Below, one piece after another: positions 1 to 64,000 of a stretch of DNA of 64,000 nt. The position numbers and the translations under genes were made by a program. The notes under the pieces are model-generated. The model searched no databases and was not told the DNA's origin. It worked only from the letters and a program-made list of their open reading frames with translations. Within the stretch, counting starts at the first letter, position 1, and every line of letters begins with the position of its first letter. Origin of the DNA: a virus; the IMG/VR virus record IMGVR_UViG_3300025012_000045, positions 1 to 64,000 of that record; one strand, written 5' to 3'.

Positions 1-252
1 AAAGCGGAAGATGCTGGTACTTATTGTATAGCAGTAAATCCAAAAGGCACAACAATAAAATGCAGTAATTGTGGTACTCTCGAACCTAAAACCCTCTATG
101 AACGCTCTCATAAGTGTACTACTTGTGGGTTTGAAACTACGAGAGACCATAATGCTGCTATTAATATTCATAAGTTGGGTATCAACTTGGTTGGTAATCA
201 TAATCATTTATGCTTATTTTCCGAATCTTCTTTGCCCCTTGGCAAGAAGTAG
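1..252 (+). CDS. tnpB: TnpB (IS605 OrfB family), C-terminal part, cut by window edge
   Basis: The reading frame is open from base 1 to a TAG at 250-252, so only the last 83 residues are visible. They hold the zinc-ribbon CxxC (CSNCG), a second CxxC (CTTCG) about 20 residues later, and the RDHNAAINI motif that carries the last catalytic Asp of the RuvC-like nuclease domain. TnpB proteins are RNA-guided nucleases encoded by IS200/IS605-type elements. This copy has a normal zinc finger, unlike the second TnpB at 50391-51620, so the two belong to different subfamilies. A guide RNA might overlap the 3' end, but I cannot define it. The element's left part lies outside the window. Confidence 0.9.
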   Translation, partial: KAEDAGTYCIAVNPKGTTIKCSNCGTLEPKTLYERSHKCTTCGFETTRDHNAAINIHKLGINLVGNHNHLCLFSESSLPLGKK

Positions 253-280
253 TTCACGTCCATTATGTCTACCGTTTCCA

Positions 281-607
281 TCACTCTGGTATAATTTTTT
301 TTATATTATTAAATTTCCATTCTGTAGAAGTATATCTATCATTATGCGCAAATTCAATATTATTAATTTTATATTTTCTTAATATATGACCAATAAATTC
401 TAAAAACCATTTATCTAAAGTAACCCATTCATAATCAAGTCCAAACCTATCTGCAAATTTTCTTTTTATACCTTTCTGTGAATCAATATAATACCCCCTG
501 CAAATTTTATCATCTTCAAATAACGAGAATTTTCCTCCAATAATATCAAATCCTTTTGAATCTACATAACTTTTGATTTCCTCTTTACATTTTTTTGGTA
601 ATCTCAT
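281..607 (-). CDS. Hypothetical protein, 108 aa
   Basis: I do not recognise this family. It is a soluble, charged protein with an aromatic-rich C-terminal half (WVTLDKWFLEF, later EWKFNN) and no membrane segment. It is the last gene of a three-gene minus-strand operon. Its ATG overlaps the TGA of the HAD phosphatase gene (ATGA), so translation is probably coupled. It ends 28 bases from the convergent TnpB gene. Confidence 0.7.
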   Translation of the reverse strand: MRLPKKCKEEIKSYVDSKGFDIIGGKFSLFEDDKICRGYYIDSQKGIKRKFADRFGLDYEWVTLDKWFLEFIGHILRKYKINNIEFAHNDRYTSTEWKFNNIKKIIPE

Positions 608-1170
608 AATAATTTTTCAATTTTTTCAATAGTTTCTTTTAATAATTTATTATTAAATCCATTTTTAAATTCGGTTTTTATACAATGTTTTTTATCAATG
701 TATTGAATAATATCATAATTAATATCATCATCAATAACCATGTAAATTGAATTTTCTTTATCATTATCTTTTAACCATTGTAAAATTTCCTTCCCCCTGG
801 GGCTGTCATGTAATCTAACTCTGTCTGTTTTTCCAATAATATTTGTTAAATATAGACCTTTGATATTGAATAAATCTTTTAATTCTTCAATTGTTCTTCC
901 TATTCTCCACGTACTTGAAATAACATAATTAACAATATATCCCTGTTCGTGGAAATATAATTGTAATTTATGGATGTTTGAAATACAATTTCTATCAAAG
1001 GGCCAATATTTCATAGACGTATTAATGAACGGTAAATTTTTTCTCTTTAATATTTCATTGAACTTGGTGGTTGGTTTTTCACCCATGTATTCTTTCCATA
1101 AATCATAAATGGAATTATTTGTTGCAATAACCCCATCAATATCCAAAAATATTATAATTTCTTTTTTCAT
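604..1170 (-). CDS. HAD-superfamily phosphatase, RNA-repair type
   Basis: A 188-residue protein with the HAD signature: motif I FLDIDGVIA near residues 8-16 (nucleophile Asp and acid/base Asp), motif II in ISSTWR near residue 85, and an acidic motif MVIDDDI near residue 143. Spacing and size resemble the small HAD domain found in Swiss-army-knife RNA-repair proteins and in phage 3'-phosphatases. The likely activity is removal of phosphate from nucleic-acid ends or nucleotides. It is coupled to its neighbours on both sides by ATGA overlaps. An RNA ligase is encoded at 61930-62934, which makes an end-healing role plausible, but that is inference. Confidence 0.75.
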   Translation of the reverse strand: MKKEIIIFLDIDGVIATNNSIYDLWKEYMGEKPTTKFNEILKRKNLPFINTSMKYWPFDRNCISNIHKLQLYFHEQGYIVNYVISSTWRIGRTIEELKDLFNIKGLYLTNIIGKTDRVRLHDSPRGKEILQWLKDNDKENSIYMVIDDDINYDIIQYIDKKHCIKTEFKNGFNNKLLKETIEKIEKLL

Positions 1171-1448
1171 TTTTTGTATAAATCGTGAGTATCTATATCC
1201 GTATAAGTTTTAACTAATTTTCTGACATCTTGACCAACCTTTTCAACCATGTTTATTCTATCTTGAATATCCATTTTTTCATCGGATTGCAATTCCCAGA
1301 TTTTATCCATTAAAACGGACATAAATATTTTAATTCCTGCTCTAAATCCATCTATTGTATATTCTGGTTTTATTCTTGAATTTAGTTCAAATTCCCAAAG
1401 AGTGTCCTCTATTTCAGATAAAATCGGACTTAATTTTTTTCCTATCAT
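1167..1448 (-). CDS. Hypothetical helical protein, 93 aa
   Basis: The first gene of the minus-strand operon 1448-281. The protein is predicted mostly helical and acidic with no known motif and no membrane span. The ATG lies 25 bases downstream of a clear TAnnTTTG promoter, and its TGA overlaps the start of the HAD gene. Function unknown. Confidence 0.7.
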   Translation of the reverse strand: MIGKKLSPILSEIEDTLWEFELNSRIKPEYTIDGFRAGIKIFMSVLMDKIWELQSDEKMDIQDRINMVEKVGQDVRKLVKTYTDIDTHDLYKK

Positions 1449-1472
1449 GCTATTTTTTATTTATTAATAATA

Positions 1473-1504
1473 CAAAGGTAAGTAAAATAATTGAAATAAA
1501 CAAA
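1473..1504 (-). promoter_or_regulatory. Bacteroidota-type promoter for operon 1448-281
   Basis: On the minus strand, TTTG (1504-1501), 20 bases, then TACCTTTG (1480-1473). This matches the Bacteroidota sigma-A consensus TTTG-N19-21-TAnnTTTG. Confidence 0.8.
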
Positions 1505-1530
1505 TATTTTATCAATTTTTTTAATATAAG

Positions 1531-1549
1531 TAAATATTTATATAAAAAT
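1531..1549 (+). promoter_or_regulatory. Candidate phage late promoter motif
   Basis: TAAATATTTATATAAAAAT lies directly before the ATG at 1550. The same ATATTTATATAAA core precedes many virion genes on both strands. It contains a TATAAA(A)A block like the T4 late promoter TATAAATA. Being so close to the ATG, it could also be a translation signal or give a leaderless mRNA. Confidence 0.5.
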
Positions 1550-2107
1550 ATGAAAATAGTAATCACAGAAAGTCAATTAAAACGAGTTATTGAAAATATT
1601 ATAAATGAAGTTTATGATGATATTAATGAACCAGCAAAATTGAAAAATGTTAATATAGAAAAAAGTGATGAAAAACAATTAATTATTAAATTTTCAACAA
1701 TATCTGGAAATAATTATGCTATTGAAGCATATGTTGATAATTTTGATAGTAAAGTGGGGGAAACAACAATAAAAACAATACAACAATATAATGAAAATAA
1801 ACCAGTATATTTTATAAGATTTGGAACTTATGAAAATAATAAAATAGATGTAAAACCATTAACACAGAATAAAGAATCATTAACTATTTTAAGAACAGTT
1901 TTTCATTATTTAAATGAATACATTAATAAATATGATGTAAGAGTTATATATTTTACGGCAGATTCGGATAGTAGAATAGTTGCATATAAAAGATTTATAG
2001 ATAAATTTGGTAAAGATTTTCTATTATTTAGTGAAAAAGATAGATTAGTTGGCAATATTGGTTTTGTTATTAAAAAGGAAGATTATGAAAAAGCAATACA
2101 AAAATAA
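1550..2107 (+). CDS. Virion-associated GNAT-like protein with TESQ N-terminal peptide (copy 1)
   Basis: 185 residues. The N-terminus reads IVITESQLKRVIENIINE, the shared amphipathic peptide seen in many proteins here, ending in an I-I-x-E site like those cut by T4-type prohead proteases. The body (IRFGTYEN, TVFHYLNEYI, VIYFTADSDSRIVAYKRFI) resembles a widespread phage family with a GNAT-like fold; no acetyltransferase activity is shown. The frame is open upstream from 1355, but the ATG at 1550 is chosen because the late motif and the conserved peptide start there. Paralogs lie at 30057-30629 and 32508-33071. It overlaps the next gene by 23 bases. Confidence 0.75.
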   Translation: MKIVITESQLKRVIENIINEVYDDINEPAKLKNVNIEKSDEKQLIIKFSTISGNNYAIEAYVDNFDSKVGETTIKTIQQYNENKPVYFIRFGTYENNKIDVKPLTQNKESLTILRTVFHYLNEYINKYDVRVIYFTADSDSRIVAYKRFIDKFGKDFLLFSEKDRLVGNIGFVIKKEDYEKAIQK

Positions 2108-2363
2108 ATTATTAAAACTTAAAAATAATCATAAATTAACTTATAATGAATGTTATATAGTTTTAAAAGATATTTTATTTAAAGAATTAAATATAAAGAA
2201 TATAATAAAAGGTGATTTTCTTAATATTTATGAATTATATTATCAAATTGAAAAAATATTAAATATTCATATATGGGACGATGTGGCAGAAGAAATAAAA
2301 ACAGTTAATGATTTAAGTTTAATCGTTTTTAATGAATTATTAAATAAGAAGATAATAAAATAA
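2085..2363 (+). CDS. ACP-like small helical protein (copy 1)
   Basis: 92 residues starting MKKQYKNKL. The C-terminal pattern IEKILNIHIWDDVAEEIKTV followed by NDLSLIV parallels helices III-IV of acyl carrier protein (D/N-I-x-I-x-D-E, then T-V-x-D-L). The DSL phosphopantetheine serine is missing, so it cannot act as a normal carrier. Paralogs at 29783-30076 and 32246-32533 always follow a TESQ/GNAT-like gene and overlap it by about 20-26 bases, so the two proteins probably work together. The start at 2085 is chosen by alignment with the paralogs. The ACP resemblance is my reading, not a search result. Confidence 0.6.
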   Translation: MKKQYKNKLLKLKNNHKLTYNECYIVLKDILFKELNIKNIIKGDFLNIYELYYQIEKILNIHIWDDVAEEIKTVNDLSLIVFNELLNKKIIK

Positions 2364-2364
2364 T

Positions 2365-2925
2365 ATGAATATATTAATAACAGAATCCCAGTTTAAAAGA
2401 TTAATTGAAAATATTATTGATGAAAATATTAATCCAAAATATTTAACAGTTGATTATTTTAAAGAGAGAATTCCTTTTTTAAAAGAATACAAAATTATAC
2501 ATAGTCCAGATATTAATCCTCATCAAACCATAAAAGATAGAATTGAAATGAGACTGGAATCATATAATAAAAATATTGATTCATATGTTGGTGATACCAT
2601 TTATACTTTTCCCCAGTTTAATATAATATCAGAATTTATGTATTATTCTTATAAAATTCGTGATAACATTTTTTATATATTTTTGATAAAAAATAGATTT
2701 TATATTATTAAACCAAAAAATATGGATGATTTATTATATCGAGTATTTTTAGAGGGAGGTAAAATGAAAGAAAAAGAATTTTCAAAAACACATGAAATTA
2801 TTTTAAAGGGGGGAGAAAAAATACCAGAACAAAAATTAAATGAAATAGTTAATGATATTAATAGTAGATTATTCAAAATAGAAGAGTTTAGCAATAAATT
2901 AGGCATACCTTTATTTAATTTTTAG
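2365..2925 (+). CDS. TESQ-peptide protein, 186 aa, probable packaged virion protein
   Basis: It starts ILITESQFKRLIENIIDE, the shared N-terminal peptide, followed by an unrecognised alpha/beta body rich in Tyr and Ile (FYIFLIKNRFYIIKPKNMDDL). It lies 1 base after the preceding ACP-like gene, so it is in the same transcript. A possible prohead-protease site is IIDE near residue 19. I infer that it is carried inside the capsid; its enzymatic role is unknown. Confidence 0.7.
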   Translation: MNILITESQFKRLIENIIDENINPKYLTVDYFKERIPFLKEYKIIHSPDINPHQTIKDRIEMRLESYNKNIDSYVGDTIYTFPQFNIISEFMYYSYKIRDNIFYIFLIKNRFYIIKPKNMDDLLYRVFLEGGKMKEKEFSKTHEIILKGGEKIPEQKLNEIVNDINSRLFKIEEFSNKLGIPLFNF

Positions 2926-2940
2926 ATATTTATTAATAAA
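2923..2940 (+). promoter_or_regulatory. Candidate late promoter motif
   Basis: TAGATATTTATTAATAAA begins at the stop codon of the preceding gene and lies 10 bases before the ATG of the structural gene at 2951. It is a variant of the ATATTTATATAAA motif. Confidence 0.45.
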
Positions 2941-2950
2941 AATATAATCA

Positions 2951-4387
2951 ATGGGAATTTATAAAACATTTTTTAGTGCTTCAACAGCAATTCAAAGAAA
3001 TAAACTAACTAATATTAGTTTGAATCCAGTTTATGAACTATATTATGGTGGGGGGTCAGTTACAGCATCAACTAAATATACCAGATTTATATTTAGATTT
3101 GATACGTCAAAAATAAGAAAAAAGTATTCTGATAAAGAAATAATGAGTGGAAATGTTATTTCTCATAAAATAAAGATGACGAATAGTTCTTCATTTGATG
3201 AAAGATTATTAGGAAACGAATTAGTAAAAGGTAGAACAAGAGCAAATGACATACCATTAATTTTATGGCAAGTTCCAACAGGAGAAACGTGGAATTCTGG
3301 GATTGGCTGGGAATATGATTTTGCAAATAAAAATGCAGATTTTGGACTTACGCAAAAAATAACAGAAGATTCACCTAATTGGTTTGATAGAAATAAAACA
3401 ACTAAATGGTTACAATCTGGAATTTATTCTGGAAATACACCTACAGATTTAATTGGTTCACAACACTTTTCATTAGGAAATGAAAATTTGGAAATTGATT
3501 GTACAGAAATTGTTGAAAAATGGATAAGCGGGGGGACAGCAAATAATGGCCTGGGACTATCCTTGTCAGGAAATTTTGAAACTCTCACCTCAACTACAAT
3601 TAATACAATTGGTTTTTTTAGCCGTCATACAAATACAATTTATGAACCTTATTTGGAAACAATATGGAGTGGAGATACAATAAATGATAATAGAAACAGG
3701 TTTTTTATTGATAAAACTAATAGATTATTTTTATATACAAATAAAGGAAAAGACCCCACTAATTTAGATTCAATTCCTTCACAAGTAACTATAAGAGATT
3801 ACGATGATAATATTTTCAGTGCAATAACTGGCACAAATGTTAATCAATTAACTAAAGGAGTTTATTATGTTGATGTATTAGTACCCAATTCTGCCAATAC
3901 AATGAATAATTATACATTAACTCAATGGCTAGATGTATGGAGTGGAATTACAATTGACAAAATTTCCCTTCCAGCCATAGAAATGAATTTTATTTTAAAA
4001 GATAATAAAGAATATTATAATTTTGGAAATAATAGTGAAGAACCAGATAAATTTGGTTTTTCTTTCTATGGAATTCTTCGTGGAGAACGAATTCTTAGGG
4101 GTGATATTAAAAAATTATTTGTTATTGCCAAAAAAGAATTTAATCCAGAAGATGAGGTTGTAATTGGCGGTTTACAATACCGTTTGTATATAAAACAGGG
4201 CCGGGAACAAATTGATATAATTTCATGGACCGATGTTCATAGAACATTCAATAATAATTATTTAACCATTGACACATCGTTTTTATTGGAACATGAATAT
4301 TTTATTCAATTAAAATTAAAAAGTAATAATACTGAAGTAACGATTAATGAGAATTTAAATTTTTTTGTTGTTGAAAATTTAAATTAA
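2951..4387 (+). CDS. Virion structural protein with DNRLRE-like adhesion domain
   Basis: 478 residues, beta-rich, with many Asn, Thr and Gly. The N-terminal half has the layout of DNRLRE/CBM-like domains: strand-rich, then LEIDCTEIVEKWISGG, then GLGLSLSGNFE. The C-terminal half has repeated beta segments (ITIDKISLPAIEMNFIL, EVVIGGLQYRLYIKQGRE). No signal peptide or membrane span is present. Its candidate late promoter and neighbours suggest a tail, fibre or baseplate surface component. The exact position in the particle is unknown. Confidence 0.65.
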   Translation: MGIYKTFFSASTAIQRNKLTNISLNPVYELYYGGGSVTASTKYTRFIFRFDTSKIRKKYSDKEIMSGNVISHKIKMTNSSSFDERLLGNELVKGRTRANDIPLILWQVPTGETWNSGIGWEYDFANKNADFGLTQKITEDSPNWFDRNKTTKWLQSGIYSGNTPTDLIGSQHFSLGNENLEIDCTEIVEKWISGGTANNGLGLSLSGNFETLTSTTINTIGFFSRHTNTIYEPYLETIWSGDTINDNRNRFFIDKTNRLFLYTNKGKDPTNLDSIPSQVTIRDYDDNIFSAITGTNVNQLTKGVYYVDVLVPNSANTMNNYTLTQWLDVWSGITIDKISLPAIEMNFILKDNKEYYNFGNNSEEPDKFGFSFYGILRGERILRGDIKKLFVIAKKEFNPEDEVVIGGLQYRLYIKQGREQIDIISWTDVHRTFNNNYLTIDTSFLLEHEYFIQLKLKSNNTEVTINENLNFFVVENLN

Positions 4388-4403
4388 GTTTTTTATCAAA
4401 AAA

Positions 4404-4418
4404 TAGATATTTATAAAT
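4404..4418 (+). promoter_or_regulatory. Candidate late promoter motif
   Basis: TAGATATTTATAAAT before the ATG at 4422. It includes an exact TATAAATA, the T4 late promoter octamer, at 4412-4419. Confidence 0.5.
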
Positions 4419-4421
4419 AAT

Positions 4422-4805
4422 ATGACTAGTAAATATTTATTTTATCCTTTTACAGGACAATATGAAAATGATAATAGTTTTAATGTTGCATTAATTAATT
4501 GTTGTGTTTATAAACAAATAGAAGTTCCATTATTAATCAATGTTGATAAAAATAAAGAAGAATATTTAAAAAAATTAAATCTTAAAAATGGGAATAACCT
4601 AAATAAGTTATTTCAATATGGGGGAATTGTTATAATAAATCATCCTTTATTAAATATTAATCATTCTTTTTTAATGATAAAAGATGAAGATAATACTTAT
4701 GTTTTGATTAATTCATTTATGGGCCCAAGGATATTATCTGGAATATCAAAAGAAAGAATAGAAAATACTTTTAATATCGTTGATGGATATTATTTTTCAA
4801 AGTGA
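4422..4805 (+). CDS. Hypothetical protein, 127 aa
   Basis: Not recognised. It is an alpha/beta protein with a central hydrophobic stretch (GGIVIINHPLLNINHSFLMI) whose closely spaced His residues could belong to a small papain-like or transglutaminase-like fold, together with the two Cys in INCCVY near residue 25. This is only a guess from pattern. A candidate late motif directly upstream groups it with virion genes. It is the last plus-strand gene before the accessory island. Confidence 0.55.
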   Translation: MTSKYLFYPFTGQYENDNSFNVALINCCVYKQIEVPLLINVDKNKEEYLKKLNLKNGNNLNKLFQYGGIVIINHPLLNINHSFLMIKDEDNTYVLINSFMGPRILSGISKERIENTFNIVDGYYFSK

Positions 4806-4811
4806 ATGCTA

Positions 4812-4842
4812 TTGACTTTTTAAAATATTATGTTTATCTTTG
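4812..4842 (+). promoter_or_regulatory. Bacteroidota-type promoter, duplicated at 45281
   Basis: TTGAC (4812-4816), 18 bases, TATCTTTG (4835-4842). About 55 bases around it are nearly identical to 45273-45335. Here no gene follows on the plus strand: transcription would run into the attC-like structure and antisense to the tRNA. Confidence 0.7.
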
Positions 4843-4936
4843 TATTATATATTAAAAAAATAACGTTTTAAGGGTTTATGAAGTTGGGGTTTAAAAATTC
4901 AAATGATATTAATGAAAACATAATGTAAAAAAATAT

Positions 4937-5048
4937 TTTCCTGGACGGATTTGAACCGACATCTTCCTCTCAGTCTCGTAGTATCTTTTAAAAAGGATAT
5001 TATTAAAATTAAACAAAGAGGTGTTTTATCCGGTTAAACTACAGGAAA
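4937..5048 (-). tRNA. tRNA gene with a 46-nt anticodon loop (39-nt insertion)
   Basis: The minus strand folds as a tRNA: 7-bp acceptor TTTCCTG/CAGGAAA with no mismatch, D arm GTTT/AAAC around a GG-containing loop, anticodon stem CCTCT (5021-5017) with AGAGG (4970-4966), and a T arm with TTCAAAT loop and one T-T mismatch. The anticodon loop (4971-5016) is 46 nt instead of 7 and contains an internal hairpin (TATC..GATA with T and A runs). The anticodon cannot be assigned with confidence. No CCA is encoded. It has its own promoter 16 bases upstream. It may be an intron-bearing tRNA, an inactivated gene or a tRNA-like RNA. Confidence 0.65.
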
Positions 5049-5064
5049 ATATTTTTTTATTTCA

Positions 5065-5095
5065 CAAAGATAACTGTTTAAAATGAAATTGTCAA
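5065..5095 (-). promoter_or_regulatory. Promoter of the interrupted tRNA gene
   Basis: On the minus strand, TTGAC (5095-5091), 18 bases, TATCTTTG (5072-5065). The tRNA 5' end at 5048 is 16 bases downstream, a normal distance for a short 5' leader. Confidence 0.75.
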
Positions 5096-5138
5096 CCCCA
5101 ATTTCATAAACCCTTTGTTATCACACGTTTTAAAATCT

Positions 5139-5444
5139 TTTTTGTCAATCGGGATGATATTATTTACAGAAATTCAATATCAATTCTTTTAGTTCAATGA
5201 AAAATTTGTATATTTCATATCTGTTAACAATAATCGCAATAATAATCGCAATAATCGCAAATAACTGTGTTGGTTTTTGTTTATGTAGTTTTGTTATTGG
5301 ATTAAATATAGTTGATTTTTTTAGTAGTTCAGATTCAGACGAATAGTCGGGGTTAACTGGTTTAATATTATTTCTGAATTTATTCCTTATACTTTCCAGA
5401 AATTTGTAATAAATGTCAAGTTGATTCATTTTTGTCAGTCGGGA
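5139..5444. repeat. Direct repeats flanking a small membrane-protein gene
   Basis: TTTTTGTCAATCGGGAT at 5138-5154 and TTTTTGTCAGTCGGGAT at about 5428-5444 (16 of 17 bases alike) bracket the gene 5160-5429 exactly, one at its stop and one at its start. This suggests the gene moved or duplicated as a unit. Confidence 0.5.
5160..5429 (-). CDS. Small single-span membrane protein, 89 aa
   Basis: The N-terminal half is soluble and basic. Residues about 58-70 form a hydrophobic segment (FAIIAIIIAIIV) encoded by a microsatellite-like run of AATAATCGC units (5229-5259). The C-terminus is helical. The function is not recognised; a small membrane toxin or holin-like protein is possible but unproven. 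It lies upstream of attC-like site I on the same strand, the position of a cassette gene, and is flanked by direct repeats. Confidence 0.55.
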   Translation of the reverse strand: MNQLDIYYKFLESIRNKFRNNIKPVNPDYSSESELLKKSTIFNPITKLHKQKPTQLFAIIAIIIAIIVNRYEIYKFFIELKELILNFCK

Positions 5445-5515
5445 TATTTATAAGTATATGAAAATACATTCAATATCATATTCACCAAAATTAATAAAAC
5501 TTATTAAGATTTTTT

Positions 5516-5686
5516 ATGATTATTTTAAAAAAGAAAATAAAATATGTAACTTATCCTAACTCTGTACCTGGAAAGAAAATCATAACTTATTATCTGTTTT
5601 TTGTACCAGTTTTAAGATTAACAGTAGAACATCAAAAACCAGATAATTATGATTTTAGAATACTATTAGATTCACCTAGATTTTAA
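5516..5686 (+). CDS. Small hypothetical protein, 56 aa
   Basis: An open frame from ATG 5516 to TAA 5684-5686 with protein-like composition: basic N-terminus, a hydrophobic stretch ITYYLFFVPVLRL, then DNYDFRILLDSPRF. It overlaps the convergent gene 5672-5869 by 15 bases at their stops. No recognised family. A shorter frame starting at 5459 overlaps its beginning and could be a leader. Confidence 0.4.
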   Translation: MIILKKKIKYVTYPNSVPGKKIITYYLFFVPVLRLTVEHQKPDNYDFRILLDSPRF

Positions 5687-5869
5687 GGTTTTATTTATTT
5701 CTTTGAGTTCTTTACCAATTGTCTCAAGTGTAGTCAAAATGTGTTCATTTACTCTGGAATTAAAATAATGAATATACTCATTCATTTTTTCTTCTGGTAT
5801 TAGTCCTCCAGTATCTTTTTCAAATGATTTCTTCCAAAGTTCAAAATAATTTGGTGGTTTGTAAGTCAT
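5672..5869 (-). CDS. Small helical protein, 65 aa
   Basis: An acidic/basic helical protein starting MTYKPPNYFELWKKSF and ending in a coiled-coil-like helix (ETIGKELKEINKTLKSR). A good promoter ends 4 bases before its ATG, so the mRNA would be nearly leaderless. Function unknown. Confidence 0.6.
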   Translation of the reverse strand: MTYKPPNYFELWKKSFEKDTGGLIPEEKMNEYIHYFNSRVNEHILTTLETIGKELKEINKTLKSR

Positions 5870-5873
5870 ACCA

Positions 5874-5904
5874 CAAAGATATAACTTTATATTCTAAAAT
5901 CAAA
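5874..5904 (-). promoter_or_regulatory. Promoter for the 65-aa gene
   Basis: On the minus strand, TTTG (5904-5901), 19 bases, TATCTTTG (5881-5874). Confidence 0.75.
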
Positions 5905-5905
5905 T

Positions 5906-6031
5906 TTATTTAATTTGTATAATACTAAAATCTTTATCTATTAATTTTTTATTTAAATACCAAACCAAAAATACTATTGTAAGTGAAAGTGTCAATAATA
6001 TAACTGTCCCAAAATAAAGAATTGTTATCAC
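5906..6031 (-). CDS. Small membrane peptide, 41 aa (GTG start)
   Basis: A GTG start at 6031-6029 and TAA at 5908-5906 give a 41-residue protein with one strong membrane helix (LYFGTVILLTLSLTIVFLVW) and a lysine-rich tail. It begins a few bases after the stop of the upstream gene, and its start codon sits inside a copy of the recurrent GTGTGATAAC motif. Start codon and expression are uncertain. Confidence 0.4.
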   Translation of the reverse strand: MITILYFGTVILLTLSLTIVFLVWYLNKKLIDKDFSIIQIK

Positions 6032-6034
6032 ACT

Positions 6035-6829
6035 TTATTTTTGTCCGATTAAATCCTTATCAGGATCTAGATAATTGTCCTCAAGTATTGATTTGTCAAT
6101 TTTAATAACAAATTGGTCTTTAATATTTTGAAATGGTATCCCACCAGTTTTAACTATATTTATTCTAAATTCTTTTATGTCCTCATTTTTGTCCTCTATT
6201 TCATAATATACTTTACTGTTTATGATTTTCATTCTTTCAAGTTCTAATTTTAAGGTCTTGTACCCTTGAATCCCTTGTGTGTTTCTTATTATCTCTTCTG
6301 TCCGTTTCAAATGTTTTTTTGACATTATTTTCTGTCTTTTACAACCACCGTCAAGATGAAAACTTATTTTTAATTGTTCATAAATATTATTGTAAAGATT
6401 AATAGATTCGTCTTCATCTACAAGATAACATATTATTGGTAATTTATAATAATTAAGATGATCAAGAGTCATAAAATTGAATTCAAGATAGTATGTTTGT
6501 AATTGATTTTCTAAAACTTTCTTTAATGTCTTAATAAACATAAGTCGTAATTTATTTGATGTTTTTTTAAAATATTCTACTGTTCTTTTAAAATGTGTGA
6601 TAACTTGTTTATATAAAAATAATTTGGTTTTTAATATAATTTTACATACCTTTGTAAAGTAAAAGGGGGAAATATTCCGGGGAAATGGTGAGGATTTATC
6701 CAATCCACTGACCATACGGTGATCCCCCTTTTTATTATATCTACTGTCTTTTTTAAAATGTGTGATAACTAACAATAAATGAAGTTTTTTGGTCAAAAAC
6801 ATTCCAATTTTATTTAATATATTTTTCAT
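6035..6829 (-). CDS. Composite hypothetical ORF, 264 aa; real start possibly 6541
   Basis: The first 27 residues (MKNILNKIGMFLTKKLHLLL, then VITHFKK) repeat the start of the gene at 45390. A second VITHFK stretch near residue 76 matches the gene at 45882, as does MTLDHL near residue 119. Residues about 29-62 are the antisense of a structured RNA gene (6661-6735), so this part may not be translated as protein. A shorter gene from the ATG at 6541 (MFIKTLKKVLENQL) gives about 168 residues with an ordinary soluble C-terminal domain. The frame looks like a mosaic of repeated pieces. Function unknown. Confidence 0.45.
   Translation of the reverse strand: MKNILNKIGMFLTKKLHLLLVITHFKKDSRYNKKGDHRMVSGLDKSSPFPRNISPFYFTKVCKIILKTKLFLYKQVITHFKRTVEYFKKTSNKLRLMFIKTLKKVLENQLQTYYLEFNFMTLDHLNYYKLPIICYLVDEDESINLYNNIYEQLKISFHLDGGCKRQKIMSKKHLKRTEEIIRNTQGIQGYKTLKLELERMKIINSKVYYEIEDKNEDIKEFRINIVKTGGIPFQNIKDQFVIKIDKSILEDNYLDPDKDLIGQK
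6623..6654 (+). promoter_or_regulatory. Consensus promoter for a small RNA
   Basis: TTTGG (6623-6627), 19 bases, TACCTTTG (6647-6654): a very good Bacteroidota promoter, inside and antisense to the ORF 6035-6829. The structured RNA begins about 7 bases downstream. Confidence 0.8.
6661..6735 (+). ncRNA. Compact structured small RNA with built-in terminator
   Basis: About 75 nt following a consensus promoter. Nested helices can be drawn: outer AAAGGGGGA with TCCCCCTTT (intrinsic terminator, followed by a T run), CCG (6677-6679) with CGG (6717-6719), ATGGT (6685-6689) with ACCAT (6711-6715), and GGATT (6692-6696) with AATCC (6702-6706) closing a 5-nt loop. GC content stands out sharply from the AT-rich surroundings. 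I do not recognise the family. It could be a regulatory RNA, a decoy or a riboswitch-like element; no gene follows on the plus strand. Confidence 0.65.
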
Positions 6830-6880
6830 AATTTATTTAATCTTAAAAGTTATAAAATAGCAATAAAAATTTCATTTTAT
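6740..6880 (-). repeat. Inverted-orientation copy A of a ~140-bp repeat (copy B at 45333-45475)
   Basis: Read on the minus strand, the stretch from ACAATAAAATGAAATTTTTA to GTTATCACACATTTTAAAAA matches 45333-45475 with few changes, including a 10-codon mini-ORF and the start of the following MKNILNKIG gene. The two copies lie about 38 kb apart in opposite orientation. Confidence 0.75.
6843..6875 (-). CDS. Conserved 10-codon leader mini-ORF (copy A)
   Basis: Encodes MKFLLLFYNF and stops with TAA. The copy at 45344-45376 encodes MKFLLLFYNL and stops with TAG. Differences between copies are mostly at third positions or conservative, and both are followed about 13 bases later by a gene starting MKNILNKIG. 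It may be a leader peptide or translation-coupling device. Very short, so evidence is limited. Confidence 0.35.
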   Translation of the reverse strand: MKFLLLFYNF

Positions 6881-7110
6881 TGTTTTTTATTTTTTGGTTT
6901 GATAATTGTATAGAGACATTTTTTACATGATAATCCTTTTTCATCATAAAATGTTGTTTCTCTAAATTCGTGTTCACATTTGATTTGTTCAATTATACCC
7001 TTGAATGCCCAATAAATTTTTTCTTTGGAAAAATTATCAAGTTCTTTCCACCATTTATTAACTTTTTTTCTATGTTTTAAAACATCTTGTTTTGTCAATA
7101 ATCTCACCAT
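6877..7110 (-). CDS. Small zinc-binding-like protein, 77 aa
   Basis: Starts MVRLLTKQDVLKHRKKVNKW. The C-terminal half has a Cys/His set (CEHEF, then SCKKC 20 residues later) that could bind one zinc ion, and a basic tail. It is the last gene of the small-gene run 7618-6877 on the minus strand. Function unknown. Confidence 0.65.
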   Translation of the reverse strand: MVRLLTKQDVLKHRKKVNKWWKELDNFSKEKIYWAFKGIIEQIKCEHEFRETTFYDEKGLSCKKCLYTIIKPKNKKQ

Positions 7111-7149
7111 AATTATTAAATATAAGTATATAAATTATAAAAGTAAATA

Positions 7150-7407
7150 TTATTTTTTATTAAAATAATTATTAATTCTTTCTTTGGTTTTTAATCTCAT
7201 TGCTCTTAATTCTCCAACAGTAATATTATGTCTTCTGGATAACCAGTTATCATAATATTCGTTATCATCTGTAAAATAAATATCATCAAGTGGAACCCAA
7301 ATTTTTAATATATCTTTTGTAATAAACCCAGAAATTCTTCCATCAGATTCAAGAATTTCATCATTATATGTTAAATCTTTTATCTGCTGTTTAGTAAATT
7401 TAATCAA
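7150..7407 (-). CDS. Hypothetical protein, 85 aa
   Basis: A small acidic protein with a beta-rich start (DEILESDGRISGFITKDIL) and a helical end. It overlaps the upstream zinc-ribbon gene by 8 bases, so it is part of the same operon. Not recognised. Confidence 0.65.
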   Translation of the reverse strand: MIKFTKQQIKDLTYNDEILESDGRISGFITKDILKIWVPLDDIYFTDDNEYYDNWLSRRHNITVGELRAMRLKTKERINNYFNKK

Positions 7408-7618
7408 TATCTTCTTTATTTTTCCTAAATTTTTTTACTTTTTTATTAGAAACATCATCAACATCATTTTCATATATGTGTACGATTTTTTTACAATCTG
7501 GGCACTCTACAAATTCAGTTCCCAAATTGTCTATTTTAACATTGCATTCTTTAAATTTTTCACATTTATCACAATGCCATTCTTCTTTGTCTATAATTCT
7601 CGTTTCAATCATACTCAT
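7400..7618 (-). CDS. Zinc-ribbon protein, 72 aa
   Basis: Four Cys in two CxxC knuckles (CDKCEKFKEC, then ECPDCKK) form a probable zinc ribbon near residues 15-43. A basic, lysine-rich C-terminus could contact nucleic acid. It overlaps both neighbours (14 bases upstream, 8 downstream), indicating translational coupling. Role unknown. Confidence 0.65.
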   Translation of the reverse strand: MSMIETRIIDKEEWHCDKCEKFKECNVKIDNLGTEFVECPDCKKIVHIYENDVDDVSNKKVKKFRKNKEDID

Positions 7619-7913
7619 TAATTAAAGGTTTTAATAATAAAAACGTTAAATAACAAATAAAACTACCCATAAATCCATAATTTATTAACTCTCCCAAATT
7701 AATATTAATAATAGGTATAATATAAGTTATTTTATATAAAAAATAAATAATAAATCCTGAATAAATTCCAGTACATTGACTACAACTGGTTAAATATCCC
7801 AATAATTTATTTTTTCTTTTACACCATTCTCTAAACGGTTTAAATAATTTAGATTGAGTTAAAATAAATGTCAACCCAATGGTAGATAATAAAAATTTAA
7901 TTAAATCTAACAA
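7605..7913 (-). CDS. DUF1360-like membrane protein, 102 aa
   Basis: Two or three membrane helices with the motif SCSQCTGIYSGF near residue 43, typical of the DUF1360 family (Cys pair plus CTGxW/Y-G). Such proteins occur in T4-like phages and bacteria; the biochemical role is not known. The gene overlaps its neighbours (7 bases with the upstream gene, 14 with the downstream one). Confidence 0.7.
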   Translation of the reverse strand: MLDLIKFLLSTIGLTFILTQSKLFKPFREWCKRKNKLLGYLTSCSQCTGIYSGFIIYFLYKITYIIPIININLGELINYGFMGSFICYLTFLLLKPLINEYD

Positions 7914-8164
7914 TTTTCTTCTATTATAAATTTCATTATTGAATCGCTTAATGGATTATTAAATGATTTAGGTAAAGGAATTTTTTTAAATCCAGGTGAT
8001 AAAGAAATATCTTTATTTTCTTCATATGTATTTTTTTTATATACCCACTCTTTCAATTCTTTTTCAAATTGATTTAATAATTTATTAAATACTTCATTTT
8101 TTTGTTCTATTGTATTTAATTTAGATATATCTGGACATTCAAATCCATATTTATAATATTCCAT
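7907..8164 (-). CDS. Small protein with GFECPD domain, 85 aa (paralog of part of 17031-17429)
   Basis: Residues 4-44 (YYKYGFECPDISKLNTIEQK and on to LKEWVYK) match the C-terminal 40 residues of the protein at 17031-17429 closely (GFECPD, EQK, LKEW-YK). The domain is soluble and helical after a Cys-containing turn. Duplication within the genome is clear; the function is unknown. The operon continues on both sides with minimal spacing. Confidence 0.65.
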   Translation of the reverse strand: MEYYKYGFECPDISKLNTIEQKNEVFNKLLNQFEKELKEWVYKKNTYEENKDISLSPGFKKIPLPKSFNNPLSDSIMKFIIEENC

Positions 8165-8165
8165 T

Positions 8166-8816
8166 TTATTTACGATATTTACTCAATATTTCAGCAGTTT
8201 CTTCACCAATTCTCTGCCAATCTTCTTCTGTTAAAGGTATTGGAACAAACTCTTTTTCACTTTCCTTTATTTCTTGTTTTGTTTTTTCAACAAATTTCCA
8301 GAATTTTCTTCCTGTTAATTTATTTATTCCTTGTTCATCAATATTATATCCGTTTTTTAATATTAATTCAATTATATTTTCAATCCTTTTTAAACTTTCT
8401 CCTTCTAAATCTTCATATAATTCAATAAAAAATATGTCTGGCTTTTCCATTTCTATTAATTTTTTAAACATTTCATTTATTTTTGATACAAATATCCTTT
8501 GATTTTGTAATTGTTTTGGTATATATTGTTTTGCTTCATCTCTTTTATAAATAGTTTTTACTGTTTTATTATTAACATCAGAAACAAGAAAATAATATAT
8601 TAATTCATTATATCCTTTACTTTTATCAAATCGTATAATCAAATCTAAATAATGAGTTTCATTATCATCTGGATCTTCCCCAATTGTAATAAAGGATATT
8701 TTATGCTCTTTATCCACTTTAGAATCATTACTAAATTCTGGAGAAACTTGCATTTCTTCTAATAATAATTTAGGATAATAAATTAATTCTTTAATCCTTT
8801 TTAATTGACTTTTCAT
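8166..8816 (-). CDS. Paralog of virion-associated protein 54580-55281, 216 aa
   Basis: It shares with the 233-residue protein at 54580 a central block (YYFLVSDVNN, TIYKRDEAKQYIPKQL), the stretch LILKNGYNID and a helical C-terminus. The N-terminus LKRIKELIYYPKLLLEEMQ resembles the amphipathic MKELINYN-type peptide of other putative packaged proteins. It overlaps the methyltransferase gene by 26 bases. The function is not known; the paralog beside tail genes suggests a virion role. Confidence 0.65.
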   Translation of the reverse strand: MKSQLKRIKELIYYPKLLLEEMQVSPEFSNDSKVDKEHKISFITIGEDPDDNETHYLDLIIRFDKSKGYNELIYYFLVSDVNNKTVKTIYKRDEAKQYIPKQLQNQRIFVSKINEMFKKLIEMEKPDIFFIELYEDLEGESLKRIENIIELILKNGYNIDEQGINKLTGRKFWKFVEKTKQEIKESEKEFVPIPLTEEDWQRIGEETAEILSKYRK

Positions 8817-11217
8817 TTTTAAATTTTTCTCTCCAATACTCTAATCTTTCTTTACCAATATCAACATATTCTTGATTTATTTCACAAGCATAAATATTTT
8901 CTTCCTTATATCCAGATTTTATTGCACCGATTACTTCACTCATTACCCCAGCAAAGGGAATATATAATTTTTGATCACACTCTTTAGGCAATTTAAACAA
9001 ATTCAAAATTCTATAATTTAATGATATTGGTTTTAAACAAATATGTTTATTTTTTTCTTCATTTAATCCTGCATTTTTTTCTTCTCCAGATACTTTTTTA
9101 CAATAATTCAATAAATCATGTTCTCCTTCTTCATATCGACTTATTGGGTTTAACCACTCAAAAAAATCATATAATAAATACTTATTTGACCCATAAATAG
9201 AATGAAAAATTTTATGACAATTTTCACATAATGTTATTCCATTATTTATATATAATCTATATTCAGGATAAGTTGAATAAGGTAAAATATGATGAGCAAC
9301 TAAATCACCTTCGGATTTTTTATAACATTTTTGACAAATATATTTATCTCTATAGAATATTTCTTTTCTCCAAATATTATATTCATAGCCTTCTCTTTTT
9401 TTTATTCTATCTTCTTCTAATTTTTCTGAATTCCAATTTGGGCTAGTTTCACCAGTTAATCCAAACATAGGATTTTTATCACCAGATCTAAATAATTTCT
9501 TTTCACAAGAATTACACCTAAATAGTTCTTCTTTTTTTATAAAAAATCTCCATTGGGGGGTATCAATTTTATTACAATATTTACACATATATTTTATTCT
9601 AATTGAAGAATTTTCAGGTAAGTCCCAAACCTCTATCCAAATTTTAGTATTAAATGGAACTCTTATTCCATTACTTTTTGTTTTTCTTTTTGGTATAATG
9701 TATCCATTTTTAATATATTCTTCTATTTTTCTACATCCTCTGTCTATTCTAATTTCCACTTGCTTAGAAATTAAAAATTCTTCATCATTTTTATCACATT
9801 TATGTAACACTCTTGAACATCCACCACTATCTCCATAAGTTTCTAAAAGATATTTATTGTCAAACTTACCGTATATTCCTCTATCACTTTGATATTCCCC
9901 CTGTGTTTTATTTCTTTTATGTTTATCTGGAGACATATATCCAGATTTTAATATTCCAGACTGGGTATTAAGAATTTGGGAAGTGCCATTATCCACAAAT
10001 ACTTGAGCTGGATATCTTCCAGATTCATGTAATTTTATATCTTTACCTTCATATCCACCCTCATATACATTTTTTGCTGCCTTATCTGTTTTCCAGCTAC
10101 CTTTTCCACCTAATCTTGGATCATCAACTTCTGGGTTAATTGGTACACGGTTTTCATTAATATTTACAACACTAGGAGATATTGTTGAATCTTCGTTAAA
10201 AGATAATAAATCATTTAAAACAGAACCATTTTTACATGGTTTATGAAAAATCATAATTGTCTCAACACATTGTTTAAATGGGGCAACCCCATATTTAAAT
10301 GAATCAAAACATTTTGCTAAATCACTAGCTGGTAAAGTTATATCAAATTCTTCTTCACCAGAAAATGACCACACATTTCCTTTTGTTAATCCTGCCTTAC
10401 CCCTTCCAATTATTTCCCTTTCAAGTTCTTCAATATTATCAAATGGGGCACTTAATAATTCACATAATTTATTAAATTGTTCTATTGTTGGGGTAGTTTT
10501 TCCTGTTATCCAATTATGAACTCGTCCAGTCAATCCATCAGTTTTAGAAAGAAAATGTTTTGATATATCATTTTGATTTAAATTTAATTCTTTCATTCTT
10601 TTTTCCATCCACTTTCCAAACCAAACATAATTTTTTCCTCCTCTTTTATCAATCATTTTTCCAGCATCAACCCCTTTTGGCATTGAATTTATAAAATACC
10701 AATATAGTGATTGTTGAATTTCAAATCCATTTTTAACAGCATAATATTGAAATGCTGGGAGTTGTCTATCAATTCCATAAATTATTGTAAACCCTCCATG
10801 TTTTAATATTCTAAAACTTTCTTTAAAAAATAAATCAAGTGTATTTTCATCAAACCCATCCCATTTATTCATGAAATCTTTTGGTTTCCCTTCTATAATA
10901 AATCTTCCTGTTTCTTTATCTATGATCCATTTTGAAGATAAATTATAAGGTACATCACTAAATATAGTATTAAAATAAAAATCTGGATATGTTTTTATAT
11001 CATCAAAAACATTATCACATTTAATATTAACAGATTTATTTATTTTTTTAAATACAGGAATATTACCATGTTCTAATTCATATTCTTTATTATCTTTTAA
11101 ATTTTTCAACAAATACTTATCATTATCTAATTTTTTTAAATATTGCCCCTCATTACCTTTTTTAGTAATAAATAAATCACCTTCATTGAGGTCTTTTAAT
11201 AAAACTTGACTTTCCAT
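8791..11217 (-). CDS. DNA methyltransferase (amino-group type) with HNH insert
   Basis: An 808-residue protein. Catalytic motif IV is SDVPYNL near residue 88, and the SAM-binding motif I, IPFAGVMSEVIGA, is near residue 757, so the order is IV before I, as in beta-type N4-cytosine/N6-adenine methylases. Residues about 200-265 hold a helix-turn-helix-like segment (WMEKRMKELNLNQNDISKHF) common in related phage enzymes. Residues about 474-705 are an HNH endonuclease insert, in frame, between SRVLHKC and CKKVSGEEKNAGL, which are normally adjacent in this family. The enzyme could protect phage DNA or alter host epigenetics. Whether the interrupted protein works is unknown. Confidence 0.85.
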   Translation of the reverse strand: MESQVLLKDLNEGDLFITKKGNEGQYLKKLDNDKYLLKNLKDNKEYELEHGNIPVFKKINKSVNIKCDNVFDDIKTYPDFYFNTIFSDVPYNLSSKWIIDKETGRFIIEGKPKDFMNKWDGFDENTLDLFFKESFRILKHGGFTIIYGIDRQLPAFQYYAVKNGFEIQQSLYWYFINSMPKGVDAGKMIDKRGGKNYVWFGKWMEKRMKELNLNQNDISKHFLSKTDGLTGRVHNWITGKTTPTIEQFNKLCELLSAPFDNIEELEREIIGRGKAGLTKGNVWSFSGEEEFDITLPASDLAKCFDSFKYGVAPFKQCVETIMIFHKPCKNGSVLNDLLSFNEDSTISPSVVNINENRVPINPEVDDPRLGGKGSWKTDKAAKNVYEGGYEGKDIKLHESGRYPAQVFVDNGTSQILNTQSGILKSGYMSPDKHKRNKTQGEYQSDRGIYGKFDNKYLLETYGDSGGCSRVLHKCDKNDEEFLISKQVEIRIDRGCRKIEEYIKNGYIIPKRKTKSNGIRVPFNTKIWIEVWDLPENSSIRIKYMCKYCNKIDTPQWRFFIKKEELFRCNSCEKKLFRSGDKNPMFGLTGETSPNWNSEKLEEDRIKKREGYEYNIWRKEIFYRDKYICQKCYKKSEGDLVAHHILPYSTYPEYRLYINNGITLCENCHKIFHSIYGSNKYLLYDFFEWLNPISRYEEGEHDLLNYCKKVSGEEKNAGLNEEKNKHICLKPISLNYRILNLFKLPKECDQKLYIPFAGVMSEVIGAIKSGYKEENIYACEINQEYVDIGKERLEYWREKFKNEKSIKKD
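9103..9795 (-). mobile_element. In-frame HNH homing-endonuclease insert in the methyltransferase
   Basis: About 231 codons. It begins with a DNA-binding module (VEIRIDRG, then IRIKYMCKYCNKIDTPQW) that closely resembles the N-terminus of the endonuclease at 40580. Next come a NUMOD3-like NPMFGLTGETSPNW and an HNH core: CQKC, AHHILPYS, NNGITLCENCHKIFH. The reading frame of the methyltransferase stays open throughout. It is not a standard intein: there is no His-Asn before the downstream Cys. It could be a domain insertion, an intron whose ORF stays in frame, or a recent invasion. Confidence 0.7.
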
Positions 11218-11223
11218 AATAGT

Positions 11224-11493
11224 TTAATAATGTATTATAGTTTTGAATATTTCTTTTGACTCTTCTATAATTACATATTTATTTATATAATCTATTTGTG
11301 TCTGTGCTTCATCTTTTGTAGAATACCTTTCACAATTAAACCAAGGAATATCAATATGATAAATACAACAATTTTCTCTTATATAATCATTTGTTGATCT
11401 CCACCAATGCCAATATAAAAATGATTCTTTATATTGTGGAATAAAATAATGTTCTCCAGAATATAATATTATTTCTTTTATTCTTGTTTCCAT
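11224..11493 (-). CDS. Hypothetical aromatic-rich protein, 89 aa
   Basis: Unusually rich in Trp, Tyr, Cys and His (ESFLYWHWWRSTNDYI, ENCCIYHIDIPWFNCERY). It lies six bases upstream of the methyltransferase gene and is probably the first gene of that operon. No family recognised. Confidence 0.6.
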   Translation of the reverse strand: METRIKEIILYSGEHYFIPQYKESFLYWHWWRSTNDYIRENCCIYHIDIPWFNCERYSTKDEAQTQIDYINKYVIIEESKEIFKTIIHY

Positions 11494-11563
11494 AACTATT
11501 AATAATTATTAGTTGAAAATATAAAAACAAATATAAACATAATATTTTAAAAAATCAATAAAA

Positions 11564-14080
11564 TTAACCACATTTGGAAAATTTGCATTGTAAACATCGT
11601 AAACACCCCTCTTCTCTTATCAAACTATCTTGTTTACATTCTGGACATTTTTTATCACTTAATTCTTCATTATTATCAATATATCTTCTTAACGTTCTTG
11701 ATATTGCTTTTCCAAAAGAAACAATCGTACCTTCTGACTTATCCAGTTGTTCAACAACATATTTTATGTCAGCGCCATGTCTTAATCCAGTTGAAATCAT
11801 TCTGGTTAATGTTTCATGTTCATCTTTATCAAAGTGGGAGGTTAAATCTTCCAATATAAATCCATTGTCCAATTCCAGATCATAATATCCTTTTTTTATT
11901 TTTATTAATTTTCCTTTTTTAACAGTTTGTGGAATATGAATTTTCTTTAATTTTAAACCAAAAACTTCATATGGATCTCCTTCATATAATCCAACAATTA
12001 CTAACCATTTTTTTCCAAGTGCAGTAACATTATAAATATCGCATTCAAGTTCCTTTGGTCTTTTAGGTGCTTGAGTTTTATTAATTTTATTATTATTTTT
12101 TTTAACTTCTGATAATACTGTTGTCATTGTCCCTGCACGATATGTTGTACATCCTTTTATTGTTCCTGTTTCATATGCATTTAAATATACTTTTTTAAAA
12201 TTTTCATAACTATAATCATTAGGTAAGTTTATAGTTTTTGAAATTGATGAATCTATGTATTTAGCAAATATTGCCATGGGGTTAATGTGTTCATCAATAG
12301 TTAATTCAGTAGTTGTTGCAGCCCATTTTGCATTTGGATCCCATTCATTTTTTTCTTCTAAATATCTTACAGCATAATCTTTTACTTTAGTTTCTTTTGT
12401 TAATCCTCTATTTTTATCATATTTCCAAATATTATTATTAAACTCTGTAAATAAAATACTTTCATCCCCTTCTTTTTTCCATTTCCAAATTGTACCATTT
12501 GTATTAAATTTTTTATTATCCCAATCAATATTTTTCGGTTCTAACACTCCTTCTGGTGGAAACGGTTGCATTGTTGTTCTAATATATTCTGGCATAAATA
12601 TTGGTTCTAACCCACCAGAAACATTATTAACATAAACTGAAGAATTACCAGTTGGTTGAATTGATAATAAATGTGAGTTTCTTATTCCATATTTTTCAAT
12701 TAATTCTTTTGTTTCTTTAAATAATACTTTAACAAATTTGCTTTTTAAATATTTTTCTTTATCAAATAATAGAAAATGCCCTTTTTCTTTAGATAATAAA
12801 GCAGATGATTCATATGCACAATTACTAATAAAAGTCATTAATTTTTCTGTTAATTTTAATGCTTTATCAGAACCATATCTAATTTTCATCATCATAAGTG
12901 CAGATCCATAACCTAAAATACCCAACCCTATTCTTCGTTTATTTTGTAAATTTTCTTTTTGAATATCTAAAGGGACGTATGTTATATCATTAACATTATC
13001 AAGAAATCTAACCGATATTGGAATAATTTTTTTTAATTTATTATAATCCCAATCATTATTTTCTTTATTAATAAATTGAGTTAAATTTAAAGAGCCCAAT
13101 AAACAAACTGCACCAATAGGAAGACATTGTTCACCACAAGGATTCACTGCATCAATATTTTCACAATAATACAAATTATTCAACCTATTAATCGTATCAA
13201 TAAAAATTATTCCTGGTTCATTTCTATTATATGTAGATTTCATTATAAGATCCAAAAGTTCATTAGCATTTTTATATTCTTTATAAACTTTAACAGGATA
13301 TCCTTTTTGTTTCCAGTTATCTAAATTACCTTCCCATTCTTTTTTATATTTTTCTTTTATCTCATCAGAATACTCATAATCTGGAAATTCTAATTTCCAT
13401 TCTTTATTTTCTTTAACTGAATTCATAAAATTATCAGTTATCAATACTGACATATTAAATTTAGTTAATCTTCCTGGAGTTTGTTTTGCAATTATAAATT
13501 CTTCAATATCTGGGTGCCAACAATACATTGTTACCATCTGGGCTCCTTTTCTTATTTTAACTTTAGCTTTTCTATTTATATTGTTTTTCCCGCTGCCTTC
13601 TGTAATTACAGCACTTTGTGTATCCCACATATCTAACATCTTAACTGAACCAGGAGATTCATTTCCAATTCCGCCAATAAATGAACCCCTCGGTCTCATT
13701 GTACTAGCACAAAAACCATAACCCCCTTCTGATTTTAAAATCAACGCTTGTCTTCTTAATTCAGCTAAAATTCCTTCCATTGAATCATTATCTTCTCCTT
13801 GAAAACCTGATACAAAACAATTGATCAAACTAGTTCCTTTTAATCCTGTTCCAGCATTTGATGTAATTCTACCCCCAGGAACAAATTTAAAATCATGTAG
13901 AATATCTAAAAACTTTTCAGTCCAATATTCTTTATCTTTTTCAACAGAAGCAATATTTTTAGCAACTCTTAAAAACGTATCATTTATTATTTCGTCCCCA
14001 TATTTATAAGTTTGTTCATAAATTTCTTTGCTAAAATCATCTATAAATTTAGTTTCTCTTTCTATTAACACTTCTTCCAT
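11564..14080 (-). CDS. nrdJ: Class II (B12-dependent) ribonucleoside-diphosphate reductase
   Basis: 838 residues with the hallmarks of the class II enzyme: GGRITSNAGTGLKGTSLINC (N-terminal region), EGGYGFCAS, NPCGEQCLPIGAVCLLGSLN (the NPCGE active site near residue 322), QPTGNSSVYVNNVSGGLEPI, GCTTYRAG, and a C-terminal zinc ribbon CPECKQDSLIREEGCLRC. It reduces ribonucleotides to deoxyribonucleotides using adenosylcobalamin and needs no oxygen and no small subunit. Full length for the family. It lies downstream of the helicase gene in the replication block. Dependence on cobalamin implies the host makes or imports B12. Confidence 0.95.
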   Translation of the reverse strand: MEEVLIERETKFIDDFSKEIYEQTYKYGDEIINDTFLRVAKNIASVEKDKEYWTEKFLDILHDFKFVPGGRITSNAGTGLKGTSLINCFVSGFQGEDNDSMEGILAELRRQALILKSEGGYGFCASTMRPRGSFIGGIGNESPGSVKMLDMWDTQSAVITEGSGKNNINRKAKVKIRKGAQMVTMYCWHPDIEEFIIAKQTPGRLTKFNMSVLITDNFMNSVKENKEWKLEFPDYEYSDEIKEKYKKEWEGNLDNWKQKGYPVKVYKEYKNANELLDLIMKSTYNRNEPGIIFIDTINRLNNLYYCENIDAVNPCGEQCLPIGAVCLLGSLNLTQFINKENNDWDYNKLKKIIPISVRFLDNVNDITYVPLDIQKENLQNKRRIGLGILGYGSALMMMKIRYGSDKALKLTEKLMTFISNCAYESSALLSKEKGHFLLFDKEKYLKSKFVKVLFKETKELIEKYGIRNSHLLSIQPTGNSSVYVNNVSGGLEPIFMPEYIRTTMQPFPPEGVLEPKNIDWDNKKFNTNGTIWKWKKEGDESILFTEFNNNIWKYDKNRGLTKETKVKDYAVRYLEEKNEWDPNAKWAATTTELTIDEHINPMAIFAKYIDSSISKTINLPNDYSYENFKKVYLNAYETGTIKGCTTYRAGTMTTVLSEVKKNNNKINKTQAPKRPKELECDIYNVTALGKKWLVIVGLYEGDPYEVFGLKLKKIHIPQTVKKGKLIKIKKGYYDLELDNGFILEDLTSHFDKDEHETLTRMISTGLRHGADIKYVVEQLDKSEGTIVSFGKAISRTLRRYIDNNEELSDKKCPECKQDSLIREEGCLRCLQCKFSKCG

Positions 14081-14083
14081 TTA

Positions 14084-14176
14084 TTAATGTTTAATAAAAT
14101 AATGATTATTTTCAAACTGTAAATCAATCAAATATTGAACCTCATCAGGATTAACTGTAGTAGTTTCTTTTCTCAC
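14084..14176 (-). CDS. Small peptide between helicase and reductase, 30 aa (GTG start)
   Basis: GTG at 14176-14174 and TAA at 14086-14084 give a 30-residue acidic peptide (RKETTTVNPDEVQYLIDLQF and on). It fills the gap between two large genes, with 3 bases to each. No family recognised; it may be an unused frame. Confidence 0.35.
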   Translation of the reverse strand: MRKETTTVNPDEVQYLIDLQFENNHYFIKH

Positions 14177-14179
14177 GTT

Positions 14180-15595
14180 TTAATTATTTATTTCTTTTTG
14201 TTTCATTCTTTCTATTGCACTCAAAACTCTTTCTCTGTTTGTTGAAGATTCACTATCAGATTTTTCATTTTCATAATTAAATGTTGTGATAATTTTTTTT
14301 GATGCAGTGTCAATATAAACTCTTGAATTATCAAAAGTACAATCCTGAAATATAACTCCGTCTCTTCCAAATCTTGATTTAAGTATGGCAATAGTTGCTA
14401 AACCAAGTTCTTTTTGTTGTAAACTTTTAGCAATAGAAATTACTAAATGTCCCACTTGAGCTCTTTTAATTGAGCCCCCCATTTGGTCCAATTTAACAAT
14501 ATCACCTGATGTGGATGATCTATTTCCTTGTAACCCGCACCAACCCACCATATCCAAATCATATAACATTGATTCAAATGATCTAATAACTGATCCCTCT
14601 GCAACATTAATATCATCTATTCTTTTATCTGGTAATACACAATCCAAATAATCTAAAATTACAATATCTGGTTTAAACCCTATTGATATTAATCTTTTAA
14701 TAAAATTTTTAATTTTATTCATAGATACAGTACCAGAAGGAAATCTTTTTATTTGTAATATACCATCACTAAATTTAGGATTTTCTTTTTTTATTTCATC
14801 TAGTATCTTAATTACTTTCTCTTTATTTTTTGATAATTCGTTTAATTCAATTCCAGTCCAACAAGATAAATGTTTTCTTCTTATTTGTATATCACTATCC
14901 TCAAAAATTAATTGTAAAACATTATATCCCATATTCTTTCCTGTATTGGCTATTTTAGTAAGTATTGTGGTTTTTCCGGCACCAGTCCCAGCAAAAATAA
15001 CACCCAATTCTCCTTTTGATAACCCACCATCTATTGTTTTATCAATTCCTTTTATTCCTGTTGGAATTGGTCTTCTAAAATTTTCTGCCAAAACATCTTC
15101 TAACCCTGACATAACATCAATTCCATCATCATTTTCTTCACCAATATTTAGAGTTTCCCTTAATTTTTCTTCTAACTTATCATAATTTTCAAACTCACCC
15201 CTTTCCAATACATTATTACAATATTGTAGTGCTTTTTTCAATGATTGTTGTTTGCAAAATTTAAGTGATTTATCTTGAATAAATTTACTATCTTCTAATG
15301 ATTGATTTTTAATTAATTTAATTAAAGAATGTAAATATTCTTTTTGAATGTCATCCTTAATCTCAATTGAAATCATTTGCATTATATTATCATATGTAGG
15401 AATATTCTCATATTTTTCATAATAATCTTTTATAAAGACAACAATTTGTCTATAATTCATATTATCAAAATATTTTGTCTTAATTACATTAAGAATTCTA
15501 TCTGCAAATTTACGATCTGAAAATATCTGAGTCAATAATTTTAATTGAAATGTTTGACCTAAAAAACTAAATGATTGTATGTTTTTTTGTTGCAT
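14180..15595 (-). CDS. dnaB: Replicative DNA helicase, DnaB/gp41-like
   Basis: 471 residues. A helical N-terminal domain is followed by a RecA-type ATPase: PTGIKGIDKTIDGGLSKGEL, Walker A GTGAGKTT near residue 205, and Walker B PDIVILDYLD near residue 309. Its hexamers would unwind DNA at the fork. The FLGQTFQLKLLTQIFSDRKF start is like that of T4 gp41-type helicases. It sits in the block with recombinase, SSB and 5' nuclease genes. No separate primase is recognisable in the window. Confidence 0.9.
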   Translation of the reverse strand: MQQKNIQSFSFLGQTFQLKLLTQIFSDRKFADRILNVIKTKYFDNMNYRQIVVFIKDYYEKYENIPTYDNIMQMISIEIKDDIQKEYLHSLIKLIKNQSLEDSKFIQDKSLKFCKQQSLKKALQYCNNVLERGEFENYDKLEEKLRETLNIGEENDDGIDVMSGLEDVLAENFRRPIPTGIKGIDKTIDGGLSKGELGVIFAGTGAGKTTILTKIANTGKNMGYNVLQLIFEDSDIQIRRKHLSCWTGIELNELSKNKEKVIKILDEIKKENPKFSDGILQIKRFPSGTVSMNKIKNFIKRLISIGFKPDIVILDYLDCVLPDKRIDDINVAEGSVIRSFESMLYDLDMVGWCGLQGNRSSTSGDIVKLDQMGGSIKRAQVGHLVISIAKSLQQKELGLATIAILKSRFGRDGVIFQDCTFDNSRVYIDTASKKIITTFNYENEKSDSESSTNRERVLSAIERMKQKEINN

Positions 15596-15696
15596 GGTTA
15601 TCTTATTTTAAAAATGTTATGTATAACTTATAAATATTAATATTAGATAAAAAAACTAAAATATTTTTATTAAAATTTTTTTGAATATTGAGATAT

Positions 15697-15945
15697 TTAG
15701 TTACTGGATTCCTCTTGTCCGTTGCCAGTGGAGTACCAAAATTTTGGTCTAAGATCATATTCTTGCCACATATATCTTATATCTCTTTTTTTCAATGTCT
15801 CTTGTATTATTTCAACAATTTCATCCACCATATATCTTATATCTACAGAATTACGAACCTGTGGATTATAAACATCTGCTGAAAAATATCTAGATATCAC
15901 AATATTGTTATTAATCTTTAACTGAAACTCAAACTTATTTTCCAT
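15697..15945 (-). CDS. Hypothetical protein, 82 aa
   Basis: A short soluble protein with a beta start (FEFQLKINNNIVISRYFS) and a helical middle. Related-looking short proteins are common in phage replication blocks. No motif. A 100-base AT-rich gap separates it from the helicase gene, where I see only an ATATTTATAAG box, a weak late-motif variant. Confidence 0.6.
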   Translation of the reverse strand: MENKFEFQLKINNNIVISRYFSADVYNPQVRNSVDIRYMVDEIVEIIQETLKKRDIRYMWQEYDLRPKFWYSTGNGQEESSN

Positions 15946-15965
15946 TTTTATTTGTTTTTAATATT

Positions 15966-16643
15966 TTATTTTTCACTTTTTTTACAAATTAAACAGGAAC
16001 CATAACATCCACTTTCTCCACAAAATTTACATTTATGAATAGGTATTTTTGTATTGGTATCAATCACATGCACAGGTCTCATTCCAATATCATAAATACG
16101 TCCATAATTATTTTTAAAAATAACATTCTTTTTTGATTTATATTTAAGTTCTGAAACTTCTTTTTGATATATATTAATTTCTTCAACAATCAATTTGTAT
16201 TTTGGGTGTTTCTCAAGTTGTTCTTTAAGTGCGGTTTCTCTACTACCTTCATTTGGATATGTTTTTTTATTTTGTGAATCCCAAATAACTTGTTTATATT
16301 CCAATTCAATTAAATCTTTTTGTTCTATTAACTTACTTATTTTTATATTTAATTTATCAATTGTTTTTTCAATATCCAGATTTTCAAGTTCAATACATGT
16401 TATCTGGGCTGATAAACCTAATGGAGATAAAGTATCATCTTTTTCATCTGGTGGATATTTTTCTAATACTTTTTTAACCTCATCATCTGGTAATCCCTTA
16501 CTTAATATTTCTTTAGCTTCTTTCGATGGTAAACCAGTGGATTTATTTAATATTTCTTCAATTTCCTTATCTGATAAAGTATTTATATATTTATCAAAAT
16601 TTATTTTTTCAGATATTTTATTTTCTTTTGTTTCCATAATCAT
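15966..16643 (-). CDS. Coiled-coil protein with C-terminal Cys cluster, 225 aa
   Basis: The N-terminal region has repeated L-P-x-x-E-x-K-E/K-I/V-L motifs (GLPSKEAKEILSKGLPDDEV). A coiled coil spans about residues 90-165, and the C-terminus has a zinc-finger-like cluster CKFCGESGCYGSCLICKK. Start could also be the Met at residue 3. It may be a scaffold or adaptor protein in the replication block. Not recognised. Confidence 0.65.
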   Translation of the reverse strand: MIMETKENKISEKINFDKYINTLSDKEIEEILNKSTGLPSKEAKEILSKGLPDDEVKKVLEKYPPDEKDDTLSPLGLSAQITCIELENLDIEKTIDKLNIKISKLIEQKDLIELEYKQVIWDSQNKKTYPNEGSRETALKEQLEKHPKYKLIVEEINIYQKEVSELKYKSKKNVIFKNNYGRIYDIGMRPVHVIDTNTKIPIHKCKFCGESGCYGSCLICKKSEK

Positions 16644-16690
16644 TTAATTTTTTTAAATATAAGATATAATTCAAAAAATGTAAATAGTTA

Positions 16691-17014
16691 TTATTTATTT
16701 TTTTTATTGTCTTTATTAATTATTATTTTTTTACCTTTAATAACTTTATTAACACTATTCATAAATTCAAGTGTTGTCATTTCTCCATATTTAACACACA
16801 AAGAATCACAACCAAAATTATTTCTATATTTTTTAATTGACATTTTTTCAATCTTTTTAAGTTTATTTTTATTTTCTTGTAATTGTGCATATCTCATTAC
16901 AACCAATTCATCAAAAATATTTATTGGTAATACATCTGATGATAAATGAATACTATCATTATCTTTATCGTCAGTACCGACCCAAGTATAATATCTGCCC
17001 CTTATATAACTCAT
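16691..17014 (-). CDS. Hypothetical protein, 107 aa
   Basis: Starts MSYIRGRYYTWVGTDDKDND, with a central helix and a lysine/asparagine-rich tail. No known motif. It lies in the minus-strand replication transcript, 16 bases after the gene at 17031-17429. Confidence 0.6.
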   Translation of the reverse strand: MSYIRGRYYTWVGTDDKDNDSIHLSSDVLPINIFDELVVMRYAQLQENKNKLKKIEKMSIKKYRNNFGCDSLCVKYGEMTTLEFMNSVNKVIKGKKIIINKDNKKNK

Positions 17015-17030
17015 AATTTTTTAAATTTTA

Positions 17031-17429
17031 TTATTTATAAATCCATTCTTTTAATTGTTCTTGAAAACTATTTAAAATTTTATTATAAATTTCATCTTTC
17101 TGTTCTTTTGTTATTAAATTATTAATATCTGGACATTCAAATCCCCAGGTATAATATTTTAATTCTGGTTTGTTATCCAAACCATTAGTTAATTCTTTAT
17201 ATATTCCTTGTTCAAATGAATTCATTTCATCTGAATATATATGATAATAAAAATTATTATGCCCATCTTTAAATTTTGACCATTTTAACAGACCTTTTTT
17301 ATCATATGATAGTTCATATTCGATTGCAACAATATCATCTAGTTTCAATTCATTAATCTCTCCAAATATTCTTTTAACATATTCTTTATCAAACTCACCA
17401 TTCACTTTAACTGTTACTTTATCATTCAT
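17031..17429 (-). CDS. Protein with GFECPD domain, 132 aa
   Basis: Two parts: residues 1-85 form an unrecognised beta-rich domain (VTVKVNGEFDKEYVKRIFGE), and residues 92-132 carry the YYTWGFECPDINNL segment shared with the 85-residue protein at 7907-8164. It overlaps the 5' nuclease gene by 8 bases. Function unknown. Confidence 0.65.
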   Translation of the reverse strand: MNDKVTVKVNGEFDKEYVKRIFGEINELKLDDIVAIEYELSYDKKGLLKWSKFKDGHNNFYYHIYSDEMNSFEQGIYKELTNGLDNKPELKYYTWGFECPDINNLITKEQKDEIYNKILNSFQEQLKEWIYK

Positions 17430-18453
17430 AATTTTTCAAATAATCCTTCTCGCTATTTACGATTCGAATAAATGGTTCCAAATAATCAACATAATCTTGA
17501 TTCCAGATTACATTAATGAATCCAGAATCTGTCATGAGTTTCAAAAGATTTTTTGACCCTCTGTTTTCATCGTCCAAAGGCAATGTGTGTATGTCTTTTA
17601 CCATTTCTATAGCTTCATCTGTTATAAATGGTTTAGATAAGTCAACTAATTTTAAATTTCTTTCATATATATCTCTACCATTTAATAAATTATTTAAACT
17701 TTTTAATGGTTTATTTTTATTTTTTATTCTTTCTTCTTGAATTAATTTTGTTTTATCTATTATTTCATTAAAAGTAATGGTTTTCTTTTTTATTTCTGGA
17801 AAATATTTTAAAAGTGTTTTTTCTTTGATCATTTTTATGCCTGATATATTATCGCTAGTATCGCCTTCGATTGCCTTAACTAATACTGTATTAGATAAAT
17901 GATGTTTAAAAAATAAAAAATAATTATTTTTTGTAATTATTGTTTTTTTATTAGCTAAATATAAACTGACTCTATTATTTATTAATTGTAACAAATCTCT
18001 ATCATTAGTATATATTACCACTTCTTCATTTTCTAATAAATTTTGACAATAATAAGAAATCATATCATCTGCTTCTGTTTCATCATCTTCTACCTGCCTA
18101 AAAAACAATTCTTCTGCAAATTTTTTTATGTTTATTCTTTGTATTAAAATAGATTTATCTTTCTCTAATTCCTTTTTTATTTCTTTATCGGTTAATTCTA
18201 ATGGATTTGAATACCACGATTTACCTATACGATTAGATTTATATTCTGAAAATATACGATATCGTAATATTCCAGAATGAATCCCATCAAAAAATAATAT
18301 GATTCTATCTGGATTAATGATCGGTAATAATTTTCTTATTATAGTAAAAAAACCAAATAACCCCCCAATATGATTATCTGCAAAATATAAATCTTTCCAA
18401 GCATTTATTGATTGTTTTAATAAATATTGTGCATCTACACAAAGAGTTTTCAT
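17422..18453 (-). CDS. rnh: 5'-3' exonuclease / RNase H, FEN family
   Basis: 343 residues with the metal-binding motifs of T4 RNase H and T5-type flap nucleases: CVDAQYLL at the N-terminus, ILFFDGIHSG, DDETEADDMISYYC, VIYTNDRDLLQLI and the helix-hairpin region GDTSDNISGI. It removes RNA primers and flaps during lagging-strand synthesis. Its neighbours (helicase, recombinase and SSB genes) fit. Length matches the family. Confidence 0.9.
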   Translation of the reverse strand: MKTLCVDAQYLLKQSINAWKDLYFADNHIGGLFGFFTIIRKLLPIINPDRIILFFDGIHSGILRYRIFSEYKSNRIGKSWYSNPLELTDKEIKKELEKDKSILIQRINIKKFAEELFFRQVEDDETEADDMISYYCQNLLENEEVVIYTNDRDLLQLINNRVSLYLANKKTIITKNNYFLFFKHHLSNTVLVKAIEGDTSDNISGIKMIKEKTLLKYFPEIKKKTITFNEIIDKTKLIQEERIKNKNKPLKSLNNLLNGRDIYERNLKLVDLSKPFITDEAIEMVKDIHTLPLDDENRGSKNLLKLMTDSGFINVIWNQDYVDYLEPFIRIVNSEKDYLKNYE

Positions 18454-18505
18454 ATTCTTATTTTAAATTATTATTTGCCAACTCTCAATAACTTACTGTA
18501 TAATT

Positions 18506-19342
18506 TTATATATTTTCTTTTACTATTTTTATTGCATTTGGTGGAACATTAACTAAAATATAATATCCCATATTTTTATAATTTGGATCATCAAATACTC
18601 TCAAATGTTTTATTTGTTTTGGATCTATCTCCAATAAAGTATATTTCTGATCCTTTTTTCCTTTTAGCCCTGCCTGTTTTTTAAATATATCAACTAATGA
18701 TAATGTTTCATTATAATCTATCCCAAAATATATTCTTTCTGGATGTTTTGATAATTTTGATTCTGCTCTTGGTGTTAATCCTATTTTTTTAATTTTGTGT
18801 AAAACATCTTGTCTTGTAATATGATACAATTTATCTGATATTTTATCTTTATCCAATTCAACATCAAATTTTGCTTCAATAGTGACATCAAATTGTTCCA
18901 GAAAATCATATTTTTTTATTAATTCAAATAAAAATTCTTCATTATATGATACTTTTTTTAAATTTAATTTTCTTTTTTCTTTATAATCTATTACAGTTAG
19001 AAAATATCCAAGATTATTTATATAAGCTAATATATGTTTTGCATCTTCTATATCATTTCTTAACGGTAAAAAACTAACAATTAGTGTTCCATCTGGATGA
19101 GTTTCTATTTTTGGTTGGGTTGTAACTGGACCTATTTTTAATCTGGTACTAAATATATTTTTACCATATCCTACTGTTAAAAACATTCTTTCTAATAAAT
19201 TTTTTGCTAATTTTGGTGATTGAGTTTTTATTAGTCCTTCATAAATAACAAAATAATCATCTTCATAATAATCCCCACTATTATAATTAATTAAATCAAC
19301 CATTCTCTCCAGTTGTTCATATAAATTTTTAAAATTACTCAC
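18506..19342 (-). CDS. Possible ADP-ribosyltransferase-fold protein, 278 aa
   Basis: The C-terminal half has LYHITRQDVLHKIKKIGLTP, then HPERIYFGIDY, then YTLLEIDPKQIKHLRVFDD: a YHxT...GL-P...(R)IYF pattern seen in ART/KptA-like folds that bind NAD or handle 2'-phosphates. The N-terminus (FKNLYEQLERMVDLINYN) resembles the amphipathic peptide of putative packaged proteins. T4 packages an ADP-ribosyltransferase (Alt), so a host-modifying role is conceivable. Catalytic residues are not certain. It lies 2 bases downstream of the recombinase gene. Confidence 0.5.
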   Translation of the reverse strand: MSNFKNLYEQLERMVDLINYNSGDYYEDDYFVIYEGLIKTQSPKLAKNLLERMFLTVGYGKNIFSTRLKIGPVTTQPKIETHPDGTLIVSFLPLRNDIEDAKHILAYINNLGYFLTVIDYKEKRKLNLKKVSYNEEFLFELIKKYDFLEQFDVTIEAKFDVELDKDKISDKLYHITRQDVLHKIKKIGLTPRAESKLSKHPERIYFGIDYNETLSLVDIFKKQAGLKGKKDQKYTLLEIDPKQIKHLRVFDDPNYKNMGYYILVNVPPNAIKIVKENI

Positions 19343-19344
19343 TT

Positions 19345-20415
19345 TTATAATTCCGCTTTAACTGGTTGATTTGTATTTAATATTTCTCCTGTTTCCGTAT
19401 CAACACTCAAATCTTGTTCATTGTCAAATTTTCCTACTCTCTCTTCCCAACTACTTTTCATTTTTTCTTTATATCTATCAATTTCAGATTTATCATTTTT
19501 TAAAAATCCATGTGGTGTTAAAAATACTTTTTCTTCCAAAATTGTAAATTCATCTTCATGATTTTTTTCTATTGCTATTTTAGTAACATCACCAACTTTA
19601 ACTTTTTTTCCACTTACAATACAACTAATTTTATTTAAACCAGAATCAGTAATCCCACCGCATCTGAAAATATAAGTTGATGAATATGTCATTGCCTCAC
19701 CACCTTTTGGAATAAGTTTTGGTTGCCCCATCGGAACCATAGCAGGTTTTATATATCCTTGATTTACTGCCAATATAGTATTTGTATATGGTGAATCAAC
19801 TTTTCTTGACATTCCAATTCTACTTTTCATTCCCTTACCCATAAGGGAAGAATACACTACAGCATCTTGCATATTTCCCCCCTTAAGTGATCCGTCTTCA
19901 TTTATCTGTGCATTCATTCTACCTGATATTGAACCAAAACTATCAATAACGAATACAATATCAAATGGAATTTCTCCCTTATCCTGAAGATCTAATATTT
20001 TATTTATTTCCAAAAATAAATCTTCAATATTTTTAAATCCGTCTTTATATAAGAAAAATCCATCATATATTGGTAATCCATTTTCGTCTGTATCAACAAC
20101 ATTTCCTTTATCAAATCCAATTAATTGAAGATGATTCCAATCAAATTTATTTTCTGTTATAATAAAAACTGGTAAAATACCCCGCTTTTGAGCTGCAGTG
20201 GCGCACTCAAAAAGTAGAGTTGTTTTTCCTGCCCCGCTATGTCCAATAATTTGATGAACATATCCCACAGGAATTCCTTCCATTCTCAGTGCATCTTTAA
20301 TAGCATAAGAAAAAGGAATATATTTATCATCTTTATATGCTGTTACCGTTTCAACTTTCTTTTTTAAATCAAGAATATTAAATTCTTTCTTTTTAATTGT
20401 TTTTTTTTCTAACAT
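19345..20415 (-). CDS. uvsX: RecA/UvsX-like recombinase
   Basis: 356 residues. Walker A GHSGAGKTTLLFECA near residue 58, IITENKFDW, Walker B DIVFVIDSFGSISG near residue 154, and the L1/L2 region NMQDAVVYSSLMGKGMKSRI. ILAVNQGYIKP corresponds to the Q-containing signature of RecA-like proteins. It catalyses strand exchange in recombination-dependent replication and repair together with SSB. Encoded immediately before the ART-like gene. Confidence 0.9.
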   Translation of the reverse strand: MLEKKTIKKKEFNILDLKKKVETVTAYKDDKYIPFSYAIKDALRMEGIPVGYVHQIIGHSGAGKTTLLFECATAAQKRGILPVFIITENKFDWNHLQLIGFDKGNVVDTDENGLPIYDGFFLYKDGFKNIEDLFLEINKILDLQDKGEIPFDIVFVIDSFGSISGRMNAQINEDGSLKGGNMQDAVVYSSLMGKGMKSRIGMSRKVDSPYTNTILAVNQGYIKPAMVPMGQPKLIPKGGEAMTYSSTYIFRCGGITDSGLNKISCIVSGKKVKVGDVTKIAIEKNHEDEFTILEEKVFLTPHGFLKNDKSEIDRYKEKMKSSWEERVGKFDNEQDLSVDTETGEILNTNQPVKAEL

Positions 20416-20416
20416 A

Positions 20417-20572
20417 TTATTTGTTTTTTAATTTTTCTCTATTTTTTAAAAATGTTTTATATTGTTCTACGGTCAAATATTGTTTATCACCATTATCTAT
20501 TTGAATAATAACTCCATAAGGTTCTTTAAACCCATCACCTACAACCCATTGTAATACTGTGTGTTCCCACAT
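20417..20572 (-). CDS. Small conserved-looking protein, 51 aa
   Basis: ATG 20572-20570 to TAA 20419-20417. Starts MWEHTVLQWVVGDGFKEPYG and continues with beta strands and a helical lysine-rich end. It ends 2 bases before the recombinase gene, so it is likely co-transcribed. Composition is that of a real protein. Function unknown. Confidence 0.5.
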   Translation of the reverse strand: MWEHTVLQWVVGDGFKEPYGVIIQIDNGDKQYLTVEQYKTFLKNREKLKNK

Positions 20573-20602
20573 ATTATTTTTGTATTTTTAATTAGTTAAA
20601 AA

Positions 20603-20692
20603 AACAGATAGGTAACATAGGCATTGAATATTCTATTTTGGATAGATTGGATATGTATATTACTAGTCTATCATCTCCAACTTCTATCTGTT
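20603..20692 (-). ncRNA. Candidate structured RNA or 3' UTR element downstream of ssb
   Basis: A 90-base interval closed by a perfect 9-bp stem: AACAGATAG (20603-20611) with CTATCTGTT (20684-20692). On the minus strand the closing stem is followed by a run of 7 T, so the whole element could end transcription after the SSB gene. Inside is a second pairing (GATAGA/TCTATC) and a near-direct repeat CCTAT(GTTA)CCTAT. It has no coding capacity. It could be a processed small RNA or an attenuator before the recombinase gene. Confidence 0.4.
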
Positions 20693-20707
20693 GTATTATT
20701 TTTTTAA

Positions 20708-21691
20708 TTAAAATGGGAGATCGTTTGATTCCTCTTCTCCATCATCAGAACCATCAGAAACATCTGAAGTTTCAAAAACATCTTCAGTTTGTTTTTTCAA
20801 CTTTTTACTTGATTTAGTATTATCTACTTCTTTACCATTTGTTCGTGGTGAAGTAGTTTCTGTTTTTGTTTCAATAGTAATATCATTCTTAATAACAGAA
20901 TCAACAACTTTCAATGTTTTTTTACTAGCTCCACCTGGAGTTATCATTTTCTTCTGAGATTCATCCCAATAGGGTGCTTTCCCTTCAACAACTGCTTGAA
21001 GATATTCAACATCTTTTGGTTTATAAACATCTTTCCATGTTAATTTATCATTAACCAACTCTTTTAATTGTTCATCATCATCAGATAATCTTGACACATC
21101 TTCTGGCATAATTGAAGAAACTGTTGTATATACAATATTATTTGTACCTGTTGTTTCAGTAGCTGTAATTATTATATCCCTTCCATTAATAGGATCTGTT
21201 ATATCACCTTTTTTTGTAAAAACTGGTAATATCTTATCAAAAATTCCATTTTGTTTCCAATTATGTTTAAATCTCCAAAATTTAACTCCATCTTCAACTT
21301 TTTCTCTATCAATTCCTTTTACAATATAAAAAAGAGATGATTGATATGTTCTAGATAATTCAAAGTCCCCCTCTTTCCCAGTTGATTTTAATGCATCTTC
21401 TGCTTCACACAAAGGACATTTTTCTTTATCATTTTTTTGTGGACAAGATAATTTATTCCATTTACCATTTACTTTTATGTGATGAAAATATCCCTCTTTA
21501 AATGGTGAACTGTCATCATTAGTTGGAAGAATTCTAAAAATATATTCTCCAGGGTTTGCTGTATTAAAATATTTTTTTAAAAATTCTTCTCTCTGCTCAG
21601 CAGTGAATTTTTGTTTTTTTGGTTTTGGTTGATTCTTAGTATATTGGCTTTTAATTCTTTCAAGAATTTCATTTGTTTTTGTTGTACTCAT
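20708..21691 (-). CDS. Single-stranded DNA-binding protein, gp32-like
   Basis: 327 residues. A central OB-fold-like core begins GEYIFRILPTNDDSSPFKEG and includes a probable zinc site: KLSCPQKNDKEKCPLCEAED (three Cys plus His upstream), as in T4 gp32. The C-terminus is strongly acidic (SDVSDGSDDGEEESNDLPF), the tail that recruits replication partners. The basic N-terminus (SQYTKNQPKPKKQKF) would promote cooperative binding. It has its own promoter and a leader hairpin. Confidence 0.85.
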   Translation of the reverse strand: MSTTKTNEILERIKSQYTKNQPKPKKQKFTAEQREEFLKKYFNTANPGEYIFRILPTNDDSSPFKEGYFHHIKVNGKWNKLSCPQKNDKEKCPLCEAEDALKSTGKEGDFELSRTYQSSLFYIVKGIDREKVEDGVKFWRFKHNWKQNGIFDKILPVFTKKGDITDPINGRDIIITATETTGTNNIVYTTVSSIMPEDVSRLSDDDEQLKELVNDKLTWKDVYKPKDVEYLQAVVEGKAPYWDESQKKMITPGGASKKTLKVVDSVIKNDITIETKTETTSPRTNGKEVDNTKSSKKLKKQTEDVFETSDVSDGSDDGEEESNDLPF

Positions 21692-21720
21692 TTTTTTAAT
21701 TTTTTAATTGTTAATAATTA

Positions 21721-21735
21721 TGGTGATTTATCACC
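21721..21735 (-). promoter_or_regulatory. Leader palindrome of the ssb gene
   Basis: GGTGATTTATCACC (21722-21735) lies in the 5' leader between the promoter (21755-21762) and the ATG (21691). It may be an RNA hairpin for autoregulation, as known for T4 gene 32, or an operator. Confidence 0.4.
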
Positions 21736-21754
21736 TTGATTTAATTTTATAACA

Positions 21755-21762
21755 CAAAGATA
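21755..21762 (-). promoter_or_regulatory. Promoter -7 box for ssb and the replication operon
   Basis: TATCTTTG on the minus strand, 63 bases before the ssb ATG. No good TTTG box is seen at -33, so an activator or alternative factor may help. Confidence 0.6.
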
Positions 21763-21818
21763 AATATAATGAAATGAAAAGTAAATATTAAATTAAAAAA
21801 TATTTTTTTTAAAAAACA

Positions 21819-22700
21819 CTAGTACCCCATTTTTCTTCTAGTTGCCATGGATTCTTCTTCATCTTTATCACCAGTGCTAAATAAAGAATTTTTAATTTCG
21901 TTTTGATCGTAATTTATAATGTCACTTTTATCAAGAGTCAATTTTTCTGGTTCTTTTTCAGATTCTTCATTATCATCTGCCCCCCAATAATCAGATAATG
22001 TTTGATTAAATGGGCCACTTTTAAGTGAAATCATTTCAAGTTGATCCTTATAAGATGGTGGTTTCATTTCACCAACATCAGATGATAATTTATCAACTTT
22101 TTGAGATAATTGATCAACACCCCCTAATTTAGATGTTAAATCTTGTATTGATGCCAATATTTCAGCTTGCTGTGTCATTACCTTTTTTGAATAATCTCCA
22201 ACAGATTCAATATCTTTTTCAACATCTTTAACATCACTTTTTGATGCTGTTTCTGGTTCTTTTTTCTCTTCTTCTGGTGGTGTTTCTGGCATAGGTGGGG
22301 GTGTTGTAGTATCAACAGGAGTTTCTTCACCAGGAGCACCCGGTGCAACTCCAACAGGCGGTTCTTGTTTATTGTCAATTGGAGGTAATTCTGGTACTTC
22401 GCCAGCTGATGGAGCTGCGGCTGGTTCTTTTTTTGGTGGTCTTCCAACAGGTTTTTTCCCAGCTGGTTGCTCATCAATCATATATTCATTTTCATATTGA
22501 TGATTGGCAGGATATCCTTTTTCATTTTCTTTCTCTATTTTTGAATACTCAATTTCTTGTTGATCATAGTAATTTTCTTTTATAATTTTTGGTGGATTAT
22601 TAAGATTATAATTTGAAATAAATAATATTCTTTTTATTTCTTCTTGTAATAATTTATTATTTTTATTCATTAATTTATTATTTTTTATAATAAGAGACAC
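21819..22700 (-). CDS. Proline-rich coiled-coil virion-associated protein, 293 aa
   Basis: The N-terminus has the amphipathic segment KLLQEEIKRILFISNYNLNN shared in style with other putative packaged proteins. Residues 78-150 are Pro/Glu-rich (KKPVGRPPKKEPAAAPSAGE). Residues about 170-210 form a coiled coil (ASIQDLTSKLGGVDQLSQKV), and the C-terminus is acidic, ending ATRRKMGY. An alternative start is the Met at 22670. No known domain; I infer a core, scaffold or injected protein from context. Confidence 0.6.
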   Translation of the reverse strand: MSLIIKNNKLMNKNNKLLQEEIKRILFISNYNLNNPPKIIKENYYDQQEIEYSKIEKENEKGYPANHQYENEYMIDEQPAGKKPVGRPPKKEPAAAPSAGEVPELPPIDNKQEPPVGVAPGAPGEETPVDTTTPPPMPETPPEEEKKEPETASKSDVKDVEKDIESVGDYSKKVMTQQAEILASIQDLTSKLGGVDQLSQKVDKLSSDVGEMKPPSYKDQLEMISLKSGPFNQTLSDYWGADDNEESEKEPEKLTLDKSDIINYDQNEIKNSLFSTGDKDEEESMATRRKMGY

Positions 22701-22722
22701 ATTGTTCTTTATTTAGAACAAA

Positions 22723-23061
22723 TTACTTTTTAACAATTTCTTTTGATTTTAATGGTTTTTCTTCGTTAAGTTTCTTTTTTACGGATTCATAAATTAATTC
22801 AGGATTTTTTGAACCATACTTTTTTGCCAGATTAATAACTTCTTCTTTTAAATCATTTTTAACTTCTTTAACAATTTCTTTTTTAATTATTTGTTCTGAT
22901 TTTGGTTGTTCTTCTTCCTTTATAACCATTTTTTCTTTTATTTCTTCACTATTAGCTGGAGTTTCAACAAATCCATATCCTTTAGGTTGAAAATTATAAT
23001 TAACCAGTTCTTTAAATCTATTAACTGTTTCTTTAAGTAATTGTTCTTTTATTTTTTCCAT
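22723..23061 (-). CDS. Charged helical protein with MKELVNYN-type N-terminus, 112 aa
   Basis: Starts EKIKEQLLKETVNRFKELVN followed by YNF, which resembles the start of the protein at 54580 (KEQISRMKELINYN). The rest is a highly charged helix rich in Glu and Lys. Likely a virion-associated or scaffold-type protein, by its neighbours. Unrecognised. Confidence 0.55.
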   Translation of the reverse strand: MEKIKEQLLKETVNRFKELVNYNFQPKGYGFVETPANSEEIKEKMVIKEEEQPKSEQIIKKEIVKEVKNDLKEEVINLAKKYGSKNPELIYESVKKKLNEEKPLKSKEIVKK

Positions 23062-23091
23062 AATTTTTGTTTTTTTAAATTTATTAATTAT

Positions 23092-23289
23092 TTAGTCTGT
23101 TAACAACTGACGACCATCAGAAGTAATAAATACTTTATTTACTCTTTCTATAATTGAATCTTTATTTTTCATACGACACTCCTCCGTAGTACATTTTTCC
23201 TGGACAATTTTATTTTCCTGTTTTTCTTTTTCAGAAAGAAAATCATCAACTGTTGTATTTAATTTTTCCAGATTTTTATCTTTTTCCAT
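23092..23289 (-). CDS. Small helical protein, 65 aa
   Basis: A charged, mostly helical peptide with one Cys pair region (EKCTTEECRMKNKD) and the end VNKVFITSDGRQLLTD. A strong late motif precedes it. Function unknown. Confidence 0.55.
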   Translation of the reverse strand: MEKDKNLEKLNTTVDDFLSEKEKQENKIVQEKCTTEECRMKNKDSIIERVNKVFITSDGRQLLTD

Positions 23290-23300
23290 AATATTGTTAT

Positions 23301-23320
23301 TTTTTTATATAAATATCACG
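23301..23320 (-). promoter_or_regulatory. Candidate late promoter motif
   Basis: Minus strand CGTGATATTTATATAAAAAA, 12 bases before the ATG at 23289. Confidence 0.5.
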
Positions 23321-23339
23321 TAAAATAAAAAAAGACTAA

Positions 23340-23786
23340 TTATAAATTATTTTTTATGAATATACGCTTAGTGCTATTTTTTATCAATTCTCCATTTTTA
23401 AGAATTATACACATATTTCTATATTTGGACCAATCTATGCTAACCGATTTATAATCAATATTTCCTTCATTTAAACCAGATTCTTTTTCAATTAATTTAT
23501 TTAAAGAGTTAATAGTAAAAATTACATTATTTTGTTTATCTTTTTGAATTGGTATCGTCCCAGGATATATTGAATTAAAATTTATTTTATTATTAACATC
23601 ATATTCAAATATATAAGTAATTAAATATTGTTGTTTATTGGTAAGATTTTTTATAATAAATATTTTTTCTTTGGGGATAGAATATTCCTGATTTAACTTA
23701 TCAATAAAATCATTAATTTTTTCTTTATAATCATCTTCTTCTTTTATGTCTAAAAAAGAACATAATAGTAATTTTTTATCTTGCAC
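23340..23786 (-). CDS. Hypothetical protein, 148 aa
   Basis: An alpha/beta protein: KLLLCSFLDIKEEDDYKEKI at the start, then EYSIPKEKIFIIKNLTNKQQ and a C-terminal stretch YRNMCIILKNGELI. The pattern suggests a phage protein of the same operon as 23803-24438. No family recognised. Confidence 0.6.
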   Translation of the reverse strand: MQDKKLLLCSFLDIKEEDDYKEKINDFIDKLNQEYSIPKEKIFIIKNLTNKQQYLITYIFEYDVNNKINFNSIYPGTIPIQKDKQNNVIFTINSLNKLIEKESGLNEGNIDYKSVSIDWSKYRNMCIILKNGELIKNSTKRIFIKNNL

Positions 23787-23802
23787 TGCTAAACATTAAA
23801 TT

Positions 23803-24438
23803 TTATTTTGAAAAGTTATCCATCAAATATGGTAGGTATATATAATAATTATCTATTTTTTTAAAAACCTTTTCTATATTTTTATTAATTTCAGTTATAA
23901 ATAGTTGAGAATTATTTTTTATCTCATTTATTAATAAATATCTATCCCAACCTAAAAAATCAATCACATTTAGATTAATTGAAAAAATTTTATTATTTTT
24001 TTCAGTTTTACTATTTACTTTTGAAAAATATATCGTATTGTTGCTTGCAACATAGCAATTTATTTTTTTATCTTCTTTTTTAAATATATAATATAATAAT
24101 TGATCTAGAGAATTAAGCTTAATAATTAAAGGATCAATATGTTCAAATTTTATATTTTTTATAAAATCTTCTGGTAATTGATTTATAAATTTTTCAACAT
24201 CTTCATTATAATCAATTTGTTTTTCCTTTTTTGAAAATGTCCAAAATAAATTATCTTTTATTTTTTTATTTAAGATGGTAACATTTTCCTCTCCAAATAT
24301 ATTTTTAGTTAGTTTCCATCCTATTATCAGTGTTGGAAGATTATTATTTTTTTCTTCAATATTATTATAATAATTAATAATATTTTCTTTATTTATTATT
24401 TCTTGTTGGAAAATAATATTTCCAAGTTTGATATTCAT
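23803..24438 (-). CDS. Hypothetical protein, 211 aa
   Basis: Starts MNIKLGNIIFQQEIINKENI and contains TLIIGWKLTKNIFGEENV, a pattern seen in small phage proteins of unknown role. The C-terminus has a helix and aromatic strands (YYIYLPYLMDNFSK). It sits between the hub-like gene and smaller genes on the virion-side transcript. Confidence 0.6.
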   Translation of the reverse strand: MNIKLGNIIFQQEIINKENIINYYNNIEEKNNNLPTLIIGWKLTKNIFGEENVTILNKKIKDNLFWTFSKKEKQIDYNEDVEKFINQLPEDFIKNIKFEHIDPLIIKLNSLDQLLYYIFKKEDKKINCYVASNNTIYFSKVNSKTEKNNKIFSINLNVIDFLGWDRYLLINEIKNNSQLFITEINKNIEKVFKKIDNYYIYLPYLMDNFSK

Positions 24439-24513
24439 TATTTTTTGCTGGGTTTTTAATTAAAAAACTTATAATAATTATAAATATAAACTATTATTAT
24501 TAAAAGTAAATAA

Positions 24514-27500
24514 TTAAGCATTATTATAATCTATACCATCACCAATTCCATCATCACCAGTACCACTATCTATTATTTGTTGATTAAATTTATCCTTTGA
24601 AGTAGGTTTACTATCAAATGGAAAACTATATAATAATGCTAATTCTTTTTGTTTTGTTGGTACTTTTATTCCTAATTTTTTTATTTTATCTTTGTTATTA
24701 TTGCTAAAAAATTGTTCCATTTTATTGTCTTTAATTTCAAAATGATGTATTTCATCTATTCTTACTGATAATGATTCTGTTATTTTTTCTTGTCTTCCAT
24801 TTTTAAAATGTCCACCCCATTTAATTAAATCTTTATATTTTGAATCAGTAAGAACAAACTGATTTATTTTTATCATAAGATTTTTATTTTTTACTAGTTC
24901 TTTATTAGCTAATGGCCATCCCAAATCTTTGTAATTTACATCATCAGTACTAATTAATAAATCAATTGCTAATCCTGCCCCATGTTTAGAGGTTTTACTT
25001 CTACTAGGGCCACCAGCAACAACTGATTCTAAATCCCTTGTAATACCATTATTACCAAGAGTTGCAGAATTTCCTAAAAATTTTTGTAAATCTTTCATAA
25101 ATTCCAATAACTTATCTCCTGCAACACCTTTATTCATATCTATAACATAATATTTACCAACAGAACCAGATTGTACATATAATCCATTCGAATTATTAAT
25201 TTTATTAATATCAATAACACCCTTAACTGGACTTTCCCCTGTACTACTCCCTTCTCCAAAAACTGAGTCATCGCATAAATCAAATCCAATTGCTGTTGCA
25301 TAATCTGTTACAATTGGTAATCTGTTTGTTGCAATTCTAACACCCTTGAATTTTGTTATCATATGATTTGGAACAATACTATGATTTACTTGAATTATCA
25401 TATATGCGCCATGAAACATTGGTATATTTTCAAGATTAAAATATTGTGTCGGTTGAATCATTACATTTCCCAACATTTCAACTTCACATGAATAGCTTCT
25501 TTGTTCATATGTGTTAAATAAATTTTGACCTTGAAGTTGAGTTTTAGCATCAACATCGCTTGAACCTAATTGTGAAATATTATCTAATATTTTAATAGAT
25601 TCTATGGTTTCTTTAAATTCTGCCTGGTCAAGAGCAATATCTTTAAACATACTTTGATTTGGATCACCATATTTAACACTAAACGCATTAACTTGAAGAC
25701 CAGAGTTAGGGTCCTTTTGATCTTCTCTGAAATCATCTGGTAATGTCGTATCTTTAAAATTAAAACCACTATCTTTATACAAATCATCAGATTCATTTAA
25801 TTTTAAATCTAAAAAAGATGATGTACTATCAATATAGACACATAAAAACATCGGTGCTTGTTTAATATCTCCTATTATATTTGTATTAATTCCAAATATA
25901 CTTTGTATGTCCCAATTACCGGAATCAAACAACATAAAATTTTGTAATGGAAAAAATTGAAAACCATTGTTTACTAATAATAACTCTATAAGTGTTAATA
26001 AACTCATACTAGCGTTATCATTAATGTTTTCAATTTTATTAAAATTAATAATCATACTTTCATTATTATTTTCAGTTCCAGTATTAAATTTTCCAGATTC
26101 TGGCTTCACTCCAACATCTCTCATTACTCTATCAACAAATCTAAATCTGGATATCAATTTATCATCTGATAAATTTGATTTTTTTGTTCTTCTGCCAAAA
26201 GGAGCGAAATCACCAGACAACCACCTATCATATATTGATTTGAATGATAAATAAAGTGATAGTTTAGCTTTATTGTCATTTAATCTTGATAATATATCTT
26301 TTTTTGTTTTTTCAAGTTCCTCTATTTTTGTTTTAGAATTATCTTTAACGTATTGTAATGCAGATTTTATAATTAATTTAAGTAATTTTTTATCAGTATC
26401 AAATTTATTTTTGTTTAATAATAATTGGCCATTATCATCAAAAAAATATTTATTCTCTATTTCTTTCCTAGTAGTAAATGCTAGTGGAGTTCCAATAAAA
26501 ACATATCTTTGTTCATAAATATTGTCCCATATATCTGTTCCTTCTTTAATTTTCCCCCACTCTTCAAAATCATCTAATGTTAAATCTTCATTTTTTTTAT
26601 CATCTGGTTCCGTTATAAAAAATTCTGGATCTAATTCCCAAATAGAATTATTTGGATCTAATATAATTTTATTTCTAACCAGATCCTCAAAATTATTTTT
26701 AAAATCTATAAATTGGTCTCTAAACACTTTTTTTGTTATTTCTGGTAAATCCTTTAATTCATTTTCTTTTATGTTTAAATGTTTAAAAAATATATTTCTA
26801 TCAATATTAAAATCATTTAATAACGTAGAAACTGGATCATTATCTATAATTGAAATAATCCAACCCCAACCAGCACAAACAATAAACGGAATTTCCATTA
26901 TACCTGGTAAAGTTTTATATTTATCTGTAATTTTAAATGAGTTTGTATTTTTATTCAAGAATAATGTATTGGTTCTGGAGCCAGCAAAAAACTTATCCGT
27001 AATTTCTGCTCTTATTTTTTCATCAACTGTTACAGACCCGGTAGCTCTTGTGCCTAGTACAGTACCACCATAACTATAAAATAAAAATGTTTCAGCATTT
27101 TGTAAAATTTTATGTAAAAAAATAGAATAAAAATTTATTCTACCTTGTTTTAATAATTCTTTTGTATCGCTAATATTTAATTTTTTATTGACTTTATCTT
27201 CTACTGATAATATTGATGGAAGTCCAAAAGATTTAATTGATTTTTCTTTAGTAAAAAAATCACTTTCTCCTTCTTCATCTTTTCTTCTCATATCTGGGAA
27301 ATAAAATTCATTTCTCTCTGTTACTTGAATATTTCCTTTGCTAAAAAAATCAAAAATACCCTCAAGCCAATCTGAAATGTTTAATATTTTAATAAATTCA
27401 TTGGTTGGTTCTTCTGGAGTTCTATTAAGTCCATTTTTAATTTCAATTACAGATTTTGTTAATCCAGAAATTGAAAATAAATAATTACCCCCATGTCTAA

Positions 27501-29415
27501 AATTTATTTCTTGTATATTAATATCATTTAATATATCAAAAGCGGTATCATCAAAACCTAAAGTAATATCTTGATCTACTTCATCTTCTTTAAGTATTTT
27601 ATCAATATCATCTAAATTTAAACCTTTAAAATATCCTAATATTTTTTCATCTCTAATTCTATCAATAATATTTCTTCCTTCTAATTTACCATAAGATTCT
27701 ATTTGATTTTCAGTCATAAACATTTGATCTATAAATCCTTGAAATATAATAGTTCTTTTTACTAATGCCCCCAATATATCAGATATTTGTGTTACATCAT
27801 AATCTGTTGATATCGTTAAATCTTCAAATGGTCCCAGAGGAAACCATATTTGTTTTCCCGCCTCATCTTTAGATTCATCAATAAATGTTTGAGTCAAATC
27901 CAGTTGTGCAATATCAATTGAAGATTCAATAAATGTTTCAACAAAATCTATTTCTGGCATCTCATCTCTTGAAAATAACTCACCCGGATAAACTTTAGTA
28001 GTTTTATTTCCAGTACTTTTTATTACTTCTGGCCATGCAAATCTTATATTACTTTTATCTGATATTTTAGTATCTTTTGCATTTCTTTCAAGCTTTGGAT
28101 TTTTTAATAATTTACCCTCGTCATTTTGTGCTCTTTCTGAATATTGTATTAATAAATCAATAAAAATATCAGTATTATCACAAATTATTTTAAAAATATT
28201 ATATATTGAAGGTAAAAATCCAAGAGTTTTTCCTAATTTTCCTTTTATTTCATTTTGAACATTTCTACATTTTTTATTTCTTAAATTCCTATATTTAGTT
28301 AATTCTCCCATAATAGAATTAATTCTTTTTTTAACATTTATAAATGCAATCCAATATGAAGATTTTCTTTCTGACAATTCGAGAAGAGTCCCAGACTTAG
28401 CATTAATAGTTATATTTTTAGATATATCTTCTCCAATTATAAAACTCAATTCTTTTTTAAGTTTAGAACCAAATTCTGGAATATTTTTAGTTTCACCAGT
28501 CGATAAAAAATCTGTTGTTAATTTATATATACCAGAGGAATCATCAAACCCTACATCAGTTATTGTTATTTTAGTTTTTTCAATATTAAAACTTTGTTCT
28601 TCAAATAAATTTTTTAAATTTTTTAATGTATTTAATTCTCTATTCAATTTATCTATTTTATCTTTATGTTCAATAAGACTTTTATAATCGGGGCTTTCTT
28701 GTTTTATTTTTTGTACTTCTTTATTTAATGATTTTGAAGCAATAATTAACTCGTAAATAGTATCTATATTATTACTATCCTGGGGATTAGGAACATCTTT
28801 TATTGTTTTAGATCTCCTTGCCATAAAGGGGGCAGCCTTAATATACGCAACAGGAATATCAGCAAGTGGTGCAAATGTAACAGCAATAAATTCAGCAGTT
28901 ATTTCAAAATTACCTGATTTACTATTGAATTTTGTATTTTGTTTTAATAAATGTAATAAATAAGTTAAACTTTTCCCAAAATAACCTTTAATGGTTAATT
29001 CAAATTCTGGTGGTGGGAATTGAAATAATACTGCATATTTTGAATTTGCTCCAACATTAAATAAACTTGACCCTCTTATATCAACAAAACTAATTGTTAC
29101 TTTTGGTATATAACTTGTATTAACATCAATATTTATACTTGTAATTCCAAAACCCTCTGGTTCATTACCTGATGTATGTGGGCCACTTATTTCTGACCAG
29201 TTCGTTGTAAATGCTTTTGTTTTTTCATCAAAACCTAAAAAATTAACTTCAACCCCTTCAACCCCTTTTCTACTTTCTATTGTAAGACCACCACCTTCTT
29301 TATCTTCAATAATACTTCTTCCTCTTGTTTTAACTCTAAGATTTACATAAATATTGGTTTCTTCCATCTTAGGAATACCACCATCAAATGCTTTTAATGG
29401 ATCAATTAATGCCAT
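24514..29415 (-). CDS. Giant baseplate hub-like protein with M15 peptidase domain
   Basis: 1633 residues. The N-terminal region (VEVNFLGFDEK, INIDVNTSYIPKVTISFVDI, FELTIKGYFGKSLTYLLHLL) is like large baseplate/hub proteins of big myoviruses. Residues about 1480-1580 carry a peptidase M15 (VanY-like) signature: SKTSKHGAGLAIDLLIS (SxHxxGxAxD zinc and active-site residues) and, later, EIHHFEI with the last zinc His. The domain would cut peptidoglycan stem peptides, so the protein combines a tail-tip structure with local cell-wall digestion, like T4 gp5. A late motif lies just upstream. Confidence 0.8.
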   Translation of the reverse strand: MALIDPLKAFDGGIPKMEETNIYVNLRVKTRGRSIIEDKEGGGLTIESRKGVEGVEVNFLGFDEKTKAFTTNWSEISGPHTSGNEPEGFGITSINIDVNTSYIPKVTISFVDIRGSSLFNVGANSKYAVLFQFPPPEFELTIKGYFGKSLTYLLHLLKQNTKFNSKSGNFEITAEFIAVTFAPLADIPVAYIKAAPFMARRSKTIKDVPNPQDSNNIDTIYELIIASKSLNKEVQKIKQESPDYKSLIEHKDKIDKLNRELNTLKNLKNLFEEQSFNIEKTKITITDVGFDDSSGIYKLTTDFLSTGETKNIPEFGSKLKKELSFIIGEDISKNITINAKSGTLLELSERKSSYWIAFINVKKRINSIMGELTKYRNLRNKKCRNVQNEIKGKLGKTLGFLPSIYNIFKIICDNTDIFIDLLIQYSERAQNDEGKLLKNPKLERNAKDTKISDKSNIRFAWPEVIKSTGNKTTKVYPGELFSRDEMPEIDFVETFIESSIDIAQLDLTQTFIDESKDEAGKQIWFPLGPFEDLTISTDYDVTQISDILGALVKRTIIFQGFIDQMFMTENQIESYGKLEGRNIIDRIRDEKILGYFKGLNLDDIDKILKEDEVDQDITLGFDDTAFDILNDINIQEINFRHGGNYLFSISGLTKSVIEIKNGLNRTPEEPTNEFIKILNISDWLEGIFDFFSKGNIQVTERNEFYFPDMRRKDEEGESDFFTKEKSIKSFGLPSILSVEDKVNKKLNISDTKELLKQGRINFYSIFLHKILQNAETFLFYSYGGTVLGTRATGSVTVDEKIRAEITDKFFAGSRTNTLFLNKNTNSFKITDKYKTLPGIMEIPFIVCAGWGWIISIIDNDPVSTLLNDFNIDRNIFFKHLNIKENELKDLPEITKKVFRDQFIDFKNNFEDLVRNKIILDPNNSIWELDPEFFITEPDDKKNEDLTLDDFEEWGKIKEGTDIWDNIYEQRYVFIGTPLAFTTRKEIENKYFFDDNGQLLLNKNKFDTDKKLLKLIIKSALQYVKDNSKTKIEELEKTKKDILSRLNDNKAKLSLYLSFKSIYDRWLSGDFAPFGRRTKKSNLSDDKLISRFRFVDRVMRDVGVKPESGKFNTGTENNNESMIINFNKIENINDNASMSLLTLIELLLVNNGFQFFPLQNFMLFDSGNWDIQSIFGINTNIIGDIKQAPMFLCVYIDSTSSFLDLKLNESDDLYKDSGFNFKDTTLPDDFREDQKDPNSGLQVNAFSVKYGDPNQSMFKDIALDQAEFKETIESIKILDNISQLGSSDVDAKTQLQGQNLFNTYEQRSYSCEVEMLGNVMIQPTQYFNLENIPMFHGAYMIIQVNHSIVPNHMITKFKGVRIATNRLPIVTDYATAIGFDLCDDSVFGEGSSTGESPVKGVIDINKINNSNGLYVQSGSVGKYYVIDMNKGVAGDKLLEFMKDLQKFLGNSATLGNNGITRDLESVVAGGPSRSKTSKHGAGLAIDLLISTDDVNYKDLGWPLANKELVKNKNLMIKINQFVLTDSKYKDLIKWGGHFKNGRQEKITESLSVRIDEIHHFEIKDNKMEQFFSNNNKDKIKKLGIKVPTKQKELALLYSFPFDSKPTSKDKFNQQIIDSGTGDDGIGDGIDYNNA

Positions 29416-29427
29416 TGAAAATATATT

Positions 29428-29445
29428 TTTTTATATAAATATTTG
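29428..29445 (-). promoter_or_regulatory. Candidate late promoter motif for the hub-like gene
   Basis: Minus strand AAATATTTATATAAAAAA, with the ATG (29415) about 13 bases downstream. Confidence 0.5.
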
Positions 29446-29471
29446 AGAATGATTTTTAATAAAAAACAATA

Positions 29472-29780
29472 TTATAACTTTAAATAATTATTTAATACTT
29501 GATGATATTGTTCAATTGTTTGTTTAAAAGGAAATGGAATTCGTATAATAGTACCATCTGGAATATCTCCATCCAGTGACCATTGAGGATTTGCAAGTAA
29601 AATTAGAAATCCATGTGTGGATGTTCCATAATATTTTTGACTTAATTTATCCATTCTACTAAAACCTAATCTCCAAACTTCTTTTTTATCTGATAGTTTT
29701 CCTGGAATTGGAATAAACGGTACATTTTTAACCTGTCCGTTTTCTCTCAAAAGTTGATATCTGTCATAATATTCTGCCAT
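29472..29780 (-). CDS. LysM-like baseplate wedge protein, gp53-type
   Basis: 102 residues. After YYDRYQLLRENGQVKNVPFI comes a LysM-like segment: GFSRMDKLSQKYYGTSTHGF, LILLANPQWSLDGDIPDGTI, IRIPFPF. T4 gp53 and tail-protein X families share this layout (A-x-xYG, W-LI-ANP, IP-G--L-IP). It probably joins the baseplate; it lies immediately upstream of the hub-like gene. Confidence 0.7.
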   Translation of the reverse strand: MAEYYDRYQLLRENGQVKNVPFIPIPGKLSDKKEVWRLGFSRMDKLSQKYYGTSTHGFLILLANPQWSLDGDIPDGTIIRIPFPFKQTIEQYHQVLNNYLKL

Positions 29781-29782
29781 AA

Positions 29783-30076
29783 TTAATTATTTTTATATTT
29801 ATCATATAACAATTCATGAGTAACAATTAATGTTAAATCACCAATTGTTTTTAATAGTTCTAAATCTTCATCCCAAATATTAATATCCAAATCGCTCTCA
29901 ACTTCACATAAATAAGCCAAAATTTCTCCGAATTCATCACCTTCTAATTTATCTGATTTTTTAAATTTTTTATTTTTACTTATAAAATATTTTTTTAAAT
30001 ATTCATAACACTCATCATAAGTTAAATTATCTATTTTTTTTAATTCCGATAAAATTTTATTTAATTGATCTATCAT
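29783..30076 (-). CDS. ACP-like small helical protein (copy 2)
   Basis: 97 residues. ESDLDINIWDEDLELLKTIG followed by DLTLIV matches the helix III-IV pattern of acyl carrier proteins, with DEF where DSL is expected, so no phosphopantetheine site. Paralogous to 2085-2363 and 32246-32533. It overlaps the TESQ/GNAT-like gene by 20 bases, the same arrangement as in the other copies. Confidence 0.6.
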   Translation of the reverse strand: MIDQLNKILSELKKIDNLTYDECYEYLKKYFISKNKKFKKSDKLEGDEFGEILAYLCEVESDLDINIWDEDLELLKTIGDLTLIVTHELLYDKYKNN

Positions 30077-30629
30077 AATCTTCTTTTTTAATCATAAAAC
30101 TTATATTACCCACTAACCTATCTTTTTCATTAAAAAGATAAAAATCATAAAAATGTTTATTAATTATATATTTATATACTTCAATTTTTTTTTCTCCTTC
30201 TGATATAAAATAAATAATTCTTACATCATATTTATCAATATATTTTTTTAAATAATGAAAAACAACTCTAAATATTAAAAATTGTTCATGTTCATTTGTT
30301 ATTATTCTGGCATCAATTTTACCATCTTTATAAATTCCAAATCTTACTTTATATACTGGTTTATTCCCATTATATTGTTGTATTGTTTTTATTGTTGTTT
30401 CTCCAAGTTTACTATCAAAATTATCAATAATTGCCTCTAAAACATAATTATTCATATTTGTAGAAAATGTTATAACTATTTCTTTTCCATTATCCTTTAA
30501 TATTTTTACATTTTTTATATCATTTTCTGAAACATTAAGATCAGAAAATATTTCTGATAATATTATATTTTCATCAATAATATTCTCTATTAATCTTTTA
30601 AATTGATTTTCTGTTAATTTTATTTTCAT
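30057..30629 (-). CDS. TESQ/GNAT-like virion-associated protein (copy 2)
   Basis: 190 residues starting KIKLTENQFKRLIENIIDEN. The central parts IIDNFDSKLGETTIKTIQQY and IIYFISEGEKKIEVYKYIIN align closely with copies 1 and 3. The probable N-terminal targeting peptide ends in IIDE. It is followed by an overlapping ACP-like gene and preceded by a metalloprotease gene with 1 base between. Confidence 0.75.
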   Translation of the reverse strand: MKIKLTENQFKRLIENIIDENIILSEIFSDLNVSENDIKNVKILKDNGKEIVITFSTNMNNYVLEAIIDNFDSKLGETTIKTIQQYNGNKPVYKVRFGIYKDGKIDARIITNEHEQFLIFRVVFHYLKKYIDKYDVRIIYFISEGEKKIEVYKYIINKHFYDFYLFNEKDRLVGNISFMIKKEDYDRSIK

Positions 30630-30646
30630 TTTATATAAATAGATTG
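30629..30646 (-). promoter_or_regulatory. Candidate late motif abutting the start codon
   Basis: Minus strand AATCTATTTATATAAAAT runs straight into the ATG at 30629; a transcript starting here would be leaderless. Confidence 0.4.
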
Positions 30647-31527
30647 TATAATCTAAATAATTTTCTTTTTAATTTTTCTCCTTGTTTATTAATAAATAGT
30701 TGATATTTTTTCATTAATGAATTAACTTGGTCTGGTGTTAACAACATAACATTTCTATCTGATTTTAGGTATTTATTTATGTTTTCTTTTTGTTTTGAAA
30801 TTAGTTTATTAAATAATGTAAAATAAACTATTTTTTCATATTCATCTATCCCTTTTAATCTATTATTAAAATCTTTAAAAATATTATAATTAATCATTTT
30901 CCATGACAATCCATATCCATTTGTATTTTTAATATTTATAGTAAACCAATTTCTCATAGTTTCATCATTTTTTAACATTTTTCTTTTAAATCCTTTTTCT
31001 CCAAGCTTATGTTTTAGTATACTATAAGTTCCTGCCACTGTTGCATTAATTTCTGATTCTTTTGATCTATCCATTAAATCTTTAAAATAATCAATTATAT
31101 TTTCATTTCTTTTAACAACTTTTTTTGATATATCTGATGCAATTAAATAATCTATCATTTTTTCTGACCTTTCTTTTCCAAGAACAAAAAATTGTAAGGC
31201 ATGATTCATTTCATGATAAACATCTTCTTTAATATCTCCATTTATAATTGTAAAATATAAAACAGCCCCTTGATTTGTTGTTTGAGATTTTTTAATATCA
31301 AAATAACTTACATTTTCTTTATTTGTATAATTAACTATAATTTTATCTATTTTAACCTTATTTAATTTGGGTAATTGGTTTTCAGTAAAAGTATATATAT
31401 CATAATGTTTATCTTTTATATAATTTATAATATAATCAGATAAATTATTAACATCATTATGAATCCCCAATTCTTCTTTTATTAATTGTTTTAATTCTTG
31501 TTCGGTTATTTTGATAGTTTCATTCAT
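30631..31527 (-). CDS. HExxH zinc metalloprotease with TESQ-type peptide (copy 1)
   Basis: 298 residues. N-terminus IKITEQELKQLIKEELGI is the targeting-like peptide. DVYHEMNHALQFFVLGKERS near residue 108 contains HEMNH (HExxH zinc site), and SKESEINATVAGTY, about 45 residues later, offers the third Glu ligand. The C-terminus MLLTPDQVNSLMKKYQLFIN is almost identical to the end of 58670-59608, a full paralog. Likely a packaged protease acting on host or capsid proteins. Substrate unknown. Confidence 0.75.
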   Translation of the reverse strand: MNETIKITEQELKQLIKEELGIHNDVNNLSDYIINYIKDKHYDIYTFTENQLPKLNKVKIDKIIVNYTNKENVSYFDIKKSQTTNQGAVLYFTIINGDIKEDVYHEMNHALQFFVLGKERSEKMIDYLIASDISKKVVKRNENIIDYFKDLMDRSKESEINATVAGTYSILKHKLGEKGFKRKMLKNDETMRNWFTINIKNTNGYGLSWKMINYNIFKDFNNRLKGIDEYEKIVYFTLFNKLISKQKENINKYLKSDRNVMLLTPDQVNSLMKKYQLFINKQGEKLKRKLFRLYNLFI

Positions 31528-31531
31528 TTTA

Positions 31532-32236
31532 TTATAACTTATAATTTATATTTACTTTACTATCTTTTAAATCATCCTGCAGTGGAATATTACCAGTTAA
31601 ACTATTACCACTATCCACACTAATTAATTTTCCCTCACTACTTTTCATATTATTATAATTATTATTTAATGTGGTAACAGAATTACTCATTGACGTGAAA
31701 GAAGTTCCTGTTGTAAATAAAACATATCTATCATCTATATTATCTGATTGAACTTTTAATAAGTTCCCCCAGACATCATCAAAATCCCTTTTATACTTTT
31801 TTAATCTTCTGTTATATAAACTTATAACACTTCTTTTGTCATCCAATTCTCTGGAAATAATAAAACAAGTATTTGTTTCACCAGTATTTGGTGTATTATC
31901 TGCACAATTATATGTGTCATTTATTTCTTTAAATAAATCATATACATGATTTAAATCAAATGTTCCCCATTTATTTAAATCAAATAGATCTCCTTTTAAT
32001 TTACTTACAAATGTTTTTATAGTATTATCATTGTTATATTTATTAAAAAAATTATTACTTTCAAGTTGTTGTTTAATTTTTATTATATCACTGGACCAAT
32101 TGATTAAAATATCTTTAACATTATTGAGAACTTGTTCATAATCAATTGATTTACTATCAATTAAATCACCAACAACCTGAGTATTTCTAACTGACTGTTG
32201 ATTTTGAGTTCTATGTAAATCTGAAAAAATTGACAT
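31532..32236 (-). CDS. Virion structural protein, 234 aa
   Basis: Starts MSIFSDLHRTQNQQSVRNTQ, then helical segments with a beta-rich, Ser/Thr/Asn-rich C-terminus (FTTGTSFTSMSNSVTTLNNN). It lies inside the baseplate cluster between duplicated cassettes. Probably a tail or baseplate component; the family is not recognised. Confidence 0.55.
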   Translation of the reverse strand: MSIFSDLHRTQNQQSVRNTQVVGDLIDSKSIDYEQVLNNVKDILINWSSDIIKIKQQLESNNFFNKYNNDNTIKTFVSKLKGDLFDLNKWGTFDLNHVYDLFKEINDTYNCADNTPNTGETNTCFIISRELDDKRSVISLYNRRLKKYKRDFDDVWGNLLKVQSDNIDDRYVLFTTGTSFTSMSNSVTTLNNNYNNMKSSEGKLISVDSGNSLTGNIPLQDDLKDSKVNINYKL

Positions 32237-32245
32237 TTTATATGA

Positions 32246-32533
32246 TTACCTTTTTTTATTTCTTATCAATTCATGAGTAACAATTAATGTCAAATCATTA
32301 ATTGTTTTTAATCCTTTTAAATCTTCATCCCAAATATTAATATTTAAATCTTTCTCCAACATACAAAATAACCATAAAATACCATATCCGTCTCCATCTT
32401 TTAATTTATTTGATTTTTTAAAATTCATAATTTCTGACATTATTTCTTTTAAAATATCATAACATTTATTATATGTTAAATTATCTATTTTTTTTAATTT
32501 TAATATTTTATTTTTTATTTGTTGATCTGTCAT
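32246..32533 (-). CDS. ACP-like small helical protein (copy 3)
   Basis: 95 residues. EKDLNINIWDEDLKGLKTIN followed by DLTLIV is the ACP-like helix III-IV pattern; the phosphopantetheine Ser is absent (DGYGI). The gene overlaps the TESQ/GNAT-like copy 3 by 26 bases. Confidence 0.6.
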   Translation of the reverse strand: MTDQQIKNKILKLKKIDNLTYNKCYDILKEIMSEIMNFKKSNKLKDGDGYGILWLFCMLEKDLNINIWDEDLKGLKTINDLTLIVTHELIRNKKR

Positions 32534-33071
32534 AATCTTCTTTTTTAATCATAAAACTTATATTACCTATTAATCTATCTTTTTCATTAAAAAAATAAAA
32601 ATTTTTAAAGTGTTCATTAATTATGTATTGGTACAATCTAATTTTTTGCTCTCCTTCAGATATAAAATAAATAATTCTTATATCATATTTATCAATATAT
32701 TTTTTTAAATAATTAAAAACAACTTTTAATATTAAATATATTTCATTATAATTTGTTATAGTTCTGGCATCAATTTTACCATTCTTATAAATTCCAAATC
32801 TTACTTTATAAACTGGTTTATTTTCATTATATTGTTGTATTGTTTTTATTGTTGTTTTTCCAACTTTACTATCAAAATTATCTATAACTCCTTCTAAAAC
32901 ATAATTATCTATATTCGTAGAAAAAGTTATAACTATTTCATTTTCATTATCTTTTAATATTTTTACATTTTGTATTTCGTTTTTAGAGATGTTAAGGTCA
33001 GAAAATATTTCTGATATTATTATATTTTCAATTAATCTTTTAAATTGGGATTCTGTTATTAATATTTTCAT
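32508..33071 (-). CDS. TESQ/GNAT-like virion-associated protein (copy 3)
   Basis: 187 residues; starts KILITESQFKRLIENIIISE. Nearly the same as copy 2 in VIDNFDSKVGKTTIKTIQQY and later blocks, so the duplication is recent. A TATATAAATATTATG late-like motif leads directly into its start. Same gene order as copies 1 and 2. Confidence 0.75.
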   Translation of the reverse strand: MKILITESQFKRLIENIIISEIFSDLNISKNEIQNVKILKDNENEIVITFSTNIDNYVLEGVIDNFDSKVGKTTIKTIQQYNENKPVYKVRFGIYKNGKIDARTITNYNEIYLILKVVFNYLKKYIDKYDIRIIYFISEGEQKIRLYQYIINEHFKNFYFFNEKDRLIGNISFMIKKEDYDRSTNKK

Positions 33072-33097
33072 AATATTTATATATGAATATTCTATTT

Positions 33098-36000
33098 TTA
33101 TATAGCAATAAATCTATTATCTGTTGTACGTTTAATGGTTCCTCTCTCTATTAATTCACTTATTAACGTGTCTCTTGTACTAGTTGGATTAGTTTCCAAT
33201 TCTTTATCAATTCTCCATTCTGCAAGTTCAAAAGAATTTTCTTGATGATTAGCATAAAATTTACTTGAAATTGCATTTTGTAATTGAGTAATTGGTTCTT
33301 TTAAACTTGCTCCGCCTATAATATTACAGTTTATGTTAACATTACATAACATTGGTTGTACTCCACTTCCTTCTGGATTTAAATCCCATATTAAAGGATC
33401 ATAAGAAAAACCAATATTATTAATTATAATTCTACAATTAAAAAAATCACCAATTCTTAATACACAAACTGGCATCCTACCAAATACACTATTTTTTGGT
33501 AAATCTTCATCTTTTCCATTACTTGATGTTGTAAATGGTTTTCCTTGTCTTGTACATTGATGTAAAAATGTTAATCTTTTATTAAAATCTTCTGGAGTTT
33601 GAGAGTGAAATCCGGGATGAAAATAATCAATTTTTTGTTTATATGAATTAAATACAAATGGGTCATTTTCTTTTAATTCTTTAAAATATAAACACTCACC
33701 ACCTATAAAATTGCCAGCTCTTTGTTCATTTAATTGTTTTTCAATATTATCAAGTTTATCTATAAGTAATTTTTTTTCTGTTTGATTTAATTCTTCAGGA
33801 TCAACATTTGGATTTATTTCTAACCAAACTTTAACAAATCTTTCTTTTATTTGGTTTTCAGTATTTTTATTTTCTTTTAATTCATCACCCCCCTTACCTA
33901 AATTACTTTCTATAATCGTATTAATATTTGAATCATCTTGTTTTGTTTTACTATATTCTTTAAATGTGTCGCCTCGTTCCTCTAAAAATTTTTTAACAGC
34001 GTTTATTCTACTTTTTGCTAATTTATTATTAAAATCATCGCTTCCAACTTTACTTGTATGGCCTTCCAATTTTAAATCATAATTTTTGGCATCACTACTA
34101 TTATTTAAAAATGTAACTAAATCTGAAGCATCATTTTCTATATTTTTATTTAAATCTAATGATGGAATTCCATTATATGATGAATCAAAAGTATCTTGAG
34201 ATTCTTTATCAGAATGATCAAAATAAAATTTAATCGAATCTGATTCTGATTTTCCTGGTCCTGTATATTTCTCAAGTTCAATATTTGTTTCTGGTTGTTC
34301 CAGCGATTTAGATATTTCTTCTTTTTTAACATCCAGTTTATTAATATCTTCTTGAGATAACGGCCTTGCTTGGGTTTTTGATGGTTCATCGGATCCAGCA
34401 AAAAAAGTATCAGCATCATTTCTATTTGAATCAATATTTGATCTTAAATTTGATGGATAATCAACAATCAATTTAAATTGAAAGTTTAATGTTCTTTCAG
34501 AATTATTATAAGTATAAACTGGTTCACCACGAGCAATAAAATCCGTTCTTTCCCAACTTGCATTTATGTTTTCATCCAATCCGATATCATAAGGTGGAAA
34601 CCACATAATTCTTCCTTTATTTGGGCCAATTTCACATAATGGTAAACTCTGTAAATCATCAATATCCCATGCGAGATTTTCAATTGAAAACATCATCGGT
34701 TTCATATTTACATCTATCTTTTTGTCCTTATTGATTCCATTAAAAGGTCCAACTGGATGTATTCTTGGTATTCCTATATTATTTAATACAGAATTAGTTT
34801 TTAAATTACTTAAATTACCTTCTCTTATTAGATAATGGTTGGAACTTCTTATTGCTTTTTTATATGAATCATATTGATCCGTTTTAATCCATGATCTGGT
34901 AATAACAACTTTACCATCTTTTAATTTTAAAAGTTTTCTACCTTTCGTTTCTTGTTTATCGTCTAATTCCATCTCTCCATGACCGAATTTATGGCTTATT
35001 CTTTTGCCAACAGCATGTCCACTATCAACAATATCTTGTGTAAATTTTAATAATCCTCTCCAACCAGTACCAGCAAGTTCTTCACCTCTACCTTGTTCCC
35101 ACCCTCTTAAATCATCTGATGATTGTTGTAAAGAATCTTTTAAATTTTGTTTAAAAAAATTATCAACTTGTTTTTCTGTTGGAAACCCTAAAGAATCTTC
35201 TAATCTTTGTTGTGGGGATAAAGCATTTCCAATTCCTTTATATTTTGGATCATTAATTACTACATGTTTTCCTGTAACATCTGTTGGAACATAATTTACA
35301 GGGTCATAACTATGAGGTAGTGTTGTTTGAGTATCGCTTGTTTCATTTTTATTTGGAAATAACCATTTATTTATTTTACCAATAACTTTTGTTAAAAATC
35401 CGCCAACACCAAATCCCTCAATTCCTTGTGGACTATATATATTTTGTTCAATATTTTGTTTTAATAAACTAATTTGCCCAGAACCAGTTCTTTTAATTAA
35501 TTCTTCTGGTGTAACAAATGATTTTTGACCATATATATCTTCCAAGGGATTTTTATTTGATTCAAAACCAGTAAATAAATTAACATAATATTCAGTATCT
35601 CTTTCACCAGAGGGTAATTTTGTAATAATAAATTCTTGAGCTGGTCTAATAAGAGGTTCTTTTGGTCCTAATCCTATTTTTCCAGCAATAAATCCACCAA
35701 GATTAATTGTTGGCAATAAATTTTTTGTTAATTGACCAGCAACTCTTCTTGTAAATTCCAATACCAATCTTGAATTGGCAATCTGAATCATTGGTGTTTT
35801 TGGTCCAACCCCCAAAAATCTACCTAAAACAGTATTTTCAAAATTAACCAAACTTCCCAAACCTATCTGACTTACCACATCTTTTAATATTGGGGGGGAT
35901 TGTTGTTCCATTGTGAATAAATCATATTCATTTGTAGGCTTCCATAAAACATTTTTTGATAATTGTTCATTTGCTAGAGTTTCCAAATTACTTCCTGCCA

Positions 36001-36145
36001 ATTCTGTATTTAGTTGAACAGTAGTCTGATCTGAATTAATTGTATCATACTCATTACTTTTTGTAAACTTATTTACATTGGTTACACTTGAACCGTGAGG
36101 ATTAAGTTTTGTTGAATCTTGTTGTATTTGTGAACCGTGTGGCAT
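33098..36145 (-). CDS. Large baseplate protein with OmpA-like domain, 1015 aa
   Basis: The middle region (NLAWDIDDLQSLPLCEIGPN, SERTLNFQFKLIVDYPSNLR) looks like a baseplate/tail-tube-initiator protein of large myoviruses. Residues about 640-770 form an OmpA/MotB-like peptidoglycan-binding domain: FYFDHSD, then LKLEGHTSKVGSDDFNNKLA, then KSRINAVKKFLEERG. The domain would anchor the tail tip to peptidoglycan during infection. The C-terminus resumes a structural fold (GRMPVCVLRIGDFFNCRIII). A late motif lies upstream. Confidence 0.7.
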   Translation of the reverse strand: MPHGSQIQQDSTKLNPHGSSVTNVNKFTKSNEYDTINSDQTTVQLNTELAGSNLETLANEQLSKNVLWKPTNEYDLFTMEQQSPPILKDVVSQIGLGSLVNFENTVLGRFLGVGPKTPMIQIANSRLVLEFTRRVAGQLTKNLLPTINLGGFIAGKIGLGPKEPLIRPAQEFIITKLPSGERDTEYYVNLFTGFESNKNPLEDIYGQKSFVTPEELIKRTGSGQISLLKQNIEQNIYSPQGIEGFGVGGFLTKVIGKINKWLFPNKNETSDTQTTLPHSYDPVNYVPTDVTGKHVVINDPKYKGIGNALSPQQRLEDSLGFPTEKQVDNFFKQNLKDSLQQSSDDLRGWEQGRGEELAGTGWRGLLKFTQDIVDSGHAVGKRISHKFGHGEMELDDKQETKGRKLLKLKDGKVVITRSWIKTDQYDSYKKAIRSSNHYLIREGNLSNLKTNSVLNNIGIPRIHPVGPFNGINKDKKIDVNMKPMMFSIENLAWDIDDLQSLPLCEIGPNKGRIMWFPPYDIGLDENINASWERTDFIARGEPVYTYNNSERTLNFQFKLIVDYPSNLRSNIDSNRNDADTFFAGSDEPSKTQARPLSQEDINKLDVKKEEISKSLEQPETNIELEKYTGPGKSESDSIKFYFDHSDKESQDTFDSSYNGIPSLDLNKNIENDASDLVTFLNNSSDAKNYDLKLEGHTSKVGSDDFNNKLAKSRINAVKKFLEERGDTFKEYSKTKQDDSNINTIIESNLGKGGDELKENKNTENQIKERFVKVWLEINPNVDPEELNQTEKKLLIDKLDNIEKQLNEQRAGNFIGGECLYFKELKENDPFVFNSYKQKIDYFHPGFHSQTPEDFNKRLTFLHQCTRQGKPFTTSSNGKDEDLPKNSVFGRMPVCVLRIGDFFNCRIIINNIGFSYDPLIWDLNPEGSGVQPMLCNVNINCNIIGGASLKEPITQLQNAISSKFYANHQENSFELAEWRIDKELETNPTSTRDTLISELIERGTIKRTTDNRFIAI

Positions 36146-36151
36146 TAAAAG

Positions 36152-36170
36152 TATTTTTATATAAATATTT
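36152..36170 (-). promoter_or_regulatory. Candidate late promoter motif
   Basis: Minus strand AAATATTTATATAAAAATA, 6 bases before the ATG at 36145. It is back to back with a host-type plus-strand promoter. Confidence 0.5.
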
Positions 36171-36199
36171 GTTTTTTTAATTTATTTTACTTATCTTTG
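36168..36199 (+). promoter_or_regulatory. Bacteroidota-type promoter
   Basis: TTTG (36168-36171), 20 bases, TATCTTTG (36192-36199). It could drive a leader transcript ahead of the second promoter at 36268. Confidence 0.65.
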
Positions 36200-36267
36200 T
36201 ATTATTAAAATGTAAAACATGGAATCAAAAAGAAAATGGTATAAAAATAAAAAAAATCACTTGGGGC

Positions 36268-36298
36268 TTGACTTTGTCATTTATTATGTTTATCTTTG
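36268..36298 (+). promoter_or_regulatory. Promoter for the 90-aa gene
   Basis: TTGAC (36268-36272), 18 bases, TATCTTTG (36291-36298); the same spacing as the promoters at 4812, 45281 and before the tRNA. Confidence 0.75.
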
Positions 36299-36344
36299 TA
36301 TTTTAAAATTAAATAATTTATTAACTAAAACAAAAAATAATAAA

Positions 36345-36617
36345 ATGACAGCAACAATCAAAAGAGTGCCAAAAGAAACAAAATTGGCAAGAATTATTGG
36401 AAAAAATCTTCCAGATGATGTTCTCACATATTTGAGAAAGAACCCTAAACAAGTTTACACAAACTTTAGAAGGGGGACTTCCATATTTGGAAGAAGAACA
36501 CCTGATGTTTCTCCAGTAACAGTAAAGAGGGTTTTAAAGGATAGAAAAACTATCCGTAAAGAGTGGGAATCTCTTTATACCCCAACACAACTTAGAACGT
36601 TTTCACTTTATAATTAA
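36345..36617 (+). CDS. Small basic protein, 90 aa (paralog of 63303-63734 C-terminus)
   Basis: Starts MTATIKRVPKETKLARIIGK. The frame is open upstream to 36219, but two promoters lie in that extension, so ATG 36345 is chosen. YLRKNPKQVYTNFRRGTSIF followed by GRR and KEWESLYTPTQL aligns with YMRKNPHQVYKNYKKKKYVF and KIWKELYDREQL in the protein at 63303. Basic and possibly DNA-binding. Function unknown. Confidence 0.7.
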   Translation: MTATIKRVPKETKLARIIGKNLPDDVLTYLRKNPKQVYTNFRRGTSIFGRRTPDVSPVTVKRVLKDRKTIRKEWESLYTPTQLRTFSLYN

Positions 36618-36650
36618 TTTTTTAAGTTTCATGGTTTTTAAGTTGGTTAG

Positions 36651-36690
36651 ACCCCCACTCTTTAATTAGTTTGGGGGTTTAATTTTTTAT
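36651..36690 (+). terminator. Intrinsic terminator
   Basis: Stem ACCCCCA (36651-36657) with TGGGGGT (36672-36678), then TTAATTTTTT. It ends the 36345-36617 transcript. Confidence 0.75.
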
Positions 36691-36700
36691 TAATAGAATA

Positions 36701-36732
36701 TTTGGAAATGTGATTTATTTTACTTATCTTTG
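36701..36732 (+). promoter_or_regulatory. Consensus promoter for the 36761-37924 gene run
   Basis: TTTGG (36701-36705), 19 bases, TATCTTTG (36725-36732). Confidence 0.8.
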
Positions 36733-36760
36733 TAATTAATTAACTAAAAACACAAAAAAT

Positions 36761-36934
36761 ATGAAAACAATACAAATTTCAACAGTGGAAAATATTCTTC
36801 TTAATATGCAAGGAGGATTATTACCAAAAGATTTAACAAAAAAAGAAATTAATCTTTTAAAAAAAGAGTATGGTGAAAATTGGTTTGAAGAATTGGGATA
36901 TAATGAACCAGAATATAAAAAACCAAAATATTAG
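36761..36934 (+). CDS. Small acidic protein, 57 aa
   Basis: ATG 36761, TAG 36932-36934. Starts MKTIQISTVENILLNMQGGL and ends ELGYNEPEYKKPKY, with helices in between. It follows a consensus promoter by 28 bases, with the typical A-rich Bacteroidota leader. Unknown function. Confidence 0.55.
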   Translation: MKTIQISTVENILLNMQGGLLPKDLTKKEINLLKKEYGENWFEELGYNEPEYKKPKY

Positions 36935-36942
36935 ATAACACT

Positions 36943-37245
36943 ATGAAATGGATATTATTTATCTTATCAATAATTATTTTTGGAAGTTTATTATCACTTT
37001 ACCAATCATTTATTATATTGGAGATTTCAAGGTATTTTTCCATTGGTTTTATCTCACAATTCACAATTTTTCAAATTTTTGCTATTTTATGTTTAATTAA
37101 TATAATAAATTACAAACATAAAGATAAAGAAACAAAACCATTTACTGGGCAAGTTCAAATGGCCATTAAAGACCTTACTGAAAAATTTATAAATCTTTCA
37201 GTAGGTTGGCTAATTATATATGTGATATCATTAATAATATTATAA
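36943..37245 (+). CDS. Membrane protein with three predicted spans, 100 aa
   Basis: Hydrophobic segments near residues 3-22, 34-55 and 83-100 (the last SVGWLIIYVISLIIL), with a charged loop KHKDKETKPFTGQ. No family recognised. It is the second gene of the promoter 36701 transcript and could act at the host membrane. Confidence 0.6.
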   Translation: MKWILFILSIIIFGSLLSLYQSFIILEISRYFSIGFISQFTIFQIFAILCLINIINYKHKDKETKPFTGQVQMAIKDLTEKFINLSVGWLIIYVISLIIL

Positions 37246-37248
37246 AAA

Positions 37249-37560
37249 ATGAAAGAGTTTTACTATACATATTCGAGAAAACATAAATTATCTGTGGTAG
37301 GATATGTCAATAAAAAAGAAAATAACTTCCAAATTGGAATTTCCAAATGTTCAGATAAAGATGAATATAATAAAAAATTTGGTAGAGAGATAGCAAAAGG
37401 AAGATCAATAAAAAATCCTTTTTCAATATTTAGTTTGGATAATAAAGAACAACCTGAACTTCTTCAAATACTTTTTGATACAAGGGATACAATAATTGGA
37501 AAATCTGATAAATATATTGAAACATGGAAAAAATATAAACTTTTAAGTAAAATAATATGA
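37249..37560 (+). CDS. Hypothetical protein, 103 aa
   Basis: Starts MKEFYYTYSRKHKLSVVGYV. An alpha/beta pattern with a basic middle (KFGREIAKGRSIKNPFSIFS). It overlaps the next gene by 4 bases (ATGA). Unrecognised. Confidence 0.6.
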   Translation: MKEFYYTYSRKHKLSVVGYVNKKENNFQIGISKCSDKDEYNKKFGREIAKGRSIKNPFSIFSLDNKEQPELLQILFDTRDTIIGKSDKYIETWKKYKLLSKII

Positions 37561-37841
37561 AATTATTAGATAAAATAAAAAAATTAAAAGAGGGGGGTTT
37601 AATTACAGAAAAGGAATATAATGAGATTAAACAAACCCTTAAAAATCAAGGTCTTCAGGATTTAACAAAAAATGATTCTTATAATGTTGATAATCATGAA
37701 CTACCAGAACAAGGGAAATTAACAAATCACGAACAAAAAATAATTAATAAATATAAAGATAAAGGAATTGATTTTACAAATCTTGTATTAATCTTAAATC
37801 AATTTGAAAAAGAATACAAGGAAAAATATAATAAGAAATGA
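37557..37841 (+). CDS. SHOCT-like small protein, 94 aa
   Basis: The first 30 residues (LLDKIKKLKEGGLITEKEYN, then EIKQTL) match the short SHOCT helix-turn-helix oligomerisation motif. The remainder is a charged helix. A similar LLKDKVITQQEFDGLKEEIL segment is in the protein at 42010. It probably forms oligomers or links to other proteins. Confidence 0.6.
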   Translation: MKLLDKIKKLKEGGLITEKEYNEIKQTLKNQGLQDLTKNDSYNVDNHELPEQGKLTNHEQKIINKYKDKGIDFTNLVLILNQFEKEYKEKYNKK

Positions 37842-37924
37842 AAATAATTCTTTGGATAATTGTTTTTATTTTGATTATAGTTCTGTTATTTGGACGTGAT
37901 GATGATTTCATGGGTTATTCTTAA
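37838..37924 (+). CDS. Single-span membrane peptide, 28 aa
   Basis: The ATG overlaps the stop of the SHOCT-like gene (ATGA). MKIILWIIVFILIIVLLFGR is one membrane helix, followed by DDDFMGYS. Size and coupling suggest a real small membrane peptide. Confidence 0.45.
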   Translation: MKIILWIIVFILIIVLLFGRDDDFMGYS

Positions 37925-37935
37925 CCTACTAACCT

Positions 37936-40308
37936 TTATTTATTATAATAAACTCTTTCAAATTGAACTTCTGCAACGGTAGATGCTGTTTTTTTACCAA
38001 CTACAGTTGAATCCATCTCCGCAGTAAAATCTATATTTAATGCAACATTTTTATCCTTAAATTCAACCTGAAGAGGTCTTGAACCAAATAATTCACCCAA
38101 ACCACCAAAAGCACTTGCTGCAATTGCCATATTTCTTAATGATTCTGCAGTTTGTCTTATTTCTTTTAATTTACTTGAATCTATTGCATTTACTGATGTT
38201 TTAATTGTATCAAAACCCTTACCAATATTTGGAATGTTTGCCTCAGATAATGTTTTCATTGCACCCCCAACAACCCATAACGAAGCACCCATCGCTGCCA
38301 GACCAGCAACTCCAGCACCAAATATAAGAGCACCAATTCCACCAGTCGCAGTGAATGTTAAACCCAAACCATAAATTGCAGATGTTAATCCTAAAATTGC
38401 AGTACCAGCAATTCCCAATGTTTCCCAACTTATACCTTCAAATTGTTGTAATGCTAAACCAACTAATGATAATCCGCCGGCAGCAATAGAAAGTATTGCT
38501 GCCCCTTTAACTATTCCACCAAAACCAATTCCACCAAATAAATTTCCAATAATGCCACCTTTAGGCATACCTTTTGACATTGCTGAAAATTTACCCATAT
38601 TCTTACCCATTATACTCATTTGTAAATTCATTTTTCCCAAAGAGATTAAAGAACTTAATATTGTTCCTCCAAACATTGTAAATGCACCCATTGCAACAGT
38701 ACCAAACATAATAAATCCTTTACCTAAACCACTAACACCTTCTGTTACTTTTTGAATCCAATTTGTTACTTTATTTAATCCACTTAATAATGGTAAAAAT
38801 GCACTTTTTATTGTGTTTGTTAAATTAATCCAAACCGCTTGAAAATCTTGGGTATCTTTTGCCCTTTGTTCTATTGATACTCCAGCAGATTTAAATGAAT
38901 CAAGTTCTGTTTTTGATATTTTACGAATATCTATTGCTCTTTTTGGATTGAACGGATCAACAATTTCAAATATTTTTAAATCTTTATTCCACTCAGCCTG
39001 ACCTTCAATTAAATTTTTATATTCTTTATTTGTTCTAGCAAATCCAGGAATACTTTTTTGCATAATATTAATTTGTGCTGTTCTTCTGGCTTGCTCTGCA
39101 AGTTTTTCAATAGGAATTGATGTTGCTTCTGAAATTATTTTTAATCTATCAAATCCAGTGCTAAGAATCTCAAATTCTCCTTCTTTATTTAAAATAGAAA
39201 TATCTTTTGTCATTTCTTTTATCATTTCGGCAAACTGTTTAGGAGAATTCCTTGCAGCAAAAAGAAGCTTAAATGGATCAGCAACAGCACTTGCGGCACC
39301 ACCTGCAAGACGAAGTTGGGCTGAAAGTTCTACGACTGATCCAAGATATCTTCCTTTTTCCATTGAGCTTAAAGTATCAGAAACATCCATTTTAAATTTG
39401 GTTGAAAATACAACAAGTTCAGATAATTCTTTTATTCCTCTTTTAAAATGAAATTTTGATAATGCTGAAAAATTATTTGATATTGATTTTAAAATTTTAT
39501 CAGCATTTAATGCCATTCTTTCTGAAGTATTTAATACATTTTCTATTTCTTTATTTGCTCCCATTGCATTAACGCCAATTTCAGAAAATTTTGCAGCCAA
39601 TCTTCCAGCCTCAACATTCCCAAGAGACGTTCCAGCTGCGAGTTCTGCAATAAATTTTTGAGACTGCTGTGTCATTAATCTGGCACGGCCACTTTCATCC
39701 GCATAAGAGGTTATCATTTCAGTAATATCTTTAAGTCCCTTTCCTAAATTTCGAACTTCAAAGGTGGTATTAGCAACAGATTCCTGTAATATTTTTGATT
39801 TTTGACCTGATATTGCAAGTTGAAGATTTGTTTGTTTTACTGCTTTTTGTTGTTCAATTAAATGACTTAATATATATTTTACTGAAAGTTCTTTTTCTAT
39901 ATCAAGACCAGATAATTCTTTAGTTACTAACCACATAGAATTTAATCCAGCCCCAATTAACTTTCCTAATGTTACTTGTTTACTTAAAGAAGATAATCTT
40001 GTATTATCATACCGTATAAGATATGATACAGTATCAAGTTCTTTCTCTAAATTTTCTAATTTTTTAGTTTGAGTTTTTAATTCTTTACCTTTTAATCCTT
40101 TTAATTTTTCTTGTTGTTTATTTGCTTGTTCGTTTAATGACACCCATAACTTTTGTTGTATATTAATTTGTTCATTTAATTTAGATATATTTTTTTGAGT
40201 GTTAAAATATTGATTTAAATTCATAGCAATATCTTTTGAATATTCATTTTCTTGTTTTAATAAATCAAGTTTTATTTTTAACTCCCTTATATTTTTTTCA
40301 TCTGCCAT
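37936..40308 (-). CDS. Tail tape measure protein
   Basis: 790 residues. The N-terminal ~150 residues are coiled coil (LNEQINIQQKLWVSLNEQAN). A long helical middle follows, and several hydrophobic glycine-rich segments lie at about residues 520-690 (GALIFGAGVAGLAAMGASLW), typical of tape measure proteins that set tail length and may form a channel at DNA entry. The C-terminus is a short beta domain (LQVEFKDKNVALNIDFTAEM). A late motif lies upstream. Length would suggest a moderate tail if it is the only tape measure. Confidence 0.75.
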   Translation of the reverse strand: MADEKNIRELKIKLDLLKQENEYSKDIAMNLNQYFNTQKNISKLNEQINIQQKLWVSLNEQANKQQEKLKGLKGKELKTQTKKLENLEKELDTVSYLIRYDNTRLSSLSKQVTLGKLIGAGLNSMWLVTKELSGLDIEKELSVKYILSHLIEQQKAVKQTNLQLAISGQKSKILQESVANTTFEVRNLGKGLKDITEMITSYADESGRARLMTQQSQKFIAELAAGTSLGNVEAGRLAAKFSEIGVNAMGANKEIENVLNTSERMALNADKILKSISNNFSALSKFHFKRGIKELSELVVFSTKFKMDVSDTLSSMEKGRYLGSVVELSAQLRLAGGAASAVADPFKLLFAARNSPKQFAEMIKEMTKDISILNKEGEFEILSTGFDRLKIISEATSIPIEKLAEQARRTAQINIMQKSIPGFARTNKEYKNLIEGQAEWNKDLKIFEIVDPFNPKRAIDIRKISKTELDSFKSAGVSIEQRAKDTQDFQAVWINLTNTIKSAFLPLLSGLNKVTNWIQKVTEGVSGLGKGFIMFGTVAMGAFTMFGGTILSSLISLGKMNLQMSIMGKNMGKFSAMSKGMPKGGIIGNLFGGIGFGGIVKGAAILSIAAGGLSLVGLALQQFEGISWETLGIAGTAILGLTSAIYGLGLTFTATGGIGALIFGAGVAGLAAMGASLWVVGGAMKTLSEANIPNIGKGFDTIKTSVNAIDSSKLKEIRQTAESLRNMAIAASAFGGLGELFGSRPLQVEFKDKNVALNIDFTAEMDSTVVGKKTASTVAEVQFERVYYNK

Positions 40309-40320
40309 AATATAAAACTA

Positions 40321-40340
40321 TTTTTTATATAAATATTTTG
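40321..40340 (-). promoter_or_regulatory. Candidate late promoter motif for the tape measure gene
   Basis: Minus strand CAAAATATTTATATAAAAAA, 12 bases before the ATG at 40308. Confidence 0.5.
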
Positions 40341-40428
40341 TTAAATTTTTTTTATAAAAATTGGTTTTTTTCTATTTTACGATATATTTATAATATACAG
40401 TTAAATAACTATAAAAACATATATTAAG

Positions 40429-40602
40429 ATGAATAAATATAAAACAAAGAAAAGAATTAATTTAACAATTGATAAAGAAATATGGAAAATATTTAATATA
40501 TTATCAGAAGAAAAATCAATTAACAAGAGTAAATTTTTTCAAAATTGTTGTAAAATATTTATTGAAAAAAATAAGAACTATGATATTAACAAAAAAAGTT
40601 GA
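40429..40602 (+). CDS. Ribbon-helix-helix regulator-like protein, 57 aa
   Basis: KKRINLTIDKEIWKIFNILS followed by EEKSINKSKFFQNCC has the beta-strand, helix, turn, helix pattern of CopG/Arc-type DNA-binding dimers. It overlaps the homing endonuclease gene start by 23 bases, so it could control endonuclease expression or bind the same DNA. Confidence 0.6.
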   Translation: MNKYKTKKRINLTIDKEIWKIFNILSEEKSINKSKFFQNCCKIFIEKNKNYDINKKS

Positions 40603-42013
40603 AGTAAAAATTAATAATAGTGCAATAAATTATTATAAAAATTTAGGATATAATGTTAAAACGGGGCAAGTAATTACCATTCCAATCAAACATTTATCAA
40701 AAGGCAGTAATATAAAAATAAAAGTACAATGCCAAGAATGTGATAAAATAAACACAACTGGATATAGTAGTTATAACAGACAGATTAAAAAACATGGATA
40801 TTATACTTGTAAAGGCATATGTAGTACAAAAAAAATTATAAAAACGAGTCTTGAAAAATATGGAACAAAAAATCCAGCGCAATCTGACAAAGTTAAAAAT
40901 ATAACAAAAAAAAATAATATGAAAAAATACAATGTTGAATATATAATGCAAATAGATGAATTTAAAAATAAAATGATTAATACAATGTTTAATAGATATG
41001 GGGTTAGTAGTTTTACACAAACAGAAGAATATATTATAAAAACCAATGAAACTAATATGAAAAAATATGGAGTACCTTGGTCACTTCAATCTGAAAATAA
41101 TAAAACAAAATCTAAACAGACTAAAAAAGAACTGTATGGCAATGAAAATTATAATAATCCAGAAAAAAGAGATCAAACAAATATAGAAAGATATGGAGTA
41201 AATACCCCATTACAAAATAAAGATATTAAAAATAAAATAGAAATTTCTAATATAAAAAAATATGGTTCCAAATATCCAATAACCACGCCAGAAATCAAAC
41301 AAAAATCAAAAAATACACTATTTAAAAATTTTGGCGTTAAAAATACTTGGGATTCAAAAGAAATTAGTGATAAAGGAAGAAAAACTAAAAAAGAACTGTA
41401 TGGGGATGAAAATTATAATAATCCAGAAAAAATATCAAAAACACTTCTTAATAAAACAGAAGAAGAAAAACAAATATCAGTAAAAAAAAGAAAAAAAACT
41501 AAAGAAAAATTATATGGAGATCCTAACTATAGTAACAGAAAGCAATCAGAAAAAACTTGTTTAAAAAAATATGGAGTAAAAAATGTGTCTCAAGATATAA
41601 TAATATATAAAAAAATATTATCTAAATTATTTACAACAAAAAATTACATTTTACCCTCTGGCAAAATTGTTAAAATTCAAGGATATGAAAACATAGCATT
41701 AGATTTATTGTTAAAAATTTATAATGAAAATGTTCTGGTAGTTGAAGATAAAAAAATTGAAGATATTATAGGAAAAATATATTATATAAAAGAAAACAAT
41801 AAAAAAGGAAGATATTTTCCAGACATTTATATTATTTCAGAAAATAAAATAATTGAAGTTAAAAGTGATTATATTTTTAAACTTGATAAAAATAATAATT
41901 TATTAAAAAAACAAAAATGTTTGGAAATGGGAATAAATTTTGAATTTATGATTTTTAATGGTAAAAAACAACTATTAACTGAACAAGAGGTTAATAGTTT
42001 AATTAATACTTAA
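40580..42013 (+). CDS. Homing endonuclease-like protein with YGV repeats and PD-(D/E)xK nuclease core
   Basis: 477 residues from the ATG at 40580. The N-terminal module VEVKINNSAINYYKNLGYNV with CQECDKINT resembles the start of the HNH insert in the methyltransferase. The middle has about nine copies of a KKYGVxxxxQ-type repeat (probably DNA-binding). The C-terminus has a PD-(D/E)xK-like core: GRYFPDIYIISENKIIEVKS (Asp, then E-x-K). It sits alone between the tape measure gene and the minus-strand 42010 gene, as freestanding homing endonucleases do. Confidence 0.75.
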   Translation: MILTKKVEVKINNSAINYYKNLGYNVKTGQVITIPIKHLSKGSNIKIKVQCQECDKINTTGYSSYNRQIKKHGYYTCKGICSTKKIIKTSLEKYGTKNPAQSDKVKNITKKNNMKKYNVEYIMQIDEFKNKMINTMFNRYGVSSFTQTEEYIIKTNETNMKKYGVPWSLQSENNKTKSKQTKKELYGNENYNNPEKRDQTNIERYGVNTPLQNKDIKNKIEISNIKKYGSKYPITTPEIKQKSKNTLFKNFGVKNTWDSKEISDKGRKTKKELYGDENYNNPEKISKTLLNKTEEEKQISVKKRKKTKEKLYGDPNYSNRKQSEKTCLKKYGVKNVSQDIIIYKKILSKLFTTKNYILPSGKIVKIQGYENIALDLLLKIYNENVLVVEDKKIEDIIGKIYYIKENNKKGRYFPDIYIISENKIIEVKSDYIFKLDKNNNLLKKQKCLEMGINFEFMIFNGKKQLLTEQEVNSLINT

Positions 42014-42387
42014 ATAGACAATTTTCTTCCCAACAATCTTTCAAGCCTTTTATCCCCCGCAGCCCTTCCTGTTAATTCAGTAATTAAATCATCAACCACA
42101 TCAGACATATTTTTATTTGATTGTTGGGATATTTTAGGACGATTTGCAATCTCATCAATAGTTGGGGCATCATCATAATAATCAGGACCTTTTTCTGATT
42201 TTTCTTTTCTTATTGCTGATAGTTCTTTTGCATGATTTTCCATTTGAATATCCTCAGAATTCAAAATTTTTACATTTTCATCAGAAGATTTCAATATTTC
42301 TTCTTTAAGACCGTCAAATTCCTGTTGGGTAATAACTTTATCCTTTAAAAGTTGTCCCAGCTCCGTTAATTGTTCAATTTTTTTCAT
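42010..42387 (-). CDS. SHOCT-like helical protein, 125 aa
   Basis: Starts KKIEQLTELGQLLKDKVITQ, a SHOCT-like helix-turn-helix. The middle is a charged region (SEKGPDYYDDAPTIDEIANR) and the end is helical and basic (GRAAGDKRLERLLGRKLSI). Its stop overlaps the end of the endonuclease gene by 4 bases. Its promoter-leader is duplicated before the CAP gene. Confidence 0.6.
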   Translation of the reverse strand: MKKIEQLTELGQLLKDKVITQQEFDGLKEEILKSSDENVKILNSEDIQMENHAKELSAIRKEKSEKGPDYYDDAPTIDEIANRPKISQQSNKNMSDVVDDLITELTGRAAGDKRLERLLGRKLSI

Positions 42388-42430
42388 TGTTTTTATGTTT
42401 TAATTATTAAATAAATATCATTTTATAGTA

Positions 42431-42461
42431 CAAAGGTAAGTAAAATAATTGACATTTCCAA
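42431..42461 (-). promoter_or_regulatory. Promoter, one of a duplicated leader family
   Basis: Minus strand TTGG (42461-42458), 19 bases, TACCTTTG (42438-42431). About 90 bases including the leader to the ATG at 42387 closely match 44157-44235. Confidence 0.75.
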
Positions 42462-42488
42462 GTAAAAAGTGAATTATTTTTAAAATAA

Positions 42489-42506
42489 ATAGATATTTAT
42501 ATAAGA
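42489..42506 (+). promoter_or_regulatory. Candidate late promoter motif
   Basis: TAGATATTTATATAAGAA, 2 bases before the ATG at 42509. Confidence 0.5.
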
Positions 42507-42508
42507 AT

Positions 42509-43543
42509 ATGAATATTTTAACAAGAGACTATTTAAAGAAATTTCATAAATTATCAAATTATGATCTTTCAGGTGAAATTATAAAAGAAGAAAAGGAATT
42601 GCTTGAAGAAGGCTGGCTGGGAAGAATTGCTGGTCTTTTGGGTATTACCGTTGCCTCATTTAGTTCAGCAATATCTCAAAAGGTGGATGTGCAACAATTA
42701 TCAAATAAAGTTGATTCAGAAACATTAAATAAAATTGAAATGGCAATGAAAGATCCATCAGTTGAACAAAAACTCAATCAACTGGGTGTTCCTGATAATA
42801 ATATTCAAAGAGTAATTAATAGATTAGAAAAAACAAGAAAAGTTAGTGGAGTTAAAGAAAAACAAGTTTTAAGTGATCAGGAATTAGTAAACTTATTAAA
42901 ACGAGAGTGGAATTTAACTGGGGTACAAACTGATACAATAATTGATACTTTAAAAGTAATAGCACCAGATACCACATCCTCTCAATACTTATTAAATTTT
43001 GGAGATTCTACATTTTTTGAAAGTGGTGGATATAATTTAAATAATCAAGAAATACAAAAAATAAATAATGTTGTTGATTTTATACAACAAGAAGGGAATG
43101 TTCTATTAAATATAACAATAGAAACTTCAACCGATAAACAAGGATTATCTATTAATTTACAAAATAAATTAGAAGATCTAGGTTATTCAAAAAATAATAA
43201 TGGTCTTTCTCAAGCAAGAAATAATCAAATAAAACAAATATTAATTAAGCAAGGGATTAATGATAGTTTAATTGGACAGGTAATATTATCAGAACAAGGA
43301 ACTCAAACAATTGATCAAAATGCAAGATATGTTAAGGTTAGATTTAATATTATTAATATTAAAAAAGATATAACATTTAAAGAGAAAGAAGAAATAAAAA
43401 CAACATATAAAAATACTTATAATCTAATATATTTTTATGCCAAATCAAAACAAATAAAAGAAAAACCTAAAATTAAATTACCTTCTTGCAAAATAAAAAT
43501 AAAATTGTTTAAAAAGGAAAGTTATTGCCCAGCATATCAATAA
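42509..43543 (+). CDS. OmpA-like domain protein with putative targeting N-terminus, 344 aa
   Basis: The N-terminus (LTRDYLKKFHKLSNYDLSGE) is followed by a hydrophobic GRIAGLLGITVASFSSAISQ, perhaps a membrane-active segment. A helical part comes next, then an OmpA/MotB-like domain at about residues 160-290: NFGDSTFFESGGYNLNNQEI, GLSQARNNQIKQILIKQGI, ARYVKVRFNI. The Cys-containing C-terminus is basic. It probably binds peptidoglycan or is injected with DNA. A candidate late motif precedes it. Confidence 0.6.
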   Translation: MNILTRDYLKKFHKLSNYDLSGEIIKEEKELLEEGWLGRIAGLLGITVASFSSAISQKVDVQQLSNKVDSETLNKIEMAMKDPSVEQKLNQLGVPDNNIQRVINRLEKTRKVSGVKEKQVLSDQELVNLLKREWNLTGVQTDTIIDTLKVIAPDTTSSQYLLNFGDSTFFESGGYNLNNQEIQKINNVVDFIQQEGNVLLNITIETSTDKQGLSINLQNKLEDLGYSKNNNGLSQARNNQIKQILIKQGINDSLIGQVILSEQGTQTIDQNARYVKVRFNIINIKKDITFKEKEEIKTTYKNTYNLIYFYAKSKQIKEKPKIKLPSCKIKIKLFKKESYCPAYQ

Positions 43544-43548
43544 AATTA

Positions 43549-44160
43549 TTAATTTTTATTAAAAACGTGCTCAGCATTATTTGTTGTTTTTTCACATATC
43601 CCATTAAATGTTGACCAATACATTTTAACTGATGAAGTAATTATTTTATTATTAAAATTTATTATGTATTTTTTTTCTATAATGCTACATGCGCCATATA
43701 TTAGATTTTTATCTAATAAAAATTCATTATGTCCCCTTGAAGTTTTCCATCCATCCATAATTTTTTCTATAATATAAAACATATCACGGATATTAGTATC
43801 ATAAGTCCCAAAGTAAAAATTTTCACCCCAGCACATAATATCATTTTTATTTTTTACATATTTATTAAATCTATCTTTTAATGTTTTCAATTGTAAAAAA
43901 TTATCTTTTTGATTTTCTTTATGCCCAGCATATGCAATTATAGAATCTTTATCATCTATTATTGAATCGGTTTGTAGTGATAAATATGTTGAATGATGGA
44001 CAGACATATTATATACTTCTTCGTTCCAAATAAGTTCATTTAGTCCATTTGATACTCTGTATTCATTAATTTTTTCAAATAATAGAGAATCATATTTGGT
44101 TTGTGAGAATAAATTAAACCAAATAAAAGTTAAAAATAATATCATTATAAGTTTTTTCAT
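43549..44160 (-). CDS. Secreted CAP/SCP-domain protein, 203 aa
   Basis: A signal peptide (MKKLIMILFLTFIWFNLFSQ) is followed by a CAP domain: FEKINEYRVSNGLNELIWNE, MSVHHSTYLS, GHKEN, MCWGENFYFG, WKTSRGHNEFLLDKNLIYGA. In bacteria, such extracellular proteins have been linked to cell-wall and membrane interactions. Unusual cargo for a phage. It could alter the infected host surface. The promoter is of host type, so expression is not tied to the late motif. Confidence 0.75.
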   Translation of the reverse strand: MKKLIMILFLTFIWFNLFSQTKYDSLLFEKINEYRVSNGLNELIWNEEVYNMSVHHSTYLSLQTDSIIDDKDSIIAYAGHKENQKDNFLQLKTLKDRFNKYVKNKNDIMCWGENFYFGTYDTNIRDMFYIIEKIMDGWKTSRGHNEFLLDKNLIYGACSIIEKKYIINFNNKIITSSVKMYWSTFNGICEKTTNNAEHVFNKN

Positions 44161-44203
44161 TGTTTTTATGTTTTAATTATCAAATAAATATCATTTCATA
44201 ATA

Positions 44204-44235
44204 CAAAGGTAAGTATAATTTTTGACATATCCAAA
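44204..44235 (-). promoter_or_regulatory. Promoter for the CAP gene, duplicated leader
   Basis: Minus strand TTTGG (44235-44231), 19 bases, TACCTTTG (44211-44204). Confidence 0.8.
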
Positions 44236-44718
44236 TTATTTCAAAGAAAAATCAATTATATTAACTAATTCATTATCTAGAAATTCTTTGTTTATAGTAC
44301 CGTCAGATAATTTTTTAGATACCCTATCAAAAAATCCCCTTACTAAAGGTATTAATCCCTCAATGTTAATATTTTCTTTTGAAACTAATCCTTCTTTTTT
44401 AATCATTGCTATCTCTATCCATTTTTCAAAATTTTCTTCTTCTGGTTCTACTGGTCCAGTATATAATAAATCAAAGTAGATTTCTTTTTTTAATCTTTTG
44501 TTATTAGGCTTTGTTCTATATATATTTAATTGAAGTAGTTTTCCTACTATTTCTTTTTTCCAGTGATTTACATTTTCTTTTTCATGTGGAAAAGTTATAA
44601 TATAAAATATATGATTCAAAATATCATCAGAAATATTATTTAAAAGAATTTCCAGTCTTTTCCTCTCAACTGCCAATTCAGTCATAAGAATTGATTCGTA
44701 TATGGACATTAATTTCAT
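44236..44718 (-). CDS. Hypothetical helical protein, 160 aa
   Basis: Starts KLMSIYESILMTELAVERKR, an amphipathic start reminiscent of the targeting peptides, then helices with an acidic stretch (LYTGPVEPEEENFEKWIEIA). Its stop lies 1 base from the CAP gene promoter. Its own promoter lies at 44758. No family recognised. Confidence 0.6.
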   Translation of the reverse strand: MKLMSIYESILMTELAVERKRLEILLNNISDDILNHIFYIITFPHEKENVNHWKKEIVGKLLQLNIYRTKPNNKRLKKEIYFDLLYTGPVEPEEENFEKWIEIAMIKKEGLVSKENINIEGLIPLVRGFFDRVSKKLSDGTINKEFLDNELVNIIDFSLK

Positions 44719-44757
44719 TTTCTTTAAATTTAATATTTTTAATTGTTAATTAGAATA

Positions 44758-44789
44758 CAAAGGTAAGTATAATTTTTGACATTTCCAAA
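44758..44789 (-). promoter_or_regulatory. Promoter for the 160-aa gene, duplicated leader
   Basis: Minus strand TTTGG (44789-44785), 19 bases, TACCTTTG (44765-44758). The stretch to 44808 repeats 42431-42480. Confidence 0.8.
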
Positions 44790-44805
44790 TATAAAGTGAA
44801 TTATT

Positions 44806-45222
44806 TTAATAGTTAATTAATGTTTTCATTCTATTCAATTGTTCATATAAACCAGACCCATAATAAATTTTTTTATTTATTTCTTCTAATATTTTTTTAA
44901 AATTAGTCCAATATTTTTTATCTTGTGGTTTAGATTTTTTTATTACTACTTCTAATTTTTCAATTAAACATTGATTAATATCGTATTTATTACTTTCTTT
45001 CCAACACATATTATAAGCTTTTGTTTTTTCAAATTCTTTCATTTGAGCCGTATAAGTATCCTCACGAATTCCAAACCTTTTTAAAATTTCTAGTATATCA
45101 GAATTATCTAATGTTTTTTTATCAAAATAAGTCCCACTCCCACCAAGTTCTCTTGATAATTTTTCTGCTGTACTTGCGGCTCTTATTAATGGCTCAAATT
45201 CATGTGGTTGTTTTTCTGGCAT
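44806..45222 (-). CDS. Hypothetical protein, 138 aa, late-motif gene
   Basis: Starts PEKQPHEFEPLIRAASTAEK with a Gly-rich turn (LGGSGTYFDKKT) and helical remainder. Its C-terminus (LYEQLNRMKTLINY) resembles the amphipathic MKELINYN-type peptide found at the N-terminus of other virion-associated proteins. A late motif lies upstream. Probably a virion protein. Confidence 0.6.
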   Translation of the reverse strand: MPEKQPHEFEPLIRAASTAEKLSRELGGSGTYFDKKTLDNSDILEILKRFGIREDTYTAQMKEFEKTKAYNMCWKESNKYDINQCLIEKLEVVIKKSKPQDKKYWTNFKKILEEINKKIYYGSGLYEQLNRMKTLINY

Positions 45223-45231
45223 CTTAAATAT

Positions 45232-45250
45232 ATTTTTATATAAATATCAC
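45232..45250 (-). promoter_or_regulatory. Candidate late promoter motif
   Basis: Minus strand GTGATATTTATATAAAAAT, 9 bases before the ATG at 45222. Confidence 0.5.
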
Positions 45251-45280
45251 TTAAATATAAAAAATTAATTATTTTTGCTA

Positions 45281-45311
45281 TTGACTTTTTCAAATATTAT
45301 GTTTATCTTTG
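45281..45311 (+). promoter_or_regulatory. Promoter of accessory island, near-identical to 4812-4842
   Basis: TTGAC (45281-45285), 18 bases, TATCTTTG (45304-45311). Drives the mini-ORF at 45344 and the gene at 45390. Confidence 0.8.
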
Positions 45312-45332
45312 TATTATATATTAAAAAAATAA

Positions 45333-45475
45333 AGAACAATAAAATGAAATTTTTATTGCTATTCTATAATCTTTAGAATTAAATAAATTATGAAAAATAT
45401 ATTAAATAAAATTGGAATGTTTTTGATCAAAAAACTTCATTTATTGTTAGTTATCACACATTTTAAAAAAGGGGA
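45333..45475 (+). repeat. Copy B of the ~140-bp repeat (copy A inverted at 6740-6880)
   Basis: Contains a CAATAAAA/TTTTATTG hairpin, the 10-codon mini-ORF, the start of the MKNILNKIG gene and a GTTATCACAC motif at 45450-45459. Confidence 0.75.
45344..45376 (+). CDS. Conserved 10-codon leader mini-ORF (copy B)
   Basis: Encodes MKFLLLFYNL with TAG stop. It lies 33 bases after the promoter and 13 bases before the gene at 45390. The other copy (6843-6875) keeps the peptide but changes mainly third positions and the stop codon, a hint of selection on the peptide. Confidence 0.35.
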   Translation: MKFLLLFYNL

Positions 45476-45629
45476 ATTTATAACAGAAGAATCCATACAA
45501 ATATTAAAAGAATGTGTATTAGACCTCAAAAAATGTAATCAAACATTAGACAGAATAGACAAGGGACTTGAAGATTATGAAATGAAATTAATAGAGGACG
45601 ATTTTAATAATAAAATAAACTACAATTAA
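45390..45629 (+). CDS. Small protein with hydrophobic N-terminus and coiled coil, 79 aa
   Basis: The N-terminus MKNILNKIGMFLIKKLHLLL then VITHFKK is shared with the ORF at 6035-6829. The rest is a coiled-coil-like helix (LKECVLDLKKCNQTLDRIDK). Possibly a small membrane-linked protein; unknown function. Confidence 0.55.
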   Translation: MKNILNKIGMFLIKKLHLLLVITHFKKGEFITEESIQILKECVLDLKKCNQTLDRIDKGLEDYEMKLIEDDFNNKINYN

Positions 45630-45631
45630 TA

Positions 45632-45799
45632 TTACCAAATATGTTCTCTTTTTAAACTACCCATTTTTTCTATTGACTTATTATGATAATCTCTTAATTT
45701 TTCAACACGTTCCTCAATTTTATTTAGTTTCTCACTTAATACTTTGACTTCTTTTTGAAGTTCCTGAACTATTTTATTGATATTGTTTTCCATAGACAT
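45632..45799 (-). CDS. Coiled-coil peptide, 55 aa
   Basis: ATG 45799-45797, TAA 45634-45632. A clean heptad pattern covers almost the whole length (NINKIVQELQKEVKVLSEKL, NKIEERVEKLRDYH). A TAAATTTG promoter box lies 15 bases upstream. It is convergent with 45390-45629 with 2 bases between their ends. It could dimerise with the neighbouring coiled-coil protein; that is a guess. Confidence 0.6.
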   Translation of the reverse strand: MSMENNINKIVQELQKEVKVLSEKLNKIEERVEKLRDYHNKSIEKMGSLKREHIW

Positions 45800-45814
45800 T
45801 TTTGTTGGTGTTTA

Positions 45815-45844
45815 CAAATTTACAACATTTTACTCTTTACAAAA
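45815..45844 (-). promoter_or_regulatory. Probable promoter for the coiled-coil peptide
   Basis: Minus strand TTTTG (45844-45840), 17 bases, TAAATTTG (45822-45815). The spacer is shorter than usual. Confidence 0.5.
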
Positions 45845-45881
45845 ATAAAAATTAGATTATATTTATAAAAAAAATAAAATT

Positions 45882-46154
45882 ATGAAAAAAATAATTTACT
45901 TCTTTATACAAGTTATCACACATTTTAAAAAAACATTTCAGTATTTTGACAGACATTTTAAAAAAAGACGACAGAAAAGTGAATTTAGAAAAATGACATT
46001 AGACCATCTTGACACACTTAAAAGTTTACCAAAACAAAATAGAAAAGAATATTTAAAAAGATTGGATTATATGGAAAATACATTAGGATTTCTTGGACGA
46101 GATTTTGTAGCCAGAAAACGTTTCTTCAACAGACTTCAAAATTTCTTCAATTGA
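45882..46154 (+). CDS. Hypothetical basic protein, 90 aa
   Basis: Starts MKKIIYFFIQVITHFKKTFQ, sharing VITHFKK with two other genes and KMTLDHL with the 6035-6829 ORF. Very basic, helical. It overlaps the convergent gene 46083-46454 by 72 bases, which is unusual, so one of the two may be shorter or not expressed. Confidence 0.5.
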   Translation: MKKIIYFFIQVITHFKKTFQYFDRHFKKRRQKSEFRKMTLDHLDTLKSLPKQNRKEYLKRLDYMENTLGFLGRDFVARKRFFNRLQNFFN

Positions 46155-46454
46155 AATATAATCCATTAAAATTATGTTTTGGAATTCATATAAGTTTTTA
46201 GGTTTTATTTGTTCTTCAAAACGTCTCATAACATCACCGTTACGTGAAGATAAAATATTATAATACATATCATCAGTTATGACTGTAAATTTATTAGGGT
46301 TGTTTCTTTTGACAATATCAAAAATTTTATATGAATATGTGTCAAAATTTTTATTTTCAAACAAATTTCTTAACTCTTTGACTTGACTTTTATTAAAATA
46401 TTTAATACCAAATAAAAAACGATATTGTTTACTTGATTTAATTTTGTTAAACAT
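46083..46454 (-). CDS. Hypothetical protein downstream of a tRNA half, 123 aa
   Basis: Starts MFNKIKSSKQYRFLFGIKYF. An alpha/beta protein with FTVITDDMYYNILSSRNGDV in the middle. The ATG lies 15 bases after a truncated tRNA 5' half (46469-46500). Not recognised; possible links are to tRNA or a mobile unit that replaced the tRNA 3' half. Confidence 0.55.
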   Translation of the reverse strand: MFNKIKSSKQYRFLFGIKYFNKSQVKELRNLFENKNFDTYSYKIFDIVKRNNPNKFTVITDDMYYNILSSRNGDVMRRFEEQIKPKNLYEFQNIILMDYISIEEILKSVEETFSGYKISSKKS

Positions 46455-46468
46455 ATTAAAAAAATTAA

Positions 46469-46500
46469 AGGGGTGTTTTATCCGATTAAACTACAGGGAC
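46469..46500 (-). pseudogene. tRNA 5' half (acceptor, D arm, anticodon 5' strand)
   Basis: On the minus strand, GTCCCTG, TA, GTTT, GG-containing loop, AAAC, A, CCCCT: 32 nt, 28 identical to the 5' half of the tRNA at 4937-5048. After the anticodon-stem strand it continues TTAATTTTTTTAATATG into the ORF at 46454. No matching 3' half is visible in the next 800 bases. Either a decayed gene or half of a split or intron-bearing tRNA. Confidence 0.6.
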
Positions 46501-46503
46501 ATT

Positions 46504-46731
46504 TTATTCATTATCAAATTCATTAAAAAATTCCTCAAATGTAATATTCAAATATTTACAAATCAAATCCAATGTTATTATCCCAATATTTCTGTTTGCC
46601 AGTTCAATTCTTCCTATGTTTATTCCAGTATCAAAAAAAAATACTTCCTGTGTTATTTTTCTTTCCTCTCTTAACTGTTTTATTCTCAAACCTATTTTCT
46701 TCAACAATATCTCATTTTTCCTCTTTCCCAT
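46504..46731 (-). CDS. XRE-family helix-turn-helix regulator, 75 aa
   Basis: GLRIKQLREERKITQEVFFF followed by DTGINIGRIELANRN and DLICKYLNITFEEFF is a complete Cro/CI-type HTH. It is divergent from the VanZ-like gene, and an 18-bp palindrome lies between them, overlapping the promoter of that gene: the obvious operator. Confidence 0.85.
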   Translation of the reverse strand: MGKRKNEILLKKIGLRIKQLREERKITQEVFFFDTGINIGRIELANRNIGIITLDLICKYLNITFEEFFNEFDNE

Positions 46732-46776
46732 GATAAAAAATTTGTGGGAAAGAACAGATTAAATAAAAAAATTATT

Positions 46777-46794
46777 AAATACCATTTGGTATTT
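46777..46794. promoter_or_regulatory. Palindromic operator for the XRE regulator
   Basis: AAATACCA-TT-TGGTATTT, a perfect 18-bp palindrome whose right half contains the -33 box TTTGG of the plus-strand promoter. Binding would block that promoter. Confidence 0.65.
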
Positions 46795-46816
46795 TCAATA
46801 ATTATGTTTTTCTTTG
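46785..46816 (+). promoter_or_regulatory. Promoter for the VanZ-like gene
   Basis: TTTGG (46785-46789), 19 bases, TTTCTTTG (46809-46816), one mismatch to TAnnTTTG. Supports the ATG at 46828 rather than 46744. Confidence 0.65.
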
Positions 46817-46827
46817 TCGGTTTAAAA

Positions 46828-47265
46828 ATGAGAAAAAAAAGTCAAAATATATTTTTTCATATTATTTTTCCTTTATTTGTTGGGGGAATGATATATATTC
46901 TGTTTCGTAATGAAAATCTATTAATGTTCAGATGGTTTGAATTTTGGGGACTAAATGATTTAATATTGAATATAAGAAGATTGGTTAATGGTATTCAATT
47001 ATTTGAATGGGTTTTATATTCTTTACCAAATGGTTTATGGATTTATTCTTTAATATCATTTATGATAATATTATGGAATAAGAAAATAAATTTGGATAAT
47101 ATTTTATGGTTTATTATAATAATATCATTGGGGATTTTTTGGGAAATATGTCAGGGAATTGAAATTATAAGTGGTACATTTGATTGGATTGATTTGATTT
47201 TTTGTTTTGTTTTATCCGTTATTTCTTTATTTCAAATTAAAATTATTAACCTTAAAAAAATATAA
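46828..47265 (+). CDS. VanZ-like membrane protein, 145 aa
   Basis: Start at 46828 (MRKKSQNIFFHIIFPLFVGG). Four hydrophobic spans and a C-terminal SLGIFWEICQGIEIISGTFD followed by WIDLIF, the E-xxQ...D-x-xD pattern of VanZ-like proteins, which are linked to envelope stress and glycopeptide resistance. Cargo gene controlled by the XRE regulator. Confidence 0.55.
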   Translation: MRKKSQNIFFHIIFPLFVGGMIYILFRNENLLMFRWFEFWGLNDLILNIRRLVNGIQLFEWVLYSLPNGLWIYSLISFMIILWNKKINLDNILWFIIIISLGIFWEICQGIEIISGTFDWIDLIFCFVLSVISLFQIKIINLKKI

Positions 47266-47269
47266 AATT

Positions 47270-47533
47270 ATGAAAACAATAAAACATTTAATTTCGGTAT
47301 TGATTATTGGGTTTTTTATTATTATAGGAGTAGGAAGTAATAATGATAATAATACAACCAAAACAGAGGAAAAAGAATATAATTATGTACAATGTTGTAA
47401 AAATTGTAAAGGTAAGGGTACTGTTAGAGAATTTAGTAACAAAACTTATGATTGGGTGTACAGTTCTTGTCCAAATTGTAATGGTACGGGAGAAAATATT
47501 TATAAAGAAAAAGGTCAATGGAGATGTTTGTAA
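47270..47533 (+). CDS. DnaJ-type zinc-finger protein with N-terminal membrane anchor (copy 1)
   Basis: 87 residues. A hydrophobic start (KHLISVLIIGFFIIIGVGSN) is followed by an outward-facing domain with two CxxCxGxG-type knuckles (CKNCKGKGT and CPNCNGTGE), as in the DnaJ cysteine-rich domain. Paralog at 47576. Probably a small envelope protein; function unknown. Confidence 0.65.
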   Translation: MKTIKHLISVLIIGFFIIIGVGSNNDNNTTKTEEKEYNYVQCCKNCKGKGTVREFSNKTYDWVYSSCPNCNGTGENIYKEKGQWRCL

Positions 47534-47575
47534 CTAGAAATTATAAATTCTCCTTTGTTATAAAATCTATAAATT

Positions 47576-47836
47576 ATGAAAACAATAAGACACATTTTAT
47601 CAGGGTTATCTATTATATTTTATATTTTTCTAGGATTTGGAAGTGATGATTCTACTTCATCAACTGATGAAACAAAAGATAACTCAACAAGAGAAAAAAA
47701 ATCAACATGTTGTTGTCATTGTTATGGGTTGGGTAAAAGATTAAATGAAATAACAGGTGAATATGGAATATGTAATTCTTGTGATGGAACTGGTAAAGAT
47801 ATATATAATGTAACTGGTAGATGTAATTGTAACTAG
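47576..47836 (+). CDS. DnaJ-type zinc-finger protein with N-terminal membrane anchor (copy 2)
   Basis: 86 residues, same plan as 47270-47533: TIRHILSGLSIIFYIFLGFG, then CCHCYGLGKR and CNSCDGTGKD. The similarity indicates a local tandem duplication. Confidence 0.65.
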   Translation: MKTIRHILSGLSIIFYIFLGFGSDDSTSSTDETKDNSTREKKSTCCCHCYGLGKRLNEITGEYGICNSCDGTGKDIYNVTGRCNCN

Positions 47837-47860
47837 TAAATATAATTATCATTAAAAATT

Positions 47861-48475
47861 ATGAAAAATTTATTTTTAATAGGATTTCTTATAATACAAA
47901 TAATAAATACATATTCACAAACATATTCAGTGGAATATATTCGGTCTGAAACAACGAAATACTTGGAAAGATGTAAAGGAAGTATGTTATATCTTTATGG
48001 AGATAAAACTCCTTCTATGTGTAAAAACTCTCCTTACTGGGGTAAGAAAAAAATATACGAGCCAGAGATGATTGACGAAACCACCTATTCAGGTAAAATG
48101 ATCAGATATTTTGAGGGGACAAATAATATTTGTACAATTTCCTATTACTCAACTGGAAAAGAAACCAAAGATATTTTATTTCATCCAGATGGGACGATTT
48201 ATTCAATAATAAAATATCAATATGGGAAAAAAGAAGGGGAAGTAACTTTTGTTGACAGAAAAGGGAAAATAATATTAATAGGTAACTATGAAAATGACGA
48301 CCCTGTTGGTAATTGGTATACTCCTACTTGGTGGGATAATGGTTTTCCTATTACAAGTTCTTATGCCCGTAATCAATTTCCAGGTGCCATAGATGAAATG
48401 GTTCAAATAATACAATTTTATAAAAATAGTCATTATAGATTTATAGGTAATTTAGATATTCAAAATTGTGAATAA
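47861..48475 (+). CDS. Secreted YwqK/MORN-like repeat protein, 204 aa
   Basis: A signal peptide (MKNLFLIGFLIIQIINTYSQ) is followed by beta-hairpin repeats: ISYYSTGKETKDILFHPDGT, IIKYQYGKKEGEVTFVDRKG, ILIGNYENDDPVGNW. These resemble the YwqK antitoxin-type/MORN repeat. Its stop region overlaps the start of the next gene by 8 bases. Secreted cargo protein of unknown role. Confidence 0.65.
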   Translation: MKNLFLIGFLIIQIINTYSQTYSVEYIRSETTKYLERCKGSMLYLYGDKTPSMCKNSPYWGKKKIYEPEMIDETTYSGKMIRYFEGTNNICTISYYSTGKETKDILFHPDGTIYSIIKYQYGKKEGEVTFVDRKGKIILIGNYENDDPVGNWYTPTWWDNGFPITSSYARNQFPGAIDEMVQIIQFYKNSHYRFIGNLDIQNCE

Positions 48476-48785
48476 ATTATTTCTTTTCATCATTTTATTA
48501 TTCTCGTTAAAATCAGACAGAATATTTATTAACACTGACTGTTCTTTCAAAGGTCATAAACTATACGGAAAAATACAATATGTTGACAAATTCCCTGACG
48601 TTAAAGTACAGGTAGTTGATAATTTTCCAGATTTAAAAGTACAAATAGTTGACAATTTCCCAGACAAGTGTGGAAAATGGAAGATTGTTAAAGAATTCCC
48701 AGACCTTAAAGTTCAAATTGTAAAATCTTTCCCAGATATTAAAATTCAGTATGTTGACAAATTTCCAGGGTTAAACAAAAATTAA
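48468..48785 (+). CDS. Secreted VDxFPD-repeat protein, 105 aa
   Basis: A signal-like N-terminus (NKLFLFIILLFSLKSDRIFI) is followed by about seven degenerate repeats of the type VQ(V/I)VDNFPD(L/V)K. Such proteins occur in Bacteroidota and elsewhere without known function. Overlapping the YwqK-like gene suggests the two are made together. Confidence 0.6.
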   Translation: MNKLFLFIILLFSLKSDRIFINTDCSFKGHKLYGKIQYVDKFPDVKVQVVDNFPDLKVQIVDNFPDKCGKWKIVKEFPDLKVQIVKSFPDIKIQYVDKFPGLNKN

Positions 48786-48789
48786 ATCT

Positions 48790-49065
48790 TTGTCTCTAAA
48801 AAAAGAACAAGTCAAAGAATTGTCTGAATTATTAACAGATGAGGATATTTTTATAGTTTTTATAAAACTTGTAGAATTTTTACAGTCAGAAATTAATGAG
48901 TTTATTGGTTCCAATAAAAATGAAATTGTTAAAGATTTTATGAACTCTAGTTTTGTTAAACATGATTATTCTGAAATATCAAATGAAAATAAAGAAGAAA
49001 TTTTAAAATTGACCTATTATCACTTAAAACAATACTTTCTAAAAAAACTAGATAGAACAACTTAA
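48790..49065 (+). CDS. Hypothetical helical protein, 91 aa (TTG start)
   Basis: The frame has no early ATG; TTG at 48790 is the best start (SLKKEQVKELSELLTDEDIF). Helical and acidic. It lies upstream of attC-like site II on the same strand, in the position of a cassette gene. It overlaps the convergent gene 49048-49248 by 18 bases. Confidence 0.45.
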   Translation: MSLKKEQVKELSELLTDEDIFIVFIKLVEFLQSEINEFIGSNKNEIVKDFMNSSFVKHDYSEISNENKEEILKLTYYHLKQYFLKKLDRTT

Positions 49066-49248
49066 TTTTTTCAATCTATCATTAACGTCTTTAATTATCC
49101 AAGAAATTGTTAACATATCATAAAGTATTTTTGATTTTTCCATCTCACATTTGACACCTTTTGTTTTCCATAAATAACATGGATGAACTAACATTTTTTC
49201 AATAGTATCAGTTTTACAATAATCTATTTTTGGTTTTTCATTTTTCAT
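49048..49248 (-). CDS. Small hypothetical protein, 66 aa
   Basis: Starts MKNEKPKIDYCKTDTIEKML. Contains four Cys (YCKT, HPCYLW, KCEM, SCSI), so zinc binding or disulfides are possible. Unrecognised. Confidence 0.5.
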   Translation of the reverse strand: MKNEKPKIDYCKTDTIEKMLVHPCYLWKTKGVKCEMEKSKILYDMLTISWIIKDVNDRLKKLSCSI

Positions 49249-49312
49249 ACACCTATAAATATACAGACAAGGAATTTTTTAATATTCTGACAATAACGGA
49301 GGACATTAAAAC

Positions 49313-49447
49313 GTGTGATAACAAAGGGTTTAAGAAATGGTTTAGGATTGTGTGTGAGGTTATTTTGAATTATTCACTTACTTTTGTGTTTATATGACAG
49401 TTTTGTAATTTTTTAAACCACCACTTCTCAAACCCTTAAAACGTTAT
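49313..49447 (+). repeat. attC-like imperfect inverted-repeat structure (site II)
   Basis: 135 nt. Paired blocks: ATAAC (49318-49322) with GTTAT (49443-49447); AGGGTTT (49325-49331) with AAACCCT (49430-49436); GAA with TTC; TGGTTTA (49338-49344) with TAAACCA (49414-49420). Unpaired spacers lie between, as in integron attC sites. The outer flanks GTGTGATAACAAAGGGTTTA and CCTTAAAACGTTAT match site I. A promoter-like TACTTTTG box (49379-49386) sits in the variable centre. The 262-base interval 49249-49511 otherwise has no gene. Confidence 0.6.
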
Positions 49448-49511
49448 TTTTTGTTAAATATTATTTACTTTTATTATTTTATTAGTATTTTTGTATTAAA
49501 TAAGTAATAAA

Positions 49512-49733
49512 ATGAAAAAAAATAAACAAACATTAAGTCAGAGAAGAAGAAAGGCAACAAAACAAAAGAAAAAACATGATAAGGATTCTAAAAATAGGCC
49601 CAAAAGATTATTAAGTTTTAAAAGGGGACGAGCACAAATGGCATATACTTTCAATAAAAAAAGAATTGAGGAAATTCAAAAGATTCTTAAAGAACAATCA
49701 GAAGGGAAAGAAAGTATTATTGAAAATAAATGA
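49512..49733 (+). CDS. Very basic small protein, 73 aa
   Basis: Starts KKNKQTLSQRRRKATKQKKK, extremely rich in Lys and Arg, with a helical C-terminus. A TATTTTTG promoter-like box lies at 49486-49493. Probably nucleic-acid binding. Not recognised. Confidence 0.55.
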   Translation: MKKNKQTLSQRRRKATKQKKKHDKDSKNRPKRLLSFKRGRAQMAYTFNKKRIEEIQKILKEQSEGKESIIENK

Positions 49734-49769
49734 AAGGTCAATAAATAAATGATTTTTTTGAAATTAACT

Positions 49770-49785
49770 GATATTTATATAAATA
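49770..49785 (+). promoter_or_regulatory. Candidate late promoter motif
   Basis: GATATTTATATAAATA, about 40 bases before the secreted protein gene at 49826. Confidence 0.5.
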
Positions 49786-49825
49786 AAATAATTATTTTTA
49801 ATTAAAAATGAAAGGAGTAAAAATT

Positions 49826-50209
49826 ATGAAAAAACTGTTTAAAATATTTCTTGGTATTGTAATGTTTATGTTTGTTACAATACAAGTGAAAGGACAAGAT
49901 TCAATAGTTGATAATAAATCAATTTCTAATCTTAATGGGGTAATTACTTCATTAAAAGAGTTAAACGATAATAATTTAGTAAATATTATTAATACTTTAG
50001 AAAAATTATCTACTGAAACATTGGGAGTTTGTCAATTTCAAGAATTATCTTCAAGGGAAAAGGAAGAAGTTGTTTTTGTTATAGATAATGTTAATTTTAC
50101 TTTGAGTAAAATTAATTATGGTTCCTATGATAGTGTTATTGTAAATTTGGAAGAAATATTAAAAGAATATAGCTCATATGGAAATTTGAAAAACAGTATT
50201 GTAAAATAA
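49826..50209 (+). CDS. Secreted small protein, 127 aa
   Basis: Signal peptide KKLFKIFLGIVMFMFVTIQV with a probable cut after VKG. The mature part is helical (LNGVITSLKELNDNNLVNII). An upstream ATG at 49808 is possible, but ATG 49826 follows an AAAGGAG sequence and starts the signal peptide. Ends before a strong terminator. Function unknown. Confidence 0.6.
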   Translation: MKKLFKIFLGIVMFMFVTIQVKGQDSIVDNKSISNLNGVITSLKELNDNNLVNIINTLEKLSTETLGVCQFQELSSREKEEVVFVIDNVNFTLSKINYGSYDSVIVNLEEILKEYSSYGNLKNSIVK

Positions 50210-50240
50210 AGTATTGCGTCTCAGGGGTGAATGTTATCAA

Positions 50241-50271
50241 GGTTAGATATTAATTTATCTAACCTTTTTTT
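50241..50271 (+). terminator. Intrinsic terminator
   Basis: Stem GGTTAGATA (50241-50249) with TATCTAACC (50256-50264), 6-base loop, then 7 T. Ends the 49826-50209 transcript. Confidence 0.85.
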
Positions 50272-50310
50272 ATGCGTTTTTTTGGGAAATAATTGGGTTT
50301 TTTTGATTTA

Positions 50311-50327
50311 ATAGATATTTATAATAT
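50311..50327 (+). promoter_or_regulatory. Candidate late promoter motif upstream of the TnpB element
   Basis: ATAGATATTTATAATAT. In the uninterrupted genome this may have driven the structural gene now at 51683. Confidence 0.4.
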
Positions 50328-50340
50328 GAAAAATAATACA

Positions 50341-51666
50341 TCAGTTAATTACTGACATATTCTTTTAATTAAGAATACATATTATTAATAATGAAACTTG
50401 TAGAACGACATATTAGATTAAATGATAAAGCAATAAAAGATATTTGTTTTAAATCAGCTCGTCTTTATAATTTCTGCAATTATTATAAACGACAGGCATA
50501 TTTTGGTAAAATAAGTAAATTCGGGGAATATGAATTATCAAAATTACTTGGTGAATTTAATCAGGAAGATTATAGAAATTTACCAGCACAAACATCACAA
50601 CAAATAATAAAATTACTTTTTAAAAACTGGAAATCATATTTTAAAGCATTAAAAGAATATAAGAAGTATCCAAGTAAATTTAAAGGAAAACCCAAGCCAC
50701 CAAAATATAAAAAGAAAGATGGATATTTTATTTGTATTTTTACCAATCAGCAAATAAAATTAAAAGATAAGAATATTCATTTTCCAAAACAAACAAATAT
50801 TAAACCATTAAAAACTAAAGTAAATAATATACAACAAGTTAGGATAATTCCACAAGCAACTTGTTTTATAATAGAAATAATTTATAATAAAAAGGAGGTA
50901 AAACATGAAAACATAAAAGAAGAAAATATTTTAAGCATTGATCTGGGAGTAAATAATCTTATCACAGCAATAGATAATGTCGGTAATTACCCTTTCATTA
51001 TTAACGGTAAAGGATTAAAATCTATAAATCAATATTTTAATAAAAAGAAAGCTAAGCTAATGAGTTATGTTGGAGACAAAGGTACTTCAAACAAAATAAA
51101 AAAATTGACATTTGACAGAAATAATAAGATTGAAAATGCCCTACACCAGGTGAGCAGTTTTATACTTAAATACTGTTTAAAGAATAATATTGGGACAGTT
51201 ATTATTGGCAAAAATGAACAATGGAAACAGAAAATAAATATTGGAACAAAAAACAATCAGAATTTTGTTTTTATTCCCCATTCTAAACTTATTAATAAAA
51301 TAAAATATAAGTTGGAACTAAATAATATTAAACTTATTGAGCAGGAAGAAAGTTATACAAGCAAATGCGATAATCTAGTATTAGAACCAATACAAAAACA
51401 AAAAGTATATCTTGGCAAAAGAATAAAACGAGGCTTGTTTTTAAGCAGCATAGGTAAGGTAATAAATGCAGATGTTAATGGTGCAATTGGAATAATGTTA
51501 AAATCAAAAGTAATTCCTGAGTGTGAAAGATTTATTCAGAACATAAGGAATACGGGGTTGGGGTTTAATCCATATAGAATTAATTCTATAAAATCATTTG
51601 AACTCAAATGTAATGTTTGATGTAAAAATGAATAACCTCTAACATGTTCTTTTTAATTAAAGAACA
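50341..51666 (+). mobile_element. TnpB-only IS605-type insertion element
   Basis: A tnpB gene without tnpA. The left end has two hairpins: TCAGT/ACTGA (50341-50355) and TATTCTT-TTAATT-AAGAATA (50358-50377). The right end has TGTTCTTT-TTAATT-AAAGAACA (51645-51666). Subterminal hairpins are typical of IS200/IS605 ends. The bases after both hairpins are alike (ACATATTAT then AATA and ATG), as if part of the leader of the gene at 51683 is repeated on the left. Exact boundaries are uncertain. Confidence 0.65.
50391..51620 (+). CDS. tnpB: TnpB RNA-guided nuclease, zinc-finger-less subfamily
   Basis: 409 residues. The N-terminal domain has RLNDKAIKDICFKSARLYNF and KPPKYKKKDGYF. RuvC-like motifs: SIDLGVNNLI (catalytic Asp), VIIGKNEQWK, and INADVNGAIGIM (last Asp). 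Instead of the double CxxC zinc finger it has ESYTSKCDNLVLEP and GKRIKRGLFLSS, the pattern of a known TnpB/IS1341 subgroup. It lies on a hairpin-bounded element between a terminator and a tail gene. A guide RNA may overlap the 3' end. Confidence 0.85.
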   Translation: MKLVERHIRLNDKAIKDICFKSARLYNFCNYYKRQAYFGKISKFGEYELSKLLGEFNQEDYRNLPAQTSQQIIKLLFKNWKSYFKALKEYKKYPSKFKGKPKPPKYKKKDGYFICIFTNQQIKLKDKNIHFPKQTNIKPLKTKVNNIQQVRIIPQATCFIIEIIYNKKEVKHENIKEENILSIDLGVNNLITAIDNVGNYPFIINGKGLKSINQYFNKKKAKLMSYVGDKGTSNKIKKLTFDRNNKIENALHQVSSFILKYCLKNNIGTVIIGKNEQWKQKINIGTKNNQNFVFIPHSKLINKIKYKLELNNIKLIEQEESYTSKCDNLVLEPIQKQKVYLGKRIKRGLFLSSIGKVINADVNGAIGIMLKSKVIPECERFIQNIRNTGLGFNPYRINSIKSFELKCNV

Positions 51667-51682
51667 CATATTATAAATATAA

Positions 51683-52423
51683 ATGGGTTATATAACTAAA
51701 ATAGATGCGGTCCGCCAACTTAAACAATTTTCCGGTACAACAATAGTTTTAAGTGGTTCCACTAATATTAAAGAAAATTTAACTGTTATTGGGAATTTCT
51801 CAGGTGGGACAATCTCTGGTGGGACATTATTTTCTGGATCATCAGATATAGATACATTATTTATTCATAAAGGAGTTTATGAGGATTTTTATATTGATGC
51901 TATTGGGTTTACTGAATTACAAAATAGTGGAGCAACCCAGAATTCTGAAGAATATACAGGAACATCATTAAATACAGATAATTTGATTTCTGATTATTTT
52001 TCATTTACAGCCCAAACTAGGGACGAAGCAATACAGGCGAGATTAAAATTTCCAGATATCTGGGATTTGGGAACAATAAAAGCTAAAATATATTGGGATA
52101 CGGATGTTGGTTCAAGAGTAGGCGATGGAGTTACATGGGGAGTTAAGGGTGGGTCATTATCAAATAGTGATGTTTTAAGTGGAGAAACAATATATGGTAC
52201 TGAAGTTAATGTTTCTGATACAATAATTAATCCAAAAACTTTACATATTTCATCTGCTAGTACAACAATAGCAATAGGGGGGAATCCCATACTGAATGAT
52301 CTTATTTATTTACAGGTAAGCAGAAAAGTAAATGATGGAAATGATATATCAACAAAAAGTGCAAAATTTCTGGGAATGTCTATACAATATAAACAAAAAT
52401 TAACAGGAACAACTCAGTGGTAA
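51683..52423 (+). CDS. Tail or fibre structural protein, 246 aa
   Basis: Starts GYITKIDAVRQLKQFSGTTI and continues with short beta repeats rich in Ser, Gly and Thr (NFSGGTISGGTLFSGSSDID), then a beta-sandwich region (ARLKFPDIWDLGTIKAKIYW). Base composition is less AT-rich than its neighbours. First of three adjacent surface-protein genes. Probably a fibre or adhesin part. Confidence 0.65.
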   Translation: MGYITKIDAVRQLKQFSGTTIVLSGSTNIKENLTVIGNFSGGTISGGTLFSGSSDIDTLFIHKGVYEDFYIDAIGFTELQNSGATQNSEEYTGTSLNTDNLISDYFSFTAQTRDEAIQARLKFPDIWDLGTIKAKIYWDTDVGSRVGDGVTWGVKGGSLSNSDVLSGETIYGTEVNVSDTIINPKTLHISSASTTIAIGGNPILNDLIYLQVSRKVNDGNDISTKSAKFLGMSIQYKQKLTGTTQW

Positions 52424-52448
52424 AAAAAAATATAAATTAACTTAAATT

Positions 52449-53225
52449 ATGGCATTTACGGTAGCAAAAGGAAAATCATTTAGCTTTAGATATAAAAACA
52501 ATTACTCTTATTTATTTGATGGGGTTAATGAACGGATAAATATTAATTCTGTTAGAACTGCTCTAGCGGCAACAACTGTAGGAACTTGGAGTTGTTGGGT
52601 TAAACTTGTTGATGCAACACCTGCGGACTTTAGTGTATTTATTTCATTTGCAAATGGGGATACAACAGATATGATACAAATTTTAATTAATATTACTACT
52701 GGACTATTAAGAGTAATGGGTGTTAATAACGGAATAATTTTGTGGGATTTAAATACGGATGTTGCTCCATTTTCTGATAATGTTTGGGCGCACGTTGCAA
52801 TAGTTCAAAATGGGGTTTCGCCCGTATTATATGTTAATGGGGTTGCCCCGGCTCAAACATTTAGTGTTACAACTGATAAAACAATATGGTTTAATAATTT
52901 GGTTTTAAATAATGGAAGAATCGGGGCCAGGTTTTGGGCTGCTGCGGCAGGCGATGGACAATATCCTTTTAACGGAAATATTGATGAGGTAGGATTTTGG
53001 AACACAAATTTAACCTCAACACAGATAAGTGAGATATACAATAATGGAAAACCAAAAAATTTATTAAAACATTCAGCAAACCAAAATTTGGTTTCTTATT
53101 TCGGAATGGGAGATAAAGATACATTTGACGGAACAAATTGGACCTTAATAGATAAAAAAGGAACAAATAATGGGACAAGTGTAAATATGGAAGAAAGTGA
53201 CCGTAAGCAAGACGTACCTGGTTAA
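52449..53225 (+). CDS. LamG/concanavalin-fold surface protein, 258 aa
   Basis: LamG-type lectin fold: YLFDGVNERININSVRTALA, GTWSCWVKL, DNVWAHVAIVQNGVSPVLYV, GNIDEVGFWNTNLTSTQISE with IYNNGKP. Such domains bind carbohydrates and are frequent in phage receptor-binding proteins. It lies 25 bases after the preceding structural gene. Confidence 0.75.
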   Translation: MAFTVAKGKSFSFRYKNNYSYLFDGVNERININSVRTALAATTVGTWSCWVKLVDATPADFSVFISFANGDTTDMIQILINITTGLLRVMGVNNGIILWDLNTDVAPFSDNVWAHVAIVQNGVSPVLYVNGVAPAQTFSVTTDKTIWFNNLVLNNGRIGARFWAAAAGDGQYPFNGNIDEVGFWNTNLTSTQISEIYNNGKPKNLLKHSANQNLVSYFGMGDKDTFDGTNWTLIDKKGTNNGTSVNMEESDRKQDVPG

Positions 53226-53256
53226 AAATAATAATTTAATAAATAAGTTTTTTAGT

Positions 53257-53275
53257 TAATATTTATATAAAAAAA
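53257..53275 (+). promoter_or_regulatory. Candidate late promoter motif
   Basis: TAATATTTATATAAAAAAA, 8 bases before the ATG at 53284. Confidence 0.5.
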
Positions 53276-53283
53276 TAATATAA

Positions 53284-54579
53284 ATGAATAGTAAATTAGA
53301 TTTTGAAGAATACTTTGATATTGAACTGGCAAATTCAGATGATTATGATAAAAATATTATTAATCGTACAACTCATATTGAAGATGATTTGGCAATATAT
53401 TTTGATACAAATGATTCAAGGTGCTTCTCAGGTTTTAATAGTAATAATTTAACAACTCTTCTTTCTTTAAGTGCCTGGACTGGTGCCAATATTACAAATA
53501 ATTTTACTCTTTATGATGTAGGATTAACAGGTATTGATAATGGTAGATTTAAATCATTAACAGGAGAAACTTTAAATATTAATACAGTAGATACAAAAAT
53601 TCAATTATTTCAAATTACAGGGAAAACAGGTTCCACATCTTATAATATAACATCAGCAACAACAAACGGATATATATATATATCACTTTCAGGGGGTGGA
53701 GGTTTTCAAGGATTTTATAAATTAGCAGGATATGACCAGTATAATATTTTCCCAAATAGAACAGAACTTGGATGGTATGTAGAACAATGGATAAAATATT
53801 CTGGTGTTTCAAATAATACAAATTCTAATTTCTTTTTTTATATGGGAGCAAAACAAGAGAATAAATTTTGGAATATTTTCAGTGGCGAGACGGGCCTCAC
53901 CACAACTTCTGGAATTTCTATAAGTCCTTCTGTAAGCGCCAATACAGATCTGGATTTAAATGGAAATTGTATTGGATTTAGGTTTTCTGGTTCATCTTTA
54001 GGTGTCCGTTGGCTAAGCGGTACAACCGATTGTAATAATAATATAACAGGAATCACAATGCAAGAATCATATTCAAAACATGGCATATTTGATAATTTTT
54101 CTGGAAATTCCGATTCAACAGATTGGATAAATATTGGAATAAGATTTAGAAGATATAATTTAATTGATGATTGTGCAATAAAAAGTGGAACAACCGCATA
54201 TAAAGGAGATTTAACATTTTATTTAAATGCCAGGCCAATATATGAAGTTAAAAATTTTGAAGAACCAATATTTAAATCATTAAACACACATAAAACAAAA
54301 CAGCAGGGTGTCCCATTTAATTTATCATGGGGTTTTGGAAGTATTGGTTTAAAGGAATCTCAAACTTTTTCTGGTCCAGATAATTCTGATTCTGGTTTAA
54401 CAATATCAAATAATTTTGATGGAAATTTAACTGGCGGATTAAGTCAATTAAGATTTTATGTGAAACCCTTATCATTAGATAAAATCATTCATAATTTTGA
54501 GTTAGAAAAATCAAGATATAATCGTAATGAGAATTTCGGGTCAAGAGTTGTGAGAATAAATCGGGGGATATCCACATAA
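53284..54579 (+). CDS. Large surface/tail-fibre protein, 431 aa
   Basis: The N-terminal part (LDFEEYFDIELANSDDYDKN) is followed by Gly/Ser/Thr-rich beta structure. The C-terminal half has LamG-like strands (DLTFYLNARPIYEVKNFEEP, GLSQLRFYVKPLSLDKIIHN). It ends exactly at the start of the next gene (TAA, ATG). Likely part of the receptor-binding apparatus. Confidence 0.65.
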   Translation: MNSKLDFEEYFDIELANSDDYDKNIINRTTHIEDDLAIYFDTNDSRCFSGFNSNNLTTLLSLSAWTGANITNNFTLYDVGLTGIDNGRFKSLTGETLNINTVDTKIQLFQITGKTGSTSYNITSATTNGYIYISLSGGGGFQGFYKLAGYDQYNIFPNRTELGWYVEQWIKYSGVSNNTNSNFFFYMGAKQENKFWNIFSGETGLTTTSGISISPSVSANTDLDLNGNCIGFRFSGSSLGVRWLSGTTDCNNNITGITMQESYSKHGIFDNFSGNSDSTDWINIGIRFRRYNLIDDCAIKSGTTAYKGDLTFYLNARPIYEVKNFEEPIFKSLNTHKTKQQGVPFNLSWGFGSIGLKESQTFSGPDNSDSGLTISNNFDGNLTGGLSQLRFYVKPLSLDKIIHNFELEKSRYNRNENFGSRVVRINRGIST

Positions 54580-55281
54580 ATGGAAAATTTGAAAGAACAA
54601 ATATCCAGAATGAAAGAATTGATTAATTATAATATTAATTATGGATATATAAATGAAGAAATGCAGATTTCTGATGATTTTAATGAAGAAAATTTTATTT
54701 TAGAAAAAGAAAATAGAAGAGTTTATATAGATGTTGGAATTGATATACAAAATGAAAAAGAACATAAATCGTACTTAATTGTACTTTTTACTAATAAGCA
54801 AGGGTTTGAAGAACTAATGTTTTATTTCATGGTTTTAGATAAGAATGATCGAGCAGTTCCTGGATTAGAAACTATTTATGATAGAAAAATAGCAAATAAA
54901 TATATTCCAGATGAATTAAAGGGAACTGGAAAACTTAAAGATAAAATAATAAAAATGACACAAAAATTATTAAATATGGAAAATCCAGCAAGATTTATTG
55001 TTCAAACATATGAGGATTATAAAGATGAAAAACAATTAGATTGGCATCAGCCAATAATTGATTTATTATTAAAAAATGGATATATGCTAAAAAATAAAGG
55101 ATTAACTTATGATAAAAAAAATTACTACTGGGAATTTGTTCAAGCAACTAAAGAAACATTACCAGAAGGATATGAGCCAATTAAATGGAAACCAAGAGAT
55201 AAAGAATTTTATGATAATATTCGTGGGATATCGGAATCTATTGCCAAAAATATAAGAGAAAGAAATAAAAAAATTATTTAA
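54580..55281 (+). CDS. Virion-associated protein, 233 aa (paralog of 8166-8816)
   Basis: N-terminus ENLKEQISRMKELINYNINY is of the MKELINYN type. The central region (FYFMVLDKNDRAV, TIYDRKIANKYIPDEL) matches the protein at 8166. It starts directly after the fibre gene, so it is a late gene. Possibly packaged in the virion; activity unknown. Confidence 0.65.
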   Translation: MENLKEQISRMKELINYNINYGYINEEMQISDDFNEENFILEKENRRVYIDVGIDIQNEKEHKSYLIVLFTNKQGFEELMFYFMVLDKNDRAVPGLETIYDRKIANKYIPDELKGTGKLKDKIIKMTQKLLNMENPARFIVQTYEDYKDEKQLDWHQPIIDLLLKNGYMLKNKGLTYDKKNYYWEFVQATKETLPEGYEPIKWKPRDKEFYDNIRGISESIAKNIRERNKKII

Positions 55282-55290
55282 CAATAAAAA

Positions 55291-55581
55291 ATGAAAATAA
55301 GATTAACCGAAAGTCAATTAAGACAATTAATAGAGAATATTATTAAAGAGGAGGATAAAGAATTTTCAACTAAATTACTAAGTATTGATCCAATAACTGG
55401 TGAAAGGTCTTGGGATGTAAAATATAAAACAAATTTAAATACTATATATAAAGATATTGATGATATTGTAAATAAAATAGAAAAATTGGTTGTTAAAAAT
55501 AGAAATGATTTGGAAGCAAAAGAATTATTGAAAATATCCAAATTATTGAGAAATAAATTTTCAAGGTATATATTAAAATAA
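55291..55581 (+). CDS. Short TESQ-peptide protein, 96 aa
   Basis: Starts KIRLTESQLRQLIENIIKEE, the shared peptide with an IIKE site. The body is a small helical domain (DIDDIVNKIEKLVVKNRNDL). It is a candidate packaged small protein. The gene spacing places it in the late transcript. Confidence 0.65.
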   Translation: MKIRLTESQLRQLIENIIKEEDKEFSTKLLSIDPITGERSWDVKYKTNLNTIYKDIDDIVNKIEKLVVKNRNDLEAKELLKISKLLRNKFSRYILK

Positions 55582-55586
55582 AAATT

Positions 55587-55982
55587 ATGCTATTTACAAT
55601 TAGAAAAAACAGTACATTACCAATACTTAGAATGAAAATAATTGAAGATTCCAATGTTGATTATAATAAATTTATGACTATGTTAGAAAATAGTGCTATC
55701 ACTTTTTCAATGAGAGATAAATTAACAGGAATTTATAAAATAGCCAATAAAAAAGGAAATATTGTTTTAAGGAAAAAAAGAGTTAATAATGCCCAACCAG
55801 ATGAATATTATATTTATTATAAATGGGCAAAAAAAGATGTTGATAAAGCAGGTGTGTTCGAAGGACAGTTCTCAATTGATTTTGTTGGTTCAGAAACCGG
55901 GAATTTGGTTGTACCAATAAATGAAGAATTAATAATTCATGTTTTAGATTCTTTTACTTTAACAACAGTTACATCAGTTTAA
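55587..55982 (+). CDS. Baseplate/fibre-attachment-like beta protein, 131 aa
   Basis: The pattern FSMRDKLTGIYKIANKKGNI, YYIYYKWAKKDVDKAGVFEG, QFSIDF, NLVVPINEELIIHVLDSF resembles the BppU/DUF2479-type N-terminal beta domain of phage adhesin attachment proteins. I cannot confirm without a search. Late-gene context. Confidence 0.55.
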   Translation: MLFTIRKNSTLPILRMKIIEDSNVDYNKFMTMLENSAITFSMRDKLTGIYKIANKKGNIVLRKKRVNNAQPDEYYIYYKWAKKDVDKAGVFEGQFSIDFVGSETGNLVVPINEELIIHVLDSFTLTTVTSV

Positions 55983-56017
55983 AAAAATGAAAAAATAAGT
56001 AATTTTTCTAATATTTA

Positions 56018-56037
56018 AACTATTTATATAAAAAAAT
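56018..56037 (+). promoter_or_regulatory. Weak late promoter-like motif
   Basis: AACTATTTATATAAAAAAAT-type box (ACTATTTATATAAAAAAA) 65 bases before the ATG at 56102. Confidence 0.35.
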
Positions 56038-56101
56038 CTTGTCCTAAATATAGTATATGAATGGGACAAATAAATAATTTAATAAAATTAAAAAATATAT
56101 T

Positions 56102-56335
56102 ATGAGTAAAATTGAAGATATAGGTAATGAACAAAGACCTAAGAATACCAGTATTAATAAGGCGAATCAGAATAATGAATATGATTCAAATAATCCTGAT
56201 GCCATTTCAGATGGAGATGAACCAGGAAAAGGGTTAAATAATGGTCAAGCTGGTGGAAAAACCGACATTAAAAGAAGAGAGGAATTAAAGAAAATTAATT
56301 TATTTTCTGGTGCCAATGAGTATCCTCTAGCGTAA
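56102..56335 (+). CDS. Hydrophilic disordered protein, 77 aa
   Basis: Rich in Asn, Asp, Gly and Lys (NNPDAISDGDEPGKGLNNGQ), with the end NLFSGANEYPLA. Probably disordered; a virion or scaffold role is possible. Unrecognised. Confidence 0.55.
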   Translation: MSKIEDIGNEQRPKNTSINKANQNNEYDSNNPDAISDGDEPGKGLNNGQAGGKTDIKRREELKKINLFSGANEYPLA

Positions 56336-56400
56336 TAATGTAACTTTAGTCAATTATTGAGATAAATTGACGTTTGTTACATTTTATAAATATTTAAAAA

Positions 56401-56802
56401 ATGATGCTATTAGAGGATATATTTAAGGAGATAATTACTGAAACGGTTGCTAGAGATAAAATAAATAGAGCAATTGATGAACGTGATGTTGTAACTATAT
56501 ATTATAATGATCCTTCTGATGAGGTGTTAAATGGATATAGACGATGTGAAATTTGGTGCTATGGGCGTAATCATTACAATAATGATGTTATTAGGGTATG
56601 GATATTACCAAAAAGTGTTTCAAAATCATACCCTCCAGGTAAACCATATGACCCGCTCACATTTAAACCTGGCTGGCGAATGATGAGGACTGACAGGATC
56701 AATAGTATTAGGCGCATAGGGTTGAAGATAAAACAACAAAGACCAAAATTTAATGCTCAAGATAAGGACATGCAAGTTGTATATAATTATATGAAAATAT
56801 AA
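56401..56802 (+). CDS. WYL-like domain protein, 133 aa, with targeting-like N-terminus
   Basis: N-terminus LLEDIFKEIITETVARDKIN fits the amphipathic peptide with IITE. The rest (NRAIDERDVVTIYYNDPSDE, CEIWCYGRNHYNNDVIRVWI, GWRMMRTDRINSIRRIG) follows the layout of the WYL sensor domain (I-x-x-AI, Y, R-x-x-E/C-I, drI-x-I). No HTH is attached. Could bind nucleic acid or a ligand. It is followed closely by an HNH endonuclease gene. Confidence 0.55.
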   Translation: MMLLEDIFKEIITETVARDKINRAIDERDVVTIYYNDPSDEVLNGYRRCEIWCYGRNHYNNDVIRVWILPKSVSKSYPPGKPYDPLTFKPGWRMMRTDRINSIRRIGLKIKQQRPKFNAQDKDMQVVYNYMKI

Positions 56803-56814
56803 TATTTTTTTATT

Positions 56815-57630
56815 ATGGAAAAAACAAAAATATGTATTAAATGTAATATTGAGAAATCAGTAGAAGAGTTCTATATTGATAAAAAACTTAAAGATGGATA
56901 TCGTAGTTATTGTAAGGTATGTGTAAAAGAAAGTAGTAAAAAATGGAAAGAAAATAATCCTGATAAAGTTAAAGAAATAAGTAAAAAAAGTAGTAAAAAA
57001 TGGAAAGAAAATAATCCTGATAAAGTTAAAGAAAGTAAAAGAAAATATAGAGAAAATAATCCTGATAAAGTTAAAGAAAATAATAAAAAATGGAAAGAAA
57101 ATAATCCTGATAAAGTTAAAGAAATAAGTAAAAAAAGTAGTAAAAAATGGAAAGAAAATAATCCTGAAAAAGTAAAAAAAATTAAAAAGATTTGGTATAA
57201 AAATAATCCTAAAAAAGTAAAAGAAAATCGTAAAAAATGGAAAGAAAATAATCCTGAAAAAGTAAAAGAAATAAATAAAAATTACATTAAAGGAAGAAAG
57301 AAAATTGATATCAACTTTAAAATATTAATAAATTTAAGGAGTAGATTAATACACGCATTAAGGGGAAAACTTAAAGCTGATACTACAAAAAAATTACTGG
57401 GCTGTTCAATTGAAATATTAAAACTACATTTGGAAAATCAATTTGATGATAATATGAACTGGGAAAATTATGGAATATATTGGGAGATTGATCATATTTT
57501 ACCCTGCAGTTCGTTTGTTTTAACGGATGAAATAAATCAAGAAAAATGTTTTAATTGGGCAAACTTGCAACCATTAACCGTTAAAGATAATAGAGAAAAA
57601 AGTGATAAATTAAATTGGAAGAAAATGTAA
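56815..57630 (+). CDS. HNH endonuclease with basic tandem repeats
   Basis: 271 residues. The N-terminus has a zinc-ribbon-like CIKCNIEKS and YCKVC. Residues 41-155 are seven tandem repeats of the type KKWKENNPDKVKE. The C-terminal HNH-type core has WEIDHILPCSSFVL, CFNWANLQPL and REKSDKLNW. A homing-type nuclease, 12 bases after the WYL-like gene. The expandable basic repeats may bind DNA. Confidence 0.8.
   Translation: MEKTKICIKCNIEKSVEEFYIDKKLKDGYRSYCKVCVKESSKKWKENNPDKVKEISKKSSKKWKENNPDKVKESKRKYRENNPDKVKENNKKWKENNPDKVKEISKKSSKKWKENNPEKVKKIKKIWYKNNPKKVKENRKKWKENNPEKVKEINKNYIKGRKKIDINFKILINLRSRLIHALRGKLKADTTKKLLGCSIEILKLHLENQFDDNMNWENYGIYWEIDHILPCSSFVLTDEINQEKCFNWANLQPLTVKDNREKSDKLNWKKM
56937..57270 (+). 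repeat. In-frame tandem repeats, 39-54 bp units, about 7 copies
   Basis: The core AAAGAAAATAATCCTGATAA recurs with nearly unchanged codons in the first five copies and more drift in the last two, showing expansion by slippage or recombination. Confidence 0.8.
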
Positions 57631-57695
57631 AATATAAAAAATATTTAAAAAATGAAGTAGTTGAAGAATATGATAAAACAATAATTAAACAATAA
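57618..57695 (+). pseudogene. Possible orphan 3' end of a gene interrupted by the HNH gene
   Basis: An open frame with no start (ENVKYKKYLKNEVVEEYDKT and on to TAA 57693-57695) overlaps the end of the endonuclease gene in another frame. It could be the original C-terminus of the WYL-like gene, displaced when the HNH gene arrived. Weak evidence. Confidence 0.3.
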
Positions 57696-57738
57696 TAAAC
57701 TATTTATAAAGACAACAAAAATTAAAAAAAATTAAATT

Positions 57739-58272
57739 ATGGCAACAATACCAGTACCAATAGAACAATTAGCCCAAAGATTAAACATTGAAGCAATAAG
57801 AAAAATAACAGGAAAAGTAGAGAAAAAAGAAGTTAAAGATTTTAAAATAGATAATAAAACACTTTTAGAATCAATAAGGACAAGAAGAAAACCAATGAAT
57901 GCATCAATCACAAAAATGCCAATAGCATTTTATGAAAATATGATGCCATCATTATCAGAAGAAAGAGAGCCACCTCAAGATAAATTTGAAACCATGAGAT
58001 TAATCAATGAAAGATTAAGTAATAAAACCTATCCAACATCAGAACCAATTAATAATTATAATGGAAACGGAAACGGAAAACAACAACAATCTTTACCTAT
58101 TTCAGAAGAAAGAATAAGAGAACTCATCAGAGAAGAAATATATAACGTATTAGAGAAAATAGTAAAAAAGGAAAATGAAAATAGATTAAATGAAGAGACT
58201 ATTCAAATAAGGGTGGGGGAATCGTTATTCAGTGGTAAATTAACACCATTAATTAAATTAAATAAAAAATAA
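57739..58272 (+). CDS. Virion-associated or scaffold protein, 177 aa
   Basis: Starts ATIPVPIEQLAQRLNIEAIR. The middle is disordered (Asn/Gly-rich YNGNGNGKQQQ). An amphipathic helix SEERIRELIREEIYNVLEKI lies near residue 123, and a C-terminal beta hairpin reads IQIRVGESLFSGKLTPL. Candidate core or decoration protein; not recognised. Confidence 0.55.
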   Translation: MATIPVPIEQLAQRLNIEAIRKITGKVEKKEVKDFKIDNKTLLESIRTRRKPMNASITKMPIAFYENMMPSLSEEREPPQDKFETMRLINERLSNKTYPTSEPINNYNGNGNGKQQQSLPISEERIRELIREEIYNVLEKIVKKENENRLNEETIQIRVGESLFSGKLTPLIKLNKK

Positions 58273-58278
58273 ATAATT

Positions 58279-58680
58279 ATGAATATAGAAAATTTAAATC
58301 AAAAAATTGAAGAAGGAATTAAAAAACTGGTCAAAGAGAGGGCTAAATCAAAAAGTCAAAGGAAGTTATTTGCTTTGGCAAAATCAGTAAAATCTGGTGA
58401 AACACTAAGAAGTGAAGTATCAAAAGATGTATTGGATATTGCAGATAAAGTATCTGGAAAAGAAATTGATAAATTTGCAAGTACAAAAGAAAAAGGATTA
58501 CCAGAGAAAGTAAAAAAAGATAAAGTAGAAGAAACAAGTAATGACAATCTTGCACAGGCATATGGTGGAGACAGTAATTCTTGGCCATCTGGAACTGGGG
58601 AATGGAATAATTTAGAAGAAGAAAGTGAAATTCCAACATTAAATCTTGATGATGTTGATTTAACAGAAGATGACAAATAA
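58279..58680 (+). CDS. DUF3008-like phage protein, 133 aa
   Basis: KSKSQRKLFALAKSVKSGET, LRSEVSKDVLDIADKVSGKE, IDKFASTKEKGLPEKV is the pattern of the DUF3008 family found in T4-like phages. The C-terminus is acidic. It overlaps the metalloprotease gene by 11 bases. Role unknown, probably virion assembly. Confidence 0.65.
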   Translation: MNIENLNQKIEEGIKKLVKERAKSKSQRKLFALAKSVKSGETLRSEVSKDVLDIADKVSGKEIDKFASTKEKGLPEKVKKDKVEETSNDNLAQAYGGDSNSWPSGTGEWNNLEEESEIPTLNLDDVDLTEDDK

Positions 58681-59608
58681 AATTATAAAAATTAAAGAAT
58701 CAGAACTAGTTCAATTATTAGTAGAAAGTTTAGGAGTTAATATTGATGTTGACATATTGTCAAAATTTTTAATAGATTATTTAAAAGATAAAAAATATGA
58801 CCAACATATAATTAATAAGAATCAATTACTTGAACTAAATAAAGTTAATATAAATAAAATTATTATTGATTATAGTGATAAAAATCAGGTAGATTATTTT
58901 GATATTAAAAAATCAAGGAAAACAAATGATGGTGAAGTTCTTTATTTTCATTTTGACGATTTAAATCCTAATTCCATATATCATGAAATAAATCATGCAT
59001 TGCAATTTTTTATTATGGGTAAAGAAAGAAATAAAGAACAATTAACATCAATAAAGGCATCAAGAATATCCAGAATTTTTATTGATAAAAATAATGAAGT
59101 AATTAAAAGATTTTCTGATTTAATATATAAATCTACCGAGCAAGAAATTAATTCAGAGGTATCTGGTTTATATGGTGAACTAATAACACATCTTAGAAAT
59201 AAAGGATGGAAAAAAGGTCAATTTAAAAATGATGAACATTTTAAATTAATATTTGAACAATATGTTAATAATAGTGAAGCATATAATATTGCATTAAATA
59301 TGATTAATTATAATATTTTTGAAGAGTTTGATATTAAAAATTTAATAGGTATTGATGATTATGATAAAAGAGTTTATTTCACTATCATGCAAGATGTGAT
59401 TAAATCAAAACCTTTTTATAGTGGAATATTAGATTTGTTTAGATTATTTAAAGAATTATTGACATATAAATATAATCAAATGTTTAATGTGAATATTTTA
59501 ACAGAAGAACAAGTTAATTCCTTAATGAAAAAATATCAATTATTTATTAATAAACAGGGAGAAAAATTAAAAAGAAAATTATTTAGACTATATTATTTAT
59601 TTTTATAA
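58670..59608 (+). CDS. HExxH zinc metalloprotease (copy 2)
   Basis: 312 residues. N-terminus IIKIKESELVQLLVESLGVN is the targeting-like peptide. SIYHEINHALQFFIMGKERN contains HEINH near residue 106, and EQEINSEVSGLYGEL follows about 45 residues later with the third Glu. The last 28 residues (LMKKYQLFINKQGEKLKRKL) match copy 1 at 30631-31527 almost exactly, much better than the rest, so the tails may have been exchanged by gene conversion. Confidence 0.75.
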   Translation: MTNKIIKIKESELVQLLVESLGVNIDVDILSKFLIDYLKDKKYDQHIINKNQLLELNKVNINKIIIDYSDKNQVDYFDIKKSRKTNDGEVLYFHFDDLNPNSIYHEINHALQFFIMGKERNKEQLTSIKASRISRIFIDKNNEVIKRFSDLIYKSTEQEINSEVSGLYGELITHLRNKGWKKGQFKNDEHFKLIFEQYVNNSEAYNIALNMINYNIFEEFDIKNLIGIDDYDKRVYFTIMQDVIKSKPFYSGILDLFRLFKELLTYKYNQMFNVNILTEEQVNSLMKKYQLFINKQGEKLKRKLFRLYYLFL

Positions 59609-59613
59609 TTTAA

Positions 59614-59631
59614 CTGATATTTATAATAAAA
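59614..59631 (+). promoter_or_regulatory. Candidate late promoter motif
   Basis: CTGATATTTATAATAAAA, 7 bases before the ATG of the TESQ leader at 59638. Confidence 0.45.
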
Positions 59632-59637
59632 TAAATT

Positions 59638-59688
59638 ATGAAAAATAAAAAAATAATAAGATTAACAGAAAGTCAATTAAAATATTAG
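59638..59688 (+). CDS. Stand-alone TESQ peptide, 16 aa, ending in an amber codon in frame with the next gene
   Basis: MKNKKIIRLTESQLKY then TAG (59686-59688). The next gene starts at 59692 in the same frame, one codon later. It is the shared N-terminal peptide cut off in mid-helix. Either a nonsense mutation removed the peptide from the ParB-like protein or amber read-through gives a longer form. Confidence 0.55.
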   Translation: MKNKKIIRLTESQLKY

Positions 59689-59691
59689 ATA

Positions 59692-61041
59692 ATGAAAACT
59701 AAAGATAAAAAACAAATAATAAAAGAGGAAGCAAGTCCAAGATATTTACCACAATTATCAGCCCCATTCACAGATATTGTTAATGGGTTGGAACAAGAAA
59801 ATATTTCTTGGAGACCTGTAATTGTCAGAGTTGGACAACTTAAACCACTTCAAAATACGGTTGAAGTTTCAAAAATGAAAGATATTTCTCAAGAATTTAA
59901 AAACGCTGGTGAATATAATATGGATCCCGTTTTCATTTCTAATGATGACTATATTTTGGACGGTCACCATCGGACTGCTGGGCTTATTAATTCCCTTGGA
60001 AAAGATGCAAAAGTCAAATGTATAAGAATAGATTTGGATGAAAAAGAAGCAGTAAGAACAATGAATAAAATAGAGGACATATACGAATATAAACAAAAAA
60101 ATAATAAAAATGTTAAAAGATTAAAAAAATCTGATTTGGAAGAATATGCAAAAAAAGTTATTGAGCAAAATTTGGAAGAAATTGATTTAAATGATGATGA
60201 TACTATGAATCATGTTGATTTGTTAGATGAATATGTGGCTTATGCTGAAACCCATCATGAAGATGTAACTATTTACAATTTTATTGATTTTACTGATAGA
60301 GAGTATCCAGATATAGATCCAAAAATAGTACGTCTGGCAATGAAAGATGTGGAAATAATAGAAAGAGAAAATGAAGATAATCTTGGAAGAATTTCTGAAA
60401 ATGATTTGGAAGAAGGTCCAAGAACCCATTCTTCTTTAAGAACACAAAGATTGAAATCTCAACCGGAAAAACAATATGCCAAATCACGCATAAGACCAGC
60501 AGAAAGAGATTTATCAGAAGAAAATATTGAACAAGAGAAAAATTATGTTGTAAGTGCATTTAATAGAAATACTAATCAAAGAGAAATTTTAAATAATCCA
60601 TCAACAAGAGAAGAAGCGGAGGGATTTAAAAGAGATTATGGAAAAATGGGAATGGGAAAGTATAGTGATTTTCAAGTTGAACCAAGAGCAGTTTATGATG
60701 CCAAAATGGAAAGGCATAGAGGATTTGAAGATTTTTATTCATTAAATGAAAAAGATATTTCAGAAGACAAAATTAATAAATATTTAAAATTAAAGGAGAA
60801 ATATGATATAAAAGGTTTACCTTCTGAAGAACTTGATTTGAATGAGCAAGAAAGATTTATGGAAGAATTTAATTTAGGTGATAATGAAGATAATGTAAAT
60901 AATCCTGGAAGAAGTGATGAAATAAATAAAAAAAATACTGTAAGATTGTCAGAAATACAATTAAAAGAAATAGTTGAAAAATTAAAAAAAGAGTATGCAA
61001 CCCCATCAGTACCTATTGCTAATGAAATGCCTTCTATGTAA
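59692..61041 (+). CDS. ParB/sulfiredoxin-fold protein, 449 aa
   Basis: The N-terminal domain RPVIVRVGQLKPLQNTVEVS, NMDPVFISNDDYILDGHHRT with AGLI has the G-H-H-R-x-A motif of the ParB/Srx fold, which binds nucleotides and in some members acts as a nuclease or kinase. The middle is helical and acidic. The C-terminus RLSEIQLKEIVEKLKKEYAT is another TESQ-like amphipathic helix. Its role in the virion or in host takeover is unknown. Confidence 0.65.
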   Translation: MKTKDKKQIIKEEASPRYLPQLSAPFTDIVNGLEQENISWRPVIVRVGQLKPLQNTVEVSKMKDISQEFKNAGEYNMDPVFISNDDYILDGHHRTAGLINSLGKDAKVKCIRIDLDEKEAVRTMNKIEDIYEYKQKNNKNVKRLKKSDLEEYAKKVIEQNLEEIDLNDDDTMNHVDLLDEYVAYAETHHEDVTIYNFIDFTDREYPDIDPKIVRLAMKDVEIIERENEDNLGRISENDLEEGPRTHSSLRTQRLKSQPEKQYAKSRIRPAERDLSEENIEQEKNYVVSAFNRNTNQREILNNPSTREEAEGFKRDYGKMGMGKYSDFQVEPRAVYDAKMERHRGFEDFYSLNEKDISEDKINKYLKLKEKYDIKGLPSEELDLNEQERFMEEFNLGDNEDNVNNPGRSDEINKKNTVRLSEIQLKEIVEKLKKEYATPSVPIANEMPSM

Positions 61042-61047
61042 AACTAT

Positions 61048-61176
61048 ATGATTAAAAAAATAAAATATTTTATTATTATATTTTTAATATTTTTATTTAT
61101 TACTAATGGTTGTAGGGTAACTAAATCTGGATCTGGCCCAAAGTTCCCAGGGATTGAACAAAAAAATAAGTTTTAA
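61048..61176 (+). CDS. Small lipoprotein, 42 aa, possible outer spanin
   Basis: ATG 61048, TAA 61174-61176. A lipoprotein signal (MIKKIKYFIIIFLIFLFITN then GC lipobox near residue 22) is followed by a short Pro/Gly mature part (SGSGPKFPGIEQ). Size and signal resemble Rz1-type outer spanins used in lysis of Gram-negative hosts, but no inner spanin partner is recognised. Confidence 0.5.
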   Translation: MIKKIKYFIIIFLIFLFITNGCRVTKSGSGPKFPGIEQKNKF

Positions 61177-61215
61177 GGCATTCATTACTATTTATCATTA
61201 TAAAAGAAATAGTAA

Positions 61216-61908
61216 ATGAAAAATTTATCCCAAAACTGGTTTTTTGATAGACCAATAGACCTTGAACATAAAACTTATGTTCTTCTTGATTACCTTCAAC
61301 AAGTTAATAAATTTTATGAACAAAATAAGTTATATCCATATTTAAAGGAACTTATTTTTCATTATAACAATATTAATATTTTTTTAAATAATAAAGAAAA
61401 TTTTAAAAATAAACTTAAAAAAGATTTAATAGAATTTGATTTTGATAATTATTTTTTAAAATATTGTGATTTGGAAGATATTAATGAATTAAAAGAGGTT
61501 GATAATATTTTGAATTATTCTTTTTCAAAACTTAAAGATTATATAGATCAAGGAAAAGAAATTTATAATTTTATTGAAAAAAATTTAATAATTGAACCTG
61601 TTGGTATTATCCCTATCAATAAACGAGAAGGTTATATACTTATAAAAAATGATAAAAATATTTATGTTTTTAAATATGATAATTTTGTTTTGAGAGAAGA
61701 TAAAGATAACACTATTATTATAAAAACCGAATTTTATAAAATGTTTAATATTAAAATATTTGAAAAGGTAAAAGAAAAATTGTTGGAGATAAATAAAGAA
61801 TTACCAAATCCAATGGTTTTTGGGATTGAATCAAAAATTAAATTTCCTTTAATGGAAAGTGTCTTACCTATTGTGAAAAGAAGAATGTTTAAATTATTGG
61901 ATATTTAA
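61216..61908 (+). CDS. Conserved phage protein, 230 aa
   Basis: Starts KNLSQNWFFDRPIDLEHKTY, then VLLDYLQQVNKFYEQNKLYP, a pattern I associate with uncharacterised proteins of large Bacteroidota phages. Helical with a beta C-terminal part (GYILIKNDKNIYVFKYDNFV). Preceded by an ACTATTTATCATTATAAAA late-like box. Function unknown. Confidence 0.6.
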   Translation: MKNLSQNWFFDRPIDLEHKTYVLLDYLQQVNKFYEQNKLYPYLKELIFHYNNINIFLNNKENFKNKLKKDLIEFDFDNYFLKYCDLEDINELKEVDNILNYSFSKLKDYIDQGKEIYNFIEKNLIIEPVGIIPINKREGYILIKNDKNIYVFKYDNFVLREDKDNTIIIKTEFYKMFNIKIFEKVKEKLLEINKELPNPMVFGIESKIKFPLMESVLPIVKRRMFKLLDI

Positions 61909-61929
61909 TTTTAAAAGTTAATAAGGGAA

Positions 61930-62934
61930 TTATTTTCTCGTATCATAATGTTTATTAATTATTTTAAACGATCCATTTTTGTGTTTTATAACAACCCCTT
62001 CAAATGGTATTTCATCAATTTTTGTAATTACTGAAGAATAGTTTTCAATTAATTCTTTTGATAACATAACATTTTCTTTCAATAAAGGAACAATTTCAAT
62101 GTCTAATTCCTTACAAACATCAATATAATAAAATTTTGATCCCTTATTTTCATATTTTTTTTCTTTTAAATTATAAACAGAAAAACATGCAAAGGATTTT
62201 TGTAATTTTGAATGTGGGTTATATTCTCCTTTTTGTATTCCTTGTCCATAACATTCACCCCTTAATGCTAAACTAACCTTATGTTTTTCACAAAAATTGA
62301 TTAATTTATCTTTTATTTTTGGAATGTGCAAAGTATAATTATTTATTGATTCTGGTTTAATTTCAAGATTTCTTCCACAAACACCAAAAACTTTATCGTC
62401 AAAATTATAATAAAATGTACAACTTGTTCCATCAATTTTTAATGTAACATCAACAATTTCTAAAAAAGGTATATTTTCAATATTTTCGTAACGTTCTTCA
62501 TCTGTTGGTCCAAGACCAAAAGGTAAATAACCTTTTGCTTGTAAATCTTGTGGTATTGGTGGTTCATATTTTATAACTCCAAGTTCTTTTGAATAATCTT
62601 TCCCCATTTCTAAATTTGATGGTAATAAATCTTTAATTAAATCAAGAGGAACAATAATCCCTTCTGACCACTCATTTCTTAATTTTATTGCCTTAACTCT
62701 TTTGGGGGAATATTTTTTATATGTTTCAGCCCATTTGGAATCCGGTAAAATTGTATCTGGCTGAATAAATATAATTTCATTTCCAGATTTATATTGTTCT
62801 TTTGGAATGATACATTGAAATCCAAGAACAGTTGCAATTTCCAATTTATCAGCATTTGGATGCTCTGATATTTTTTGAATTAGCTCAAGAGATGATAATT
62901 TTTTCATATTTAAATAATTATTTAAATTAGTCAT
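61930..62934 (-). CDS. RNA ligase, DRB0094/Rnl5-like
   Basis: 334 residues. The N-terminal OB-like region includes PNADKLEIATVLGFQCIIPK. Nucleotidyltransferase motifs: I KIDGTSCTFYY (active Lys near residue 185), III ALRGECYGQG, IV PFEGVVIKHKNG, V SFKIINKHYD. The enzyme joins RNA ends using ATP and an adenylylated lysine. With the HAD phosphatase at 604 it could repair tRNAs cut by host anticodon nucleases. It overlaps the upstream gene by 8 bases. Confidence 0.85.
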   Translation of the reverse strand: MTNLNNYLNMKKLSSLELIQKISEHPNADKLEIATVLGFQCIIPKEQYKSGNEIIFIQPDTILPDSKWAETYKKYSPKRVKAIKLRNEWSEGIIVPLDLIKDLLPSNLEMGKDYSKELGVIKYEPPIPQDLQAKGYLPFGLGPTDEERYENIENIPFLEIVDVTLKIDGTSCTFYYNFDDKVFGVCGRNLEIKPESINNYTLHIPKIKDKLINFCEKHKVSLALRGECYGQGIQKGEYNPHSKLQKSFACFSVYNLKEKKYENKGSKFYYIDVCKELDIEIVPLLKENVMLSKELIENYSSVITKIDEIPFEGVVIKHKNGSFKIINKHYDTRK

Positions 62935-63157
62935 TAAAAAATATTTTAACTAAAATTACAAAACAAACAACAATTAGAATAAGTTGAATTCCCATTAAAA
63001 AATATAATCCAAGACCCATTAAAATAAGTTCTTGCCAAAACCCCTCTGGTTGAAATAGTGTTCTTGTTAATAGATATAACCACGTTGGGATAAATGTTAA
63101 CCCTATAGTTAATAGAGCAGTTCCTATTTTAATTAAGAAATTTGTTATTTTTTTCAT
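62927..63157 (-). CDS. Two-span membrane protein, 76 aa
   Basis: Hydrophobic helices at residues about 9-28 and 47-73 (LYFLMGIQLILIVVCFVILV), with a short loop between. Size and topology are compatible with a holin but not specific. Co-transcribed with the RNA ligase gene. Confidence 0.6.
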   Translation of the reverse strand: MKKITNFLIKIGTALLTIGLTFIPTWLYLLTRTLFQPEGFWQELILMGLGLYFLMGIQLILIVVCFVILVKIFFND

Positions 63158-63170
63158 TGTTTTTAATGTT

Positions 63171-63302
63171 TTAAGTTAATAAATTAATTTTTATTGTTTT
63201 AATTTCCTCAAATATTTTAAAAAATTCTTCTGGTTCTTGTAGGTCAAGATTTATTCCAAATGGAGTTCTTCTTAAATTTTCATATTTTATATGAATTAAT
63301 AA
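63171..63302 (-). pseudogene. In-frame continuation after the stop of 63303-63734
   Basis: After the TAA at 63303 the same frame stays open for 43 codons (KYENLRRTPFGINLDLQEPE and on to LLT). The residues KYEN repeat the EYENN just before the stop. It looks like the original C-terminus cut off by a small duplication with a stop. It has no start codon of its own. Confidence 0.4.
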
Positions 63303-63734
63303 TTAATTATTTTCATATTCAACTAATTGTTCTCTATCATATAGTTCTTTCCAAATTTTCATATTGGTATCAATTCCCTGATATGTATTTGATACTATAT
63401 TATGTCTGCCAAATACATATTTTTTCTTTTTATAATTTTTATAAACTTGATGTGGATTTTTTCTCATATATTTTGAAACTTTATTAGATAATTTATATTC
63501 AAATAAAATATTAAGTTTTTGTTCTTTATTTGTTAAATCTGGGACCAATTCAAATTTGTTTGAATGTATTTTATTAAAATGAATTAATATTCTTTTTATG
63601 GAGGATAACAAATCATTGAAACTAAATTTATCTACATGGTCTTTTTGGTCTGGATAAAGTTTAATCATAAAATCAGATAATGATTGTTTATTGGTTAAAT
63701 CAGGTATGTTAATTTTTGTTTTCATTTTATTCAT
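63303..63734 (-). CDS. Hypothetical protein, 143 aa (paralog of 36345-36617 in its C-terminus)
   Basis: The N-terminal 80 residues are helical and unrecognised. The C-terminal 60 (YMRKNPHQVYKNYKKKKYVF, GRH, KIWKELYDREQL) align with the 90-aa protein at 36345. Overlaps the upstream gene by 8 bases. The C-terminus may be truncated. Confidence 0.65.
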   Translation of the reverse strand: MNKMKTKINIPDLTNKQSLSDFMIKLYPDQKDHVDKFSFNDLLSSIKRILIHFNKIHSNKFELVPDLTNKEQKLNILFEYKLSNKVSKYMRKNPHQVYKNYKKKKYVFGRHNIVSNTYQGIDTNMKIWKELYDREQLVEYENN

Positions 63735-63936
63735 CGTTAAATTTTATATTTTTAATTACTTTATCCCATTTTTTAAAAAAACTTTCTTCTTTAATGTTTT
63801 CTTTTGATTTCTTTTTAGATTTTGAATTGTTTTTATTTTTTCTGACTATTACCTTAGTAGATTTGAGTTTTTTATTGATGAGCATTTTCAATTCAATAAG
63901 TTCTGCAATTGACATATTTTTGATTAAGTTTTCCAT
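63727..63936 (-). CDS. Basic helical protein, 69 aa
   Basis: Starts ENLIKNMSIAELIELKMLIN, then a Lys/Ser/Asn-rich linker (RKNKNNSKSKKKSKENIKEE) and a short helix. Possibly nucleic-acid binding. First gene of the operon, 33 bases downstream of a consensus promoter. Confidence 0.6.
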   Translation of the reverse strand: MENLIKNMSIAELIELKMLINKKLKSTKVIVRKNKNNSKSKKKSKENIKEESFFKKWDKVIKNIKFNDE

Positions 63937-63968
63937 GATTTTTAAGGTTTTGACAGTTAATTATGACA

Positions 63969-64000
63969 CAAAGGTAAGTAAAATAATTGATATATCCAAA
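63969..64000 (-). promoter_or_regulatory. Consensus promoter for the 63936-63303 operon
   Basis: Minus strand TTTGG (64000-63996), 19 bases, TACCTTTG (63976-63969). Confidence 0.8.

Follow-up and report, generated by a model that had tools for sequence, protein, structure and literature searches.

The tRNA-like gene

The window, i.e., the whole stretch of 64,000 nucleotides from IMG/VR record IMGVR_UViG_3300025012_000045, carries on its minus strand a tRNA-like gene (5048..4936, nt 1 at 5048, A73 at 4936) with 39 extra bases in the anticodon loop, and removal of these bases cannot give a normal anticodon loop. We tentatively place first, though at less than even confidence, the reading that the gene encodes an RNA of tRNA shape with probably no decoding function, whose likeliest task is to engage a protein recognising the tRNA body; a decaying tRNA gene is ranked second and an unusual intron third. 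As the gene shows, phage tRNA inserts cannot all be introns of the usual kind.

A scan of the 64 kb against 4227 Rfam families assigned the gene to RF00005 with 50.0 bits (E 1e-7), above the curated gathering score of 29 and within the score range of ordinary phage tRNAs; ARAGORN made no call at 5048-4936. The arms are well formed, as the preliminary description had claimed: paired were 7/7 positions of the acceptor stem (UUUCCUG/CAGGAAA), 4/4 of the D stem (GUUU/AAAC), 5/5 of the anticodon stem (CCUCU/AGAGG) and 4/5 of the T stem (GUCGG/CCGUC, mismatch U50xU64), thus 20 of 21 stem pairs were intact. The tertiary invariants U8, A14, A15-U48, G18G19, A21 and the UUCAAAU T loop are present together with A73, and the 3' CCA is not encoded. 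Nearest in sequence to the tRNA body was an Asp(GUC) tRNA, in a comparison set biased by the pattern that fetched it. The gene is the sole tRNA in the 100,074-base record, itself a fragment. Relatives for covariation were sought with UvsX and a neighbouring protein as queries, and only near-identical contigs were obtained; a two-sequence UvsX profile retrieved relatives at only about 40 % identity, with any tRNA in the records of two out of 35, one of which (G007) had two matches of 104-105 nt. No intronless allele was found among the relatives examined with these two proteins, and a search of the phage collection with the gene sequence returned short weak matches only.

Anticodon loop and exon joining

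The loop (4971..5016 on the minus strand, thus read from 5016 to 4971; placed by exact match) measures exactly 46 nt, i.e., 7 plus 39 extra nt, in agreement with the first account. The hairpin attributed to it there was given up, folding inside the loop being no better than in shuffles (P 0.67). In the best predicted fold of the gene, the anticodon stem is lengthened by U.G and GUUU/AGAC, the loop GUUU pairing with an AGAC close to the insert's 3' end. In the exon-join test, the two insert sides were joined at every position, and a 5-bp stem, U33 and a purine at 37 were required. Zero joins with U33 and R37 were obtained over all positions; U37 was always left, a base that 9 of the 719 ordinary tRNAs in the same loci carry there. 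The possible joined loops are UUGUUUA or UUGUUUG (anticodon GUU), UUGUCUG (GUC) and UUGACUG (GAC). The 7-nt loop of a decoding tRNA, with U33 and purine 37, arises neither directly nor after one excision. Elsewhere in the 100 kb, the insert had just short AT-rich matches.

Phage tRNAs with 'enigmatic introns' have been published for Prevotella Lak megaphages (Devoto et al. 2019, PMC6784885). Introns in phage tRNAs have kept this adjective since 2019, and the mechanism of removal is explained for none of them in the papers found; our literature search on phage tRNA introns or tRNA decoys returned nothing past the Lak work. The window gene shares with the Lak megaphages a well-scoring phage tRNA, an anticodon-loop insert that is not group I, an AT-rich genome and a phage ATP-grasp RNA ligase. 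However, the Lak tRNA-Gly(UCC), read from its sequence, has an 89-nt loop insert whose removal by a join at 37/38 gives CUUCCAA, whereas the window insert lacks a canonical join, so that excision does not restore the anticodon loop of an intronless allele; sequence similarity between the two was not seen. Archaeal and eukaryotic tRNA introns are alike in size and in their site near the anticodon, but the window record, a fragment, is without the splicing endonuclease (PF01974) and the fold is without a bulge-helix-bulge. Group I introns of bacterial tRNAs also interrupt the anticodon loop; the window insert, at 39 nt, has no catalytic core, and the Rfam scan gave only tRNA matches and no intron family over the insert, which upholds the earlier exclusion of this type.

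Promoter, outer stem and truncated copy

The dedicated consensus promoter of the preliminary description was recovered by pattern match as TTGAC-N18-TATCTTTG at 5095-5065 (5065..5095, minus strand) with no mismatch. At one mismatch or fewer, five matches lie in the window versus 0.21 expected, and none of 100 shuffles reached five. A convergent promoter of the same type (4812..4842, plus strand) reads toward the gene on the other strand. The 31-base promoter has a further copy at 36268 and another, with one mismatch, at 21785; a 57-bp promoter block is present in two copies with 98 % identity (4807-4863 and 45276-45332). The repeat AAGGGTTTATGAARTTGGGGTT forms inverted arms around the tRNA region (4870-4891, plus; 5115-5094, minus) and has a third, diverged copy at 49324 (plus).

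For the precursor, an uninterrupted outer stem of 18 bp is predicted (z -4.13), because the leader contributes 11 further pairs, with A73 and the trailer as partners. Its 5' arm, composed of leader and acceptor 5' strand, spans 5042..5059 and its 3' arm 4926..4943, both on the minus strand; with a T run closing the 3' arm, the stem resembles a symmetric terminator. Of the 710 ordinary phage tRNAs that the fetched loci contain, just 3 have ten or more extra leader-trailer pairs. RNase P and the trailer-trimming enzymes normally meet single strands at the ends of a tRNA. Here they would meet a long double strand, hence the outer stem should hinder end processing and routine maturation becomes less likely.

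A truncated second copy, holding the tRNA 5' half only, lies at 46467..46500 on the minus strand and is identical in 29 of 31 positions over nt 4-34, compared to 18-21 identities for shuffled queries. It has lost about four loop bases and the whole 3' half. The alignment of the two copies extends into the first insert bases, which suggests that the insert predates the duplication, although this part is AT-rich. A 3' half matching the second copy was searched for in the 100 kb and not found, thus a split tRNA is unsupported. The second copy leads into the start of the ORF 46454-46083; within 46083-46500 the tRNA 5' half stands as leader of this 123-aa ORF, which has no Pfam match and is situated directly downstream of a Cro-type HTH gene. 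The strand of the gene, the 11-bp leader-trailer pairing and the truncated copy at 46500-46467 were absent from the preliminary description.

Insert-bearing tRNA genes of other phages

Fifty-one well-paired insert-bearing tRNA-like genes were collected in a survey of viral contigs, a few of which are perhaps adjacent tRNAs that a single pattern took together. Canonical exon joins were obtained for 14 of them, among these one such possible case, L116, versus 0.48 expected from shuffles; this served as positive control for the join test. The survey splits phage tRNA inserts into canonical-joining and non-joining ones. The site of most joins was 28/29 or a neighbouring position, within the anticodon stem's 5' strand; the genes concerned are those for Asn, Lys, Pro, Asp, Thr and Gln, and further Gly and Pro genes, of L109, follow the same 28/29 rule by reading.

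One family of inserts, 41-61 nt long, was present in L102, L109, L110, L111, L125, L132, L141, L148, L157, L163, L175, L178, L212 and L235. Most of its members consist of an A/T-rich start, a helix of 5-7 bp, usually 2 nt, the motif RCAGCA and an A/T-rich end, and for most of them excision restores canonical anticodon arms, belonging to several isoacceptors; one 413-kb phage has three such inserts. The family pattern matched 18 viral contigs, of which L236 looks like chance, and in a larger body of genome DNA only four stretches, some plainly chance. The helix near the motif, located by direct search, gave modest single-sequence P values against shuffles (0.015-0.3), RNAalifold on a MAFFT alignment of the introns yielded no structure because the hairpin lengths differ, and Rfam at lax thresholds detected no other family across the introns at these loci. 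To judge from these sequences, the RCAGCA inserts are apparently an undescribed tRNA mini-intron. The window gene lies outside this family, in the remainder without canonical join. It has in common with L157, L175, L109 and others a short anticodon-arm insert in a phage tRNA, but the family inserts have a hairpin, sit mostly at 28/29 and combine helix, RCAGCA and canonical join, of which the window insert has none. A segment of the window loop (UAUC...GAUA, two bases, ACGAGA) was considered as a family member and rejected, as RCAGCA, a significant hairpin and a join are all missing. Apparently, the RCAGCA mini-introns are new and the non-joining genes almost unstudied, while the tRNA introns of Lak phages were already known.

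Several non-joining genes were found besides the window gene. L094 has a tRNA-like gene with a 10-bp anticodon helix, and the set L115/L099/L201 has an altered anticodon arm, both without canonical join, but a possible join exists in L099. In 49 Streptomyces phages (StarPlatinum, MH576965.1 88090-88209, L217:1501-1620, and 48 further records), a tRNA-like gene that is not annotated has a longer, altered anticodon arm and lacks a canonical join. Across eight sequences of this gene 17/17 tested pairs were kept; in five of the pairs both sides had changed, versus at most one in any slid control, a type of count that kinship inflates. The Lak tRNA-like genes L227:62-165 (Lak-C1) and L229:69-183 (Lak-B1) have a common CACCCAAATCCCAGGGATAAGAGAT, a variable hairpin and AGAAGATTTT; the exon-join test on L227 gave no canonical join. 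In form, the window gene resembles the non-joining genes; sequence homology was not seen. With the Streptomyces phage gene it shares a conserved tRNA body and an altered longer anticodon arm that lacks a canonical join, whereas sequence, host phylum and arm structure are different, and the Streptomyces phage gene stands among many tRNAs and the window gene alone.

We propose as a speculative generalisation, which we regard as possible rather than probable, that large phages harbour widespread, mostly unannotated non-decoding tRNA-shaped RNAs, acting as decoys or regulators and bearing a longer arm for the anticodon loop, and separate from these the mobile mini-introns of 41-61 nt. The non-decoding class as proposed comprises the window gene, L094, the L115 set and the gene of the 49 Streptomyces phages. 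If it is real, a set of phage RNAs escapes the standard tRNA finders, and host translation or tRNA-based defence may be their target. Small-RNA data could put both insert classes to the test; one of the two occurs in cultured Streptomyces phages.

Interpretation of the window gene

In the reading placed first, the promoter would drive the tRNA-like RNA and nothing else, and transcription would presumably stop at the T run. A normal tRNA body would form from the acceptor, D and T arms, a longer arm replacing the anticodon loop, and the RNA would be stable and remain unspliced. Through this body it may then engage a protein, for instance to divert a host nuclease that targets tRNAs or an enzyme of tRNA processing; the decoy for host anticodon nucleases raised in the preliminary description is compatible with the findings. 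That the RNA would not decode fits the lack of a U33/R37 join. The near-perfect cloverleaf speaks for a maintained RNA, as do its promoter and outer stem, and comparison among phages shows that genes with an altered anticodon arm and without canonical join recur. The retained stems alone are compatible with a young relic, too. Decay, raised already in the preliminary description, would mean that the insertion ruined the anticodon loop of a tRNA gene whose stems are too young to have drifted and whose promoter is left over. We consider this possible but somewhat less probable than a maintained RNA. It is plausible since the sister copy in the same genome, without its whole 3' half, displays the decay of the same tRNA; the mismatch U50xU64 and the failure of every join to rebuild a working loop are in line with it. 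One mismatch and otherwise intact stems do not reject decay, because by our own estimate neutral drift up to the divergence of the copies would break just about two pairs, versus one seen. However, the copy at 5048-4936 has kept 20/21 stem pairs and all the core invariants; its promoter is perfect, and so is the 11-bp extension of the flanking stem by leader and trailer. The alignment of the copies suggests, though within AT-rich sequence, an insert older than the duplication.

A short intron, cut from the loop by some nuclease and sealed by the phage RNA ligase to a tRNA with U37 (anticodon GUU, GUC or GAC), is in our view unlikely. The published Lak introns, one of them joining at 37/38, and the 14 canonical joins among 51 insert-bearing phage tRNA genes are precedents; the GUUU/AGAC pairing recalls an anticodon-intron pairing, though in our own reading of the fold it is no bulge-helix-bulge. 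The sealing by a phage ligase suggested earlier holds insofar as the genome encodes candidate partners which keep splicing possible, a DRB0094-like ATP-dependent RNA ligase (61930..62934, minus strand; PF09414, phrog_968, TIGR02306 below its cut-off) and a HAD_SAK_2 RNA-repair phosphatase-like protein (604..1170, minus strand; PF18143, E 1.6e-18), but it is weakened by the lack of a U33/R37 join. A normal spliced tRNA is less likely because every join leaves U37, because neither the tRNA-splicing endonuclease PF01974 nor RtcB was found in the record, a fragment, and because the outer stem is unfavourable to end processing. The resemblance of the body to Asp(GUC) tRNA, from a biased sample, would suit the intron, but A73 takes the place of the G73 usual for Asp or Asn. 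Very improbable, finally, is a locus whose main role is that of a terminator, or of some other stem at the DNA or RNA level, between convergent promoters, and which encloses a tRNA relic by chance: the symmetric A/T-tailed 18-bp stem does lie between the promoters 4812-4842(+) and 5095-5065(-), but a hairpin around about 100 nt is a poor terminator, and the intact D, T and anticodon arms with their core invariants would be left without explanation.

RNA-repair genes and host

RNA ligases are too common among large phages for their co-occurrence with the tRNA-like gene to count for much. The phage appears to be large and of a Bacteroidota type, a host assignment inferred solely from the promoter type and distant protein relatives. 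A methyltransferase-like protein (8791-11217, minus strand) has an internal HNH endonuclease domain, perhaps an inserted homing endonuclease or an intein. Beyond the window, in the phage's own record, a protein at L242:5255-5704 is macro-domain-like by eye and could belong with the RNA-repair genes.
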